Origin: Alphaproteobacteria bacterium
Lineage (GTDB): Bacteria; Pseudomonadota; Alphaproteobacteria; CAAHEQ01; UBA3637
Reading direction: 5' to 3'
NCBI GenBank assembly: GCA_017466695.1
Contig: JAFTTR010000031.1
Location: forward strand, 1-64,000
Length of the DNA: 64,000 nucleotides
Shown here: one piece after another, positions 1 through 64,000 of the stretch
Numbering within the stretch: the first letter of the stretch is position 1
Layout: every line of letters starts with the position of its first letter
Translations under genes and position numbers: made by a program
Notes under the pieces: generated by a model
Told to the model about the DNA's origin: nothing
The model's input: only the letters and a program-made list of their open reading frames with translations
The model's database searches: none

Positions 1-2640
1 CCACTGTTATTAAGTGATGCAATTGTATCCCCATTAGAAGTCAAGCTATTGCTGTTTGTAACTGTTCCTAATGTAGAATTACTTGATGTTAATACACCTT
101 CATTTACGACTGTATCAACATTTGTGACACTTGACAATGTTGTATTACCATCAACTTTATTTGTTAATGAACCAACTGTGCCACCAGTTGCTGTAAGTGT
201 CCCTTTATTCACCGTTAATGTGGTGACAGCTGTGTTCGTTAAACCGGCTGTTCCATTGTTATTTGTTAACGTACCAACTGAACCAGCGTTTGTTGTTAAA
301 CTTCCACTGTTTGTAAGGGTAGTTGTTGTTGACCCGGTAAGGTTTGCTGTACCACTGTTATCAAGTGATGCAATTGTATCCCCATTAGATGTGAAACTGT
401 TGCTGTTTGTAACTGTTCCTAATGTAGAATTGCTTGATGTTAATACTCCTTCATTTGTGATTGTATCAACATTTGTAACACCTGACAATGTTGCAGTACC
501 GTTTGTAGCATTTGAAAGTGTAGTAATTGTACCACCTTGAGCAAGCAATGTACCTGAGTTTGAAACACCTTGCAAATTACTATTGGCTGATTTCATTGTG
601 CCACTATTGGAAATTAATGCATTTACATCATTAATTTGAACATCATTTAACACTAAACCATATTCACCTGTTGTAGATGAATTATTGATAACAACTGTTG
701 GCGAAGTGTTAGCTAATGTATCAATAATAACATTATCAAGCAACGTGTTTCCATTGGACATAGTTAATACAGATGTCGCATTTTTGATTGTTAAATCTTG
801 AACAGTTAAGTTTGTGTTTGCGTTTGTTACTTCAAACATACTGTGGTTATTTGCATCAATAATACTGACACTTGGATTATCTTCAACAGCCCCTTGAATG
901 AGTTTATTCCCAATTCCAGTTGCGCCTAAATCAGACGTCATTTGATACGTTGAACCAGATGCACCATCTACAACCATATAGAAATTACTATCACCTGCAT
1001 ATTGGTTGATATGGGTTAATGAATTACCATCAGTTGTTTTGAATGCTTTTAATTCAACTGTTTGTAAATCATCTGAGATAATTGCATTATATGTATATGC
1101 ATTTGTCACAGCATTAAATGAGGTTGACCCTTTTAATGAATCTGCAAATGAGGCATTCCCTTTTAAAACTTGAACTGTATAACTTGTTAATGTCCCATCA
1201 TCTTTATTTGCATCTTGGTTATTAACAGCTGTTGGTACAACTTTAAAGTTTGCATTGGACACAACAAAAGCGTTTTGACCTGTTACATTCAATGTATCAG
1301 ATTTTGCAACCACACCTTCAAATCCATCATCAATTGCCTTTGAAACAAGCCCAATATCAACAGCCAAGGTTGTATTTGTACCTGTTATATTTTCCATATT
1401 AACTGTGGTATAAGCATCATCTTGCATATTGAGAACAGAATTATCAAATTGATATGTTTCGCCAGCATATTCTGAATCTGTTAATTGCACATTTGCATTG
1501 TTAAATTGGACCAAATCACCTGAATTCCCTGTGCCCATATCATTTAATGTATAAGAACCATTTTTAAATGAAATAGTTGCATTTCCATCTACAGTATCTG
1601 ACAATGTAATTTGATTTGCATTGTGAACAAGTGTTGTATCCGTTGAAGTAGATTCAAATGTAATTGTTCCAGTACCTGTTGCAGTGGCATTAAATCCAAG
1701 TGTATTACCTTTTGTTTCAAGTGTACCACCTGAAATTGTATTTGTTCCTTGGAAGAAGTTTTCACTATCTGCAACGGTTTTTCCTGCTGTTTGATTAAAT
1801 GTACCTGTGAATGTTTTTACATCAGCAGTCTCAAATGTTAAATTACCAGTATTGTTAATTATGCCTGTTCCTTCGACAGTTCCAGCAAAATGAACAGAGT
1901 TTGCTAAATTCATTTCTCCTTGATTTTCAACCGTACCAAATGAAATATTTTGAGCATTCAATTCAGCTCCTGCTGAAACGGTTGTTTTACCACTAACAGC
2001 AAGGGTATTTGTTCCTGTTAAAGAAACACTTCCACCATTTGCATTTACTATTGTAATAGCTGTATCTGTAAGAGAAGCTGTCCCTAATGTATTTGTTAAT
2101 GTTGTTACAGTTCCGCCATTTGCTGTCAGACTACCACTATTTGTCAAAGTTGTGGTTGCTGACCCTGTAAGTGTTGCTGTGCCACTGTTATCAAGTGAAA
2201 CAATTGTATCTCCATTAGATGTGAAACTATTGCTATTTGTAACGGTTCCTAATGTAGAATTACTTGATGTTAATACTCCTTCATTTGCAACTGTATCAAC
2301 ATCTGCAACATCTGATAATGTAACATTACCATCAACTTTATTTGTTAATGAACCAACTGTGCCACCAGTTGCTGTAAGTGTCCCTTTATTCACCGTTAAT
2401 GTCGTAACTGCTGTGTTCGTTAAACCGGCTGTTCCATCGTTATTTATTAAAGTGGCAACTGAGCCTCCATTTGTTGTTAAACTTCCACTGTTTGTAAGGG
2501 TAGTTGTTGTTGACCCGGTAAGGTTTGCTGTGCCACTGTTATCAAGTGAAGCAATTGTATCCCCATTAGATGTGAAACTTCCTTTATTTTCCAAATTATC
2601 AACTGTTGAATAACTTGTGGTTAATGAACCTGAATTATCA
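1..2640 (-). repeat. 351-bp (117-codon) repeat copies inside the adhesin
   Basis: A block starting CCACTGTTAT is found at 1, 352, 2182 and 2533. Neighbouring copies are 351 bp apart. The copies at 1-351 and 352-702 are adjacent, though the second decays after about 190 bp. The pair at 2182/2533 repeats the arrangement 1.8 kb away. All copies are in the adhesin frame. Confidence 0.75.
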
Positions 2641-5600
2641 ACATTCTCAAATAGGGTATTTATTGCATTTAGAGTACCATTAGTTGAAACTGTTGTTTTT
2701 CCACCAACAGTAAAAGGTGTTGTTGCACCTATTAAGCCAACTGTTCCACCAGTTACATCCAATGTCCCAGATATAAGCGCATCTGTTAAATTAGCAGTAC
2801 CACCCGTATTCAATATCTGAGCTATCGTTCCCCCATTTGCTGTTAATCTACCACTATTTGAAACAGAAGTTAATGTTGAATCTACAGAATAAAATCTTCC
2901 TGAGTTTTCTAATCCTTTTAAAGAACTATTTGTTGTTTTCAGCGCCCCTGTACTTTTGATTTCATCATTTTCATCTTGAATGAATACATTATTCAAAACA
3001 AGACCGAATATGGTATCATCACCAGCATCATTTGTGATAATAGGTTGATCAATGAGATTTCCATTTAATAATGTTGTATTGTTTGTATCACGAATCACAA
3101 CATTTTCAAAAATTGTTGTACCTGCTGTTGCATTCAAAACTGATGTTGCACCTGTTATTTCAACATTTTTAACAGTCAAATTTGTTGAATCATTTTGTAC
3201 ATCAAACATTTTATAATTATTGGCATCAATTGTGTTTTTGATAACAACTGCACCTGTATCTGTCGTTTCAATAACACCTTGAATCAACTTATTACCGGTA
3301 CCCGTTAATCCTAAATCAGAATTCATTTCATATCTTGAATCAAGATTTGTCATATAAAATGCACTATTACCCGTGTACTGATTAACAGCTTTTAATGAAT
3401 CGCCATTCGCAGCTTGAATTGATGTTAATTCAATTGTTTGAGCATCTTTTAATCCAACATTATATTGATATACGTCTGTTGAAACAAGAGCACTGTTTGT
3501 TGGTGTGTTAAATGAAGCCCCATCCAATACTTTCTTTGAAATACTGGTTGTTAACCCACTATCTAAACCAACATTGTTTGCAATTTGAACTTTTGTTAAA
3601 TCTAAATTAAAGGTTGGATTACTTCCTTGAGTTGTCAGATTTGTGAGCGTATCAGAATCCATTGATAACGTACCATCAGCATTTTTTGAAAGCTTAACAT
3701 CAAAGGCTAAATCCGTGTTTGAAAGTTGAAGATTATCGGTACTAAATTGAACATCAGTTATACCATTTCCTCTTAAATCGATGGTACTATTTTCAAAACT
3801 ATAGGTTTCACCACCATAATCACCTGTCAATTTAACAACAGCATTTTTAAATTCAACTTTGTCAGTGGCAGTTCCATCCCCCATATCACCCAAAGTATAA
3901 GTACCGTTTGTAAAGGAAACAGATGAATTACCAGCTACTTCACTTGACAAGGTTATTTTGTTTGCATTTATAGTACTTGTGGAATTTATTGTTTCAAATG
4001 TAACTGTACCATTTCCTGTTACATCCGTTTTAAGAGCTAAGCTATCTCCCTTTAATTCAAGAGAACCTCCTGCTATTTTGTTATTCCCTTGGAAGAAGTT
4101 TTCACTATCAGCAATGGTTAGCCCTGCTGTTTGATTAAAATCACCGGTGAAAGCTGTATTATCAGCAGAACCTAATGTTAAATTGCCTGTATTATTAATC
4201 ACACCTGTGCCAGAAACACCACCAGATAACCTGGCATCTCCTGACAATGTCATTGTTCCATTATTTGAAACCAACCCATTAATCTGACTGTCTAAAACAG
4301 ATACATTCCCCAAATTTTCAACACCAGAAAGGCTTGAATTATTTTGAGTAGTCAAACTTCCGTTAACCCCAACTGTTGTTTGACCTTTAATATTCGTACC
4401 ACTTGCAACAACAGCTCCCCCTGTAATAGAAGCAGAACCATTTACTTGAACACCATTTAAAGTAGATGTTTTTGCAGTGTTTGTTAAACTTGCAATTGTT
4501 CCACCAGTAACATCCAATGTTCCTGCATTTTCAACAGCTGATAAGCTTGTGTTGTTTTTTGTTATTAAAGAAGCCCCAGATGAAACTGTCGCTTTGGCAC
4601 TTACAATGGCATTATCCATTGTAACAGCTCCTCCTGTAATACCAACAACACCATTGATTTGAGCGTTTGTTATATCAGCCGTTCCAGCCGTATTTGATAA
4701 ACTTGCAACTGTGCCACCAGTAACATCCAGTGTTCCTGCATTTTCAATAGCTGATAAACTTGAGTTATTTTCAGCTGTTAATGCACCATCAGTCCCAACT
4801 GTTGTTTTAGCATTCACAATTGTATTATCAACTGTAACAGTGCCACCCGTAACGCCAACAACACCATTGATTTGAGCATTTGTTATATCGGCTGTTCCAC
4901 CTGTGTTACTTAAACTTGCAACTGTACCACCAGAAACCGCTAATGACCCAGCGTTTTCAACAGCTGATAAACTTGAGTTATTTTCAGCTGTTAATGTACC
5001 ACCAGCTCCAACTGTTGTTTTAGCATTCACAATTGTATTATCAACTGTAACAGCTCCACCCGTAACGCCAATAACACCATTGATTTGAGCATTTGTTATA
5101 TCGGCTGTTCCACCTGTGTTACTTAAACTTGCAACTGTGCCACCAGAAACTGCTAATGACCCTGCATTTTCAACAGCTGATAAACTTGAGTTATTTTCAG
5201 CTGTTAATGTACCACCGGCTCCAACTGTTGTTTGTGCTTTTACAATTGTATTATCAACTGTAACAGTGCCACCCGTAACACCAACAACGCCATTAATTTG
5301 AGCATTTGTTATATCGGCTGTTCCACCTGTGTTACTTAAACTTGCAACTGTACCACCAGAAACATCCAATGTTCCTGCATTTTCAACAGATGACAAGCTT
5401 GACCCATTTTCAGCTGTTAATGCACCATCAGTCCCAACTGTTGTTTGCGCTTTTACAATTGTATTATCAACTGTAAGAGATCCCCCTGTAACACCAACAA
5501 CACCATTGATTTGAGCATTTGTTATATCAGCTGTTCCACCCGTGTTACTTAAACTTTCAATTGTGCCACCAGATGCCGTTAATGTGCCACTATTTGTGAG

Positions 5601-7097
5601 TATATCTGTAACATTCGCACCTGTTAATTTTGCATTTGATGTGTTGGTTAATATACTAATTGTATCACCATCAGAATCAAAACTATTACTATTTGTAACA
5701 GAAGCGATTGTTGATGAATTTGTATCTAATACACCAGCATTTTCAACAGCTTGTAATGACATATTTGTGGCATTTAATGTCGCACCAGAGGAAATGGCTG
5801 TGTCTCCTCCAACAGCGAGTGGATTTGTCGTACCTGTTAATGTAACTGTTCCACCTGTCACATCTAATGTATTTTGAATAGCTGTATCTGTTAAACTTGC
5901 CGTTCCACTTGTGTTGGTCAACTCTGTCATTGAACTATTAGTTGCTGACAGTGTCCCTGCATTTTCAACTGTGGATAAAATCGCATTGTTTTGAGCTGTC
6001 AAAGAGCCATTAGCTCCAACTGTTGTTTGTGCATTCACAATTGTATTATCAACTGTAACAGCTCCTCCTGTAACACCAACAACACCATTGATTTGAGCGT
6101 TTGTTATATCAGCTGTTCCACCTGTGTTTGTTAAACTTTCAATTGTGCCACCAGATGCCGTTAATGTACCACTATTTGTGAGTATGTCTGTAACATTCGT
6201 ACCTGTTAATTTTGCATTTGATGTGTTGGTTAATATACCAATTGTGTCACCATCAGAATCAAAACTATTACTATTTGTAACAGAAGCGATTGTTGATGAA
6301 TTTGTATCTAACACACCAGCATTTTCAACAGCTTGTAATGACGTATTTGTGGCATTTAATGTCGCACCAGGGGAAATGGCTGTATCTCCTCCAACAGAAG
6401 AAGCCCCATCTATTATTCCTTCTAATGTAACTGTTCCACCTGTCACATCTAATGTATTTTGAATAGCTGTATCTGTTAAACTTGCTGTCCCACCTGTGTT
6501 ACTTAAACTTGCAATTATACTATTTTTTGAGGTAAGAGCTCCTGCATTTACAAGAATACCATCATTAATCGTTACACCATCAAAAGTAACCAACCCATTA
6601 TTTGTCACAATCTCATCTATACCAGAAACAACAACATTATTAAAACTTGCTACTCCACCCTCATCAACATTCAAAACTTGTTTAGTATTTTGAATGGTTA
6701 AATCTTGAACTGTTAAATTGCTTCCTGAATCCACATCCAATGGTTCAAAACCATTCATATCCAAAACATAATCTGATGGATCAATTGTGGACCCTGTATT
6801 GGCCGTCCCTTGAATTATTTTATTCCCTGCACCAATAACACCTAAATCAGTTTCCGTCCCAGTTTCTGTGTCAGCGTCTGTTACTGTATAGATAATTGGA
6901 TCTGTCCCCGTTCCGTTTTGTGAAATGTCAAAAACAGCCTCACCATCTGAACGAATAACATCCCCCAATGTTGTGGCAGATGCTGAATAAGCAAACAACG
7001 AGCCTGCAACAACAATTGCATTTAGATAGGCACATTTTTTTAAGATATCTAAATATCTAGCTTTAAGTTCTTTAAGTGCAGTGCGGGACAATTTCAT
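1..7097 (-). CDS. Giant repeat-rich exported adhesin-like protein, N-terminal part (runs off left edge)
   Basis: Minus-strand reading frame starting at the ATG at 7097, preceded by an AGAGG Shine-Dalgarno match, and still open at base 1 (2365 codons inside the window). I translated segments throughout and met no in-frame stop. The N-terminus has a basic stretch, then a hydrophobic segment (about residues 20-40, ending SASA) that looks like an extended Sec signal of the autotransporter type. The rest is low-complexity, rich in Thr, Ser, Gly, Asn and Val, with almost no Cys. Repeating phrases such as GTVTNSNS and NTGGTADI are typical of right-handed beta-helix passenger domains of adhesins. The C-terminal anchor (autotransporter barrel or secretion signal) lies outside the window, so the secretion route is not determined. 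Exported surface role: likely. Exact family: unknown. Confidence 0.85.
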   Translation of the reverse strand, partial: MKLSRTALKELKARYLDILKKCAYLNAIVVAGSLFAYSASATTLGDVIRSDGEAVFDISQNGTGTDPIIYTVTDADTETGTETDLGVIGAGNKIIQGTANTGSTIDPSDYVLDMNGFEPLDVDSGSNLTVQDLTIQNTKQVLNVDEGGVASFNNVVVSGIDEIVTNNGLVTFDGVTINDGILVNAGALTSKNSIIASLSNTGGTASLTDTAIQNTLDVTGGTVTLEGIIDGASSVGGDTAISPGATLNATNTSLQAVENAGVLDTNSSTIASVTNSNSFDSDGDTIGILTNTSNAKLTGTNVTDILTNSGTLTASGGTIESLTNTGGTADITNAQINGVVGVTGGAVTVDNTIVNAQTTVGANGSLTAQNNAILSTVENAGTLSATNSSMTELTNTSGTASLTDTAIQNTLDVTGGTVTLTGTTNPLAVGGDTAISSGATLNATNMSLQAVENAGVLDTNSSTIASVTNSNSFDSDGDTISILTNTSNAKLTGANVTDILTNSGTLTASGGTIESLSNTGGTADITNAQINGVVGVTGGSLTVDNTIVKAQTTVGTDGALTAENGSSLSSVENAGTLDVSGGTVASLSNTGGTADITNAQINGVVGVTGGTVTVDNTIVKAQTTVGAGGTLTAENNSSLSAVENAGSLAVSGGTVASLSNTGGTADITNAQINGVIGVTGGAVTVDNTIVNAKTTVGAGGTLTAENNSSLSAVENAGSLAVSGGTVASLSNTGGTADITNAQINGVVGVTGGTVTVDNTIVNAKTTVGTDGALTAENNSSLSAIENAGTLDVTGGTVASLSNTAGTADITNAQINGVVGITGGAVTMDNAIVSAKATVSSGASLITKNNTSLSAVENAGTLDVTGGTIASLTNTAKTSTLNGVQVNGSASITGGAVVASGTNIKGQTTVGVNGSLTTQNNSSLSGVENLGNVSVLDSQINGLVSNNGTMTLSGDARLSGGVSGTGVINNTGNLTLGSADNTAFTGDFNQTAGLTIADSENFFQGNNKIAGGSLELKGDSLALKTDVTGNGTVTFETINSTSTINANKITLSSEVAGNSSVSFTNGTYTLGDMGDGTATDKVEFKNAVVKLTGDYGGETYSFENSTIDLRGNGITDVQFSTDNLQLSNTDLAFDVKLSKNADGTLSMDSDTLTNLTTQGSNPTFNLDLTKVQIANNVGLDSGLTTSISKKVLDGASFNTPTNSALVSTDVYQYNVGLKDAQTIELTSIQAANGDSLKAVNQYTGNSAFYMTNLDSRYEMNSDLGLTGTGNKLIQGVIETTDTGAVVIKNTIDANNYKMFDVQNDSTNLTVKNVEITGATSVLNATAGTTIFENVVIRDTNNTTLLNGNLIDQPIITNDAGDDTIFGLVLNNVFIQDENDEIKSTGALKTTNSSLKGLENSGRFYSVDSTLTSVSNSGRLTANGGTIAQILNTGGTANLTDALISGTLDVTGGTVGLIGATTPFTVGGKTTVSTNGTLNAINTLFENVDNSGSLTTSYSTVDNLENKGSFTSNGDTIASLDNSGTANLTGSTTTTLTNSGSLTTNGGSVATLINNDGTAGLTNTAVTTLTVNKGTLTATGGTVGSLTNKVDGNVTLSDVADVDTVANEGVLTSSNSTLGTVTNSNSFTSNGDTIVSLDNSGTATLTGSATTTLTNSGSLTANGGTVTTLTNTLGTASLTDTAITIVNANGGSVSLTGTNTLAVSGKTTVSAGAELNAQNISFGTVENQGEMNLANSVHFAGTVEGTGIINNTGNLTFETADVKTFTGTFNQTAGKTVADSENFFQGTNTISGGTLETKGNTLGFNATATGTGTITFESTSTDTTLVHNANQITLSDTVDGNATISFKNGSYTLNDMGTGNSGDLVQFNNANVQLTDSEYAGETYQFDNSVLNMQDDAYTTVNMENITGTNTTLAVDIGLVSKAIDDGFEGVVAKSDTLNVTGQNAFVVSNANFKVVPTAVNNQDANKDDGTLTSYTVQVLKGNASFADSLKGSTSFNAVTNAYTYNAIISDDLQTVELKAFKTTDGNSLTHINQYAGDSNFYMVVDGASGSTYQMTSDLGATGIGNKLIQGAVEDNPSVSIIDANNHSMFEVTNANTNLTVQDLTIKNATSVLTMSNGNTLLDNVIIDTLANTSPTVVINNSSTTGEYGLVLNDVQINDVNALISNSGTMKSANSNLQGVSNSGTLLAQGGTITTLSNATNGTATLSGVTNVDTITNEGVLTSSNSTLGTVTNSNSFTSNGDTIASLDNSGTANLTGSTTTTLTNSGSLTTNAGSVGTLTNNNGTAGLTNTAVTTLTVNKGTLTATGGTVGSLTNKVDGNTTLSSVTNVDTVVNEGVLTSSNSTLGTVTNSNSLTSNGDTIASLNNS
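831..4260 (-). repeat. Super-repeat of about 2.35 kb in the adhesin (roughly 831-1910 versus 3201-4260)
   Basis: Anchor phrases in the non-tandem part of the gene recur at a spacing of about 2340-2370 bp. Examples are the GGAAGAAGTTTTCACTATC string at 1751 and 4091, and the TCAAACAT block near 831 and 3201. The copies are diverged but clearly homologous. A third relative of the same module lies near the N-terminus (6650-6800). The protein is thus built from large duplicated modules separated by short-period arrays. Confidence 0.65.
4477..5541 (-). repeat. Five tandem 213-bp (71-codon) repeats inside the adhesin
   Basis: Units begin near 4477, 4690, 4903, 5116 and 5329. All are in the adhesin reading frame (213 is divisible by 3), and the middle copies are nearly identical at base level. 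Each unit encodes one beta-helix-like block containing ENAG and NTGGTADI-like phrases. A further partial unit appears near 5980-6120. The near-identity of the central copies suggests recent expansion by recombination. Confidence 0.85.
5542..6470 (-). repeat. Two copies of a 582-bp repeat unit inside the adhesin
   Basis: The segment at 5542-5877 recurs at 6124-6462 with few changes, giving a 582-bp (194-codon) period. The second copy diverges near 6395-6430. The unit contains part of the shorter 213-bp motif, so it is a higher-order repeat. Confidence 0.75.
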
Positions 7098-7127
7098 GGT
7101 ATACCTCTTTTTTTACGCGTTAAAATA

Positions 7128-7162
7128 TTGCATAAACCTATGCAAAAGTGTAGCTACACTTT
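7128..7162. promoter_or_regulatory. Two adjoining palindromes upstream of the adhesin start
   Basis: At 7145-7162 there is a perfect 18-base palindrome, AAAGTGTAGCTACACTTT. Sharing its first base is TTGCATA-N4-TATGCAA at 7128-7145. Both lie 31-65 bases upstream of the adhesin ATG on the minus strand. They look like protein-binding operators; the 18-mer could also form a hairpin after the upstream gene. No convincing -35/-10 pair was found here, so the promoter position is unresolved. Confidence 0.5.
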
Positions 7163-7247
7163 AATCATTAACAGACAAAAGTTAATAAATAGTAAAAAAA
7201 ACTTAAAAAATTAAAATAACGCCTTGTTTTTACAAAATTTCTTTATA

Positions 7248-8456
7248 TTAATTTTCATTTTTCAACGCATCAAACATTTGTTTCATGGTTGGATTATTCC
7301 TTGTCAAGCGTTTAACTGTTAAATCTTGCGCCCTATTATTCGCCAATCTCAAGTTATTTTCAGACGATAATAACGCATCTTTTGTTTTTTGAAGATGATC
7401 AATTGTCTTATCAATTTCTTCAATCGCTTTTCTAAATTTATCACTGGCCAACTGAAAATTACGTGAAAACTTATCTTTAAAATCATTCATATCATCTTCA
7501 AATTTTGAAATATCGATATTTTGATTTTTAAATTCTGCCACTTGTTTGCGATATTGAACAGAATTAAGCGCTGCATTTCTAAGCAAAGAAATCATAGAAA
7601 TAAAAAACTGAGGTCTAATTACATACATTTTTGGATATTTGTGCGAAACATCAACAATGCCTGTATTATAAAGCTCATTATCAGATTCCAACAAAGAAAC
7701 CAATACGGCATATTCACACCCTTTTTCATTCCTATCCTTATCCAACTCCTTAAAGAAATCTTCATTTTTATGTTTTGTAGCTGTTGTTGACATTTCATTT
7801 TTCATCTCAAACATAATGGAGATAAACTCAATCCCATCAGCTGTTGATTCTTTAAAAATGTAATCCCCTTTACTCCCTGTTTTTGAATCATTATCTTTTT
7901 CAAAATAAGCATTCGGAAACGCTGTTGAACGCAATTTATTAAATTCAATTTCACAATGTTGTTCCAAAGTTTCCCCAACCATTTTGGTCGACATTTTTGT
8001 TTTTAAATCTTTATAAAAAGAGATTGTTTCATCCTTTGCTTTTAACTGAACTTCAAAATTTTCTTTCAAAGATTTTTCTCTCAACAAGGAATCTTTTTGA
8101 GAATCATTTAACTGCCCTTTTAATTTTAAAATTTCTTGTTCTTTGAATGCGATTTCTTCTTTTTGAATTGCCAATGCCTCACTTAATGCCAAAGCTTTAT
8201 CTTTATCAAAACTTGAAACTTGCGCTTTCAACCGTTCCACCTCTTTTAAAATATCAAAAACAGCCTTTTCTTTTTCAGCATTCATTTTCATTTGAAGTAA
8301 TTGTAGCTCTTGATTTTTTTCTTTCACAACTTGAGCTGTTTTTTCATTTATTTCTTTTTCAAATTCAACATTTCGAATTTGGGATGCAATCAAAGCATAA
8401 TCTGTTTCATCAACTGTAAAAACATTTTGGCATTTTGGACATTTAATTTCTGGCAT
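7248..8456 (-). CDS. DUF2130 family protein (coiled-coil, zinc-ribbon N-terminus)
   Basis: 402 residues from the ATG at 8456, which has a GAAAGAGG Shine-Dalgarno match; a longer frame to 8501 would overlap the promoter. The N-terminus MPEIKCPKCQ carries a CxxC knuckle, followed by a long charged coiled coil (about residues 30-160). The conserved core follows, including the segments EFNKLRSTAFPNAYFEKD and FEMKNE (about 170-320), and a C-terminal helical tail. This matches the DUF2130 family, of unknown biochemical role, whose core resembles nuclease-like folds (family knowledge, not shown here). It is a single gene divergent from the next ORF and lies 150 bp upstream of the adhesin on the same strand. 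Confidence 0.8.
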   Translation of the reverse strand: MPEIKCPKCQNVFTVDETDYALIASQIRNVEFEKEINEKTAQVVKEKNQELQLLQMKMNAEKEKAVFDILKEVERLKAQVSSFDKDKALALSEALAIQKEEIAFKEQEILKLKGQLNDSQKDSLLREKSLKENFEVQLKAKDETISFYKDLKTKMSTKMVGETLEQHCEIEFNKLRSTAFPNAYFEKDNDSKTGSKGDYIFKESTADGIEFISIMFEMKNEMSTTATKHKNEDFFKELDKDRNEKGCEYAVLVSLLESDNELYNTGIVDVSHKYPKMYVIRPQFFISMISLLRNAALNSVQYRKQVAEFKNQNIDISKFEDDMNDFKDKFSRNFQLASDKFRKAIEEIDKTIDHLQKTKDALLSSENNLRLANNRAQDLTVKRLTRNNPTMKQMFDALKNEN

Positions 8457-8483
8457 TTTTTCCTCTTTCAAATTTTTGGTTTG

Positions 8484-8511
8484 ATTGTACCAAAAAATCA
8501 CAAAAAGTCAA
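8484..8511 (-). promoter_or_regulatory. Sigma-70-like promoter for the DUF2130 gene
   Basis: On the minus strand TTGACT (8511-8506), a 16-base spacer and TACAAT (8489-8484). It lies 28 bases upstream of the chosen ATG at 8456, which supports that start over the longer frame. Confidence 0.6.
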
Positions 8512-8606
8512 ACAAAAAGCCTTTTGAATACAACTCAAAGTTCAATTGAATAGCTTATATTTATTCCCATATTTTAAATGTTATCAACAAAGAAAAGGAG
8601 AAAATT

Positions 8607-8777
8607 ATGGATAATTCATCTTGTTCAAAAAATACATCTGCCAATAATCATCAAGAATTTATGGCTCAACAAAAAGAGCAAAAAAAGCAACAGCAAGAAA
8701 ATAACCTTCTTAAAAATAAAAACACTCAAAATCAACAACAAACTCAACATAAAAATTCTAATAATTTCCAAAAATAG
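8607..8777 (+). CDS. Small Q/N/K-rich hydrophilic protein, 56 residues
   Basis: ATG at 8607 with an excellent AAGGAG Shine-Dalgarno match six bases upstream, stop at 8775-8777, then a perfect 13-bp hairpin eight bases later. The peptide begins MDNSSCSKNT and is then almost entirely Gln, Asn, Lys and Glu (for example QQKEQKKQQQ), with one Cys and no hydrophobic segment; it is probably disordered. The strong ribosome site and dedicated hairpin are the evidence that it is real. No family recognised. The overlapping 90-codon frame at 8578 is probably a shadow. Confidence 0.6.
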   Translation: MDNSSCSKNTSANNHQEFMAQQKEQKKQQQENNLLKNKNTQNQQQTQHKNSNNFQK

Positions 8778-8784
8778 TCCCCTT

Positions 8785-8820
8785 ACTCCAGATTATGTTC
8801 CTCCCTTCATAATCTGGAGT
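8785..8820 (+). terminator. Hairpin terminator after the small Q/N-rich ORF
   Basis: Perfect 13-bp inverted repeat ACTCCAGATTATG (8785-8797) with its complement at 8808-8820 and a 10-base loop. The following T-run is short, so termination may be partial, but the stem is strong for this AT-rich region. Confidence 0.65.
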
Positions 8821-8834
8821 TTCAAAAACAATCT

Positions 8835-8863
8835 TGACATTTTTTCTTAAGTTGCGATAATAA
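8835..8863 (+). promoter_or_regulatory. Sigma-70-like promoter for the GT2 gene
   Basis: TTGACA at 8835-8840, a 17-base spacer and ATAATA at 8858-8863. It sits 32 bases before the ATG at 8896, leaving a short leader without a clear Shine-Dalgarno site. Confidence 0.7.
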
Positions 8864-8895
8864 AAAAAATTAACTTTAACCACTTTTTATCGCAC

Positions 8896-10242
8896 ATGAA
8901 AAATAAATTTAAACTTATTACTTCAACAGCTCTTTTATCCCTTTTATGCGTATACGGATATCAAAAAATGACAACACCAACTATTTCTGTTGTTATGCCT
9001 GTTTATAATCGGGCTGATTTATTACCAAGAGCTATTAACTCCATTTTAAACCAAACATACAAAGATTTTGAATTAATCATTGTAGATGATGCTTCAACGG
9101 ATTCTTCAGCTATCATTGCTCAACAATACGCCCAAAAAGATGGTCGCATAAAATTACTTAAAAACGACAAAAATAAGGGTATTTCTTATTCCAGAAATAA
9201 AGGTATGGATAAAGCAAAAGGGAAATATATTGCAATCATGGATTCAGATGACCAATCCCTTCCTTTTAGACTTGAAAAGTCACTCAAAGTGTTAGAGGAA
9301 AATCCAAAATATGTTGCCCTAAGTGGTGGTACAATCAATATTGATGAAAAAATCTCAGCTCAAGATATTCTCAACTGGGATCAGTATAATATAGTGAAGA
9401 ATAATTTTGCAATTTCTTTCATTTTTAATAATACATTTGCAAATGCTGCTTCTATTTTTAAACGTGACTTTGCGCAACAAAATAATATTCGATATAATGA
9501 ATCTTATGTTTCTGCCGAGGATTATGATTTTTGGAAACAATTCGTTTTTAAAGGGGGCGAGTTGCTAACAATTTACGAACCTTTTACATTCGTAAGATAT
9601 CATTATTCAAATTCTGACACCTATTATGATGAGATGTATAAAAATTCTACAAAAATTCACAAAGAACTCCTTTCAAGATTTTTTAATCCAAATTCTGAAG
9701 AAGTCAAAGCTGTTTATACGCTGAATGAAAAATGCGAACTTCTCGAAAAAATTGAAATAGCCAATCAAGAAAAACAAATCGTACCTCAACAAGATATTGA
9801 AGTATACAAAAACACTTTTTGCCCTCCAACAAACAGCGAAAAATATTATATCGCAGATATCAATAACGAAGATTATATTTACAAAACAAACGGGAAATAT
9901 ATCAAATTATCTTCCAATGAGGAAGTAGAATTTAAAAAAGAAAATAATGTTATCACCTTTAAAACAAAAGAGGGAAAATCTTATTCTTACAAAAAACACT
10001 CTCAAAATAATACATATTCTTATTTATCAGATGTGAGATACAAAATTTCACATCCTGCTTGGACAGATACTTTGATTCAAAAATCAGATAAAAATATTTT
10101 TTGTAGAAGTCAAATCGCAGATTGTGGCAAAGCCCTCGTTCAAACAAATGAAATGTTAAAAATCAAATGGGATCAACCTGCATATCCTGTCGAAACATTT
10201 GTTTATGATAAAAAACAAGGTATTTACATTTATCAAAAATAA
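8896..10242 (+). CDS. Family 2 glycosyltransferase with C-terminal accessory module
   Basis: 448 residues. Residues 1-24 contain a hydrophobic segment (probable membrane anchor). The GT-A catalytic domain starts at about residue 28 (ISVVMPVYNRADLLPRA), with IIVDDASTDSS and a DSDD metal-binding motif near residues 113-120. After about residue 290 the sequence is no longer GT2-like. Residues 381-448 form a compact module with conserved W, two Cys (FCRS and DCGK), WD and ETFV that also occurs in the GT11 protein at 46557-47966. Probably adds a sugar to a surface glycan; donor and acceptor unknown. The start at 8896 fits the promoter; Met-26 is an alternative. A monocistronic unit with its own terminator. 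Confidence 0.85.
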   Translation: MKNKFKLITSTALLSLLCVYGYQKMTTPTISVVMPVYNRADLLPRAINSILNQTYKDFELIIVDDASTDSSAIIAQQYAQKDGRIKLLKNDKNKGISYSRNKGMDKAKGKYIAIMDSDDQSLPFRLEKSLKVLEENPKYVALSGGTINIDEKISAQDILNWDQYNIVKNNFAISFIFNNTFANAASIFKRDFAQQNNIRYNESYVSAEDYDFWKQFVFKGGELLTIYEPFTFVRYHYSNSDTYYDEMYKNSTKIHKELLSRFFNPNSEEVKAVYTLNEKCELLEKIEIANQEKQIVPQQDIEVYKNTFCPPTNSEKYYIADINNEDYIYKTNGKYIKLSSNEEVEFKKENNVITFKTKEGKSYSYKKHSQNNTYSYLSDVRYKISHPAWTDTLIQKSDKNIFCRSQIADCGKALVQTNEMLKIKWDQPAYPVETFVYDKKQGIYIYQK

Positions 10243-10262
10243 TTTTTTTATATAAATATAAG

Positions 10263-10291
10263 AAAAACCACCTCGTATATAGGTGGTTTTT
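10263..10291. terminator. Bidirectional terminator after the GT2 gene
   Basis: Inverted repeat AAAAACCACCT (10263-10273) / AGGTGGTTTTT (10281-10291), loop of seven. The A and T flanks make it work in both directions. Confidence 0.85.
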
Positions 10292-10296
10292 CAATT

Positions 10297-10325
10297 AAAA
10301 AGGAGAGTTTTAAACTCCCCTTTTT
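10297..10325 (-). terminator. Terminator of pckG
   Basis: Hairpin with AAAAAGG/CCTTTTT outer arms and GAGTTT/AAACTC inner arms, one mismatch between them, three bases after the pckG stop on the minus strand. Confidence 0.7.
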
Positions 10326-10327
10326 TC

Positions 10328-12139
10328 TTATTTTCGTCTTTCCAATCGTTTTTGAAGCAATAAAAGCTCTGCTTCAAAATCTTGTGGAAGGCGTTTTTGT
10401 TTTCTCAATGGTTTAAAATAATCGCTTTGAGCTTTAACGTCTAAAAGCGCCATATCAACATCAACACTCATCAATTCATTAAAGCGTTCTTCTGTCATAT
10501 TCAAACCTTTCCATCTTAAATCTTCATATCGTGGAGAATATCCAAAAACACTTTCTGTCGCATTTGCTTGGCCATTTACACGTTTCACAATCCATTCTAA
10601 AACACGCATATTTTCGCCAAATCCTGGCCAAATGAAATGGCCCTCCTTATCTTTTCTAAACCAGTTAACACGGAAAATAAGAGGTTTTTTATCAATTTTT
10701 GCACCCATTGAAAGCCAATGTGACCAATAATCTCCCATATTATAACCACAAAATGGTAGCATTGCCATCGGATCTCTTCTAATTTCCCCAGTCTTTCCTT
10801 CAGCTGCTGCTGTTTTTTCAGACCCCATTGTACTGGCCAAGAATACACCATGTTGCCAGTTATATGATTGGTAAACAAGAGGTGTATTGCTAGCTAAACG
10901 ACCCCCAAAAATAAAGGCATCAATTGGAACACCTGCTGGATTTTCCCATTCTTCATCAATTGATGGACATTGGCTAGCTGGCGCTGTGAATCGAGAGTTT
11001 GGATGTGCTGCTGGACGACCACAATCTGGTGTCCAATCGTTACCTTGCCAATCGATTAAATGCTTTGGGGCTTTTTCTGTTAAACCTTCCCACCAAATAT
11101 CACCATCATCTGTTAAAGCAACATTTGTAAAAATAGTGTTTGCTCTGCATGATTCAACAGCATTTTTATTTGTTTTTGTTGAAGTCCCTGGTGCAACACC
11201 AAAAAAACCAGCTTCTGGATTAATTGCTCTTAATTGGCCACTTGAATCTGGTTTAATCCAAGCAATATCATCACCAATTGTTGAAACTTCCCAATCAGCC
11301 ATTGCTTTTGGAGGAATAAGCATTGCCATATTCGTTTTACCACAAGCACTTGGGAATGCAGCTGCAACATATGAAGTCAATCCTAATTTTTTATTTTTAA
11401 GTCCTACGATGAGCATATGTTCTGCAAGCCAACCATCTTCTCTTGCCATTGTTGTAGCAATACGAAGTGCTAAACATTTTTTACCTAAAAGCGCATTTCC
11501 ACCATATCCACTTCCAAAAGAAATAATCTCTTTTGTTTCTGGGAAATGCGCAATATATGTTTTTTCAGGATTACATGGCCAAGCTACATCTTGTTCCCCT
11601 TTTTTAAGAGGTGCCCCAACCGAATGAAAACAACGAACAAAATCTTTATCTTTTAAAACTGTCCAAACTTTTTTGCCCATTCTGGTCATAATACGCATAT
11701 TTGCAACAACATAAGGGGAGTCTGTAATTTCAACACCAATTTGTGCGATATTTGATCCCAAAGGTCCCATTGAAAATGGGATAACATACATCGTTCTTCC
11801 ACGCATACACCCTTTCATTAATTTTGAAAGCGTTTTTTTCATTTTTTTAGGGGCAGCCCAATTGTTTGTTGGTCCTGCATCTATTTCTTTTTCAGAACAA
11901 ATAAATGTTCTACTTTCAACACGAGCTACATCCTTTGGATTTGAGCGAGCTAAAAAACTATTAGGGCGTTTTTGGGGATTTAATGGAATAAAAGTACCTT
12001 TTTCAACCAAAAGAGAACAAATCTTTTTATTCTCTTTTTCTGTTCCATCACACCAATAAATTTCATCAGGTTCTGTTACCTTTGCAACAGACATTACCCA
12101 ATCTATAACTTTTTGATTTTTTGTTGGATATTTTTCCAT
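10328..12139 (-). CDS. pckG: Phosphoenolpyruvate carboxykinase (GTP)
   Basis: 603 residues, the normal length for the GTP-dependent enzyme, which interconverts oxaloacetate and PEP with GTP/GDP in the cytosol. Seen: [11 protein letters not shown] (211-221), the P-loop-like PSACGKTN (263-270) with the hyperreactive Cys-266, and the metal-binding GDDIAW (289-294). It is unrelated in sequence to the ATP-type PckA common in alphaproteobacteria. In anaerobes such enzymes often run in the carboxylating direction towards oxaloacetate (family knowledge); direction here is inference. Start supported by AGGAG and by a promoter at 12176-12203. Monocistronic. Confidence 0.97.
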
Positions 12140-12175
12140 CTTTTCGTCTCTCCTAAAAAAGTGAATCCTAAGGTC

Positions 12176-12203
12176 ATCATAACAATTACCTCTAAAAAGT
12201 CAA
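12176..12203 (-). promoter_or_regulatory. Sigma-70-like promoter of pckG
   Basis: Minus-strand TTGACT (12203-12198), 16-base spacer, TATGAT (12181-12176), 37 bases before the pckG ATG. Confidence 0.65.
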
Positions 12204-12322
12204 ACCATTTTTTCAAAAAAAAGCTATCACATACGTATAGATGTTTTTGATTTTTAATTAAGAAAAAAGTTGAAATTTAGATTATTTCTTGCTAGCATAA
12301 TAAAAAAACAAAAGGACTGGTT

Positions 12323-13078
12323 ATGAAAAAAATTAAAACACTTATTTGTCTTTTCTTAGGGTCAGCGTTAACAGCTTGTGCTGCTGGAGATACCTCCATT
12401 CCAGACACGCCTGTTGAACATCTTTATAGTCAAGGACATGACTATTTTTCTCAAAAAGATTATGAAGAAGCTGCGCGTCATTTTGATGAAGTTGAAAGAC
12501 AACACCCTTATTCTATTTGGGCACCAAGAGCTCAAATTATGACTGCTTATTCATTTTATCAAGCTGACAAATATGATGATGCTATTTTAGCTTTAGATCG
12601 ATTTATTCAATTACACCCAGGAAATAGAAATATCGCATATGCTTACTATCTCAAAGGCCTTTGTTATTTCGAACAAATGTCTGATGTAAGCCGAGAACAA
12701 AAAATGACTGAAGATGCTTTAGAAACATTTAAAGAATTGCTCTATCGTTTTCCAAACTCAATCTATGTGCCTGATGTAAATGTTAAATTAAAAGAAATTG
12801 CCTCTCATCTGGCTGGGAAAGAAATGTCCGTTGGCAGATACTATTTGAAAAATAAAGAATATTTACCAGCTCTCAACCGTTTTCAATCTGTGTTAATTGA
12901 GCACCCTCATGCCAATCAATCATCTGAGGCATTATATAGATTAGCAAGTTGTTATACAGCCCTTGGTATGTTACCTCAAGCCATTCAAATGCAATCATTG
13001 TTAACCTACTATTACCCCAAAAGCCCTTGGACACTTAAAACAAAACAAATGATTCAAAAATATACTAAAGAGAAATAA
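12323..13078 (+). CDS. bamD: Outer membrane assembly lipoprotein BamD (ComL/YfiO)
   Basis: 251 residues. Signal peptide with lipobox LTAC (lipidated Cys-19), then TPR-type helical repeats (for example LYSQGHDYFSQKDYEEAARHF and AYYLKGLCYFEQ), the composition of BamD, the essential lipoprotein partner of BamA in beta-barrel assembly at the outer membrane. AAAGGA precedes the ATG. The stop codon is followed directly by the recN ATG, so the two are translationally linked. The bamD-recN order is common in alphaproteobacteria. Confidence 0.93.
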   Translation: MKKIKTLICLFLGSALTACAAGDTSIPDTPVEHLYSQGHDYFSQKDYEEAARHFDEVERQHPYSIWAPRAQIMTAYSFYQADKYDDAILALDRFIQLHPGNRNIAYAYYLKGLCYFEQMSDVSREQKMTEDALETFKELLYRFPNSIYVPDVNVKLKEIASHLAGKEMSVGRYYLKNKEYLPALNRFQSVLIEHPHANQSSEALYRLASCYTALGMLPQAIQMQSLLTYYYPKSPWTLKTKQMIQKYTKEK

Positions 13079-14746
13079 ATGCTTACCTCGCTGTCAATTC
13101 GTAATGTTGTTTTAATTGACAAACTTGATTTAACTTTTGAAAAAGGCCTTGGCGTTTTTACAGGGGAAACAGGTGCAGGAAAGTCAATTTTACTTGATTC
13201 ACTTTCTTTAATTTTAGGAGCAAGAGCCGATTCTTGCCTTGTTAGACATGAAGAAAATCAACTTTCTGTGACAGCAGAATTTTCAAACATCCCTAACTCT
13301 GTTTTAGAAATTTTAAACGACCAAGGTATTGAATTAGAAGACGATACTCTTATTATCAGACGAATGGTTACAAAAGAAGGGAAAAGCAAATCCTTCATAA
13401 ATGACCAAAACGTCAGTGTTTCTCTTTTAAAATCAGTTGGTGAAAATTTAGTTGAAATACATGGTCAATTTTCAACCCACAGCCTTTTAAATCCAGCTAA
13501 CCACCTTTCATTATTAGATCTTTTTGGTAAGCTAAGTGAGGATGCTCAAAAAACAAAAGAACTTTGGCATATATATAAAGAAGCACATCTTAAAACGCAA
13601 AATGCTCATAAACAACTTGAACAATTAAGTCAGCAAAAAGAATATATTGAACAAAGCTTGATGGATTTGGAAAATATAAATCCCAAGGCTGGGGAAGAAG
13701 AATCTCTTGTTCAAAAAAGAACTGCATTAATGAATAGTGAAAAAATTCTTGAATGTACAAATTTAGCTTTTCAATTATTAGCTGATGAAAATAAAGGTGT
13801 TTCACGTCAACTCAATCTTGCAACCAGACAAATTGAAAAAGCCTCTCAATACGAGGAAGGTACTTTCAAAGAGGTTACAGAAACTGTTTATCAGGCACAA
13901 GATTTAATTTTAGAAGCTATTTCAAAACTCGAACAAATCACAAGCGATTGGGGTGATACGTCTGAACTACCATTAATTGATGATAGACTTTTTTCTTTAA
14001 GAACACTGGCAAGAAAACATCAAACACATATCGATGAACTCCCTCTTTTAATTGAAAAATTACGTCAAGAACTAAATGATATTGAAAAGGCAGATTTTCT
14101 TTTAGAGAACTTATCTAAAGCCGAAGATCAAGCCTTTAATAACTACATCAAACAAGCTGAAATTCTTTCTCAAAAACGAAAAAAAATAGCGCAAACACTT
14201 GATAAAAGTGTCAAAACAGAACTCCCTGCTCTTAAACTTGAAAAAGCAGATTTTAAAACACATATTTCAAAAAAAGAAACTTATTGCGAAACAGGTATTG
14301 ATGAAGTCGAATTTCTTGTTTCGACAAATACAGGGACACCTTTTGCCTCTCTAAGCAAAGTCGCCTCTGGAGGTGAACTTTCACGATTTATGTTGGCACT
14401 CAAAGTTAATTTAGCAAAAGAGTCTTCTCTTCCAACACTTATTTTTGATGAAATTGATAGTGGGGTTGGTGGAGCAACAGCTGATGCTATTGGCTCAAGA
14501 TTATATCGCCTTTCAAAAGAATGTCAGGTTTTATCTGTAACCCATGCGCCTCAGGTTGCTTCATATGGAGAGCAACACTTTACCGTTTCAAAAGCTGAAA
14601 AAAATGGAAAAATCACCACTTCAGTTACAAAATTAGATGAAAAAGCACGTTTAACCGAAATTGCACGGATGCTTTCAGGCTCAAAAATTACTCAAGCTGC
14701 TGAAATTATGGCCAAAGAATTACTCGAAAAACAACTGTTACTTTAA
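13079..14746 (+). CDS. recN: DNA repair protein RecN
   Basis: 555 residues, standard for this SMC-like ATPase of double-strand-break repair. Walker A GETGAGKS at 29-36, a central coiled coil (about 150-380) with Gln/Glu-rich heptads, ABC signature around SGGELSRFMLALK and Walker B FDEIDSGVGG near the C-terminus. The start ATG abuts the bamD stop; ligA follows after 21 bp. Confidence 0.97.
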   Translation: MLTSLSIRNVVLIDKLDLTFEKGLGVFTGETGAGKSILLDSLSLILGARADSCLVRHEENQLSVTAEFSNIPNSVLEILNDQGIELEDDTLIIRRMVTKEGKSKSFINDQNVSVSLLKSVGENLVEIHGQFSTHSLLNPANHLSLLDLFGKLSEDAQKTKELWHIYKEAHLKTQNAHKQLEQLSQQKEYIEQSLMDLENINPKAGEEESLVQKRTALMNSEKILECTNLAFQLLADENKGVSRQLNLATRQIEKASQYEEGTFKEVTETVYQAQDLILEAISKLEQITSDWGDTSELPLIDDRLFSLRTLARKHQTHIDELPLLIEKLRQELNDIEKADFLLENLSKAEDQAFNNYIKQAEILSQKRKKIAQTLDKSVKTELPALKLEKADFKTHISKKETYCETGIDEVEFLVSTNTGTPFASLSKVASGGELSRFMLALKVNLAKESSLPTLIFDEIDSGVGGATADAIGSRLYRLSKECQVLSVTHAPQVASYGEQHFTVSKAEKNGKITTSVTKLDEKARLTEIARMLSGSKITQAAEIMAKELLEKQLLL

Positions 14747-16846
<2,100 letters not shown>

Positions 16847-16905
16847 AAAAAAAGAAGATATGATATAAGTATAGGGGAATATATTATATCTCATATGGGG
16901 TAAAA

Positions 16906-19557
16906 ATGGCGGACGAAAACGAAACAGGTGTAAAAGAAGAAAAACAAGAAGTTTTGACCAGACCAGCCTATGGCTTGGGTGCTGAAGGGGAGTTGTTAAA
17001 TCAAATTGCAGCTCCAGATAGAAGAGAAGAGCGTGAAAAAGAAAAGAAAAAACGCAAAAAAACTCAGCAAAAACAAATTTCTTCTATTTCTTTTGTTGTT
17101 TTAATGAGAACGACATTGTTTCTTGACCTTATTAAACGTAAATATAAAAAAACCTTTCAAATTCTTTCTTATATATGGGGGTTCATCATTTCACTTGTTT
17201 ATGCAGGTGGGATTACAATGATATTAACGATTAATTATGCTCGCACACACTTTCCTATTATTGTCGAAACATATCTTAAGCACCATAATATTGAAGTAGA
17301 ATCATTAGAGGTTTCCGATAACACGCTTTCTAGAATTAAACTTTCAAATGTTCAAGATTCTGAAAGAACCTATCGTATCAGGAATATGTATCTTTATTCT
17401 TCCTTTGGTGATTTTTTGCGTAAAAAAGTCCACCGTGTAGAATTTGACTATTTAACAGTTAAGGTTCAAGACAATGAACACTCTGTTGATTTAAGCCCTC
17501 TATTCCCTCTTTTACTTAATTTGGACAAACAACAAGATATAGATATTCAGTCTGTTGTCATAAAAAACGCTTTACTTGAAATTGAAGGTAAAAATTATAA
17601 GATACCAGTCAACTTTTCATTAGATGCACAGTTTGGTGCAAAAAGCACGATGAATGTTCCCTTACGTATACGAACTGACAATACAAATTTAATGGGGAAT
17701 TTAACGCTTGAAAAAACAGGCTCTAATTTTGTATGGACATTAAGAAACCTCAGAGGGACCACAAATCTACTTGATAAAAAAACAGAAAATTTGTCAGGTT
17801 CAATTACTTTAAAAACAAAGGAATTAACACCCTTATATATTAAAATTGACACCTCTTTTTCTCTTGGACAAACAAATAAAGATATTACTTTAGAGCTGAG
17901 CAGTAAGAAAAAATCTTTTGAAGGAAGTTTACATTTTTCAAAAAAGCTTAAACAAGAAAATAAGGAACAACTCCTTTCAGAATTTACATTGGATTTTGAT
18001 GGCCTTCAATTGAACTCTTTTTCAAACATATCCTCTTTAAATCCAATTGATATTAATATTACAAAAATCGGGAATCCTTCTTTTGAAGTTCAAAATCTTT
18101 TTGGTACATTATATGGAAATTTGTCTTGTAACAATCTTTCATGTACTTATGACATTACAGATACAACCCCCATCACTGTTGGTAAAATAACATATAAAGA
18201 TGGTGTTAACACCTATAAAAACACTCAACCTATTACATTTAGTGCTGTTCAACAAGAAAATTCCTTAAAAATATCTAATAATTTTTCAGCGATAAATATT
18301 AAAGGAAGAGATCTTGTTTTTGAGGGTTTGCAAGAACCTTCTAACACAAAGTTAAAATTAAATGCTGAAACTTTTTTAATCAAAACAGATGATACAAATC
18401 CTGAAAGAGCTGCAGCATTTTCAGCTCAACATTTAAACTTTAAAAATCCATTCCAAGAAATTAGAGATGCTTCTGTATACATTAATGATATTTATCGTGT
18501 CGAAAATCAATATGCCTTAAGCTCCTCTTACATTAGTCTTGCAAATAACGATATTATCAAAAAACCATTTTCATTAAGCATTCATTCAGAAAATGGAAAA
18601 ACACAAGCAAAAGCTTTATTCGCTGATGAGAAAATTCAAGCCAACTTCAACGGGGCTGTTAATTTAAATTCGGGGCACTTTTCAGGTACCATTTTTATCC
18701 CTTCATTACGTCTTGAAAAAATCAAAGATTTGCCTCAAATTTCAACTCTTTTCCCTAATGATATTCAAGATTTATCTGGGCAAATTTCTTTATATGGGAA
18801 TATCGACTGGAAAAGTGATAAACAAATTTCTGGACCACTCTATCTTTCTTTAAAGAATTTATATTTTACCAAAGGCGCTTCTAAAATTAAAAACTTAAAC
18901 ACGGTATTAACACTTCAATCTTTGCAACCATTTATTTCTCAATCAGCACAAAACATTGCCATTGATGAAATAGAAGGGGGTATCCCACTTCAAAATATTC
19001 GTTCTTCTGTTCGTTTTGAAAATCAACAACTGCGTATTTTTTCTTTAAGAGGATCATTTGCAGGCATTCAGCTGACAGCTGATAATGTTACCATTCCATA
19101 TAAAGCGAATAGTTCTTTGTTGTATTTTAGAAATGGTTCTGTTAATTGGGATGATATTAATCCTTATTTAAAAATAGATGGATTTTCTTTAAAGGGAACT
19201 GGAAGTATTTATATCCCTGTTGAAGCAACGCCTCAATCTATGCAAATCAAAAATGCTGAACTCAAATTGCTCAATACAACATTAAAATATACAGGCACTG
19301 ATTCAGCCTTAAGAAACAATTTATTTAAACAAGGAGATGAATATATTGTCAGAAGTGGAACTCTTAATATTTCATCTCAAGCAAATAATATTCTTGATGC
19401 TTACATTAATATTGAGGGAAGAGAGAAAAACGAAACGGAACACCATTTTTATCGAACAGATAAATCATTTAATTTTAATGACTTGTTAAAACCAGAAGAA
19501 AATGATCCGATTCCCTCTCATATTCTGAAATTACAAAACCAATTATCACACAACTAA
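16906..19557 (+). CDS. Large AsmA/YdbH-like envelope protein
   Basis: 883 residues. The first 80 residues are cytoplasmic, highly charged and Lys/Glu-rich; one transmembrane segment follows at about 83-107 (WGFIISLVYAGGITMILT). The rest is periplasmic beta-rich sequence with the alternating pattern of AsmA/TamB/YdbH bridge proteins. The C-terminal third (LSGQISLYGNIDW, later KGTGSIYIPVEA) resembles the conserved region of YdbH, which in enterobacteria takes part in phospholipid transport between membranes. Assignment is by pattern and moderate. GGGGT lies before the ATG. It follows ligA by 59 bp on the same strand; the gap holds an imperfect AT-rich inverted repeat. Confidence 0.65.
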   Translation: MADENETGVKEEKQEVLTRPAYGLGAEGELLNQIAAPDRREEREKEKKKRKKTQQKQISSISFVVLMRTTLFLDLIKRKYKKTFQILSYIWGFIISLVYAGGITMILTINYARTHFPIIVETYLKHHNIEVESLEVSDNTLSRIKLSNVQDSERTYRIRNMYLYSSFGDFLRKKVHRVEFDYLTVKVQDNEHSVDLSPLFPLLLNLDKQQDIDIQSVVIKNALLEIEGKNYKIPVNFSLDAQFGAKSTMNVPLRIRTDNTNLMGNLTLEKTGSNFVWTLRNLRGTTNLLDKKTENLSGSITLKTKELTPLYIKIDTSFSLGQTNKDITLELSSKKKSFEGSLHFSKKLKQENKEQLLSEFTLDFDGLQLNSFSNISSLNPIDINITKIGNPSFEVQNLFGTLYGNLSCNNLSCTYDITDTTPITVGKITYKDGVNTYKNTQPITFSAVQQENSLKISNNFSAINIKGRDLVFEGLQEPSNTKLKLNAETFLIKTDDTNPERAAAFSAQHLNFKNPFQEIRDASVYINDIYRVENQYALSSSYISLANNDIIKKPFSLSIHSENGKTQAKALFADEKIQANFNGAVNLNSGHFSGTIFIPSLRLEKIKDLPQISTLFPNDIQDLSGQISLYGNIDWKSDKQISGPLYLSLKNLYFTKGASKIKNLNTVLTLQSLQPFISQSAQNIAIDEIEGGIPLQNIRSSVRFENQQLRIFSLRGSFAGIQLTADNVTIPYKANSSLLYFRNGSVNWDDINPYLKIDGFSLKGTGSIYIPVEATPQSMQIKNAELKLLNTTLKYTGTDSALRNNLFKQGDEYIVRSGTLNISSQANNILDAYINIEGREKNETEHHFYRTDKSFNFNDLLKPEENDPIPSHILKLQNQLSHN

Positions 19558-19631
19558 AGGAGCTTTTTACTAAAAAAATAGAACAACATACTCAAAATAA
19601 TATAATTTTTTTGTTTAAACTAAAAAAACAC

Positions 19632-19660
19632 TTGCAAAAATTATATTTTTTATGTATAAG
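19632..19660 (+). promoter_or_regulatory. Sigma-70-like promoter for the rpmF-plsX-fabH genes
   Basis: TTGCAA at 19632-19637, 17-base spacer, TATAAG at 19655-19660. The leader to rpmF holds a small hairpin (ACATCAA/TTGATGT, 19685-19701) that could serve in regulation. Confidence 0.65.
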
Positions 19661-19729
19661 ATAAACCCTATTGTAAGTAAAAAGACATCAATAGTTGATG
19701 TTTAACAAATTAGAAAAAGAGAGATTAAA

Positions 19730-19921
19730 ATGGCAGTACCTAAGAAAAAAACATCCAAATCAAAAAAGAACATGCGTCGTTCACACTTGGCTTTGGGCAC
19801 AAATGCTTGCATTGAATGTCCAAAATGTGGTGAATTAACACGTCCACACCATGTTTGTGAATCATGCGGTCATTACAATAAAAAAGATATTATTGTAAAC
19901 GAAACATCTGAAGCAAAATAA
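19730..19921 (+). CDS. rpmF: 50S ribosomal protein L32
   Basis: 63 residues, beginning [13 protein letters not shown], with a CxxC...CxxC zinc ribbon (CPKCG and CESCG) as in zinc-containing L32. The first gene of the conserved rpmF-plsX-fabH group linking ribosome and lipid synthesis. Confidence 0.98.
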
Positions 19922-19933
19922 GGAATTTGACTG

Positions 19934-20977
19934 TTGAGTGAAACATTAGTCATATCAATTGATGCAATGGGGGGCGATAATGCTCCCCAATCAGTGATTG
20001 AAGGCATTAGCCGAGTCGCTAAAAAAGATTCATCTGTTTTCTTTTTTTTGTATGGGGACGAAACTCAAATAAAAAAATTAGCAGATGAATACAAACTCCC
20101 TGATACACGTTATAAAATTCATCATACAACAGATGTTATAAGTGGTGATGCAAAGCCCTCTGTTGCTATTCGCAGTGGCCGTGAGAGCAGTATGTGGAAA
20201 GCGATTATGTCTGTTCGTAACGGGTATTCCAAAGCTGTTATCTCAGCAGGAAACACCGGTGCTTTAATGGCGATGAGCAAAATTTGTTTAGGAACGCTTC
20301 CTGGGATAGATAGACCAGCTATTGCCGCTGTTTTACCAACGAGCAAAACCCCTCTCGTTGCACTTGATTTAGGTGCAAATGCTGAATGCAACTCTCAAAA
20401 TCTTGTTGAGTTTGCAATTATGGGACATGTTTTGCATCGTGTTTTATACAAAACAGAACACCCAACTGTTGGGTTACTTAATATTGGCTCTGAAGAAACA
20501 AAGGGTCGTGATGAGATTCGTGAAGCAGCTTCAACCCTTAAATCTCTTGAAGAAAAAATTAACTTTATTGGTTTTGTTGAAGGAAATGACATTTGCGCAG
20601 GTAAGGCTGATGTTATTGTTTCTGACGGTTTTTCTGGCAATATTGCACTTAAAACGATTGAAGGAACAGCAAAATTTATTTCATCTATTCTCAAAAAAAC
20701 AATCAAACAATCTTTTGTTTCAAAATTAGGTTTCCTTTTGGCAACACCTGCTTTATTAAAGATGAAAAAGGAAATGGATCCTAGGAATTATAATGGAGCG
20801 ATGTTCCTTGGATTAAAAGGAATCTCAGTAAAAAGCCATGGGGGAGCTGATGCTTATGCTTTTGCTTGCGCAGTTGAGGCAGCAATTCATATGGCAAAAA
20901 ATGACTTATGCAACAAAATTAAAGAGGAACTCAGACACACAATTGATGTTGATGTTCCAGATGTTATTGTAGAATAA
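19934..20977 (+). CDS. plsX: Phosphate acyltransferase PlsX
   Basis: 347 residues. Converts acyl-ACP to acyl-phosphate for phospholipid synthesis. Signature IDAMGGDNAP at the N-terminus, and GNTGALM and SDGFSGNIALK further on. The start is a TTG at 19934 with AGGA nine bases upstream; the next in-frame ATG lies inside the conserved DAMGG motif and cannot be the start. It follows rpmF by 12 bp and precedes fabH by 17 bp. Confidence 0.96.
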   Translation: MSETLVISIDAMGGDNAPQSVIEGISRVAKKDSSVFFFLYGDETQIKKLADEYKLPDTRYKIHHTTDVISGDAKPSVAIRSGRESSMWKAIMSVRNGYSKAVISAGNTGALMAMSKICLGTLPGIDRPAIAAVLPTSKTPLVALDLGANAECNSQNLVEFAIMGHVLHRVLYKTEHPTVGLLNIGSEETKGRDEIREAASTLKSLEEKINFIGFVEGNDICAGKADVIVSDGFSGNIALKTIEGTAKFISSILKKTIKQSFVSKLGFLLATPALLKMKKEMDPRNYNGAMFLGLKGISVKSHGGADAYAFACAVEAAIHMAKNDLCNKIKEELRHTIDVDVPDVIVE

Positions 20978-20994
20978 AAAAAAAGGGTTATAAA

Positions 20995-21969
20995 ATGATT
21001 AAATCTATCATCGCTGGTGTTGGTGGTTATCTGCCAGAAAAAGTTTTAACAAATTTCGATTTAGAAAAAATGGTAGAAACAAGCGATGCGTGGATACGAG
21101 AAAGAACTGGGATCCGTTTACGCCACATTGCTGCTGATGATCAAACAACTTCATCTTTAGCAACAAAAGCTGGTGAAGATGCATTAAAAAATGCTGGAAT
21201 TTCAGGAGAAGAATTAGATCTTATTATTCTTGCAACAACAACACCTGATGATACAACACCAGCAACTGCTATGCGTGTTCAAGCTGGTTTAGGAGCAACC
21301 AAAGCGTTTGCTTTTGATGTACAAGCTGCTTGTTCTGGATTTATGTATGCCTTAAGTGTTGCTGATAAATTTATCAAAGCAGGGACTGTTAAAACAGCTC
21401 TTGTTATTGGAGCCGAAACACTTTCTCGTATTGTTGATTGGTCGGATAGAAACACTTGTGTTTTATTTGGTGACGGCGCAGGTGCCGTTGTTCTTCAAGC
21501 CAAAGAAACGGAACACATTTCAACAACAGAAGAAGGAATTCTTGATATCGTTTTACATTCAGATGGAAGATTACGAGACTTACTCACAACAACTGGTGGT
21601 GTTTCACGCACACAAACAGCTGGTTTCGTTCATATGGAAGGACGCGAAGTCTTCCGTCATGCCGTTACAAACTTGTCTAATGTCGCTCAAGAAGTTATTG
21701 ATAGAACAGGCATTTCTCTTTCTGATATTGACTTTTTGGTTCCACACCAAGCTAATATTCGCATTATTGAAGGAACAGCAAAAAAACTAGATATTGACTT
21801 AGACAAAGTCATCATCACTCTTCCAGAACAGGGAAACACTTCTGCAGCATCAATTCCTTTAGCTTTGTATGAAGGCATTAAATCTCAAAAATTAAAAAAA
21901 GGACAACTTATTTTATTAGATGCAATGGGCGCTGGATTTACTTGGGCAGGAGCATTGATTAGATTATAA
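20995..21969 (+). CDS. fabH: 3-oxoacyl-ACP synthase III (FabH)
   Basis: 324 residues, initiating condensing enzyme of type II fatty acid synthesis. Catalytic triad visible: Cys-113 in DVQAACSGF, His in VPHQANIRI and Asn in EQGNTSAAS. AAGGG precedes the ATG. The last gene of the tight rpmF-plsX-fabH group; ihfA follows after 91 bp. Confidence 0.98.
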   Translation: MIKSIIAGVGGYLPEKVLTNFDLEKMVETSDAWIRERTGIRLRHIAADDQTTSSLATKAGEDALKNAGISGEELDLIILATTTPDDTTPATAMRVQAGLGATKAFAFDVQAACSGFMYALSVADKFIKAGTVKTALVIGAETLSRIVDWSDRNTCVLFGDGAGAVVLQAKETEHISTTEEGILDIVLHSDGRLRDLLTTTGGVSRTQTAGFVHMEGREVFRHAVTNLSNVAQEVIDRTGISLSDIDFLVPHQANIRIIEGTAKKLDIDLDKVIITLPEQGNTSAASIPLALYEGIKSQKLKKGQLILLDAMGAGFTWAGALIRL

Positions 21970-22060
21970 TTTTTTTTATTCTCAACAAAAAATACTTGAA
22001 AGTATTTGAATTTTATGACATTCTAACACTAGAAAATTTAAATTAATAAAGGAAAAAAAA

Positions 22061-22354
22061 ATGACACAAAAAACAATTACACGAGCAGATATTGCTGACG
22101 CTATTTATCGCGAACTTGGTTTTTCTCATGCAGAATCATTCAAATTAATTGAACAAATGTTACAAGACATTATCACAGCATTATCAAATGGTGAAACTGT
22201 AAAAATTTCTAAATTTGCATCATTTATTCCTCACAAAAAGAAAGAACGTGTTGGTCGCAATCCAAAAACAGGTGTTAAACATGCAATTTCACCACGCACG
22301 GTTGTTTCTTTTAAAGCCTCAAATACATTAAAAAATATGTTAAAAAATAGCTAA
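22061..22354 (+). CDS. ihfA: Integration host factor alpha subunit
   Basis: 97 residues of the HU/IHF DNA-bending family, with the signature [20 protein letters not shown]. The placement after fabH and before a MerR regulator is the standard alphaproteobacterial context for IHF-alpha. AAAGGA Shine-Dalgarno site. Confidence 0.92.
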
Positions 22355-22365
22355 TAGGAGTTTTA

Positions 22366-22710
22366 ATGCTCAAAGCTGAGAATGCCTACAGAACCATCAC
22401 AGAAGTTGCTGATTTATTGCAAGTTCCTGCATCGGTTTTAAGATTTTGGGAAACACAATTTTACCAAATCAAGCCTATGAAACGAATGGGAAGACGGTAT
22501 TATCAAGCTGAGGATGTTGTTTTATTGGCTCGTATTAGAGACTATCTTTACAAAGAAGGATTTACGATTAAAGGTGTTCAAAAACGTTTAAGAGCAAGTA
22601 AATCTTCAACAACACATTCATTAGAAAAAGATTCATCTCAAAAAGCGACCGATGCCTTTGTTCAAGAAATTACAGAAATTAAAACTTCCTTAGAAGATTA
22701 TCTTGATTAA
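22366..22710 (+). CDS. MerR family transcriptional regulator
   Basis: 114 residues. N-terminal winged helix with the MerR motif ([22 protein letters not shown], about 12-33) and the wing ([11 protein letters not shown]), then a short C-terminal helix region without the metal-binding Cys of classical MerR. It is the small MerR-type protein found after ihfA in alphaproteobacteria; its target is unknown. A strong terminator follows 37 bp later. Confidence 0.85.
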
Positions 22711-22747
22711 AGAAGAAATTTTTGAACTAGTTGGCAAGATTTATCAC

Positions 22748-22777
22748 AAAAAACACCTGCAAAAGCAGGTGTTTTTT
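22748..22777. terminator. Bidirectional terminator between merR and the convergent 11-codon ORF
   Basis: AAAAAACACCTGC (22748-22760), AAAA loop, GCAGGTGTTTTTT (22765-22777). Perfect 13-bp stem with A and T tails on both sides. Ten bases after the stop of the minus-strand ORF and 37 after merR. Confidence 0.92.
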
Positions 22778-22787
22778 AATTTATGAT

Positions 22788-22823
22788 TTATTTTTTCTTT
22801 GTTCCACATCCACATCCTGGCAT
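22788..22823 (-). CDS. Eleven-residue Cys peptide MPGCGCGTKKK
   Basis: Minus-strand ATG at 22823, stop at 22788. The ATG is preceded by AAAGGAGGGG, the longest ribosome-site match I saw in the window, seven bases away. Upstream is a consensus-like promoter (TTGACA, 17, TACTTT; 22899-22871) and ten bases after the stop is a strong terminator, so the transcript would be only about 110 bases. The peptide has a CGC core and a basic tail. No leader function is possible for a downstream gene, because the next gene is convergent. It could be a genuine tiny protein, or a small RNA that happens to hold an ORF. No family recognised. Confidence 0.6.
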   Translation of the reverse strand: MPGCGCGTKKK

Positions 22824-22870
22824 TTTAATCCCCTCCTTTCCTCTTTAAAATAAAAATTATTTACTTAAAT

Positions 22871-22921
22871 AAAGTAAGTGATGCTTTTATGCTTGTCAAT
22901 AGAGAATATTTTTGATAGACT
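22871..22921. promoter_or_regulatory. Back-to-back promoters sharing one -35 region
   Basis: Plus strand: TTGTCA (22893-22898), 17 bases, TAGACT (22916-22921), serving the lipoprotein gene at 22950. Minus strand: TTGACA (22899-22894), 17 bases, TACTTT (22876-22871), serving the 11-codon ORF. The two -35 boxes overlap over TTGTCAA, so polymerase can occupy only one side at a time. Confidence 0.6.
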
Positions 22922-22949
22922 TAAGAAAAATTTGTCCTTTAAAATTAAA

Positions 22950-23726
22950 ATGATGATAAAAAAAATTAGAACATTTTCACTTTTTTTACTCTGCATACTT
23001 TTGACAGGCTGTGCACATAAAAATCCATTGACTGAGTTTCAGTTTCAAACTGTGACAGCTCCTCCATATGTATTGGCTTCGTGGTATAAAATAGAAGCTC
23101 CTGGAGAATATATTCGTATATACATTGAGGGAGATGGACATTCTTTTGATGCTTATAATAGACCAACGAATAATCCAACACCACATTCCACATTTTTAAG
23201 AGATATAGCAGCAAAAGATCCTCATCCCAATGTTGTTTATTTAGCACGTCCTTGCCAATATTTACAAACAAGTACCTGCATCCAAAATGATTGGACATGC
23301 GCTAGATTTTCTCCTCAAATCATCAACAGCATGGCGCAATCCATTAATTTGTTTGCAAAAAAGGCTCGTTCACAAAAAATTGTTTTGATAGGATATTCTG
23401 GAGGCGCTCAAGTCGCTGGGTTAATTGCTGTAAAGCAACCTCAAAAAATTCAAAAATTAATTACCATTGCAGGTGTTCTAGACCAAGAAGCATGGACATC
23501 ATATCATAAAGACACACCTTTAACAGGATCTTTAAACCTTAAAGATTATCAAGATTCTTTATCAAGTATTCCACAAATCCATTTTATTGGGGAAAAAGAC
23601 AAAGTTGTACCTCCTCATTTAACAAAAACATTTGTTCAAGATGACTCTAAAATTGTTATTGTCCCAAAAGCAAATCATCAAGATGGATTTGAAAAAGTTT
23701 TAAACGATATTTATCAAAGTAATTAG
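22950..23726 (+). CDS. Lipoprotein of the alpha/beta-hydrolase fold
   Basis: 258 residues from the ATG at 22950, the start that fits the promoter; a longer frame to 22878 would begin upstream of the promoter. Signal peptide with lipobox LLTGC (Cys-21). Hydrolase fold with nucleophile elbow GYSGG, a probable Asp in GEKDKVVPP and His in KANHQDGF. Probably an envelope-anchored esterase or peptidase-like hydrolase; substrate unknown. Followed after 8 bp by the ELM1-like gene, so probably one operon. Confidence 0.75.
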   Translation: MMIKKIRTFSLFLLCILLTGCAHKNPLTEFQFQTVTAPPYVLASWYKIEAPGEYIRIYIEGDGHSFDAYNRPTNNPTPHSTFLRDIAAKDPHPNVVYLARPCQYLQTSTCIQNDWTCARFSPQIINSMAQSINLFAKKARSQKIVLIGYSGGAQVAGLIAVKQPQKIQKLITIAGVLDQEAWTSYHKDTPLTGSLNLKDYQDSLSSIPQIHFIGEKDKVVPPHLTKTFVQDDSKIVIVPKANHQDGFEKVLNDIYQSN

Positions 23727-23734
23727 AGGCTAAC

Positions 23735-24691
23735 ATGACAAAAACAGTTTGGATTCTTGCAGATGATAGAATGGGGAATGTTAACCAACTGCTTGGCATT
23801 GCTGAATGTTTAAATTTCCCTTTTGAAAGAAAAGATATTCGCTATACAAAATGGATTAAATTACCAAATTTCCTTCGTGGAAAAACATTAATCGGATTAA
23901 CAAAAGAATCTCAGCAAATTTTAAAAACCAACACATATCCTGATTTAGTTTTAAGCGCTGGAAGACGCTCATTTCCGGTTGCCTTGTGGATAAAAAAAAT
24001 GTCTCAAAACAAGACAAAAATCGTTCAACTAATGAATCCAGGAAAAGCTTATTTTAATGATGCTGATTTAGTTGTTTTGCCCATGCATGATCAATATAAA
24101 GGGTCAGCAAAAAATGTATTTTTAACAATTGGGACACCCCACAGAATCACATCTCAACGCTTGATTGATGAAAAAGAAAAATGGGATCCAGTTTTTAAAA
24201 AATATTTAAATCCTCGTCTCTCCCTTATTGTTGGAGGCGCAACGAAAAACAAACCATTTACAATTGAAATGGCTCAAACATTATTGAATAATGTTTTAAG
24301 TCTTGCGCCTAAAAGTGTTATGGTTACCACTTCAAGAAGAACACCTACTGAAGTAACCAAATTTTTAAAACAGAACCTCCCTTCTGAAACAACTTTTTTC
24401 TATCAATTTGGAGATAAAACTGAAAATCCTTATTTTGGATTAATAGCTTGTGCTGATATGATTATGGTGACAGGTGATTCTATGTCTATGTGCTCTGAAT
24501 GTTGCGCTACAAAAGTTCCTGTTTTTATTTTTGCCCCAGATGATATGATGAGTGAAAAACACAAGCGTTTTCATAAAACTCTTTTTGACAACGGATATGC
24601 CCTACCTTCTGGAAGCACTATTCAATCTGTAAAAGGAGGATTTAACCCTTCTCAAGAAATTGTTCAACGTATTAAGAATTTATTTAAATAG
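23735..24691 (+). CDS. ELM1/DUF1022 family protein (glycosyltransferase-like)
   Basis: 318 residues. The N-terminus WILADDRMGNVNQLLGIAE and later VTGDSMSMCSECCATKVPVFIF match the family named after the plant mitochondrial fission factor ELM1, which is widespread in alphaproteobacteria. The fold resembles GT-B glycosyltransferases (family knowledge). The position between a lipoprotein hydrolase and a GT2-like gene fits an envelope glycan or lipid role, but substrate and reaction are unknown. Confidence 0.85.
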   Translation: MTKTVWILADDRMGNVNQLLGIAECLNFPFERKDIRYTKWIKLPNFLRGKTLIGLTKESQQILKTNTYPDLVLSAGRRSFPVALWIKKMSQNKTKIVQLMNPGKAYFNDADLVVLPMHDQYKGSAKNVFLTIGTPHRITSQRLIDEKEKWDPVFKKYLNPRLSLIVGGATKNKPFTIEMAQTLLNNVLSLAPKSVMVTTSRRTPTEVTKFLKQNLPSETTFFYQFGDKTENPYFGLIACADMIMVTGDSMSMCSECCATKVPVFIFAPDDMMSEKHKRFHKTLFDNGYALPSGSTIQSVKGGFNPSQEIVQRIKNLFK

Positions 24692-24700
24692 GAGATATTC

Positions 24701-25699
24701 GTGCCTAAAATAACCATTATTATCGCTCTTAACAACACTGAAAATATTGCAAATCTTTGCTTAGAAAGTTTAACCTTGCAATCTTTTAGTGATTATGAGT
24801 GCTTGTGCGTTAAACAAAATCAAGAAGAAGAATATTCTTTTCTCACCACACTTATAAAAAAGGATTCTCGTTTTAAACTTATCAAAACACAAAATGGAAC
24901 ACCAACAAAATATGATTGCTATAATGATGCACTTTACCACGTTAAAGGAAAATATGTTCTGTTCTTAAATGATACAGATTTACTTCACATCCAAGCGCTA
25001 GATATCTTTGTTGATGCACTTAGATATACACATTCAAAAATTGCAACTTCAAATCCTTTTTACTTTTCAACATCAAAAATTGTCAAAAAACAAAAACAGC
25101 CCATTTTATTTGACAAAAGTGTGTTAAAGAAAAAAAGTCAAAATTTATTATCCGATTTTTGGCAAGAAAATCCTTTTCAAATCGATGGTAAACTCGAGGG
25201 AAAAGCATTTGATGCTGAGACAATTTCATTCCTTAAATTCCATACGAATTTAAAAGAGTTTGCCCCCTACTTTTTCATGGAGCAATTTTATTCATTAATT
25301 AAAGACAATGTCTATATTAAATATCCACTTTATCTTTGCAGAAAAGAAGCTCATATTCCCTCTATTTCTTCATTTGAAACTCTTAATAATTTAAAAGAAC
25401 GAATCGTTTTTGAATATGCTTACTTTATCGAATCTGGACGTGTAAATGGATATAATGCTATTGTTTTAAAAAGAAAGTGCTCCCAAGACTTTTTTAATGC
25501 CCTCAAACATGTTGTTTTACATACACCGGAAAGCACCATGATTTGCATTAATCAACAATTGATTAATCTTATTTTAGATGTTAAACAATATGACATGTTA
25601 CAAGGATTAAGTTTATCCTTGTTCCAAAAATTGATTATTTTAGCTCTTGTTAAAAACAAACTTTCTCTTGCAAAAAGAGTTTTGAAATTTTTATTTTAG
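24701..25699 (+). CDS. Divergent family 2 glycosyltransferase-like protein
   Basis: 332 residues, start GTG at 24701 with GGAGAT upstream. The N-terminus ITIIIALNNTENIANLCLESL and the FLNDTD segment correspond to the GT-A start and DxD region of family 2 enzymes, but the motifs are weak. The C-terminal half is unrecognised, Lys/Leu-rich and helical. Nine bases after the ELM1-like gene. Its 3' end overlaps the convergent UDG gene by nine bases. Confidence 0.65.
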   Translation: MPKITIIIALNNTENIANLCLESLTLQSFSDYECLCVKQNQEEEYSFLTTLIKKDSRFKLIKTQNGTPTKYDCYNDALYHVKGKYVLFLNDTDLLHIQALDIFVDALRYTHSKIATSNPFYFSTSKIVKKQKQPILFDKSVLKKKSQNLLSDFWQENPFQIDGKLEGKAFDAETISFLKFHTNLKEFAPYFFMEQFYSLIKDNVYIKYPLYLCRKEAHIPSISSFETLNNLKERIVFEYAYFIESGRVNGYNAIVLKRKCSQDFFNALKHVVLHTPESTMICINQQLINLILDVKQYDMLQGLSLSLFQKLIILALVKNKLSLAKRVLKFLF

Positions 25700-26284
25700 C
25701 GTAGCTTTTTTAATTTCATCATATTTCTTTTTAATTTCTTGAACATCTTCCCACATCAAAGCTTTTGGTGACCCTGGTTTATGGCTAGGATTCCTGAGCA
25801 AATATGAAGGATGGAATATTGGCATCATTTTTGCCCCATTTGGCCCATCAAACCATTTCCCTCTGATTTTTGAAATAGCACCTGCATCCGGCAAAAAAGA
25901 TGTCAACGCTACCCGTCCACAAAGCAATATAATTTTTGGTTTTAAAATACGAAGTTGCTCATCTAAGTAAAAGCGACAAGCCTTTTTTTCTTCAGGTAAT
26001 GGATCACGATTTTCTGGAGGGCGACATTTAAGAGTATTACAAATATAAATGTCATTTTCTCTTGATAATCCAACAGATTCTAATATTTTATCAAGGAGTT
26101 GCCCTGCTCTTCCAACAAAAGGTTTCCCCTGCATATCTTCATTAAATCCTGGCGCCTCTCCAATTAAAACAATATTTGAATTTGGTACTCCATCTGAAAA
26201 AACAATATTTGTTCTTGTTTTTCCTAAAGGACATTTTTGACAATTTAAACACTGTTGACGAACATTTTCTAACTCTTCAAACAT
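25691..26284 (-). CDS. Type 4 uracil-DNA glycosylase (iron-sulfur)
   Basis: 197 residues. Removes uracil from DNA. Cys residues for the [4Fe-4S] cluster: CxxC at 15/18, Cys-87 in NTLKCRPPENRDP and Cys-103. Active-site motif GEAPG at 42-46 and the C-terminal HPSYLLRNP motif. AGGAGG-like site before the ATG. Convergent with, and overlapping, the preceding gene. Confidence 0.95.
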   Translation of the reverse strand: MFEELENVRQQCLNCQKCPLGKTRTNIVFSDGVPNSNIVLIGEAPGFNEDMQGKPFVGRAGQLLDKILESVGLSRENDIYICNTLKCRPPENRDPLPEEKKACRFYLDEQLRILKPKIILLCGRVALTSFLPDAGAISKIRGKWFDGPNGAKMMPIFHPSYLLRNPSHKPGSPKALMWEDVQEIKKKYDEIKKATLK

Positions 26285-26413
26285 AAAAAACCTCCATTAA
26301 AAATTTGGTTCCACTTTACATAAAATTTTATAAAAAAACAATCTTTAAAAGTCTTTCTTGATTTTTTTATAAAAATTATGCTAAATAAAAAGAAAAATAA
26401 AGGTCCTTATTTC

Positions 26414-27388
26414 ATGAATAAAAAAGATATACCTCAGATAGATGATTTCATTCAATTTTTATCAAATGATATATTAAAAACACCTATTATATCTATCTAT
26501 CAATTCAAACGTGGAGCCTCTTCTTTTAATTATTTAGTAACCTTAAAAGACAAAAAACTACTTGTCAAATTGGCATGGAAACACAAAAAAGAAGGCGTTG
26601 AACGTTTGGTTAAAATTATTAAAACACTTGCACAAAACAATATTCCAACGGCAAATGTCATTTCCTTTCAAAACAACTCTATTTTCAGTTATAAAAATAG
26701 TTATGGTTTTGTCTTAGAATATATTGATGGAAAATCACTTCCTGCATGTAAGGTACAAAAAAAACATTTATATGAAATCTTAAATATGTATAAAAGTTTT
26801 CAAAAAATTTCTTTTGAAGATGAAAAAATTCTCATTCCAGCATATGATTTTAAAATTTTGCAAGAAGAATATTTAAAAAATTGCAATATTATGCTTGAAA
26901 AAACCACGCCTTTTTCATTATCTAATTTTTTGTTAAAAATGTGCCAAAAAGAACTTCAAAAAATTGGTGAATCACCTTTAAAAATTGAAGAAAAACAAAA
27001 AAATATTATTCATGGCGATTTTCATCATAACAATATTTTGTTCAAAGAAAACAAATTACAATCTTTTTTAGACTTTGAAGATGTAGGCTATGGTTATGCC
27101 ACTGAAGATTTGCTTCGCTTTGCTTTATGTCTAACAGCAAGACAACATCTTTTTTACCCATCGAAAAAATCTCTTATAAACTGTATCGATATACTCACAA
27201 CAGAGTTTTCATATTCGTATGAAAAATGGATGGTAGGTCTTAATTCATTTACTCTTCAAAAAATGAAAAAAGTGTTTGTCAAACCAAGAACGCCCTCTAT
27301 TGATTTAACAAAAAAACTTATTCAACTCATTGTTTTTATGAGAAAATACCACTTTGTTAAATCCATTCTAAAAAAGAAAATACTTTAA
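26414..27388 (+). CDS. APH/choline-kinase-fold phosphotransferase
   Basis: 324 residues from the ATG at 26414 (AAAGG upstream); an ATG at 26378 is possible but has no ribosome site. A kinase-like fold with Lys in KLLVKLAWK, catalytic loop HGDFHHNNILF and metal-binding FLDFEDVGYG, as in aminoglycoside phosphotransferases and homoserine kinase type II. No sign that it confers resistance; a metabolite or lipid-sugar kinase is as likely. The stop overlaps the convergent EptA-like gene by four bases. Confidence 0.8.
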   Translation: MNKKDIPQIDDFIQFLSNDILKTPIISIYQFKRGASSFNYLVTLKDKKLLVKLAWKHKKEGVERLVKIIKTLAQNNIPTANVISFQNNSIFSYKNSYGFVLEYIDGKSLPACKVQKKHLYEILNMYKSFQKISFEDEKILIPAYDFKILQEEYLKNCNIMLEKTTPFSLSNFLLKMCQKELQKIGESPLKIEEKQKNIIHGDFHHNNILFKENKLQSFLDFEDVGYGYATEDLLRFALCLTARQHLFYPSKKSLINCIDILTTEFSYSYEKWMVGLNSFTLQKMKKVFVKPRTPSIDLTKKLIQLIVFMRKYHFVKSILKKKIL

Positions 27389-29013
27389 TCTGCTAAACTT
27401 TTTTCTTTACACACATCCTCATTCATCAGCCCAGCCAATCGTGTAATGGTGTGAATAACATTTTCTGTATTATAAGCTGTATTTTTATTTTTTGTTAAAT
27501 TTGACTGAATGAAAGGTCTATTTTTTACATAAGCTGGAGAAGTCCATACAAAAAATGGAACACTTGTCATTGGTTCATTTGCTAATTCTGAATGTCCCAA
27601 AATCTTTCGAGTTGTTGTATCAAAAACATCTTCACCGTGATCGCTAAAATAAAGGCAATATGAAACTTCATTTTCCTCTTTTAAGACATCAATGATTTTA
27701 TTCACAACATAATCAGTGTAGCGAATACTATCATCATAAGCGTTCAACAAAATGTGACCTTGTTGCGACAAATTTTTGCACGTTAAATTTTCTTTAAAAA
27801 AGGCCCATTCAGATGGATAACGATTTGTGTACGCAGAATGAGATCCAATTAAATGAACAAAAATTACTTTTTTTAAGACTGATTTATCTTGAATAATTTT
27901 TTCAATATCCGGTATCATATCCCCATCAAATCCTGTTTTTTCAAAACGTTTCATCCCACTAAAATTGTATGATTTTTCCCAATCAGCATGTGAAGATATA
28001 GCTGTCACCAATGTATCTGATAATGCATATTGATTTGACAACCAATATGTTTTAAATCCAGATTGTTTAAAAAAGTCAACAATGGTTCCTTTTTGGGTTA
28101 AAAATTCAGGATGTTCTCTATCTGCAAATGTGAGAACCCTTTCAAGCACCGGCATTGTTTGGGCAAAGGGGGAAACCACATTATTAAAAACAAATAACTC
28201 TTCTTTCCTTTTGTTAGAAAAAGGGGTTGTTTCTCGTTCATATCCATATAAAGATAAATGTGTCCTATTAGCAGATTCGCCTATAATAACAATATACGTT
28301 TCTGGAATTGTTTCATCCAAGTCTTTTTTAATTTGTTCAAATGGTTTTGAAGTATTTTGAGATAATATTTTTTTTAATTCACCATATGTTTTTTTATATT
28401 CAAAAAAATGATACAACACGTTGCTATATGGATTTAAAACATAACCATCTTTAAATTTAAAACCTGTTTTAAATAAATTTCGAATAAATGGCATTCCACA
28501 AACCAAACAACATATCGCTCCCAAAATTTGAGTTTTTACAGGAAGAGAAAGGGGCTCTATTTTATTCAAAAAAATCAGTGGCAACCCTAAAAACAGTATA
28601 CCCAAAACAAAAAGAACAGGGGGAATATTTTGAGTTAAAAATTCTTTTGTCTCTTTCATATTTGAAACAAACAAAGTGAAAAAAGTATTTAAACCAATTC
28701 TTGTTTTAAACAAAAAGATATGTCCCAACTCCAAAAACATAAGAGGCATAAAAATAAAATGAATAATATATAAATAGCCTTTCAAATATTGAGGCACAAT
28801 AAAAACAGGAAGGAGTACCAAAAAACACACAGGGAATGTGCGAATAACGTCTTTTAAAAACAGTTGATAAAATTGTTTATTTTTTAAATTCGCCTGTTTT
28901 AATGACTTAAAAAAAGTGTAGAAAAGAGGCAAAAATCCAATTAAAAAGATATATCCTGCTGCTGAAAACAAATTTGACATTCTTCCAATATCCTGTATAA
29001 TAAAAACACGCAT
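27385..29013 (-). CDS. EptA/CptA-like phosphoethanolamine transferase
   Basis: 542 residues. About five transmembrane segments in the first 180 residues, then a periplasmic sulfatase/alkaline-phosphatase-fold domain with VIIGESANRTHLSLYGYERE (nucleophile region; Ser in GES where EptA has Thr), HLIGSH and the metal site FSDHGEDVF. Such enzymes move phosphoethanolamine from phosphatidylethanolamine to lipid A or core heptose; the LYGYERETTP pattern is closer to CptA. Start uncertain: the ATG at 29013 lacks a ribosome site, while Met-12 at 28980 has AGGA ten bases upstream. Confidence 0.85.
   Translation of the reverse strand: MRVFIIQDIGRMSNLFSAAGYIFLIGFLPLFYTFFKSLKQANLKNKQFYQLFLKDVIRTFPVCFLVLLPVFIVPQYLKGYLYIIHFIFMPLMFLELGHIFLFKTRIGLNTFFTLFVSNMKETKEFLTQNIPPVLFVLGILFLGLPLIFLNKIEPLSLPVKTQILGAICCLVCGMPFIRNLFKTGFKFKDGYVLNPYSNVLYHFFEYKKTYGELKKILSQNTSKPFEQIKKDLDETIPETYIVIIGESANRTHLSLYGYERETTPFSNKRKEELFVFNNVVSPFAQTMPVLERVLTFADREHPEFLTQKGTIVDFFKQSGFKTYWLSNQYALSDTLVTAISSHADWEKSYNFSGMKRFEKTGFDGDMIPDIEKIIQDKSVLKKVIFVHLIGSHSAYTNRYPSEWAFFKENLTCKNLSQQGHILLNAYDDSIRYTDYVVNKIIDVLKEENEVSYCLYFSDHGEDVFDTTTRKILGHSELANEPMTSVPFFVWTSPAYVKNRPFIQSNLTKNKNTAYNTENVIHTITRLAGLMNEDVCKEKSLAD
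28974..29001 (+). promoter_or_regulatory. Near-perfect sigma-70 promoter of the MtaD-like gene
   Basis: TTGACA (28974-28979), 16 bases, TATAAT (28996-29001), both hexamers exactly consensus. It lies 36 bases before the ATG at 29038 and overlaps the first codons of the divergent EptA-like gene. Confidence 0.8.
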
Positions 29014-29037
29014 GTATTCTACTGAAAGGGCTTAAAA

Positions 29038-30285
29038 ATGTCAATCTTAATTAGACAGGTATTATTAAACAACAAACCTGTGGATATTTTAATCAATAAA
29101 AACAAAATTGAAAAAATAGCCTCACATATTCCTACAGCTCTTTCTGATGAAATTGTTCAAGCAGAAGGAAAAGCTATTCTTCCTGCTTTTTATAATATGC
29201 ATACACATTCCCCGATGGTTCTTTTAAGAGGTATTGGCGAGGATAAAGATTTGTTTAGCTGGTTGCAAAATGATATTTGGCCTCGTGAAGAAAAATTAAC
29301 TGGTGAACAGATTTATATTGCATCACGAATGGCTATTTTAGAAATGATAAAAACTGGTACCGTTCTTTTTAATGATATGTATTTTTTTATGGATGAAACT
29401 ATTAGAGCCATTGATGAAATGGGTGCCAGAGGATTAATTTCTTGTGTAGCAATGGATTTATTTGACCCTAAAAAGACTTTACAAAAGAAAAAAGACATGG
29501 CCCACTTTATCCAAACTCCTTGTTCTAACAAACAAGTTATCAAAACCATTGCCTGCCATGCCGTTTATACCGTTTCAGAAGAATTATTACTTTTCAGCAA
29601 AGACTTAGCTCAAAAACATAACACATATTTGCACATTCACCTGGCTGAAACAGAAAAAGAAGTTTTAGATTGCATTGAAAAGACCGGTTTAACCCCAACA
29701 AAATATTTGGATAAACTTGGCTTATTAACACCAAAAACTATTTTGGCCCACTGTGTATGGCTTAATGATGAAGATCAAAATATTATCAAAGAGCGAGGAT
29801 GTTTAATTGCCCATTGTCCTATTTCAAACTTAAAACTCAACTCAGGACAAATGCCTTTAAATACCTATTTAAAAAAAGGTCTCAAAGTTGCTTTAGGAAC
29901 AGATGGGGCCTCATCTAATAACGCTTTAAGTATGTTTAGCGAAATGAAAGTTGCAGCCCTTTCTGCAAAAGGCGAATCACATGATATCACAGCAGCCCCT
30001 GTTTCAAGTATTTTGAAAATGGCCCACCAAACACCAGCTGAATTTTTAGGCCTAAATGCAGGCAAAATTATCGAAGGTGCCCTTGCAGATTTTATTTTTG
30101 TTGACACACACAACACATTAACACATCCATTACAATTTTTAGATTCACACTGTGTTTACAGCTTAGATTCATCCTGTGTCAGTGATGTATGTGTAAATGG
30201 GCGGTTTGTTCTTAAAAACAAAAACCACCCATTAGAAAATGAAATTATTGATTCGTTTTTTACATTAACTGAATCGTTTTTTTAA
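29038..30285 (+). CDS. mtaD: Amidohydrolase, probable 5-methylthioadenosine/S-adenosylhomocysteine deaminase
   Basis: 415 residues of the metal-dependent amidohydrolase superfamily. NMHTHSPM is the HxH metal motif; HLAETEKEV, LAHCVWL and LGTDGASSNN supply the other ligands, with the order and spacing of MtaD/SsnA. Probably deaminates S-adenosylhomocysteine or methylthioadenosine in methionine salvage; related chlorohydrolases cannot be excluded. AAAGGG precedes the ATG. The end overlaps the convergent terC by four bases. Confidence 0.85.
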   Translation: MSILIRQVLLNNKPVDILINKNKIEKIASHIPTALSDEIVQAEGKAILPAFYNMHTHSPMVLLRGIGEDKDLFSWLQNDIWPREEKLTGEQIYIASRMAILEMIKTGTVLFNDMYFFMDETIRAIDEMGARGLISCVAMDLFDPKKTLQKKKDMAHFIQTPCSNKQVIKTIACHAVYTVSEELLLFSKDLAQKHNTYLHIHLAETEKEVLDCIEKTGLTPTKYLDKLGLLTPKTILAHCVWLNDEDQNIIKERGCLIAHCPISNLKLNSGQMPLNTYLKKGLKVALGTDGASSNNALSMFSEMKVAALSAKGESHDITAAPVSSILKMAHQTPAEFLGLNAGKIIEGALADFIFVDTHNTLTHPLQFLDSHCVYSLDSSCVSDVCVNGRFVLKNKNHPLENEIIDSFFTLTESFF

Positions 30286-31259
30286 ATTTTTTCGATTACT
30301 TGATTTTCAGTTTTTCGTGTTTGATATAAAGAAACGGCAATCCCAACAGCTAAAATCCCAAATGTAACAATCAAAGATGCTGTTGTTGTCACTTTTAAAC
30401 CAATATAAGGTAAAAATATTTTTGATCCTATGAAAATCAAAACAAATGATAATGCATGTTTTAAGTACACAAATCTTGTTACTGCTTGCGCCAACAAGAA
30501 ATACAATGAACGTAAACCTAAAATAGCAAAAATATTACTTGTATAAACAACAAAAATATCCTGTGTAATCAAGAAAATAGCTGGAATACTATCAATTGCA
30601 AAAATAACATCCATTGTTTCAATAATAACCAACGCTAAAAATAAAGGTGTTGCAACCCATTTACCAGCCTGTTTGATGAAAAAATGCTCTTCATGTAATT
30701 GATTTGTCATTGGAATCCAGCGTTTCATAAATGAAAGCATTTTTCCTTCAGAAGCTTCTCCTTCTTTTTCATCTTCCTCATCTTTCAACGCTTCAATAAG
30801 CATTTTTACCCCAGTATAAATCAAGAAGCCCGAGAATAAATACAACACCCAGTGATATTTACTTACCAACCCAGCTCCTGCTAAAATCATCACAGCACGC
30901 ATCACTATTGCGCCTAATACACCCCAAAACAACACACGATGTTGATAAATTGTTGGTACTTTTAAAGAGGTAAAAACAAGGGATATAACAAAAATGTTAT
31001 CCATAGACAAACTAAACTCGACAAGATATCCTGTATAAAAGAGCATCCCAATATCAAGCCCTTTTTCATACAATACGAACAATCCAAAAAGCAAGGAAAC
31101 AGCCATATAAGACAAACAAATCTTTAATGTTCCCTTCATCGTTGGTGTGTCTGATTTTTTATGAAAAACAAACAAATCTAAAAATAAAATTGTAAAAACA
31201 ATCAGAGCAAAAACAACCCACATTGCCCCCGTTGATAAGTGTGATAAAGCATCCAACAT
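30282..31259 (-). CDS. TerC/Alx family integral membrane protein
   Basis: 325 residues with eight to nine hydrophobic segments and the family motifs FSLSMDNIFV and DVIFAIDSIPA, whose acidic residues are thought to bind metal. A charged cytoplasmic loop (KDEEDEKEGEASEG) sits mid-protein. Members take part in manganese or metal homeostasis and tellurite phenotypes (family knowledge). The last gene of the minus-strand run, 15 bases after ampD. Confidence 0.92.
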   Translation of the reverse strand: MLDALSHLSTGAMWVVFALIVFTILFLDLFVFHKKSDTPTMKGTLKICLSYMAVSLLFGLFVLYEKGLDIGMLFYTGYLVEFSLSMDNIFVISLVFTSLKVPTIYQHRVLFWGVLGAIVMRAVMILAGAGLVSKYHWVLYLFSGFLIYTGVKMLIEALKDEEDEKEGEASEGKMLSFMKRWIPMTNQLHEEHFFIKQAGKWVATPLFLALVIIETMDVIFAIDSIPAIFLITQDIFVVYTSNIFAILGLRSLYFLLAQAVTRFVYLKHALSFVLIFIGSKIFLPYIGLKVTTTASLIVTFGILAVGIAVSLYQTRKTENQVIEKI

Positions 31260-31274
31260 TTTTATAATCCTTTA

Positions 31275-31802
31275 CTAAAGTTTTGTTTTTTTTAATATTG
31301 GCCGTCTGGTAGGATTTGTCGCCAATCCTAATTTACAAAATTCTTCCCAAGGGAAAGTTTCACCTGGATCAAACTTTCTATCTGGCGCAATATCTGAGTG
31401 TGCCACAACATTTTCTGGCTTAATCTGATACCGTTTCATAATATCAGCACACAATTTCGTTCCTGCTTGAATTTGTTCAAAAGAAAAATCTTGAAAATTT
31501 CTTTCTCCCGAAGCAGGACATTGAAACTCAATTCCAATGGAATGAGAATTAATATCTTCTTTGATATCTCCCCAAGAAGATACACCAGCATGCCAAGCTC
31601 TTTTATCTTCTGGAATAACTTGATAAACAGTTCCATCCCTATCAATTACATAATGTGAACTAACACGTCCACCTTCTTCTTTTTCAATAAAAATTGATAA
31701 CGTTTCATCAATAGAATTTGTTGCTGTCGCATGAAAAACAATCATGTCAATTTCTGATTTTCTTTCATCAAAATGAGTCGAAGGTTTTTGAATAATTTTC
31801 AT
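31275..31802 (-). CDS. ampD: N-acetylmuramoyl-L-alanine amidase, AmpD/amidase_2 type
   Basis: 175 residues. Zinc ligands in VFHATAT, and AHSDIAPDRKFDPG near the C-terminus; WHAG and GIEF are also conserved. No signal peptide, so cytoplasmic, as expected for AmpD, which recycles anhydro-muropeptides. The ATG overlaps the ruvC stop (TAATG), so it is translationally coupled. Confidence 0.88.
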   Translation of the reverse strand: MKIIQKPSTHFDERKSEIDMIVFHATATNSIDETLSIFIEKEEGGRVSSHYVIDRDGTVYQVIPEDKRAWHAGVSSWGDIKEDINSHSIGIEFQCPASGERNFQDFSFEQIQAGTKLCADIMKRYQIKPENVVAHSDIAPDRKFDPGETFPWEEFCKLGLATNPTRRPILKKTKL

Positions 31803-32305
31803 TACGAATTCTCCATCATTTTTTTCAAACTTACAGGTCTTAAAAAGCTATGACATAAAGAAATAGCAAGCGCATCTGCTGCATCTGGTGGAATTTTTTC
31901 TGGCACAGATTTTAAAAGCGTTCTAACCATCATATCTACCTGCTTTTTATCAGCATGACCAACACCAACAACCATTTTTTTTATTTGATTTGGAGTATAC
32001 TCAGCAACAGGTATTTTAAACAAAGCCGGAGTCAATAAAACCACCCCTCTTGCTTGTCCTAATTTCAGTGTTGAATTTGGATTTTTATTCACAAACGTTT
32101 CTTCAACAGCTGCTTCATCTGGTTCATAAGCTTCAATCACTTTTTTCAAGTCAACATGAAGCTCACTTAATCTTGTACTTAACTCATTTTTATCATCTGG
32201 GTTAATCACACCTGCTGCAATAAAACGCAAACGGGAGCCATCTTTTTCAATGACTCCCCAACCTGTGTGTCTCAATCCAGGGTCAAGCCCTAAGATTCGA
32301 ACCAT
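31802..32305 (-). CDS. ruvC: Holliday junction resolvase RuvC
   Basis: 167 residues, standard length. First acidic catalytic residue in ILGLDPG, second in AAVEETFVN, the C-terminal pair in PPDAADALA. Separated from yebC by two bases. ruvA and ruvB are not in the window. Confidence 0.97.
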   Translation of the reverse strand: MVRILGLDPGLRHTGWGVIEKDGSRLRFIAAGVINPDDKNELSTRLSELHVDLKKVIEAYEPDEAAVEETFVNKNPNSTLKLGQARGVVLLTPALFKIPVAEYTPNQIKKMVVGVGHADKKQVDMMVRTLLKSVPEKIPPDAADALAISLCHSFLRPVSLKKMMENS

Positions 32306-32307
32306 TT

Positions 32308-33060
32308 TTATTCTCCTAACTGAGCCATTATTTCTTCAGAAATATCAGCATTTGTGATCACACGTTGAACGTCATCATCTTCATTTAAAAGATCGATAAA
32401 CTTCATTAATTTTTGTGCTGTTTCTAAATCTGTAATTTCTTTTTGAACCATTGGTTTCCAATCACGTCTAGCAACATTTGGTGTCCCTAGTTTTCCTTCC
32501 AATACATCCCGAACAGCAGCCAAATCATCTGGTTGACATGTAATTTCATGTGTTTCATCTGTTGAAACAACATCATCAGCACCAGCGTCTAATGCTGCTT
32601 CAAAAATTGCGTCTGGTGTGCCAACAGCTACTGGATATTCAATATATCCAATCCGTTCAAAATTAAATGTTACTGAGCCTGTTTCACCTAATGAACCACC
32701 ATTTTTTGAGAACAAAGATCTCAAAACAGGGGCTGTTCTTGCCCGATTATCTGTCAATGCTTCAACAATAACAGAAACTTTCCCTGGGCCCATTCCTTCA
32801 TAACGAACTTCTTCATAATTTGAAGTATCTGTCCCTTGTGTTCCTTTTAAAACGGCACGTTCAATATTATCTTTTGGCATATTTTCAGAACGAGCTGTCT
32901 GAATTGCCAAACGCAATCTTGGGTTTGAAGCTGGATCTCCACCCCCTTGTTTTGCTGCAACTGTAATTTCACGAGCAAGTTTTGAGAAAATCTTAGCGCG
33001 CATTTTATCTTGAGCGCCTTTACGATACATAATATTTTTAAACTGTGAATGTCCTGCCAT
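32308..33060 (-). CDS. yebC: YebC/PmpR family protein
   Basis: 250 residues, beginning MAGHSQFKNIMYRKGAQDKMRAKIF, the family hallmark. Described as a DNA-binding regulator and more recently linked to translation of proline stretches. The yebC-ruvC pair is widely conserved. Confidence 0.97.
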   Translation of the reverse strand: MAGHSQFKNIMYRKGAQDKMRAKIFSKLAREITVAAKQGGGDPASNPRLRLAIQTARSENMPKDNIERAVLKGTQGTDTSNYEEVRYEGMGPGKVSVIVEALTDNRARTAPVLRSLFSKNGGSLGETGSVTFNFERIGYIEYPVAVGTPDAIFEAALDAGADDVVSTDETHEITCQPDDLAAVRDVLEGKLGTPNVARRDWKPMVQKEITDLETAQKLMKFIDLLNEDDDVQRVITNADISEEIMAQLGE

Positions 33061-33101
33061 AATATTTTCCTTAATTTGATTTTAAAATATGTATACTTAT
33101 A

Positions 33102-33914
33102 TCATACTTCGTGCGTATTTTCAAGCGTTTGCCCAATTCGGACTGGAAAAATTTCTCTTGCGCACCCCGTTTTTTCATCAATATCAGCACAAACGGCGCA
33201 AAAAGTTGCATTTTTTTCAGCTGGTTCAAGGCGACCCTTTTTATCACCACCTAAAAATCTTGGGAACGCTAACTCCTTTTTCATCCCAATAACAGAATCG
33301 TAATCTCCACACATTCCAATATCTGAAATATACGCTGTTCCACTTGGTAAGACATGAGCATCTGCCGTTGGAATATGTGTGTGCGTTCCAACAACCAAAG
33401 AAGCATGCCCATCTAAATAGTGTCCAAGGGCAACTTTTTCTGCCGTTGCTTCAGCATGAAAATCAACAACCAAAACATCATAATCTTGGCCTCGTTTATA
33501 TTTTTGCAACCATTGTTGAATAGATTGAAAAGGGCTTTCAACAGAACGCATAAAAACACTACCCAGCAATTGCACCACTGCGACACGAACACCTGAAGCG
33601 CTTTTGACAATACAAAAACCTTTTCCAACTGTGTTTTCAGGATAATTCATTGGACGAATAATATTATCAGCTTCCTCCAAAATTGGGAAAATGTCAGGTT
33701 TATCAAATGAATGATTTCCCAAAGTTATCACATCTGCCCCATGGTCTAAAAAAGCATTATACATTTTTGGATTAATACCAAAACCATGAGCTGCATTTTC
33801 ACCATTCACAATGATAAAATCCAAATTGAGTTTTTCTTTTAATTTTGGCAAACAAGACAACACAAGCTTGCGACCAGCTTTGCCAACCACATCTCCACAA
33901 AATAATATCTTCAT
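33102..33914 (-). CDS. TIGR00282/YmdB family metallophosphoesterase
   Basis: 270 residues. Metal-binding motifs of the calcineurin-like fold: FCGDVVGKAGR, VNGENAAHG, LGNHSFDKP, VDFHAEATAEK and GTHTHIPTADA. Relatives such as B. subtilis YmdB cleave cyclic nucleotides or act in RNA turnover. The start overlaps the zapA stop by four bases. Confidence 0.93.
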   Translation of the reverse strand: MKILFCGDVVGKAGRKLVLSCLPKLKEKLNLDFIIVNGENAAHGFGINPKMYNAFLDHGADVITLGNHSFDKPDIFPILEEADNIIRPMNYPENTVGKGFCIVKSASGVRVAVVQLLGSVFMRSVESPFQSIQQWLQKYKRGQDYDVLVVDFHAEATAEKVALGHYLDGHASLVVGTHTHIPTADAHVLPSGTAYISDIGMCGDYDSVIGMKKELAFPRFLGGDKKGRLEPAEKNATFCAVCADIDEKTGCAREIFPVRIGQTLENTHEV

Positions 33915-34246
33915 ACTGTTTCTTCTTTAGTTTTTTCTTCCATCAACCCATCAGCTAAAGCCAAAACCTTTACAGCCAAATTATTCAACGATTCTGTAAT
34001 TTGACGTTGATTTTCCACAAAAGCATCAGCTTGCATATTTTTTTCAAGTTGACTTTTTTCTTCTGCCAACAACAAACACAACATGGCAAGTAATTGACCC
34101 TCTTGCATAAAACCAATTGTTTTTAACAACTTCTCAGCTCTTGCATCTAAATTTTCAGCCAAGGTTGACATATATCCTTCTTGCCCATCTGCACAAGAAA
34201 ATTTATAATATCTACCACCGATTTTTAATGATACAACTGCCATCAT
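33911..34246 (-). CDS. zapA: Cell division protein ZapA
   Basis: 111 residues. N-terminal globular part (VVSLKIGGRYYKFSCADGQEGYMSTLAENLD) and a C-terminal coiled coil, as in ZapA, which bundles FtsZ. It overlaps the upstream 64-residue coiled-coil gene and the downstream phosphoesterase gene by four bases each. Confidence 0.85.
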   Translation of the reverse strand: MMAVVSLKIGGRYYKFSCADGQEGYMSTLAENLDARAEKLLKTIGFMQEGQLLAMLCLLLAEEKSQLEKNMQADAFVENQRQITESLNNLAVKVLALADGLMEEKTKEETV

Positions 34247-34437
34247 TCACCTCCTTGATTTTGGTGAAATGAGCCCAACGCATTATCTATTTTCATATAT
34301 GTTTTTCGGATAACATTTTTAAGTTCGGCTACTTTACTTTCAGCTTGTTCTTTGTCTTTTTTTGATTGATACAATGCAGTTTCCAACTTTACAACTGCTT
34401 GCTCCAAATTTGCGACTGCTTTTTTTATATCTTCCAT
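34243..34437 (-). CDS. Small coiled-coil protein upstream of zapA (DUF4164-like)
   Basis: 64 residues, almost wholly heptad coiled coil (MEDIKKAVANLEQAVVKLET). Small coiled-coil proteins of this size lie directly before zapA in other alphaproteobacteria, which suggests a division-related role. Overlaps zapA by four bases, eight bases after recR. Confidence 0.7.
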   Translation of the reverse strand: MEDIKKAVANLEQAVVKLETALYQSKKDKEQAESKVAELKNVIRKTYMKIDNALGSFHQNQGGE

Positions 34438-34445
34438 TGTTTCAC

Positions 34446-35039
34446 CTATACATTTCGCCTTGCTTTAAATGCCAGCTGTAGCGTACCATCGTCCAAATAA
34501 TCCAATTCTCCTCCAACAGGGACCCCTCTCGAAAGAGTTGAAATATTCACATCAAAATCTTTCAACTTGTCTGAAAGATAGTGAACCGTTGTTTGCCCTT
34601 CAACAGAGGCTGGAAGAGCTAAAATTATTTCTTTAACATTCTTTGTTGTAATTCGTTCAATCAATTCTTGAATTTTAAGTTCATCAGGCCCCACACCATC
34701 CAAGGCAGAAAGAACCCCACCCAATACATGGTAAACACCTTTAAAAACACCAGCTCGCTCAAGCGCCCACAAATCGGCAACATCTTGAACAACACAAACA
34801 ATAGACGAATCCCTTTTCAAATCAGAACAAACCGAACACGGCGTACTTGTATCCATATTTCCACAAACAGGGCAAGGCTGAACCCTTTCCAAAACAGTTT
34901 GCATAGAGGCTACAAGAGGAGCAAATTTACTTTCTTTTTGTTTTAATAATGACAAAACTGCCCGCCTTGCAGACCGAGGTCCCAACGCAGGCAATTTGGA
35001 AAGCAATCCAATAAGTTGTTCTAATTCAGGGGCAGCCAT
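34446..35039 (-). CDS. recR: Recombination protein RecR
   Basis: 197 residues. Helix-hairpin-helix at the N-terminus (LPALGPRSARRAVL), four-Cys zinc finger (CPVCG ... CSVC), Toprim domain (VCVVQDVADLWALERAG) and C-terminal GGELDYLDDGTL. Works with RecFO at gaps. Nine bases after ybaB. Confidence 0.97.
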   Translation of the reverse strand: MAAPELEQLIGLLSKLPALGPRSARRAVLSLLKQKESKFAPLVASMQTVLERVQPCPVCGNMDTSTPCSVCSDLKRDSSIVCVVQDVADLWALERAGVFKGVYHVLGGVLSALDGVGPDELKIQELIERITTKNVKEIILALPASVEGQTTVHYLSDKLKDFDVNISTLSRGVPVGGELDYLDDGTLQLAFKARRNV

Positions 35040-35048
35040 TTTAAACCT

Positions 35049-35372
35049 TTAGAATGGCATTTTAAAGCCAGCAGGAAGCCCCAATGAGGATTGAATACGT
35101 TCCATCTCTGAAGCCATTGTTTTTTCAACATTTTCATAAGCAGCGCGCATTGCGATTAAAACCAAATCTTCCAATGTTTCTGTATCTTGAGGATCAACAA
35201 CAGCAGGATTAATCGCAACTGAAACAGGCAAATGTTTCCCTGTTACAACAACTTTGACAGCGCCATTTGCAGCTTCCCCTTCAAACTCTTGTTTTTCCAT
35301 CTTTGTTTGAAGGATTGTCATTTGAGATTGAACCATTTGAGCTTTTTTCATTAAATCGCCAATATTACGCAT
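35049..35372 (-). CDS. ybaB: YbaB/EbfC nucleoid-associated protein
   Basis: 107 residues: MRNIGDLMKKAQMVQSQM helical start and the VVVTGKHLPVSVAINP beta core. Usually found as dnaX-ybaB-recR; here dnaX is not upstream. First gene of a nine-gene minus-strand run ending at terC. Confidence 0.93.
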   Translation of the reverse strand: MRNIGDLMKKAQMVQSQMTILQTKMEKQEFEGEAANGAVKVVVTGKHLPVSVAINPAVVDPQDTETLEDLVLIAMRAAYENVEKTMASEMERIQSSLGLPAGFKMPF

Positions 35373-35415
35373 ATCTTTCTCCTTAATAAATTATAAAAAA
35401 GTTATATTTATTGTC

Positions 35416-35444
35416 ATTATAGAAAAAAAACTTTCAAAAGTAAA
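35416..35444 (-). promoter_or_regulatory. Promoter of the ybaB-recR-zapA-yebC-ruvC-ampD-terC run
   Basis: Minus-strand TTTACT (35444-35439), 17 bases, TATAAT (35421-35416), 44 bases before the ybaB ATG. Confidence 0.6.
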
Positions 35445-35539
35445 TTATTATCTTCGATTTTTAATAAAAAGATTTAAGAAAAAAGACTCGTTTTAAGCTT
35501 TTTTTTATTTTATTTTCCTTTCATGAAATTGGGAGCGGT

Positions 35540-37420
35540 TTAAAAACCACCTCCACCGCCTCCGCCGGCACCACCGCCAGAGCATCCACCACCTGAAAAG
35601 CCGCAAGAGCTAGATCCTGAACCTCCGTTAGATGATTTTGTTGCTGATGAATGTATCCTTGAAGTAATGGTTGAAAAAACAGCAGCATTTCTAAACACAT
35701 CATCCTTAGGCGCTTCAAAATCAAAATAGGATTTCATTTTTTCAACCCATTGAGTTTGCATACCAAGCAAAATAGCATAAGGTAATAATCTGTCTAATTC
35801 TGCTTCTTTAGGTGTTTTATATTTTAAATCATCAACACCATTTAAGAACATTTTTATTCCTTCTAAATGCGCAATTAAAAAAAGACCCTTATCATAAACA
35901 CGCACGATAATATATTTATAAAATGCAACAAAACAGGCAAATATCAAAACACAAAAAAGTGCCTTAGCATTTACAGGTCCAAATAATATATCTTCAATAT
36001 CATTTTCCACCAAACCAAATAACAAACAAAACATGCCCCCAAAAAAACCAAGACACCAAACACCTACAAAACTGACTAAAAAAATAGCTAAAACCAACTT
36101 CGAAATCCAATTTCTTTCCCTTTTAAACAGCATTAAAACGATCTCTGAAATTGGAAATACACAAAAACTCAACACAGCTGCAGGCACAAAGTTCAAAAAA
36201 CTTTTAAAATATAGCAAGAAAAAAATCAAACAACACAAAAATGCCAAACAATTAAACTTTAAACGCTGCGCTACATTCCTTTTATACAACGTTTTTATCT
36301 CAGATTTAGAATGTTCTTTATAAGCTTCAATATACTTTAAAAATGAATAAGCACGTGTTCCTTTTTTTAAGGTATAAGTATCCTTTGCTTTTTCAAGAAA
36401 AAACTTTTCATCTGAATTTTTGGGTTTTATATATTTATTTTTTTCAAAGAAAATTTTATTCCTAAGTACCTTAACTTTCAACAGCCCTCTTTGTGAAAGA
36501 TGTGCCAAATGAGGCATCACCATATCAAACAAATTTGGGTCGGCATGATGATATCTCCACAACAAATATAAGGCGCCTAAATTATTAACATTTGGAACAT
36601 CAAATCTTGGGTAAGCTAGTTTTTTATCACTATCTTTACCATATTTTTTCCAAGAAGAATATGCATAAAATACTAATCCCATAAAAAACATTATGCCCAT
36701 AAACGTAAATAACCAACTTAATCTTTTATCTAAGAACAAACCAGTTTCTGGAATTTGAAAAAATCCAGAATTAAAAACCGTTCTTAGCGTCATTGCCTCT
36801 TGTTTTTTCAACCCGTTTGGCAAATGAATAAAAATTTGATTGCCTTTTTTTTCTACAAATGCATTTTGTTTTTTTGCTCCATATTCGCCAGTAAAAACTT
36901 TCACCTCTTCAATTAAATTTAATTCAGAAGGTAAACGAACAACTGCGTCAGCAACCAAAATGTCAAAAGCCCATTCATCCCCTATCAAATTATAATAAAA
37001 CTCATCTTTTGTTTTTTCATCATTTTGTCTTATAATATTATGGTATTTATATGTTATTTTATATTCATAAATACCTGATGAAATATATTTATTCATATCA
37101 CCTAAATAGATGCGTTTTTTGCCATTATTAAACCGAACAGTATAAGGGATATTTTTACCATTTCTTGTCACAGATAAGATTGAAACAGGTGTTTTACTCC
37201 CAGCATGCTTTAATGGTAAATCTCTATAAATTCCCCTTTTAATGTCTTTGCCAAGTGCACTAACCTTAATTGTTTCTTGCACATCCAAAGAAGAATCTTG
37301 ATTTAGCGTTGCATCAATTCCATAAAACAAAATTTCTTCTTTTTGTAAATCAGCTTCTGCTGTTGAAAAACAAAATACACAACTAAAAAAAATAACTAAA
37401 AAAAATATTTTTTTAATCAT
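35540..37420 (-). CDS. DUF2207 membrane protein with Gly-rich tail
   Basis: 626 residues from the ATG at 37420, which has AAGGAG upstream and begins a clear signal peptide (MIKKIFFLVIFFSCVF...AEA); the frame extends 15 codons further without support. A periplasmic beta domain (about 25-240) follows, then transmembrane segments near 250-270 and 390-500. The C-terminus is about 30 residues of Gly, Ser and two Cys, as is usual in this family. Function unknown. Overlaps lemA by eight bases, and the two families often pair, so they probably act together in the membrane. Confidence 0.85.
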   Translation of the reverse strand: MIKKIFFLVIFFSCVFCFSTAEADLQKEEILFYGIDATLNQDSSLDVQETIKVSALGKDIKRGIYRDLPLKHAGSKTPVSILSVTRNGKNIPYTVRFNNGKKRIYLGDMNKYISSGIYEYKITYKYHNIIRQNDEKTKDEFYYNLIGDEWAFDILVADAVVRLPSELNLIEEVKVFTGEYGAKKQNAFVEKKGNQIFIHLPNGLKKQEAMTLRTVFNSGFFQIPETGLFLDKRLSWLFTFMGIMFFMGLVFYAYSSWKKYGKDSDKKLAYPRFDVPNVNNLGALYLLWRYHHADPNLFDMVMPHLAHLSQRGLLKVKVLRNKIFFEKNKYIKPKNSDEKFFLEKAKDTYTLKKGTRAYSFLKYIEAYKEHSKSEIKTLYKRNVAQRLKFNCLAFLCCLIFFLLYFKSFLNFVPAAVLSFCVFPISEIVLMLFKRERNWISKLVLAIFLVSFVGVWCLGFFGGMFCLLFGLVENDIEDILFGPVNAKALFCVLIFACFVAFYKYIIVRVYDKGLFLIAHLEGIKMFLNGVDDLKYKTPKEAELDRLLPYAILLGMQTQWVEKMKSYFDFEAPKDDVFRNAAVFSTITSRIHSSATKSSNGGSGSSSCGFSGGGCSGGGAGGGGGGGF

Positions 37421-37967
37421 TAAGACACTCCTTAATAGATGGCACATTTTTTTCATGCACTCCATCTAATTGAAAAAAGGGTTTGGTTGAAACTTTTAAA
37501 ATTTTTTGAAACAAACAAATTGGGAACAAGTTAATAAATGTATTAAATTTTCGCACAATTCCATTGTAATATCTACGAGCATGTTGCAAATCATCTTCTA
37601 TAAGAACAAGGTCTTTTTGTAATTGGTTAAACATATCATTAGCTTTTAAATCAGGATAATCCTCTTTTAACATTAAAATGGTACAAATACCCTGTTCAAA
37701 TTGATTTTCAAAACATTCCTTTTGTGCGAGTTTTTCTGTTGTCATAGCTTTTGTTCTTAAAATTGTAACATCTTCCAACATCTTAGTTTCATGAGCACAA
37801 TAACCTGTTATAACCCTCACCAAATTCGGCACCAAATCATAACGCCGTTTTAATTGAACCTCTACCCCACTTTCTGCTTCAATAAATAAATTTTCAAGAC
37901 GGACAATTTTATTGTAAACCCAAATTAAAAAACAAATAATAATCCCACAAAAAATCAACCACATCAT
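37413..37967 (-). CDS. lemA: LemA family protein
   Basis: 184 residues: N-terminal transmembrane segment (IFCGIIICFLIWVYN), then the LemA helical domain with KRRYDLVPNLVRVITGY and the late RRYYNGIVRKFNTFINLFP. AGGAG lies before the ATG. The lemA-DUF2207 pair is recurrent; role unknown. Confidence 0.92.
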   Translation of the reverse strand: MMWLIFCGIIICFLIWVYNKIVRLENLFIEAESGVEVQLKRRYDLVPNLVRVITGYCAHETKMLEDVTILRTKAMTTEKLAQKECFENQFEQGICTILMLKEDYPDLKANDMFNQLQKDLVLIEDDLQHARRYYNGIVRKFNTFINLFPICLFQKILKVSTKPFFQLDGVHEKNVPSIKECLND

Positions 37968-38130
37968 TTTTTATATCTCCTTATGTTTACTATAAAAGAA
38001 AACACACCCAAAAAACAAGATAAAATTTCCACCTTAGAAAGAATAAATAAACACCCCAAAACTCTTTTTAGAAAAACTTGATTTTTTGATTTTTTTTTGA
38101 TAAGATACGCAAAAATTAAAAGGATTACAA

Positions 38131-39933
38131 ATGACAGACTTATCACATATTAGAAACTTTTCAATCGTTGCACATATTGACCATGGTAAATCCACTTTGG
38201 CAGACAGACTTATTCAAAAATGTGGTGCTGTTTCTGACAGAGAAATGAAAGAGCAACTCCTTGACAATATGGATATTGAACGTGAACGAGGCATTACCAT
38301 CAAAGCTCAAACCGTTCGTTTGAATTATAAAGCACAAGATGGTGAAGATTATATTCTCAATCTTATTGACACACCAGGACATGTTGACTTTGGATATGAA
38401 GTCAGCCGTTCTCTTGCTGCCTGTGAAGGGTCTTTATTAGTTGTTGATGCGTCTCAAGGTGTTGAAGCTCAAACACTTGCAAATGTTTATAAAGCATTGG
38501 ATGCAAATCATGAAATTGTGCCTATTATCAACAAAATTGATTTACCTGCAGCAGAACCAGACAGAGTCAAAGCTCAAATTGAAGATGTTATTGGTATTGA
38601 CGCTTCTGAGGCTCCTCTTATTTCTGCCAAAACAGGTATAGGCATTGATGAAGTTTTAGAAACAATCGTTACTAAATTACCAGCTCCAGAAGGGAATACC
38701 AATGCCCCCCTTAAAGCTATGCTTGTCGATTCATGGTACGATTCATATCTTGGTATTATTGTGTTAGTGCGTGTTATTGATGGCACATTAAAAAAAGGAA
38801 CAAGCATTAAAATGATGGCCACAAACGCTGTTTACAAGGTGGAAAGATTGGGACACTTTATGCCAAAAATGCAAGACACAACCGAACTTAAAACAGGTGA
38901 ACTTGGCTTTATTATTTGTGGTATTAAGTCTATTGGAGAAACACGTGTTGGGGATACAATTACGGATGAAAAAAATCCAACAAATGAAGCCCTCCCCGGC
39001 TTTAAACCAAGTTTAAGCGTTGTTTTTTGTTCTTTATTCCCTGTAGACATGAGTGATTATGAAAACTTAAAAGAATCCCTTGGGAAACTTCAATTAAATG
39101 ATGCAAGTTTTCAATTTACACCTGATAAATCTCAAGCACTCGGTCAAGGATTTAGATGTGGATTCTTGGGACTTCTTCATATGGAAATTATCCAGGAACG
39201 TTTAAGTCGAGAGTTCAATTTAGACCTCATTACAACAGCACCTTCTGTGGCTTATAATGTACATCTAACAAATGGGAATGTATTAACAATGCATAATCCT
39301 GCTGATATGCCTGATCCCTCTTCTATACAATTTATTGAAGAACCATGGGTTAAGGCCAGCATTTTAACACCTGATGAATATTTAGGTGGTATTTTGCAAC
39401 TTTGCACAGAAAGACGGGGTGTACAAAAAGATTTAACCTATGTCGGCAACAGAGCAATGGTTGTTTATCATTTACCCTTAAATGAAATTGTTTTTGACTT
39501 TTATGATAGGTTAAAATCAATTTCAAGAGGGTATGCGAGCTTTGATTATGAAGTTTCTGATTATGAGCGAAGCGATCTTGTTCGTGTAAATATTATGGTC
39601 CATGGTGAACAAGTTGATGCTTTGGCATTTTTAGCGCATAGGTCACAAGCTGAACGCAGAGGAAGACAAATCTGTGAACGATTGAAAACACTCATTCCTC
39701 GCCACCAATTTAAAATTCCAATTCAGGCAAGTATTGGTGGAAAAATCATCGCAAGAGAAGACATTTCAGCCTACAGAAAAGATGTTACGGCGAAATGCTA
39801 CGGTGGTGATATTACTCGTAAAAGAAAATTACTTGAGAAGCAAAAAGAAGGTAAAAAAAGAATGCGCCAATTTGGGAATGTTGAAATTCCTCAAACAGCC
39901 TTTATTAACGCTCTTAAAATTGGTGATGAATAG
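38131..39933 (+). CDS. lepA: Elongation factor 4 (LepA)
   Basis: 600 residues. GTPase motifs [10 protein letters not shown], the switch region [23 protein letters not shown] and NKIDLP; the family-specific C-terminal domain ends [16 protein letters not shown] translation factor acting on stalled ribosomes. AAAGGA before the ATG; a TTGATT/TAAGAT promoter is likely just upstream. Confidence 0.98.
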
Positions 39934-39987
39934 TTTTTTAAAGAAAAAACTCCTTTATTAAAAATTATTAACAAAATCTGTTGAAAA

Positions 39988-40030
39988 TAAGCACGCAACC
40001 CTTGACTTTTGCGTGCTTACATACTATTTA
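39988..40030 (+). promoter_or_regulatory. groESL promoter with an 11-bp inverted-repeat operator
   Basis: TAAGCACGCAA (39988-39998), 10-base spacer, TTGCGTGCTTA (40009-40019). The spacer holds the -35 TTGACT (40002-40007); after 17 bases comes TATTTA (40025-40030). The arms resemble CIRCE (TTAGCACTC-N9-GAGTGCTAA), but the GCAC and GTGC cores are 18 rather than 13 bases apart, so it is either a variant HrcA site or another repressor's operator. Confidence 0.65.
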
Positions 40031-40070
40031 ATATACATCGAAACTTAAAACTTGAAAGGATACACAAACA

Positions 40071-40358
40071 ATGAATTTTAAACCATTACTTGATCGTGTT
40101 GTCATCAAACGCACACAAGAAGAAAATAGAACTGCAGGTGGTATCATCATCCCAGATACAGCTAAAGAAAAACCATCTCAAGGTGTTGTAACTGCTGTTG
40201 GTCCTGGTGGGCGTGATGAAAAAGGGAATATAATTCCAATGACTTTAAAAGAAGGTGACAAAGTCCTATTTAGTAAATGGTCAGGAACCGAAATCAAAAT
40301 TAATGGTGAAGATTTATTAATCATGAAAGAATCCGATGTACTCGGAATTTTAGCTTAA
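40071..40358 (+). CDS. groS: Co-chaperonin GroES
   Basis: 95 residues: [16 protein letters not shown], mobile loop [18 protein letters not shown], and the ending ESDVLGILA. Lid of the GroEL cage. 15 bases upstream of groEL, with GAAAGGA before the ATG. Confidence 0.98.
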
Positions 40359-42023
<1,665 letters not shown>

Positions 42024-42040
42024 TCCATCTAAACAAAAGA

Positions 42041-42073
42041 AAAAATCCCTACTTTGTAGTGGGGATTTTTTTA
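42041..42073 (+). terminator. Terminator of groESL
   Basis: AAAAATCCCTACT (42041-42053), TTGT loop, AGTGGGGATTTTT (42058-42070) with one G-U pair, then more T residues. It lies between convergent groL and rsmE and may serve both. Confidence 0.88.
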
Positions 42074-42085
42074 TGACTGTAAAAA

Positions 42086-42781
42086 TTAAAAAACTCGATA
42101 TTTCCAACAAGCCAAAATAGCGATAGAAGCTGTTTCGGCACGCAAAATTGTTGCACCCAAATGAAGTGTTGCTGTGTTTTTGTGCTTCTCAATATATTGA
42201 ACCTCTTTTAAAGTAAAACCACCTTCAGGTCCCACCAAAAAAACAGGTGTTAAAACGTCTACTTTTTTGTAATTTGTTTGCCCTCTTTCCGATAAGAAAA
42301 ACACAGTTGATTGAGCTGGTATTTGTTGAAATAAATCCATCAATAAAACAGGGTTATGCACAACAGGACAATCCAACCTTTCGGATTGTTCAGCTGCTTC
42401 TGCAACAATAGCTTTTGCCCTTTCTAAATTAAAATTTCGAACAACAGTTCTTTCCGTAATTACGGGATAAATTTCACTTACACCCAACTCTGTTGCTTTT
42501 TGCAAAACAAAATCCATATTTTCTTTTTTAATAATTGCTGGACACAAAATGCAAGGAGGAGTTTCCAAAAATTCTTTTGTTTTTTCAATAACTTGAAGTG
42601 AAAATTTCTTTTTTGATTCTTGTTTGATTTTTGATTTAAATTCACCCTCTTTTCCATTAAAAAGAAAAACTTCATCTCCCTCATTACAACGCATGACATG
42701 GATTAAATAATGTGCCTTCTTTTCATCAAGAGAAATAACTCTTCCCTCTTTTAATTCTTCTTCAATAAATAACCGTATCAT
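42086..42781 (-). CDS. rsmE: 16S rRNA m3U1498 methyltransferase RsmE
   Basis: 231 residues. SPOUT methyltransferase motifs VGPEGGFT and LHLGATILRAETA near the C-terminus; N-terminal PUA-like RNA-binding part (HYLIHVMRCNEGDEV). Overlaps the upstream fusion gene by one base. Confidence 0.95.
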   Translation of the reverse strand: MIRLFIEEELKEGRVISLDEKKAHYLIHVMRCNEGDEVFLFNGKEGEFKSKIKQESKKKFSLQVIEKTKEFLETPPCILCPAIIKKENMDFVLQKATELGVSEIYPVITERTVVRNFNLERAKAIVAEAAEQSERLDCPVVHNPVLLMDLFQQIPAQSTVFFLSERGQTNYKKVDVLTPVFLVGPEGGFTLKEVQYIEKHKNTATLHLGATILRAETASIAILACWKYRVF

Positions 42782-44772
42782 TATTTTTTCTTTCTTTGTG
42801 GGGGTAATGCATCAACCCAAACCAAGGTAACATCATCTTGTGGTGGAGGTGGAAGCATTTTAAAAAACAATTGCATCAATTGAGAAACAGCTTCTCTTGT
42901 ATTTTTGTATCGAAACACTGTTTGCAACAAACTGATTAAACCTTCTTCACCTAAACGCAATCCATCAGCGCCTTTTTCTTCTACCAAAGCATCGCTGTAT
43001 AAAATCAACTTGTCCCCTGGACAAAAATCAATTTTATAATCATCATATTTTGCATTTGGAGAGATTCCTAAAGGAAGTCCTTGAGTTGATAACAGCAATA
43101 TTCCATTTCTTGTTTTTAAAAATGGGGGTGGCGATCCAGCTCCAGCATAAGAAAGCGTCTGCGCATTTGTATCAAAAATACAAAAGAAGAAAGTTGCAAA
43201 CTGTCCTCTAGGTAATAATTGGCATAATTGTAAATTTAACAACCTTAAAAAGTCTGATGGGTTTTTAACTTTATCTTTTAATTGAAATATTAATGTATGC
43301 AATCTAAATGTATTTAAAGAGGCAGATAAACCGTGTCCTGAAAAATCACACAAGAATAGTCCAAATTTCTTTTCCGACAACTCAATAATTTGCCAAAAAT
43401 CACCACCCAATCTATCTGAAGGAGAAAAGAAAGAAGCAATATCCACATTACATTTTTCTTTAATCTGTTCTAATTGACTGCTTTGAGGCAACAAACTTCT
43501 TTGCATTTTTTGGGATAAACGCAATTCTTCATTAATTTGACTAAGCTGAGCCGAAAGATATTCCACCAGTTTTTTATTTTCTAAATGCACTCGAACACGT
43601 GTAAAAAACTCTAATGGATTAATTGGTTTTGTAATAAAGTCAGATGCACCAGCTTTAAACGTTCTATCCCTTGCCTCCCGCGTATCTGTTGATGTTTGAA
43701 TCAAAATTGGAATTTTGTGTTCTTTATCAATTTGTTTGAGTTGTAAAAGAACTTCATATCCATCCATTTTAGGTAACACAATATCTAAAATAATTAAATC
43801 TGGCTTAAATTCTACAACTTTTTTAAGACCTTCTTCACCGGTTGAAGCCACCTCAATTCGTCCCACGCCGATTTGGGCTAACAACCCAGCTAACAGAGCT
43901 TGATTACTTTTGTTATCTTCAATAATAAGCACTTTACTTGAAGAGATATCTGTTTGAACAACAACCTCAGGGGTTGACGCCAAATTTTGAATCACACTGC
44001 TTTTTTTATTTTCCTTTAAGAACGAAAGCGTAATTTCTTTACCATAATTATCAATGGTACAAGAATCAACCGCATGAGCAATAATTTGTAGCCCACGACC
44101 ACTTTTTGAAGAAGCATCCCCTGAATCTCTTTTTAAAATTTGAGCCAAAGAATACCCCATACCTTCATCTTTAATTTTAATTTCAAGTTTAAACTTATTC
44201 CACACCGAGCAAATTGAAATTGCTTTTTTTGCATATTTGGGTGAATTTAATCTACGACTAATTAAATCGAGATACGACACAAAACCAACAACATCTTGTC
44301 GCATGGAACTAGATAATTCCAAATTTCCATGAAATAATCCATTCACTAAAGATTCATGAACGGCCAAATGAATAGCTTTGCGTCTGGCATCTGAAAATTT
44401 ACGCCTTGATTGGAGCGCTCCAGTAAAAATATAGGCCACATCATATTTATACACGAGAGGCCCTGTTAATAAAAAACTTAATCCATTTGGATATTTGTGT
44501 GTTTTTTGATATTCTATAAAATCAACAACACTCCTTTTAGTGGCATTCGCATCAATGATTCCATCGATAGGTAATTTTAATATTTCTTTAAAACGCTCTT
44601 CAGAAACATCCCCTATAATAACACACAAAGCAGGAATCTGTTTTTTTGACCCCTCTGTTAAAAAAGGTTTTTCTTTACTTGGCCAAAGCGGTAAATGCAA
44701 CATTTTAGAGAATTTTTGAATTTTCTCTAAACTAACACCCTCTCCTGTTAAATAAATTACTTTCTCACTCAT
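42781..44772 (-). CDS. HATPase - receiver - PP2C (SpoIIE-type) fusion protein
   Basis: 663 residues from the ATG at 44772 (GGA upstream; the frame extends to 44877 without a good site). Residues 1-125: an unrecognised alpha/beta domain. About 130-255: a GHKL ATPase with N-box HESLVNGLFHGN and DEGMG, as in RsbW anti-sigma kinases. About 280-400: a response-regulator receiver with phospho-acceptor Asp-330. 400-440: coiled coil. 445-655: a PP2C phosphatase with DRLGGDF and DFSGHG. Kinase-like and phosphatase domains of a partner-switching system are thus joined through a receiver. The sensor kinase, anti-sigma antagonist and sigma factor are not in the window. Confidence 0.85.
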   Translation of the reverse strand: MSEKVIYLTGEGVSLEKIQKFSKMLHLPLWPSKEKPFLTEGSKKQIPALCVIIGDVSEERFKEILKLPIDGIIDANATKRSVVDFIEYQKTHKYPNGLSFLLTGPLVYKYDVAYIFTGALQSRRKFSDARRKAIHLAVHESLVNGLFHGNLELSSSMRQDVVGFVSYLDLISRRLNSPKYAKKAISICSVWNKFKLEIKIKDEGMGYSLAQILKRDSGDASSKSGRGLQIIAHAVDSCTIDNYGKEITLSFLKENKKSSVIQNLASTPEVVVQTDISSSKVLIIEDNKSNQALLAGLLAQIGVGRIEVASTGEEGLKKVVEFKPDLIILDIVLPKMDGYEVLLQLKQIDKEHKIPILIQTSTDTREARDRTFKAGASDFITKPINPLEFFTRVRVHLENKKLVEYLSAQLSQINEELRLSQKMQRSLLPQSSQLEQIKEKCNVDIASFFSPSDRLGGDFWQIIELSEKKFGLFLCDFSGHGLSASLNTFRLHTLIFQLKDKVKNPSDFLRLLNLQLCQLLPRGQFATFFFCIFDTNAQTLSYAGAGSPPPFLKTRNGILLLSTQGLPLGISPNAKYDDYKIDFCPGDKLILYSDALVEEKGADGLRLGEEGLISLLQTVFRYKNTREAVSQLMQLFFKMLPPPPQDDVTLVWVDALPPQRKKK

Positions 44773-44928
44773 ATTTTCCAGTATAATAAAAGCAGATAAA
44801 AAAACAAGCTTTTTTATTTTTAAATTCAAAAAAGTTAAAAAAACTTTGCTCTTTATTTCATTTTTTGTTATACTCAAAAAATCTTAACAGGTTTGCACAT
44901 TTGCGAACCACTACTGAAAGGATATATC

Positions 44929-46485
44929 ATGAAAAAAGTTAATCCAGTTATGATTTCAGGCAAAGAAGTTATCCCTTTGATTGAAGGGGGAAAAGGCATT
45001 GCCGTTTCAGATGGTCAATCTTCAGGTGCTTGGGCAAAAGCTGGAGCAGTCGGCACAATTTCAGGCGTTTTTGCTGATGAATATGATGAAAAAGGAAAGG
45101 TTATTCCTAAAGTTTACACTCAAAAAACAAGGCCAGAACGTCACAAAGAGCTCATTGAAATGTCCATTCGTGGTGGTATTTCTCAAGCAAAAATTGCTCA
45201 TGAAATTTCTGGTGGTAATGGGCGTATTCATATGAATGTTTTATGGGAAATGGGTGGTAGTATCCCAATTTTAGAAGGCGTCATGAACGCTTGCGAACAG
45301 GTAATGAAAAACATCCGAGAAAAAGCACCAGAAAAATATCAAGAAAAAATCGTTGCCATGGGAGAAAAAGTTCAAGAAACTCTTGGTTCACTGCGTTTCC
45401 AATACCAAAAAAGAATGGGTGAAGCTGTTCCTGTTGTTGATGGTATGCTTGATAAAGTTCATAGTCTTGTTCATGGAATTACTTGTGGCGCAGGTATGCC
45501 ATATAAATTGGCAGAAATCGCTTCAAAATATGGATTGTATTACTATCCAATCGTTTCATCAGCCAGAGCCTTTAGAGCGCTTTGGTTAAGAAGTTACAAA
45601 AATTGTATGGAATATTTGGGCGGTGTTGTTTATGAAGACCCTTGGAGAGCTGGTGGTCATAATGGATTATCAAATTCAGAAAATCCTGAACAACCTGAAC
45701 GCCCTTACGAACGTTTAGTTGCTTTACGCAAACAATTAAATGAATACAATTTAAACCATGTTCCATTGATTATGGCTGGTGGAGTTTGGAATCTTTCAGA
45801 ATTCGAAGATTTAATCGATAATCCAGAAATTGGACCTATTGCTTTTCAATTAGGGACCAGACCGTTATTAACAAAAGAAAGCCCTGTCGCTAAAGCATGG
45901 CAAGGTTGTTTGAGAGGTCTTAAAAAAGGTGATATCATTTTACAACGTTTTTCACCAACAGGTTTTTACTCTTCTGCTGTGAACAACAAGTTTTTAAAAA
46001 CATTAATGGAACGCAAAGATACAGAAATGCCATATATGGAAAAATCAGAAGGTATTTTTGTAAAACCATTTGCCATTTCTCAAGCATTGACTGTTTATTT
46101 AACAGAACATGATTTTAAACGGGCAAATAAATTTTTAACTGGTTCTCGCCCTGTTGTCGCACGCACACCTGATAATTCTATTATCTTTTTAACAAATGAA
46201 GAAAATGAACAAATCAAACAAGATAGAGCCAATTGTGTTGGATGTTTATCAGCTTGTGCTTTCTCCGGTTGGTCTCAAGCAGATGGACATTTAGACAGAC
46301 TTCCTGATTCTCGTTCATTTTGTATCAACAAAACATTAACAGCAATTGCTCATGGTGAAAGTATTGACAACAACTTAATGTTCTGTGGCCATAGTGGGTA
46401 CCGTTTTGGAGAAGATCCAATGTACAAGAATGGGAATATCCCAAGTGTTCAAGAATTGATTGATGCTCTTTTACAAGGTCAATAA
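44929..46485 (+). CDS. NAD(P)H-dependent flavin oxidoreductase / nitronate monooxygenase family
   Basis: 518 residues from the ATG at 44929 (GAAAGGA upstream). A TIM-barrel FMN enzyme pattern: GKGIAVSDGQSSGAWAKAGAVGTISGV at the start, HGITCGAGMPYKLAEIA, and LIMAGGVWN and FQLGTRPL for phosphate binding. It is longer than typical nitronate monooxygenases (about 320-360 residues); the extra C-terminal part carries CVGCLSAC and other Cys residues that could bind metal or a cluster. Substrate unknown. A TTGCTC/TTATAC promoter is likely upstream, and a terminator follows. Confidence 0.8.
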   Translation: MKKVNPVMISGKEVIPLIEGGKGIAVSDGQSSGAWAKAGAVGTISGVFADEYDEKGKVIPKVYTQKTRPERHKELIEMSIRGGISQAKIAHEISGGNGRIHMNVLWEMGGSIPILEGVMNACEQVMKNIREKAPEKYQEKIVAMGEKVQETLGSLRFQYQKRMGEAVPVVDGMLDKVHSLVHGITCGAGMPYKLAEIASKYGLYYYPIVSSARAFRALWLRSYKNCMEYLGGVVYEDPWRAGGHNGLSNSENPEQPERPYERLVALRKQLNEYNLNHVPLIMAGGVWNLSEFEDLIDNPEIGPIAFQLGTRPLLTKESPVAKAWQGCLRGLKKGDIILQRFSPTGFYSSAVNNKFLKTLMERKDTEMPYMEKSEGIFVKPFAISQALTVYLTEHDFKRANKFLTGSRPVVARTPDNSIIFLTNEENEQIKQDRANCVGCLSACAFSGWSQADGHLDRLPDSRSFCINKTLTAIAHGESIDNNLMFCGHSGYRFGEDPMYKNGNIPSVQELIDALLQGQ

Positions 46486-46500
46486 TTCTAATAAAAAGGA

Positions 46501-46530
46501 AAAACCACCAATTAAATTGGTGGTTTTTTT
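46501..46530. terminator. Terminator between the flavin oxidoreductase and GT11 genes
   Basis: AAAACCACCAAT (46501-46512), TAA loop, ATTGGTGGTTTT (46516-46527), then more T residues. Convergent position, so it may serve both genes. Confidence 0.9.
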
Positions 46531-46556
46531 ATATCAAAAAACATTTATAAAAAATT

Positions 46557-47966
46557 TTATTTTTTTGTTACAAAATCATTTTTCTTTCTATCCCAATAAT
46601 GAAAATCAACATCTAAAACAACAAAATCTGGAGCCAAAAGAGATTTAAACCAATCTCCCGTCCAACTTGCGTGTTTGTCTGGAGCAATAATTATCTTATT
46701 TTTATTCTTGCTTAAAAAAGCACCCCACCAAGAAAATGTTGAATTTGCAATAATGTGATTTTTACAAAATGACATTAATTCTAAATCCTGGTAATCTTTC
46801 TTATTCCAATCAACAAATGTATGAGGAGCATCTATTTTTAAATTTTCTCTCACCCACTTCATATCGTTTGAAAAAATATAAAAATGAGGATTATCCAAAT
46901 TTGCTTTCATATATTCAATGGCTTGTGTATAATATTTTTGTGTTAACAAAATATATCCCTGCCAAACATAATCCCCTCTTCTAACATGAATAGAAACAGA
47001 ATTTTCCTGTTGCATTTTTTGAGCAATTTCTTTGCTTTTTGCAAGCATTGGATGCTTAAAAACAGTGTGTTCTCTAATATAATCTTCGTATCCTGTAAAA
47101 TTACGCCATGACTGAGAATATCCATTTAAATAGATAAAATTTCCTTTTTCATTAATCGTGTGATGAGAGCTTCCATTTGAAACAAAATTTTCCACATGCT
47201 TTTTAACATATCCCGGTTGAGCGCCATAGTTAAATTTCACATTTTCACTTGTTTTGTAAGGTAATATTAAATGATTCTCAATATAGGATTGTTGATAAAA
47301 CAAGGGCTTTTTATTGTTTTTAAGCGCATAAATTACCCCACTCCAATACCCAAAAAGTTGATTTCCTAAACCACCTGATGGAATTTGTATTTCAACAAAA
47401 CCTTTTAATTTATCTTCTTTTAAGTTTTCATCTTTTTGAGCCAAATCAAAAGTTATTGGAACACTCTTATATTCGTTATTTTTTTTAACAAAGACTTCTG
47501 CACTAAACCGATCCCAACCGATTACCATATGTTTATCATCATCTTCTATAAGAGTACCACAATTATTTGACTCTTTACAAATCTTTTTACCATCAAAAGA
47601 TTTGTAAAGATAATTTTTCCACATTTTATGTATTGTAAATCGAACAGTATCACTTCGCTTTGCACACCCTGTATCAAAAAATCTTTTCAATCGATTAGGC
47701 TCTGCAAATAAAACCTTCTGATTGCGATGTAAAATTTCCTTTTGGAATAAACAGACGTGTAATTCTTTAAATTTTTTTCTCTCATTCTCAGAAAAAAACA
47801 ATGATAAGAATTTATTTTTTTTATCCTTATTGTTAAAAATTGATTCTTGCCCCGAAAAAAAGAAATATTCAGGTTCTTGAGAAAAAAAAGAAACCCCTTT
47901 TTCATATAGCGAAAAAGGATGAAATAAAATATATCCACATAAAATAAACAGTATAATTAATTTCAT
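46557..47966 (-). CDS. GT11-family glycosyltransferase (alpha-1,2-fucosyltransferase-like) with N-terminal accessory module
   Basis: 469 residues. An N-terminal hydrophobic segment (1-20) may anchor it. Residues 109-168 are a module with W, two Cys (KICKES and NCGT), WD and EVFV, shared with the GT2 protein at 8896-10242. The GT11 domain runs from about 192: GGLGNQLFGYW, the GDP-sugar motif VRRGDYV, and the late ANSTFSWWGAFL. GT11 enzymes transfer fucose from GDP-fucose to make H-type antigens, so a surface glycan resembling host glycans is possible (inference). A single gene with its own promoter. Confidence 0.85.
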   Translation of the reverse strand: MKLIILFILCGYILFHPFSLYEKGVSFFSQEPEYFFFSGQESIFNNKDKKNKFLSLFFSENERKKFKELHVCLFQKEILHRNQKVLFAEPNRLKRFFDTGCAKRSDTVRFTIHKMWKNYLYKSFDGKKICKESNNCGTLIEDDDKHMVIGWDRFSAEVFVKKNNEYKSVPITFDLAQKDENLKEDKLKGFVEIQIPSGGLGNQLFGYWSGVIYALKNNKKPLFYQQSYIENHLILPYKTSENVKFNYGAQPGYVKKHVENFVSNGSSHHTINEKGNFIYLNGYSQSWRNFTGYEDYIREHTVFKHPMLAKSKEIAQKMQQENSVSIHVRRGDYVWQGYILLTQKYYTQAIEYMKANLDNPHFYIFSNDMKWVRENLKIDAPHTFVDWNKKDYQDLELMSFCKNHIIANSTFSWWGAFLSKNKNKIIIAPDKHASWTGDWFKSLLAPDFVVLDVDFHYWDRKKNDFVTKK

Positions 47967-47986
47967 TTGTTGCCTATTTTTTTATC

Positions 47987-48015
47987 ACTATATATGGATT
48001 TTAAAATGATGTCAA
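47987..48015 (-). promoter_or_regulatory. Sigma-70-like promoter of the GT11 gene
   Basis: Minus-strand TTGACA (48015-48010), 17 bases, TATAGT (47992-47987), 21 bases before the ATG. Confidence 0.7.
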
Positions 48016-48115
48016 TTTATATCATTCTATATTCATGAGCACTTACCACTTTTTATTTGCAATTTAATTCTCTTTTAGATAAGATAAAAAAAACGAGAGG
48101 ACGAAAGGAGATATT

Positions 48116-49474
48116 ATGAAAAATCTATTAATTAAAAGCTTGTCTCTTATCAGTATAACCTGTTTAACCACACAAACAAATGCCATGGAAATATCTCCCA
48201 TTATTTGTCAAAATAAAACGTGTCTTCCAGCCTATCAATCTGTTACAAAAGATCACTTATTTGAACATCTTAATTATTTGATTGAAAAAAATATTAATAC
48301 ACCAATTACAATTTGCGAAGCCGATCCAACCTCCAAAACATGTTTAAAGAAAGGGATTTCTGTTCCTGTTATTACAAATAATGCTCAAGTAAATATGGAT
48401 ATTTTATCTGCTCGTTTAATTGATGCAAAAAAAGTACCCGATACAGCTGGAATTGATTTAATTGTCGACTATAAAACAAAGGCTGGGAATATTTTTCCAA
48501 CCTGTCAAACAGCTTTTTCCAGATTAGGTATTTTAAATTATAATTCCATTCAAGTTATTGCACCTGAATTTTCATGTAATTTAACCCAAACAACACCTTC
48601 GTCCTTAAGTTTTGCCCAATATATTGATTATATCAATTTTGATACAGCAAATATTGGTATCCATTATGTCGTTGGAAATGCTGCTGGACAAAACAAAACA
48701 GGGTATATGTTGTTAAGTTTTGAAAAACAGGCTCCATTTGCTTCTCATCCGGTATTTCCAATGCCTGAAGTTGCGAAACTTGTGCAATCAAAAGTTGAAG
48801 CCCCTGCTCATACAAAAATAGAGCCTGTTTGGATGAAACCAACTCCTTTTTTAACACTTGAAAAGCCAACTTTTGTTAATCAAGATTGTATGAATACCCC
48901 TGAAGGCTGTCCTAATTTGGCTCTCAATATGCCAGCTGTTACACCTCAAGGAACTCAACCCACAATGAAACAAAATGTTGCCTCAACAACTGGACTTATT
49001 GAACAAGATAAAGTTATTTTACCCCCAACTCAAGGTATTAGAAAAACTGTTACGACACGCAAGCAAATCATTAAAGAGGGTGAACCCGTTGCCATTGAAG
49101 AAGAGGTTGTACACTATATACAAGACAGCCCATCAGCTCCTTTAAAACCTGTTGAACCTATAGAACAAGAAAAATCTCTGGAACCTCAAGAGCTACCAAG
49201 TCCTCAAATGCCAGAGATGCTCTATCCAGCTCTTTTAATAGATCAACAACCAGCCCCTGAATATATCTTTCCACAAGAAGTTGTTTTGTCAAATGCTGAA
49301 ATCGAGGCTATTAATCAATCAGCCCCAGTTCCACAAGAGCCAACTATTATAAAACAACCAATCAAAGAACCCATTCTACAAAATGAACAACCTGTGATTA
49401 TTCAGGATCACTCCATTACAAAAGAAGAACCCTCTTCTTTTTTGGATAAATTAGGAAAATATTTTTATTTTTAA
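48116..49474 (+). CDS. Secreted or periplasmic protein of unknown function with P/E/Q-rich tail
   Basis: 452 residues. Signal peptide (MKNLLIKSLSLISITCLTTQTNA, cleavage near 23). Residues 24-210 look globular, with Cys at ICQNKTC, ICEADPTSKTC and later pairs that could form disulfides. From about 270 the chain is rich in Pro, Glu and Gln (probably disordered), ending in a short helix. GAAAGGAG lies before the ATG, with a TTGCAA/TAAGAT promoter. The M16 peptidase gene starts 12 bases after it. No family recognised. Confidence 0.7.
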   Translation: MKNLLIKSLSLISITCLTTQTNAMEISPIICQNKTCLPAYQSVTKDHLFEHLNYLIEKNINTPITICEADPTSKTCLKKGISVPVITNNAQVNMDILSARLIDAKKVPDTAGIDLIVDYKTKAGNIFPTCQTAFSRLGILNYNSIQVIAPEFSCNLTQTTPSSLSFAQYIDYINFDTANIGIHYVVGNAAGQNKTGYMLLSFEKQAPFASHPVFPMPEVAKLVQSKVEAPAHTKIEPVWMKPTPFLTLEKPTFVNQDCMNTPEGCPNLALNMPAVTPQGTQPTMKQNVASTTGLIEQDKVILPPTQGIRKTVTTRKQIIKEGEPVAIEEEVVHYIQDSPSAPLKPVEPIEQEKSLEPQELPSPQMPEMLYPALLIDQQPAPEYIFPQEVVLSNAEIEAINQSAPVPQEPTIIKQPIKEPILQNEQPVIIQDHSITKEEPSSFLDKLGKYFYF

Positions 49475-49486
49475 ATAGGTATACGA

Positions 49487-50740
49487 ATGATAAAAACAAC
49501 AACATTACCAAATAAAATCAGAATTATCACCGATTCATTTGACCATGCAGACAGCGTTTCCCTTGGTGTATGGGTCAGTGTTGGTGCTAGATATGAAACA
49601 AAAGATATAAATGGCATTTCTCACATGCTTGAGCATATGGCATTTAAAGGAACAACATCTCGCTCTTCATATCAAATTTCAAAAGAAATCGAAGATGTTG
49701 GCGGTTTTATTAATGCCTATACAGGCAAAAATATGACAGCTTACTATGTGCGTGTATTAAAAGAACATCAAGAAAAAGGCTTGGACATCATTGCTGATAT
49801 TTTACAAAACTCTGTGATGGATAAAGAAGAGCTTGCAAAAGAAAAAGGCGTAATTATTCAAGAAATTAACATGCAAAATGATACGCCTGATGATTTGGTT
49901 TTTGATTATTTTAATGAAGTTGCCTATCCAAACCAACCTCTTGGAAGAGCTATTTTGGGTACCGTTGACACTGTCAAACAAATTTCAAGTGAACAACTCT
50001 TAGAATATATGCACTCACAATACACAACAAGCAGAATTATTGTCAGCGCTTCAGGGGCAGTCAACCATGAAGAGTTTGTGAATGCATGTATTCAAAAATT
50101 GACTTCCTTTAACAATCACAAAATGCCTAAAGCAAAGAAAGCAACATACAAAGGAGGGGAAAAACGTGTTGTAAAATCTCATGAACAAGTTAATCTTGTT
50201 TTAGGTTTTGAAAGCGCTCCTTATATAAGTGATGATTACTATACAACCAAAATCTTAGCAAGCATTTTAGGGGGTGGTATGTCTTCTCGATTGTTCCAGG
50301 AAATTCGAGAAAAAAGAGGTCTTGTTTACTCTATTTATGCATTTAATGCTGCCGAAACAGATACAGGAATCTTTGGTGTATATGCAGGCACAGGAGAAAA
50401 AGAAGTTAAAGAATTAATGCCAGTTTTGTGTGATGAACTTGTTAAGTTGCCACATTCCATAACAGAAGAAGAAATTGAACGCTCAAAAGCAAGATTAAGA
50501 GCCAATATTCTCATGCGATTAGAAAATATTTCTTCTCATGCAGAAATGAACGCTATTGATACTATTTTGTTTGGGAAAATTATTCCTAAAGAAGAAGTTA
50601 TTGCTAAAATCAATGCAGTTCAAAAAACTGATTTGGAAAGAGTTGCAGGGGAAATTATTTCAAAGCAACCAACACTTGCTGCATTAGGCCCTATCAATGA
50701 GGTTCTACCATTTGAAAAAATCATTGATAGATTGAAGTAG
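49487..50740 (+). CDS. M16 family zinc peptidase (processing-peptidase-like)
   Basis: 417 residues. Inverted zinc motif HMLEH (46-50) with the distal Glu in KGVIIQEINM, and the second-domain signature GLVYSIYAFN. No signal peptide visible. The length and motifs fit the single-domain-pair M16B group, which includes the alphaproteobacterial relatives of the mitochondrial processing peptidase. Probably co-transcribed with the upstream secreted protein. Confidence 0.93.
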   Translation: MIKTTTLPNKIRIITDSFDHADSVSLGVWVSVGARYETKDINGISHMLEHMAFKGTTSRSSYQISKEIEDVGGFINAYTGKNMTAYYVRVLKEHQEKGLDIIADILQNSVMDKEELAKEKGVIIQEINMQNDTPDDLVFDYFNEVAYPNQPLGRAILGTVDTVKQISSEQLLEYMHSQYTTSRIIVSASGAVNHEEFVNACIQKLTSFNNHKMPKAKKATYKGGEKRVVKSHEQVNLVLGFESAPYISDDYYTTKILASILGGGMSSRLFQEIREKRGLVYSIYAFNAAETDTGIFGVYAGTGEKEVKELMPVLCDELVKLPHSITEEEIERSKARLRANILMRLENISSHAEMNAIDTILFGKIIPKEEVIAKINAVQKTDLERVAGEIISKQPTLAALGPINEVLPFEKIIDRLK

Positions 50741-50822
50741 GCATACCTTATTCAGACTTGAAAAAACAAAACTATTTTGATAAACAACAAAATAGACCGT
50801 ATTATTGTGCATAGGAGAAAAA

Positions 50823-51476
50823 ATGCCAAACTTTAATCTTGAAAAAGAGTTTAATTCTAAAGGACTTGTTTTTGGTTTAGATGAAGCAGGGAGAGGGCCT
50901 TGGTGTGGACCTGTTGTTGCTGCTTGTGTTTGTTGGCCCAATTTTGAAATTCCAAGTGAACTTGAAGAACAAATTGATGATTCAAAAAAGCTTTCAGCCT
51001 CTAAAAGAGAGCAATTATTTGAACTTATCATGCAATCAAATGCTATTATCGGCATTGGACTTTCTTCTTCAACAGAAATTGATGAAAAAAATATTTTACA
51101 AGCAACCTTTTTAGCAATGGAAAGAGCTATAGACCAAGCACAAAAAAACTACAACATAACTGCGTCAGCTCTTTTAATTGATGGAAACAGATTACCAAAA
51201 AACATCTCCATTCCAGCTAAAGCAATTATCAAAGGTGATCACCTCTCCCTATCTATTGCCTCTGCCTCCATTATAGCGAAAGTAACCAGAGACAAACTGA
51301 TGAAAGAAATGGCAAAATCTTACCCACAATATGGATGGGATAAAAATGCTGGATACGGCACAAAAGAACACATAAGCGCAATTGAAAAATATGGCATAAC
51401 TTCTTTACATAGACGTTCTTATGCCCCTATTAAACGTTATTTGGAACATAAACCTATTTTAGAAAAGAAATCATAA
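50823..51476 (+). CDS. rnhB: Ribonuclease HII
   Basis: 217 residues from the ATG at 50823, which has AGGAG upstream; the frame runs back to a TTG at 50805 that would include that site. Catalytic DEAGRGPWCGPV (Asp-20, Glu-21), DDSKKLS and KVTRD motifs. Removes RNA from RNA-DNA hybrids. Confidence 0.96.
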   Translation: MPNFNLEKEFNSKGLVFGLDEAGRGPWCGPVVAACVCWPNFEIPSELEEQIDDSKKLSASKREQLFELIMQSNAIIGIGLSSSTEIDEKNILQATFLAMERAIDQAQKNYNITASALLIDGNRLPKNISIPAKAIIKGDHLSLSIASASIIAKVTRDKLMKEMAKSYPQYGWDKNAGYGTKEHISAIEKYGITSLHRRSYAPIKRYLEHKPILEKKS

Positions 51477-51478
51477 AA

Positions 51479-52897
51479 TTACTTTTCCATGCCTTTTGCG
51501 ATAATAGGAGGTACTATTGTTTTGGCTTTAGCACTTTTAACTGTATCAACCAACAGATCTTTAACCAATTTCATATCTTCTTTTTTAGATTCGGATGGTA
51601 ATTTATCTGATCCTGTTGATTGAGCGATTCGTTTTAAGGCTGCCCGTTCTTCATCCGTTAATTCTCTTGATTCGCCCCAAACTTTATTTTGACGTGATTT
51701 TAAGTCAATTTCACGGTCATTTCTTCCTTTTTCAGCCATCTGATGCGTAAAGACGGGACGTGCTTCTTCCAGCATCTCTTTATTCAAGGCTTCTTCAGGC
51801 TTAATGTTAAACATTTTATAAAGGTCCTCCACTCCTTTAACAACACCTTTAGCAGCCATCCCTACATCATTATCAAATTTTACAGAAGATGATATTTCTT
51901 TTAATCCTGCTACAGCCGAGCCAACTTTTCCAGCACGCAATAGAGAAACTTGAGCTTTCACGACATCTGAAGAAGAACGCATCAATGTTTTTAAGTTCTT
52001 TCGGATACTGGTACGAATCTTGTCGTATTTACCCACCATTGTTTCAGCATTTTTATATGTCTTTTCAAACTCTTTGTCTTTCATAAATTCATCTAGGAAA
52101 GGTTTATTTTCTGGTTTTTTCAACAAATCAATAGCTTCTTTTTGTTGACGTGGATCTTTTTCTTTTAATTTTTTAGTTATAAATGCCTTTTTCTCTGCTG
52201 GAGTCATCAATTTCCAAGGCTGCTGAACCTTGTCCCCTGGACGAGGTTTTCCTGGTTGTTGCCCAGGTTGAGCTGAAGCCCCCTCTCGTTCAGCTTTCTT
52301 TTTCTTTTCGGCAACCTCGACCAATTCTTCTTTTTCTTTTTTTGTCAAAGCACCTCGTCTGGCCTGTCCTCTATACCCAATACCAATAGTCATCTCTTGT
52401 GCACCCGTATTAGATAACATTTCAGCCGGCAAAACGGCTTTTGCCTTGCGCTCACTTGGATCTAAAAATGAAATTTCTAACTGCTCTAATTGCTGTTCAA
52501 TATCTTTCAATTCCAGCGTCTTTTCTTGAATAAAAACACCAACAAAATTTAACCCTCTTTTAAGCCATCGTCTGTATCGTCTTAAATTTTTGATTTTATC
52601 ATTTTCACCATCTTCATCATCTTCTTCGTCAACGTTCAGCAACGAATCCGAAAGGCCATCTAATTCTTTTTCGATTGCCTTTAATAATGCCTCAGATTGC
52701 TCCGGATCTAAAGAGAGTTTTCTAGCATCATGCTCAATGTCGGTACTTGTATTTAATTCTATCTCTTCATCAATTTTTTCAAGTTCAGAGCTTTTGTTTT
52801 GAACAAACTTTTCAGCAATGCTTAAACCTTTTTTCATCCAATTAATACGATATTTTAATTTTTGAATTTTGCTATTTATATCCAAGTCATCAGTCAT
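51479..52897 (-). CDS. Charged coiled-coil protein with duplicated N-terminal module
   Basis: 472 residues, no signal peptide or membrane segment. Residues about 8-45 (KIQKLKYRINWMKKGLSIAE) and 99-140 (KIKNLRRYRRWLKRGLNFVG) are two copies of one basic-then-heptad motif, separated by an acidic stretch (VDEEDDEDGEND). A Pro/Gly/Gln linker lies at about 200-225, and the C-terminal half is helical and Lys-rich. No family recognised; a structural, nucleic-acid-binding or secreted role are all possible. It converges on rnhB with two bases between the stops. AGGAGACGTTTTC lies before the ATG. Confidence 0.65.
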   Translation of the reverse strand: MTDDLDINSKIQKLKYRINWMKKGLSIAEKFVQNKSSELEKIDEEIELNTSTDIEHDARKLSLDPEQSEALLKAIEKELDGLSDSLLNVDEEDDEDGENDKIKNLRRYRRWLKRGLNFVGVFIQEKTLELKDIEQQLEQLEISFLDPSERKAKAVLPAEMLSNTGAQEMTIGIGYRGQARRGALTKKEKEELVEVAEKKKKAEREGASAQPGQQPGKPRPGDKVQQPWKLMTPAEKKAFITKKLKEKDPRQQKEAIDLLKKPENKPFLDEFMKDKEFEKTYKNAETMVGKYDKIRTSIRKNLKTLMRSSSDVVKAQVSLLRAGKVGSAVAGLKEISSSVKFDNDVGMAAKGVVKGVEDLYKMFNIKPEEALNKEMLEEARPVFTHQMAEKGRNDREIDLKSRQNKVWGESRELTDEERAALKRIAQSTGSDKLPSESKKEDMKLVKDLLVDTVKSAKAKTIVPPIIAKGMEK

Positions 52898-52958
52898 GAA
52901 AACGTCTCCTATTTTCTTATTATATCTTGTTTTTTTGAAAATAGCAATTTTTAAAAAA

Positions 52959-53645
52959 TTATCGCATAATTAGATTTGGAAAATTCATTTTTAAAAAATC
53001 AATCAACTGTGTGTCTTGAAAAAACTTTTCTGTTTCAAAAACAGAGGGTGGATTTGTATCCCCAGGGAATGTTCTATATTTTTGAAGCGCATATGTTTTA
53101 ACACGAAAATCTTTTAATTCATCAGCTAAGATATAAATATCTTCAATATCCAAATAATTTGGGTCTAGCGTTGTTCTTACCTCAAAATCAATAGGTGATT
53201 GAGATAAAATATCAAGCGTTTCAAAAACTTGATTTTCTATATTTTTTCGCCCAGATAATAATTCATATTTTTTTCGAGGGGCTTTCACATCCAATCCAAC
53301 CCAATCAATAAAAGGCAACAACTCTTTAACTTTATTTGGATAAACACCCGAAGTGTGAATAGCAACAGAAAAACCCATCTTTTTTATTTGTTTAGCAGCC
53401 TCAACGATACCCGGTTGCATCAGAGGCTCACCTCCACTTAGAACAACACCATCCAAACGTTTTTTACGCTCAGCTAAAAAGTTTAAAATCTCGGACCAAC
53501 TCATTTTTGAGCCAGTCTCAAATGGTTGCAAATCAGGATTATGACAAAAAGGACACTTTAGTGGGCAACCTTGAAAAAAAACAACAGCTGCCAACTTATC
53601 TGGGAAATCAATTGTCGTAAATGGGACTAATCCTGCAACGTTCAT
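52959..53645 (-). CDS. nrdG: Anaerobic ribonucleotide reductase activating protein (radical SAM)
   Basis: 228 residues. Radical-SAM cluster motif CPLKCPFC (Cys-27, -31, -34) after VFFQG, then VLSGGEPLMQP. It makes the glycyl radical on NrdD using S-adenosylmethionine. AAAGGTG precedes the ATG. A terminator hairpin (53662-53688) separates it from the small glycyl-radical gene, so it is probably expressed at a lower level. Confidence 0.92.
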   Translation of the reverse strand: MNVAGLVPFTTIDFPDKLAAVVFFQGCPLKCPFCHNPDLQPFETGSKMSWSEILNFLAERKKRLDGVVLSGGEPLMQPGIVEAAKQIKKMGFSVAIHTSGVYPNKVKELLPFIDWVGLDVKAPRKKYELLSGRKNIENQVFETLDILSQSPIDFEVRTTLDPNYLDIEDIYILADELKDFRVKTYALQKYRTFPGDTNPPSVFETEKFFQDTQLIDFLKMNFPNLIMR

Positions 53646-53661
53646 TTGTCACCTTTAGAAA

Positions 53662-53688
53662 AAAACAACCACTTTTCGTGGTTGTTTT
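53662..53688 (-). terminator. Terminator or attenuator between the glycyl-radical ORF and nrdG
   Basis: AAAACAACCAC (53662-53672), loop TTTTC, GTGGTTGTTTT (53678-53688). On the minus strand the stem is followed by a T-run. It lies five bases after the small ORF and 17 before nrdG. Confidence 0.8.
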
Positions 53689-53692
53689 AGAT

Positions 53693-53878
53693 TTAACTTG
53701 CTTTTTTCAATTCACAAGAAACACAATTTGATTCAACAAACCAAACTCTTTCTTTGAACTCAGATTTTTTCCCCGTGTTAAAGTGGCTAAATGGTCTAAA
53801 GTAACCCATAACACGTGTCCAGCATTCAACTGTTTGACGTTCGTTTTGATATTTGTTTAAAATTTCTAAATCAGTCAT
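53693..53878 (-). CDS. Separate glycyl-radical subunit of class III ribonucleotide reductase
   Basis: 61 residues from the ATG at 53878, which has a perfect GGAGG site overlapping the nrdD stop (TAAGGAGG, six bases before ATG). Residues 20-46 (WTRVMGYFRPFSHF, then NTGKKSEFKERVWF) are the glycyl-radical loop normally found at the very end of NrdD, with Gly-25 in RVMGY as the expected radical site. The C-terminus has an extra CxxC (NCVSC, 52-55). The frame differs from nrdD. The clean stop plus strong ribosome site argue for a real split gene and not a sequencing error, though that cannot be excluded from one sequence. Confidence 0.8.
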   Translation of the reverse strand: MTDLEILNKYQNERQTVECWTRVMGYFRPFSHFNTGKKSEFKERVWFVESNCVSCELKKAS

Positions 53879-53888
53879 TTTTTCCTCC

Positions 53889-55949
53889 TTACAGTTGACC
53901 ACTTTCTTCTAATTCTTTACGTTTACGATCGATAAGTTCTTTATCACACAATGGACAGAATTTATGTTCTCCACTGATATATCCGTGTTTTGGACAAATA
54001 GAATAGACTGGTGTTACAGAAACATATGGCAATCTATAATTTTCTAATACACGTCTAACCAATGCCTTACAAGCACTTGAAGAAGAGATTCTTTCACTCA
54101 TGTACAAGTGTAAAACTGTACCACCTGTATATTGTGTTTGTAAATCATCTTGATAATCTAATGCTGTGAATGGATCATCTGTAAACCCAACAGGCAATTG
54201 AGAACTATTGGTATAGTATGGTGCTTCTTTTGTCCCTGCTTGAATAATTTCAGGGAAACGTTTTTGATCTTCTCTTGCAAAACGATATGTTGTACCTTCA
54301 GCAGGTGTCGCTTCTAAGTTATACATATTTCCTGTTTCAGCTTGATAATCCAACATTTTTTCACGAATGTGTGTTAAGAATTTTTGAGCAAATTCACGTC
54401 CCCATGGTGTTGTGATGTTTTCTTTATCACTTGTGAAGTTGCGAATCATTTCATTAATACCATTCACACCAATTGTTGAGAAATGGCTTCTAAATGTACC
54501 TAAATAACGTTTTGTGTATGGATATAAGCCTCTGTCCATATGCATTGCAATGACTTTTCTCTTAATTTCAAGTGATGTTTTTGCAAGTTCTAATAATTCA
54601 TCTAAACGTGCAAATAAGTTTTCTTCACTTCCTTTATGAAGATAGCCCAATCTCGCACAGTTAATTGTTACCACACCAATTGAACCTGTTTGTTCAGCAG
54701 AACCGAACAGGCCTCCACCACGTTTCTTAAGTTCAGTTAAATCCAAACGAAGACGACAACACATAGAACGAACATCACTTGGTTTCATATCTGAATTGAC
54801 GTAGTTTGAGAAATAAGGCAATCCATATTTTGCTGTCATTTCAAACAAGTATTCCGTGTTTGGAGATTCCCAAGGGAATTCGTTTGTAATATTGTATGTT
54901 GGAATTGGGAATGTAAATGGACGTCCTTTTGCATCGCCAGCAGCCATCACTTCTAAGAAAGCTCTGTTAATCATATCCATTTCTTCTTGTAATTCACCAT
55001 ATGTAAATTCTTGAACTTCCCCACCAATAATTGGATGTCTTTCCTTCAAGTCATTTGGGCATGTCCAGTCAAATGTAAGATTTGTAAATGGTGTTTGTGT
55101 TCCCCAACGTGATGGCACATTCAAATTAAAGATGAATGATTGCATTGCCTGCTTCACTTCATCATAGGTTAATTTTTCGATGCGCACAAATGGTGCTAGA
55201 TATGTATCTGCAGATGAAAACGCCTGAGCCCCCGCCCATTCGTTTTGTAATGTCCCCAAAAAGTTAATCATCTGCGAGAAAGCAGAAACGAGATGACGAG
55301 GGGGCTTAGACTCTGTTTTGTTAGGAACGCCATTAAAGCCTTCTTCAAGCAAAACACGAAGAGACCAGCCTGCACAATAACCTGCCAGCATATCTAAATC
55401 ATGGATATGATAATCACCATTTCTGTGCGCTTCTCCAATCTCTGGGGTGTATACATGGTTCAACCAATAGTTTGCTACAACCTTACCAGAGACATTTAAA
55501 ATTAATCCACCCAAAGAATAACCTTGGTTTGCATTGGCATTTACACGCCAGTCTGATCTGTCCAAGTATTCATTGATGGATGAAATAGCATCAACAACAG
55601 CTCTTTTATCTCTACGGATTTTATCTCTTTGCTCACGATAAATAATATATGAACGAGCTGTTTTGTAATAGTTAGAAGAAATAAGAACTTGTTCAACCAC
55701 ATCTTGAATTTGTTCAATTGCAGGGATAACACCAAAAGCAAATTTATGTTTTAATACTTTGATAACTTGTCTTGTTAAAAGCCAAGCTTCATCCATTCCA
55801 AACTCATTTGTTGCTTCCCCTGCTTTGCCTATTGCGAGCGCAATTTTAGCTGCATCAAAAGCGTGCTTTTCACCATCTCTTTTTACAACTTCTTTTAATG
55901 GACCTAAATCCAGGCCTTCACGCTCTTCTTTTTGAACAACTTCTAACAT
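53889..55949 (-). CDS. nrdD: Anaerobic ribonucleoside-triphosphate reductase, catalytic chain lacking the glycyl loop
   Basis: 686 residues. ATP-cone at about 18-110 (VVKRDGEKHAFDAAKIALAIGKA), then the ten-stranded barrel with YCAGWSLR, GSIGVVTINCARLGY and the dNTP-binding region. Near the C-terminus is the metal-binding CPKHGYISGEHKFCPLC (Cys-652, 665, 668). In usual NrdD proteins the RVxGY glycyl-radical loop follows within a few residues; here the chain runs on 18 residues of charged helix and stops. The loop is encoded by the next gene. Makes dNTPs without oxygen. Confidence 0.93.
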   Translation of the reverse strand: MLEVVQKEEREGLDLGPLKEVVKRDGEKHAFDAAKIALAIGKAGEATNEFGMDEAWLLTRQVIKVLKHKFAFGVIPAIEQIQDVVEQVLISSNYYKTARSYIIYREQRDKIRRDKRAVVDAISSINEYLDRSDWRVNANANQGYSLGGLILNVSGKVVANYWLNHVYTPEIGEAHRNGDYHIHDLDMLAGYCAGWSLRVLLEEGFNGVPNKTESKPPRHLVSAFSQMINFLGTLQNEWAGAQAFSSADTYLAPFVRIEKLTYDEVKQAMQSFIFNLNVPSRWGTQTPFTNLTFDWTCPNDLKERHPIIGGEVQEFTYGELQEEMDMINRAFLEVMAAGDAKGRPFTFPIPTYNITNEFPWESPNTEYLFEMTAKYGLPYFSNYVNSDMKPSDVRSMCCRLRLDLTELKKRGGGLFGSAEQTGSIGVVTINCARLGYLHKGSEENLFARLDELLELAKTSLEIKRKVIAMHMDRGLYPYTKRYLGTFRSHFSTIGVNGINEMIRNFTSDKENITTPWGREFAQKFLTHIREKMLDYQAETGNMYNLEATPAEGTTYRFAREDQKRFPEIIQAGTKEAPYYTNSSQLPVGFTDDPFTALDYQDDLQTQYTGGTVLHLYMSERISSSSACKALVRRVLENYRLPYVSVTPVYSICPKHGYISGEHKFCPLCDKELIDRKRKELEESGQL

Positions 55950-55974
55950 TTTGTCATAACCCCTCTTTAATTAT

Positions 55975-56018
55975 TTAAACACTATATGTAGCATCTTAAA
56001 ACAACATATAGTGTTTAA
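55975..56018. promoter_or_regulatory. Inverted repeat resembling paired NrdR boxes upstream of nrdD
   Basis: TTAAACACTATATGT (55975-55989) and its exact complement (56004-56018), 14 bases apart. Each arm contains ACACTATATGT, close to the NrdR box (ACACTATATATTGT-like). It begins 25 bases before the nrdD ATG. The two boxes are centred about 20 bases apart, nearer than the roughly 31 usual for NrdR pairs. Confidence 0.65.
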
Positions 56019-56036
56019 CGAACTACATTTTGTATT

Positions 56037-56066
56037 AATAAACTCCACACACCGATTACTTGTCAA
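56037..56066 (-). promoter_or_regulatory. Probable promoter of the nrdD operon
   Basis: Minus-strand TTGACA (56066-56061), with GTTTAT after 17 bases or TTTATT after 18. It would place the NrdR-like repeat just downstream of the transcription start. Confidence 0.5.
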
Positions 56067-56435
56067 TACCTTTTTATTGTTTTTTTTAATTAAATTTTTA
56101 AGTGTTTAATTTTTCATATTTATTTGTCATAAAAAAATATCAAATGCAAGAATCAATATTGACAAAAAATGACAAAAACAGTACAAAATTGCAAAAAGGC
56201 GAATCTTAAATAACATATTAAAAACACGAGCTTTTTTTGACAAAAAATGTGCGATATTTATCACCATTTTAAAACAAGAGATTAAAAACAAAACAAAAAA
56301 CTTTATTAGTCAAAATTATCGCCAAAAAGCGGCTATAAAATATTGGTTTTTGTTTCAAACTAGAGTTATTTTTCAAACTAACTTCTACCCCTAAGAGCTA
56401 TTCTTTTTATAAAAAATCTTACCGTAATAAAATAG
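56067..56435. other. Gene-free AT-rich spacer
   Basis: Very AT-rich stretch without a supportable ORF. It contains several TTGACA-like strings on the plus strand (near 56158 and 56238) but no matching -10 that leads to a gene. I see no further structure. Confidence 0.5.
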
Positions 56436-56506
56436 ACCACCTTCGGCGTCTTTCGCTTCGCTCCCCAAACCCTCTTCTCGGGTTCTCCCCCCTTTCTACG
56501 CTCATA

Positions 56507-56534
56507 AAAAAAACCACCTCTTGGTGGTTTTTTG
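56507..56534 (-). terminator. Duplicated copy of the tRNA-Gly terminator
   Basis: Same CCACC-TCTT-GGTGG hairpin as at 56653-56680, displaced by 146 bp within the direct repeat. Confidence 0.75.
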
Positions 56535-56652
56535 GAGCGAGTGAAGGGAATGCTCAGGATTTTAAATCCTTCGTCCTTCGGACCGCCTTCGGCGTCTTTC
56601 GCTTCGCTCCCCAAACCCTCTTCTCGGGTTCTCCCCCCTTTCTACGCTCATA

Positions 56653-56680
56653 AAAAAAACCACCTCTTGGTGGTTTTTTG
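56653..56680 (-). terminator. Terminator of tRNA-Gly
   Basis: Hairpin CCACC/GGTGG with TCTT loop and flanking A and T runs, directly after the tRNA CCA end on the minus strand. Confidence 0.85.
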
Positions 56681-56753
56681 GAGCGAGTGAAGGGAATCGA
56701 ACCCTCGTCTTAAGCTTGGGAAGCTTCCGCTCTACCATTGAGCTACACTCGCC
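56680..56753 (-). tRNA. tRNA-Gly (anticodon CCC)
   Basis: 74 bases on the minus strand, 5' end at 56753. Acceptor stem GCGAGUG pairs with CACUCGC, followed by U and an encoded CCA. D arm AGCUCAAUGGUAGAGC, anticodon loop UUCCCAA giving CCC, T arm GAGGGUUCGAAUCCCUU. A promoter lies upstream and a terminator immediately downstream. Confidence 0.95.
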
Positions 56754-56764
56754 TCTTTACGCTT

Positions 56765-56793
56765 ATATTAGTACAATTTTATTCAAAATGCAA
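56765..56793 (-). promoter_or_regulatory. Promoter of tRNA-Gly
   Basis: Minus-strand TTGCAT (56793-56788), 17 bases, TAATAT (56770-56765), 12 bases before the mature 5' end. Confidence 0.65.
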
Positions 56794-56894
56794 TATGTCT
56801 TTTACAAAAAAATCTATTTTTAAGCTATTGCTTATTTTTTCAAAATAATCTACCATATTTGCACACAGAAATTAAAAAAGCAGGAAAAAGAAAA

Positions 56895-57845
56895 ATGAAA
56901 AAGACAAATTTAAAGCGTTTTTTAAAAAAAGCAATCTCATGGGCAGGACTTTTCTTTTTTGTTATCGCCGCAGTGATGCTTTATTTTCAACTATCTAAAT
57001 ACCCTTTAGAAGATATAAAAAATGCATTATTTAATATCCCAACAAAAAATCTTATTTATGCGTGTATCGCCTCTTTCTTTGGATACATTGCACTTTCTAC
57101 CTATGATTTCCTAGCACTAAAATACATTAAAAGAAAATTAGAAGCATGGAAATGGATTCTTGTTGGTTTTATTGGATATGCCGTCAGTAATAATGCTGGG
57201 CATGCTATTGTCTCAGGTGGAGCTGTCCGCTATCGCTTTTATACAAGGTGGCGGTTTAAAGGTACAGAAATTGTCAAAATGGTTACCTTTTCAGGATTCA
57301 CCTATTTAATAGCATGCTTTTTCTTAACGGTTATTGGTTATATTTTAACGCCAGAACATGCTTTTGGGTCAGCACAAGCATCGCATATCACAACAGCTAT
57401 TGTTGCATTAGGCTCTTTAATAGGCCTTATTGGATACTTTTTACTCTGTGCTTTTTATAAAAAACCACTCAAAATTGGAAAAATAGAACTCACGATGCCA
57501 TCAGTCAAAATGGCAATAGCTCAAACATTCCTTGGTAGTTTTGATATTGTTTTGGCGTCTTTCGTACTCTATTTTTGTTTAATTCCTTTTATTGAAATTC
57601 CTTTTGATATTTTTATTGGAGTCTTTCTTGTTGCTCAGGTTTTAGGGGTATTTAGTCAAGTTCCCGGAGGACTCGGCGTTTTTGAAGGTCTTTTCCTTGC
57701 GATTATTCCTTCTGATGCGAATACAGCCTACCTCTTTGGCGCATTAATTGCATATCGCATTATATATTATGTTTTCCCATTAATTCTTTCTGGCATTGTA
57801 TTAATGCTGTATGAAAGTCATTTGAAATACAAAAGAAAAAAATAA
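56895..57845 (+). CDS. UPF0104 / MprF-flippase-like integral membrane protein
   Basis: 316 residues from the ATG at 56895 (AGGAAAAA upstream; the frame extends to a TTG at 56859). About eight transmembrane segments. GHAIVSGGAVRYRFYTRWRF and the late QVPGGLGVFEGLFL are signatures of the lysylphosphatidylglycerol synthase N-terminal (flippase) domain. The synthetase domain of full MprF is absent. Probably moves a lipid across the inner membrane; substrate unknown. Confidence 0.85.
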   Translation: MKKTNLKRFLKKAISWAGLFFFVIAAVMLYFQLSKYPLEDIKNALFNIPTKNLIYACIASFFGYIALSTYDFLALKYIKRKLEAWKWILVGFIGYAVSNNAGHAIVSGGAVRYRFYTRWRFKGTEIVKMVTFSGFTYLIACFFLTVIGYILTPEHAFGSAQASHITTAIVALGSLIGLIGYFLLCAFYKKPLKIGKIELTMPSVKMAIAQTFLGSFDIVLASFVLYFCLIPFIEIPFDIFIGVFLVAQVLGVFSQVPGGLGVFEGLFLAIIPSDANTAYLFGALIAYRIIYYVFPLILSGIVLMLYESHLKYKRKK

Positions 57846-57851
57846 CCATTA

Positions 57852-57880
57852 AAAAACCAGTCCTAAAACGACTGGTTTTT
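57852..57880. terminator. Terminator between the convergent UPF0104 and SH3 genes
   Basis: AAAAACCAGTC (57852-57862), seven-base loop, GACTGGTTTTT (57870-57880). It overlaps the stop codon of the minus-strand gene. Confidence 0.88.
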
Positions 57881-58376
57881 ATTTTATAACTTCATTAGGA
57901 TATATACCATATAAAATATCTCTCTTTACCCATCCTTTAAGTTTTCGCTCTTCAAACTCAAATTCAAGTTCACAAAACTCGCTTTTTGCAGGGCACTTCT
58001 CCACCTTTGCTAAAACATCTTTTGTTGCATACGCTTTGATTTTTGATGAAATGTCTGCCTTTTTAAAAACATCTGCATCCTTTTTTAACAAAACATAACG
58101 CACACCTGTTAACATTCTACGATGAACCCATCCACTCGTTCCATCAATTTCCCTAATTTGTCGCCAAAGTTCATGTTCATCAATAATCTCAACAGGATAA
58201 TGTTTTTTCTTATAAACATACTTAATTGGATAACGACCTCCAGGTCCTGTTCTTAAATTAACTTCCCCCATTTTGAAAGATACAAATCTTGGTATAGCCA
58301 TCTGTTCCTGTGAAAAAACAGGACTAGAACAAAGAAATGTCCCAACAAAAAATAAAAGGAGAAATCTATTTTTCAT
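57879..58376 (-). CDS. Secreted protein with bacterial SH3-like domains
   Basis: 165 residues. Signal peptide ending PVFSQ (about residue 23). VNLRTGPGGRYPIKYVYKKKHYPVEI and SGWVHRRMLTGVRYV form one SH3_4-type domain; a second weaker one ends LKGWVKRDILYGIYP. Common in alphaproteobacteria as a periplasmic protein that may bind cell wall. The start overlaps the dUTPase-like gene by 11 bases, so it is coupled. Confidence 0.85.
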   Translation of the reverse strand: MKNRFLLLFFVGTFLCSSPVFSQEQMAIPRFVSFKMGEVNLRTGPGGRYPIKYVYKKKHYPVEIIDEHELWRQIREIDGTSGWVHRRMLTGVRYVLLKKDADVFKKADISSKIKAYATKDVLAKVEKCPAKSEFCELEFEFEERKLKGWVKRDILYGIYPNEVIK

Positions 58377-58914
58377 CAGCTGCTTTTACCCTCGAACGAA
58401 TAGATTTTTTCACACGTCTTTTATTTTCTTCAGGGACTTTTAATTCAGAAGCTGTTGTCTCTTCAGATTTTCCATCAATCCAAAAAATCTCTTCTGGCGT
58501 TTCGTCTGTTTCTTCTGGACCATCAATTTCATTCCAACAAATTTGTTGTACAGGAACAATTAAAAGTTCTGCTACAAAATCTCCTCTTTTAATAATTTGA
58601 GTGGTCCTACTTTCGTTTTGTATTAAAATAAATAAAGGCCCTCTATCTGCAGGATTCAAAATATGAGGTGCAGACATAACCAACAAGCCTTTATCCCTTA
58701 CAAGTTCAGGTAATGACACAATTTGACCACAAAAACCTTTTGGTACCCCTATTGCAAAACCAACAGGGATATAAACTCGTTCACCTGCTTCTAACTTCAA
58801 TCCATTTGGAATAGCTGCTTGCAAACGCAATCCTATGTGATGTTGGCTCTCATAAGTAGGCAAAGGCAGTCCATGCCCATCTGCTGTTCTAACTATATGC
58901 AATTTAGGGATCAT
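58366..58914 (-). CDS. dUTPase-fold protein without catalytic motifs
   Basis: 182 residues. It aligns by eye with trimeric dUTPases through VYIPVGFAIGVPKGFCGQIVSLP, HILNPADRGPLFILIQN and GDFVAELLIVPV. Key residues have changed: motif 1 GYDL is GLRL, motif 2 PRSGL is PELVR, and motif 3 IDSDYQG is LNPADRG, so the catalytic Asp is replaced. The glycine-rich motif 5 is missing, and an acidic then basic tail of about 45 residues takes its place. Probably not a working dUTPase; a regulatory or binding role is possible. AAAGGA before the ATG. Confidence 0.7.
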   Translation of the reverse strand: MIPKLHIVRTADGHGLPLPTYESQHHIGLRLQAAIPNGLKLEAGERVYIPVGFAIGVPKGFCGQIVSLPELVRDKGLLVMSAPHILNPADRGPLFILIQNESRTTQIIKRGDFVAELLIVPVQQICWNEIDGPEETDETPEEIFWIDGKSEETTASELKVPEENKRRVKKSIRSRVKAADEK

Positions 58915-59030
58915 TTTTCTATCCTTTTAATCGTAATGGCAGTAAAAATTGTATTTTTATATCATATTGACACTAAGGTTTTGGAAAGTCAAGAAAAAAT
59001 AAAACTCAAAATCTCTTAAAAAAGTAATAA

Positions 59031-59065
59031 AAAAAGCAAGTACGAAAAATCATACCTGCTTTTTT
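59031..59065 (-). terminator. Terminator after the 148-residue membrane-anchored protein
   Basis: AAAAAGCA/TGCTTTTT outer arms with an inner GTA/TAC stem, one mismatch between, 20 bases after the stop at 59085, with a T-run on the minus strand. Confidence 0.7.
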
Positions 59066-59084
59066 TATACAAAGAAAATTTAAC

Positions 59085-59531
59085 TTAATCTAATTTAAAT
59101 TCACTGATTTTGTATTTATATTTGCTAACAGGAATAAAGGTAATACGTCCTTTTGTTCTTTTCTTTTCACATGTTGCTTCATATGAACAGGCAATAGAAG
59201 AACCAAATTCTGTTGATGATTTATCTTTCATATTTGCAATGCGATCTTGTGAAATACAAACAGGTTCTTTTTCAATTTTACATTCCCCTCGAGACTCCTT
59301 AAGAAACGCTAATACGTTATTCATTTGATTGATATCAATTTCTTTTATAAACAAAGTGCTACTTGGCTCAATTTTCCAACTAGAAATGATTTTCGAAAAA
59401 TCATTCTTTACCATATCCTTTACAAGTGTTTCTCTTTTTAACACACTCATTTCTTTTGTTTCTAAAAGAGTATAATACCCAACAACTGATAATACAGCCA
59501 GGGTCAATAAACCAATAATGATTTTTTTCAT
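59085..59531 (-). CDS. Membrane-anchored or exported protein of unknown function
   Basis: 148 residues. N-terminal hydrophobic segment (IIIGLLTLAVLSVVGYYTLL), then a charged extracytoplasmic domain with four Cys (ECKIEKEPVC and ACSYEATC), probably two disulfides. AAGGAGG lies before the ATG. Stands alone between dUTPase-like and rpoC genes. No family recognised. Confidence 0.7.
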   Translation of the reverse strand: MKKIIIGLLTLAVLSVVGYYTLLETKEMSVLKRETLVKDMVKNDFSKIISSWKIEPSSTLFIKEIDINQMNNVLAFLKESRGECKIEKEPVCISQDRIANMKDKSSTEFGSSIACSYEATCEKKRTKGRITFIPVSKYKYKISEFKLD

Positions 59532-59601
59532 AAAACCTCCTTATCATAAACAACTTCTTCCACTAAGATAACATATCTCAATGAAAATGCAAGATTAAAT
59601 T

Positions 59602-59636
59602 AAAAAGAAGGAGCAGAAATTCTGCTCCTTCTTTTT
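59602..59636 (-). terminator. Terminator of the rpoBC operon
   Basis: Perfect 17-bp inverted repeat AAAAAGAAGGAGCAGAA (59602-59618) / complement (59620-59636), three bases after the rpoC stop. Confidence 0.92.
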
Positions 59637-59639
59637 GTT

Positions 59640-62600
59640 TTAAGAAACGACTGTTTCTTTTTGCGCTTCTAAAATTTCTTTATCACGCTGTGAGGCAATT
59701 TGACGCAAGCGTTGCATTTGAGCACCCGTTCCTGCAGGGATTAAACGACCAACAATAACGTTTTCTTTCAATCCCAACAATTTGTCTTTGCGACCTGCTG
59801 TTGCAGCTTCTGTTAAGACACGAGTTGTTTCTTGGAAGGAGGCTGCTGAAATAAATGAACTTGTCTGCAAGCTTGCTTTTGTAATACCAAGCAAGACAGG
59901 AACAGCTGTTGCTGGACGACCATTTAATTTCATTGCCTTTTCGTTTTCAATTTGCAACACCTCTTTATCAACTTGTTCACCTGTTAACAATGTTGTATCA
60001 CCAGCATCTGTTACTTCAAGACGTTGCATCATTTGACGAACAATAACTTCAATATGTTTGTCATTGATTTTAACACCTTGTAAACGATAAACAGCTTGAA
60101 CTTCTTTGATAAGATAGTGAGCTAAAGCTTCAACACCCATCACACGCAAAATGTCATGTGGATCTAATGAACCTTCAACAAGCATATCTCCTTTACGAAC
60201 GATATCACCTTCATGAACAGCGATTGAGCGTCCTTTTGGAATGAGATATTCACGTCTTGTTTCACCATCATCAGCAACAATCATAATACGGCGTTTTGTC
60301 TTAAAGTCGACACCATATTCAATACGCCCATCCATTTCTGCAATAATAGCTGCATCTTTGGGACAACGAGCTTCAAACAATTCAGCAACGCGAGGCAAAC
60401 CACCTGTAATATCACGTGTTTTCGTACTTTCACGTGGTAATCTTGCCATAACATCACCCATTTGAACTTTTTGACCATTTGAAACACTAACAACTGCATC
60501 AACTGGCAAATAGTAACGAGCTTCCATACCATTGCTAAATTTGAAGACTTCACCTTTTTCATCTAACAAGACTAAGTGTGGTTTACGTTCTGTTTTTGAT
60601 GTTGCTGGACGCATAACAACTTTAGATGTTAAACCGGTTGCATCATCAACAACTTCACGAACAGTTTCACCTTCAACCAAATCTTCATAGCGAACTGTAC
60701 CTGTTTTATCAACAATGATTGGCATTGTATATGGATCCCAGTCAGCAATACGAGAACCTTTTGTAACCTTGTCACCATCTGCAACTAATAATCTAGCACC
60801 ATATGGCAATTTGTGACGAGCTTTTTCACGGTTGTTTGCATCCAATAATGAAACCTCACAATTTCTTGCCAAAACAATATTATCACCTTTTGAGTCTGTG
60901 ATAATATTGCAGTTTGAAATGCGAACTTTAGCATCAAAACCAACATCAATACTTGATTGTTCTGCCCCACGTTGAGCAGCACCACCGATGTGGAATGTAC
61001 GCATAGTAAGCTGTGTACCAGGTTCACCAATAGATTGTGCAGCAATAATACCAACAACTTCACCAAGGTTCACCGGTGTTCCTCGTGACAAGTCACGACC
61101 ATAACAGCAACCACAAATACCATTTTCTGCTTCACAAGTCAAAACTGAACGAATACGAACAGATTCAACACCAACAGAGTCAATTTTTTCAACATCTGCT
61201 TCGTCCATTAATTTGTTTTTAGGAACGATAACTTCACCTGTCTCAGGGTTAACAATATCTTCAGCTGCAGTACGACCTAAAATACGTTCCCCAGTTGTTG
61301 CAATAACGTCACCACCTTCGATGATTGGTTGAATTGTAATCCCATTGTCTGTTCCACAGTCATCCATTGTGATAATAGCATCTTGTGCAACGTCAACCAA
61401 ACGACGTGTCAAGTAACCAGAGTTAGCTGTTTTCAAAGCCGTATCAGCCAAACCTTTACGAGCACCGTGGGTGGAGTTAAAGTATTCCATAACTGTCAAA
61501 CCTTCTTTAAAATTTGAAGTAATTGGCGTTTCAATAATTTCCCCTGATGGTTTTGCCATCAAACCACGCATACCAGCAAGCTGACGCATCTGAGCAGCAC
61601 TACCACGAGCACCTGAATGAGCCATCATGTAAACAGAGTTAACTGGTTTACCAACTTCTGTTTTTGAAATTTCCTTCATCATAGCTTCAGCAATTGCATC
61701 TGTACAAGAAGCCCAAGAGTCAACAACTTTGTTGTATTTTTCAAGACGTGTAATCAAACCATCTTGATATTGACGTTCATACTCAGCTGTTTTCTTCTTC
61801 GTTTCTTCTAATAAAGTTTTCTTTGCTTCTGGAACAATCAAATCATCTTTACCAATTGAAACACCAGACAAAGCTGCTTGACGATAGCCTAAGCCCATAA
61901 CTCTATCAGCAAAGATACATGTTTCTTTTTGACCACAGAAACGATATACAGCATCAATAATGTCTGAAACTTCTTTTTTACGAATCAAACGGTTCATTAA
62001 GCTAAATGGAATTTTGCTGTTGTCTGGCAAAATTGAAGCCAATTTAACACGACCAGGTGTTGTTTCAACAATACGAGTGCGTTTTTGGCCATCATCTTCC
62101 ATAATTGTCAAACGAACTTTGATTTTTGCATGTAAAGAAACTTCTTTTTCAAATAAAGCGTGTTCAATTTCTTGTGGACCAGAGAAGACCATGCCTTCAC
62201 CTTTTTCACCATCACGTTGCATTGATAGATAGTATAAACCTAAAATAATGTCTTGTGTTGGCACAATAATTGGTTTACCACTTGCAGGTGATAAAATGTT
62301 GTTTGTACTCATCATCAACACACGAGCTTCTAATTGAGCTTCTGTTGACAATGGAACGTGAACAGCCATTTGGTCACCGTCAAAGTCAGCGTTAAATGCT
62401 GTACAAACAAGTGGGTGTAATTGAATTGCTTTACCTTCAATTAAAACAGGTTCAAATGCTTGAATACCCAAACGGTGCAACGTAGGTGCACGGTTTAACA
62501 AAACAGGATGTTCACGGATAACTTCTGACAAAATATCCCAAACTTCTGCTTTTTCTTTTTCAACCATTTTTTTAGCTGCTTTAATTGTTGAAGCTAAACC

Positions 62601-63767
62601 ACGTTGTTCTAATTTTGAATAAATAAATGGTTTAAAAAGTTCCAAAGCCATTCTCTTTGGCAACCCACATTGATGTAACAACAATTCAGGACCGACTGTA
62701 ATAACAGAACGACCAGAATAGTCAACACGTTTACCAAGCAAGTTTTGACGGAAACGACCTTGTTTACCTTTTAACATATCTGCTAAAGATTTTAATGGGC
62801 GTTTGTTGATACCTGCAACTGCACGACCTCTACGACCATTATCAAATAATGCGTCTACAGCTTCTTGAAGCATACGTTTTTCATTACGGATAATAATTTC
62901 AGGTGCACGCAATTCTAATAATCTTTTTAAACGATTATTTCTGTTAATAACACGGCGATACAAATCGTTCAAATCTGACGTTGCAAAACGACCACCATCT
63001 AATGGAACCAAAGGTCTTAATTCAGGTGGAATAACAGGAAGAACATCCAAAACCATCCATTCTGGACGTGAACCTGATTCTAAAAATGCTTCAACCAATT
63101 TTAATTTTTTAACGATTTTTTTACGTTTCATGTCAGATGTTGTACCAATTAAATCTGCACGCAAATTCGCAGCTTCAGCAGCTAAATCAATTTGTGAAAG
63201 CATTTCTTTAATAGCTTCAGCACCAATCCCAACACGGAAAGCATCTTCGCCATATTCTTCTAAAGCTGTTTGATATTGTTCTTCTGTCAACAAATCATGT
63301 AATTTAAGACTTGTTAAACCTGGTTCAATAACAATATATTTTTCAAAATATAAAACAGCTTCCAAATTTTTAAGCATCATATCAAGTAAGGTACCGATAC
63401 GGCTAGGAAGTGATTTTAAGAACCAAATATGTGTAACAGGACATGCTAATTCAATGTGTCCCATTCTTTCACGGCGAACTTTTGAAAGTGTAACTTCAAC
63501 ACCACACTTTTCACAAGTAATACCACGATATTTCATTCTTTTGTATTTACCACACAAACATTCGTAATCCTTAACTGGACCGAAAATTTTAGCACAGAAT
63601 AAACCATCTTTTTCTGGTTTAAACGTACGGTAGTTAATTGTTTCAGGACGTGTCACTTCACCAAATGACCAGGCTCTAATTTTTTCTGGTGATGCAATGG
63701 AAATGCGAATGTCATCAAAAGATTGTGGTGATGCAACTTGTCCAAAAGTAGAAATTAATTCATTCAT
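59640..63767 (-). CDS. rpoC: RNA polymerase beta' subunit
   Basis: 1375 residues, full length. N-terminal zinc finger ([22 protein letters not shown]), catalytic [15 protein letters not shown], bridge-helix and trigger-loop regions, and the second Cys cluster [18 protein letters not shown] before the ATG. 57 bases downstream of rpoB. Confidence 0.99.
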
Positions 63768-63794
63768 TGTTTTTACCTCTTCTATGCATTGAGC

Positions 63795-63817
63795 GGGAAG
63801 GAGTTAAACCCCTTCCC
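63795..63817 (-). other. Hairpin between rpoB and rpoC
   Basis: GGGAAGG (63795-63801) and CCTTCCC (63811-63817) with a nine-base loop and no T-run; possibly an mRNA-processing or stability element. Confidence 0.45.
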
Positions 63818-63824
63818 TATGAAA

Positions 63825-64000
<176 letters not shown>

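Follow-up and report, generated by a model that had tools for sequence, protein, structure and literature searches.

The window (the whole stretch of 64,000 nucleotides that was analysed) contains a microgene of 11 codons, coding for the peptide MPGCGCGTKKK, which is almost certainly a real, free-standing protein-coding gene. On sequence grounds it appears to be the first example of a family of small proteins that, as far as tested, occurs in a single family of gut Alphaproteobacteria. The best explanation, to which we give a probability of about 60%, is that the product of this free-standing gene is a dithiol peptide, highly expressed in the cytosol, that works through its thiols. The comparisons between genomes establish the gene itself, its frame, selection at the codon level, the arrangement of the expression signals, and the synteny; from the same sequences we infer that it is expressed.

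The gene lies on the minus strand, with the ATG at 22823 and the TAA stop ending at 22788, and ten bases separate the stop from a hairpin. The initial annotation had proposed a complete stand-alone unit, and its ribosome site, ATG, 11 codons, stop, ten bases, and strong terminator are indeed all present. Its reading frame was correct but lacked the strand, and its description of the locus overlooked a conserved divergent hydrolase gene followed by an ELM1-family gene (see table).

Features of the microgene locus, in window coordinates
Feature	Position	Strand	Remarks
Microgene MPGCGCGTKKK	22788..22823	minus	11 codons + stop; from sequence, with orthologues in 30/43 family genomes
-35 element TTGACAAG	22892..22899	minus	TTGACA at 22899-22894; upstream in 28/30 copies
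Probable -10 TACTTT	22871..22876	minus	17 nt spacer from -35
Shine-Dalgarno AAAGGAGGGG	22830..22839	minus	6 nt before ATG
Symmetric (bidirectional) intrinsic terminator	22748..22777	both	13-pair stem, 4-base loop, T tails on both strands; folds as terminal hairpin
MerR-type regulator	22366..22710	+	Pfam MerR_1 1e-17; convergent; downstream neighbour in part of family only
Lipoprotein alpha/beta (serine) hydrolase	22950..23726	+	Pfam FSH1 1.4e-6; divergent; start inferred from lipoprotein signal MIKK...LLTGC
ELM1-family (DUF1022) gene	23735..24691	+	Pfam Mito_fiss_Elm1 9e-73; after hydrolase, same order in most loci read

The promoter had been called consensus-like, which holds for the -35 element (a perfect TTGACA) but not for the -10 hexamer (3/6 matches), whose weakness keeps the site at 22899-22871 out of the list of a simple promoter scan. 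The element TTGACAAG stands upstream of 28 of the 30 copies of the gene, compared with 0.2% in shuffles. The spacer between the two promoter elements is 16-18 nt across copies, and the -10 hexamer is variable. A comparable ribosome site precedes every one of the 30 copies, and this strong site together with the preserved -35 element suggests that the peptide is abundant. The terminator is symmetric and could serve both the microgene and the convergent MerR-type gene. Hairpins are also found 3′ of the other copies, with unrelated sequences. Because the peptide has neither a signal sequence nor a hydrophobic stretch, it should be cytosolic.

Within a family of gut Alphaproteobacteria assembled from metagenomes, 30 of 43 genomes carry the microgene, always as one copy, and they represent 8 of 13 genera. 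Searching relatives at the DNA level brought up the locus in 13 further genomes, and a degenerate MPGCGCG pattern matched 18 of the first 58 genomes, once each. A degenerate CGCGTKK pattern, which includes neither the start nor the ribosome site, matches 28 of the 43 genomes exactly once, and all 28 matches are start-to-stop reading frames with ribosome sites. The reversed control pattern gave zero matches in the 43 family genomes, so the observed number far exceeds chance. Copies with variant tails in two further genomes (G066 and G022) bring the total to 30. Degenerate peptide patterns revealed no second copy in the genome of the window itself. The second DNA matches found there (contig C21) cover only a terminator and a leader stretch, and a paralogue was discarded on that account.

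The 13 noncarriers are G008, where the contig ends inside the neighbouring hydrolase, G062, which is 59% complete, G010, and ten genomes from five genera (g5, g7, g8, g9, and g10). The absence of a recognisable copy from these ten genomes indicates that the microgene is not essential across the family. Reading upstream of the hydrolase in genomes of g5, g8, and g9 revealed no microgene, and in several of them another gene abuts the hydrolase. Two other small reading frames were seen. In G025, a genome without the microgene, a 51-aa frame rich in Cys, Lys, and His (MMEKKTCGGCGCSKSANEKSS..., locus L138, around 2009-2165) has a AAGGAGGG ribosome site and is followed by a hairpin. It is possibly an analogue of the microgene; this 'MMEKKTCGGCGCSKS...' frame was left uncounted, since it differs in sequence and setting although its ribosome site is similar. 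In the window, positions 8607-8777 (+) hold an intergenic frame of 56 aa (MDNSSCSKNTSANNHQEF...), very rich in Gln, Asn, and Lys and with a AAAAGGAG ribosome site, and no alignment was found between the two.

Outside the family, a sample of about 380 Alphaproteobacteria contained no microgene. A strict pattern run over 84,980 GTDB species genomes matched 16 contigs, all from environmentally assembled genomes of Alphaproteobacteria and only from this clade. Where the source is named, it is sheep, yak, roe deer, or probably rabbit (label 'Lapin'). A mobile or viral origin was rejected, as there was no match among IMG/VR viral contigs, plasmids, and phages. Variants of at least 21 aa gave nothing above cut-off in Pfam, NCBIfam, and PDB sequences; the forms of 10-11 aa are too short for a profile scan. 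Rfam gave no match above threshold, the weak ones (STnc370 and BSnc120, on the terminator hairpin) falling far below their gathering scores. A literature search did not find the peptide; its six matches are to articles about ticks, fleas, and bed bugs, where the matching string is probably DNA, e.g., a primer.

The main evidence for a protein-coding gene is the pattern of substitutions. In the core xCGCG[T/S]K, parsimony on a MerR guide tree with 27 tips counts 2 steps at first, 1 at second, and 48 at third codon positions, i.e., third positions take 48 of 51. Searches with peptide patterns favour conserved peptides, a bias corrected by the smaller subset of 14 copies found by DNA similarity alone: there, all seven variable columns are third positions and none is a first or second position. 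The copies range from 10 to 27 codons and always differ by whole codons, through KK, KKK, or KKGK tails, insertions of an extra CG unit, and extensions at the N- and C-termini. Besides the peptide of the window, the variants include MPGCGCGTKK, MPGCGCGTKKGK, MPGCGCGCGTKKK, MPGCGCGSKGTKK, MADCGCGCGTKKGGKPKDSKK, MAENQDCGCGTKKGSKK, and MAESKDCGCGCGTKKGGTKKGEAKKDC. The family core can be written G/D-C-G-C-G-[C-G]-T/S-K followed by a lysine-rich tail, in peptides of 10-27 residues with two to four cysteines; within C-G-C-G-[TS]-K the Cys, Gly, Thr/Ser, and Lys are invariant or nearly so, and further lysines follow. An excess of synonymous changes and a frame kept through insertions and deletions are what one expects of protein-coding sequence. 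The initial annotation had proposed to compare relatives for third-base changes and retained cysteines, and to abandon the gene if they kept the RNA without the frame. The opposite is seen: frame and both cysteines are retained while third bases change, and the RNA outside the frame is not conserved.

The genomic setting is also conserved, on one side. The hydrolase gene starts in the window about 127 bases from the ATG of the microgene and runs in the opposite direction; it, or a fragment of it, is adjacent and divergent, with the microgene immediately upstream, in 28 of the 30 genomes (a hand count from coordinates). The downstream side varies among genera: a MerR gene may lie there in convergent orientation, or same-strand genes, or others. 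No metal-handling gene was found among the conserved neighbours. In the g3 genomes (loci L133-L137, L175-L177, and L220) the hydrolase next to the microgene is truncated or interrupted by stops in most cases, and many of these genomes have a better hydrolase copy elsewhere. The neighbour has thus decayed repeatedly in g3 while the microgene stayed intact, and in G033 the microgene sits elsewhere and encodes the same peptide. The peptide is thus independent of the hydrolase.

These data allow other readings of the locus to be weighed. A predicted transcript of about 115 nt with its own promoter and terminator is compatible with a small regulatory RNA whose short frame is incidental. Outside the frame, however, conservation is limited to TTGACAAG (28/30) and the ribosome site (30/30); the 5′ leaders and terminators are unrelated in sequence among copies, and no covarying structure is conserved (the consensus fold has four pairs and -1.96 kcal/mol). 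Substitutions within the codons are almost all synonymous, and Rfam offers no match above threshold. Conserved codons between an unconserved leader and terminator indicate a protein-coding gene rather than a small RNA. The codon-position statistics and the lack of conserved structure led to the rejection of the regulatory RNA, whose probability is close to nil. A leader peptide or attenuator, controlling its neighbour through the position of the ribosome (e.g., on cysteine or glycine starvation), would agree with a short frame that has a terminator right behind it. It was rejected as highly improbable, because the genes downstream vary in identity and orientation between genera and are often convergent, as in the window; moreover, the hydrolase is divergent on the other strand and the copy of G033, which lies elsewhere, encodes the same peptide. 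The initial annotation had excluded a leader peptide from the convergent neighbour alone, and the variation between genera strengthens that conclusion.

Two further readings accept the peptide but assign it another use. It could be the precursor of a modified peptide (a RiPP or a signal), with GCGCGT heterocyclised, cross-linked, or exported. The alternation of Cys and Thr with Gly resembles azole-forming cores, and microcin C is a precedent for a RiPP precursor gene of seven residues (PMC6495379). However, YcaO is found in none of the 43 genomes, with the same search positive in control genomes, so a YcaO-type azole modification is unlikely. The conserved neighbours that were read include no gene for maturation (e.g., of the radical-SAM or ThiF-like kind) or export. 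Most copies have no leader region, and the sole NCBIfam match, a putative sactipeptide with 12.8 bits (cut-off 45) and an E of 0.094, does not rise above chance. The idea of a modified peptide, raised in the initial annotation, is thereby weakened, and we consider it unlikely. Alternatively, the peptide could be a small structural or accessory subunit, such as a zinc-ribbon-like tag or a lysine-rich binder of RNA, the ribosome, or an enzyme. Its CGCG-TKK would then act like half a SEC-C-type metal site, and we take C-x-C-G-[ST]-K-K to resemble the first half of the C-terminal motifs of the SecA type; the tail is also basic. Yet the second Cys/His pair is missing and the longer copies have no Pfam match, which leaves a subunit as a minor possibility.

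The preferred reading, a free-standing gene for a cytosolic dithiol peptide, can be put in terms of a mechanism. The TTGACAAG promoter would give the gene its own mRNA of roughly 115 nt, and the near-perfect ribosome site would ensure translation, leaving a very small basic peptide in the cytosol. The methionine is probably cleaved off, as its removal before proline is well established among N-terminal rules. The Cys-Gly-Cys dithiol would be the working part, and the peptide probably acts through its thiols. A metal-binding or a redox role is plausible for such a sequence, with the chances of the two about even. In the first case the dithiol may act like a metallothionein with one motif and bind a thiophilic metal such as Cu(I) or Zn; CxC is also the spacing of metallothioneins. 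In the second, Cys-Gly-Cys may carry out thiol-disulfide exchange. For the tripeptide CGC, E0′ is -167 mV, close to the value for PDI, and both CGC and RKCGC mimic PDI (PMC4316792). The lysines could provide a charge that lowers the thiol pKa, or steer the peptide to an anionic partner.

No match to glutathione synthetase (PF02955) was obtained for 39 of the 43 family genomes, and the other 4 gave weak ones, the Caulobacter control being positive. The family thus probably lacks glutathione synthesis, and the near absence of GshB means that a peptide thiol could have a place. GshB is equally absent from noncarriers, i.e., its absence is not specific to genomes with the microgene, and the link of the peptide to glutathione is only suggestive. 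One could go further and imagine a ribosomally made low-molecular-weight dithiol of 10-11 residues, present in large amounts and serving as thiol buffer, metal carrier, or disulfide catalyst in gut bacteria that lack glutathione synthetase. We regard this extension as rather doubtful.

The family is a genuine case of a very short, conserved, stand-alone, and lineage-restricted gene, and the annotation libraries tested gave no match to it. It is among the shortest conserved stand-alone genes of bacteria, and there is hardly any record of genes of 10-11 codons whose peptide is apparently used directly; such genes are passed over by gene finders and annotation libraries or cannot be scored by them. 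It offers a clean case, combining codon-level selection, a conserved setting, and natural variants that span 10 to 27 residues and have two to four cysteines. Since a synthetic peptide is cheap, the metal and redox hypotheses are directly testable. Should the peptide indeed function as a thiol or metal carrier, its size would be close to the minimum for a ribosomally encoded functional product.

The microgene belongs to the same class as the entries of the small-protein catalogues GMSC and sORFdb (PMC11796252). GMSC includes predictions from 30 nt upward, of 9-99 aa, and its authors note that homology recovery falls drastically already at 20 aa (PMC11364881). The gene for the heptapeptide of microcin C7, mccA, was presented as 'The smallest known gene' (Gonzalez-Pastor et al. 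1994, cited in PMC11241378). Like the microgene, mccA is a genuine gene of under a dozen codons. It is part of a biosynthetic operon, and the peptide that it encodes is nucleotidylated, whereas the microgene stands alone with its own terminator, has no such enzymes adjacent, and is unrelated in sequence. Metallothioneins share with the peptide the Cys-x-Cys spacing with Gly and Lys and the very small size. However, they have many cysteines in CxC or CC motifs, compared with two to four in the peptides, which have no Pfam match and for which metal binding is putative. Most copies of the microgene are less than half the length of the copper metallothionein of Neurospora crassa, which has 26 residues (PMC4755600). 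A further parallel is with CGC and RKCGC, the synthetic PDI mimics of Woycechowsky and Raines 2003 and later work, as described in PMC4316792: these peptides and the product of the microgene have in common a Cys-Gly-Cys dithiol with basic residues nearby, the activity of the latter being putative. The mimics are laboratory peptides, whereas the analogous sequence here is genetically encoded and conserved.
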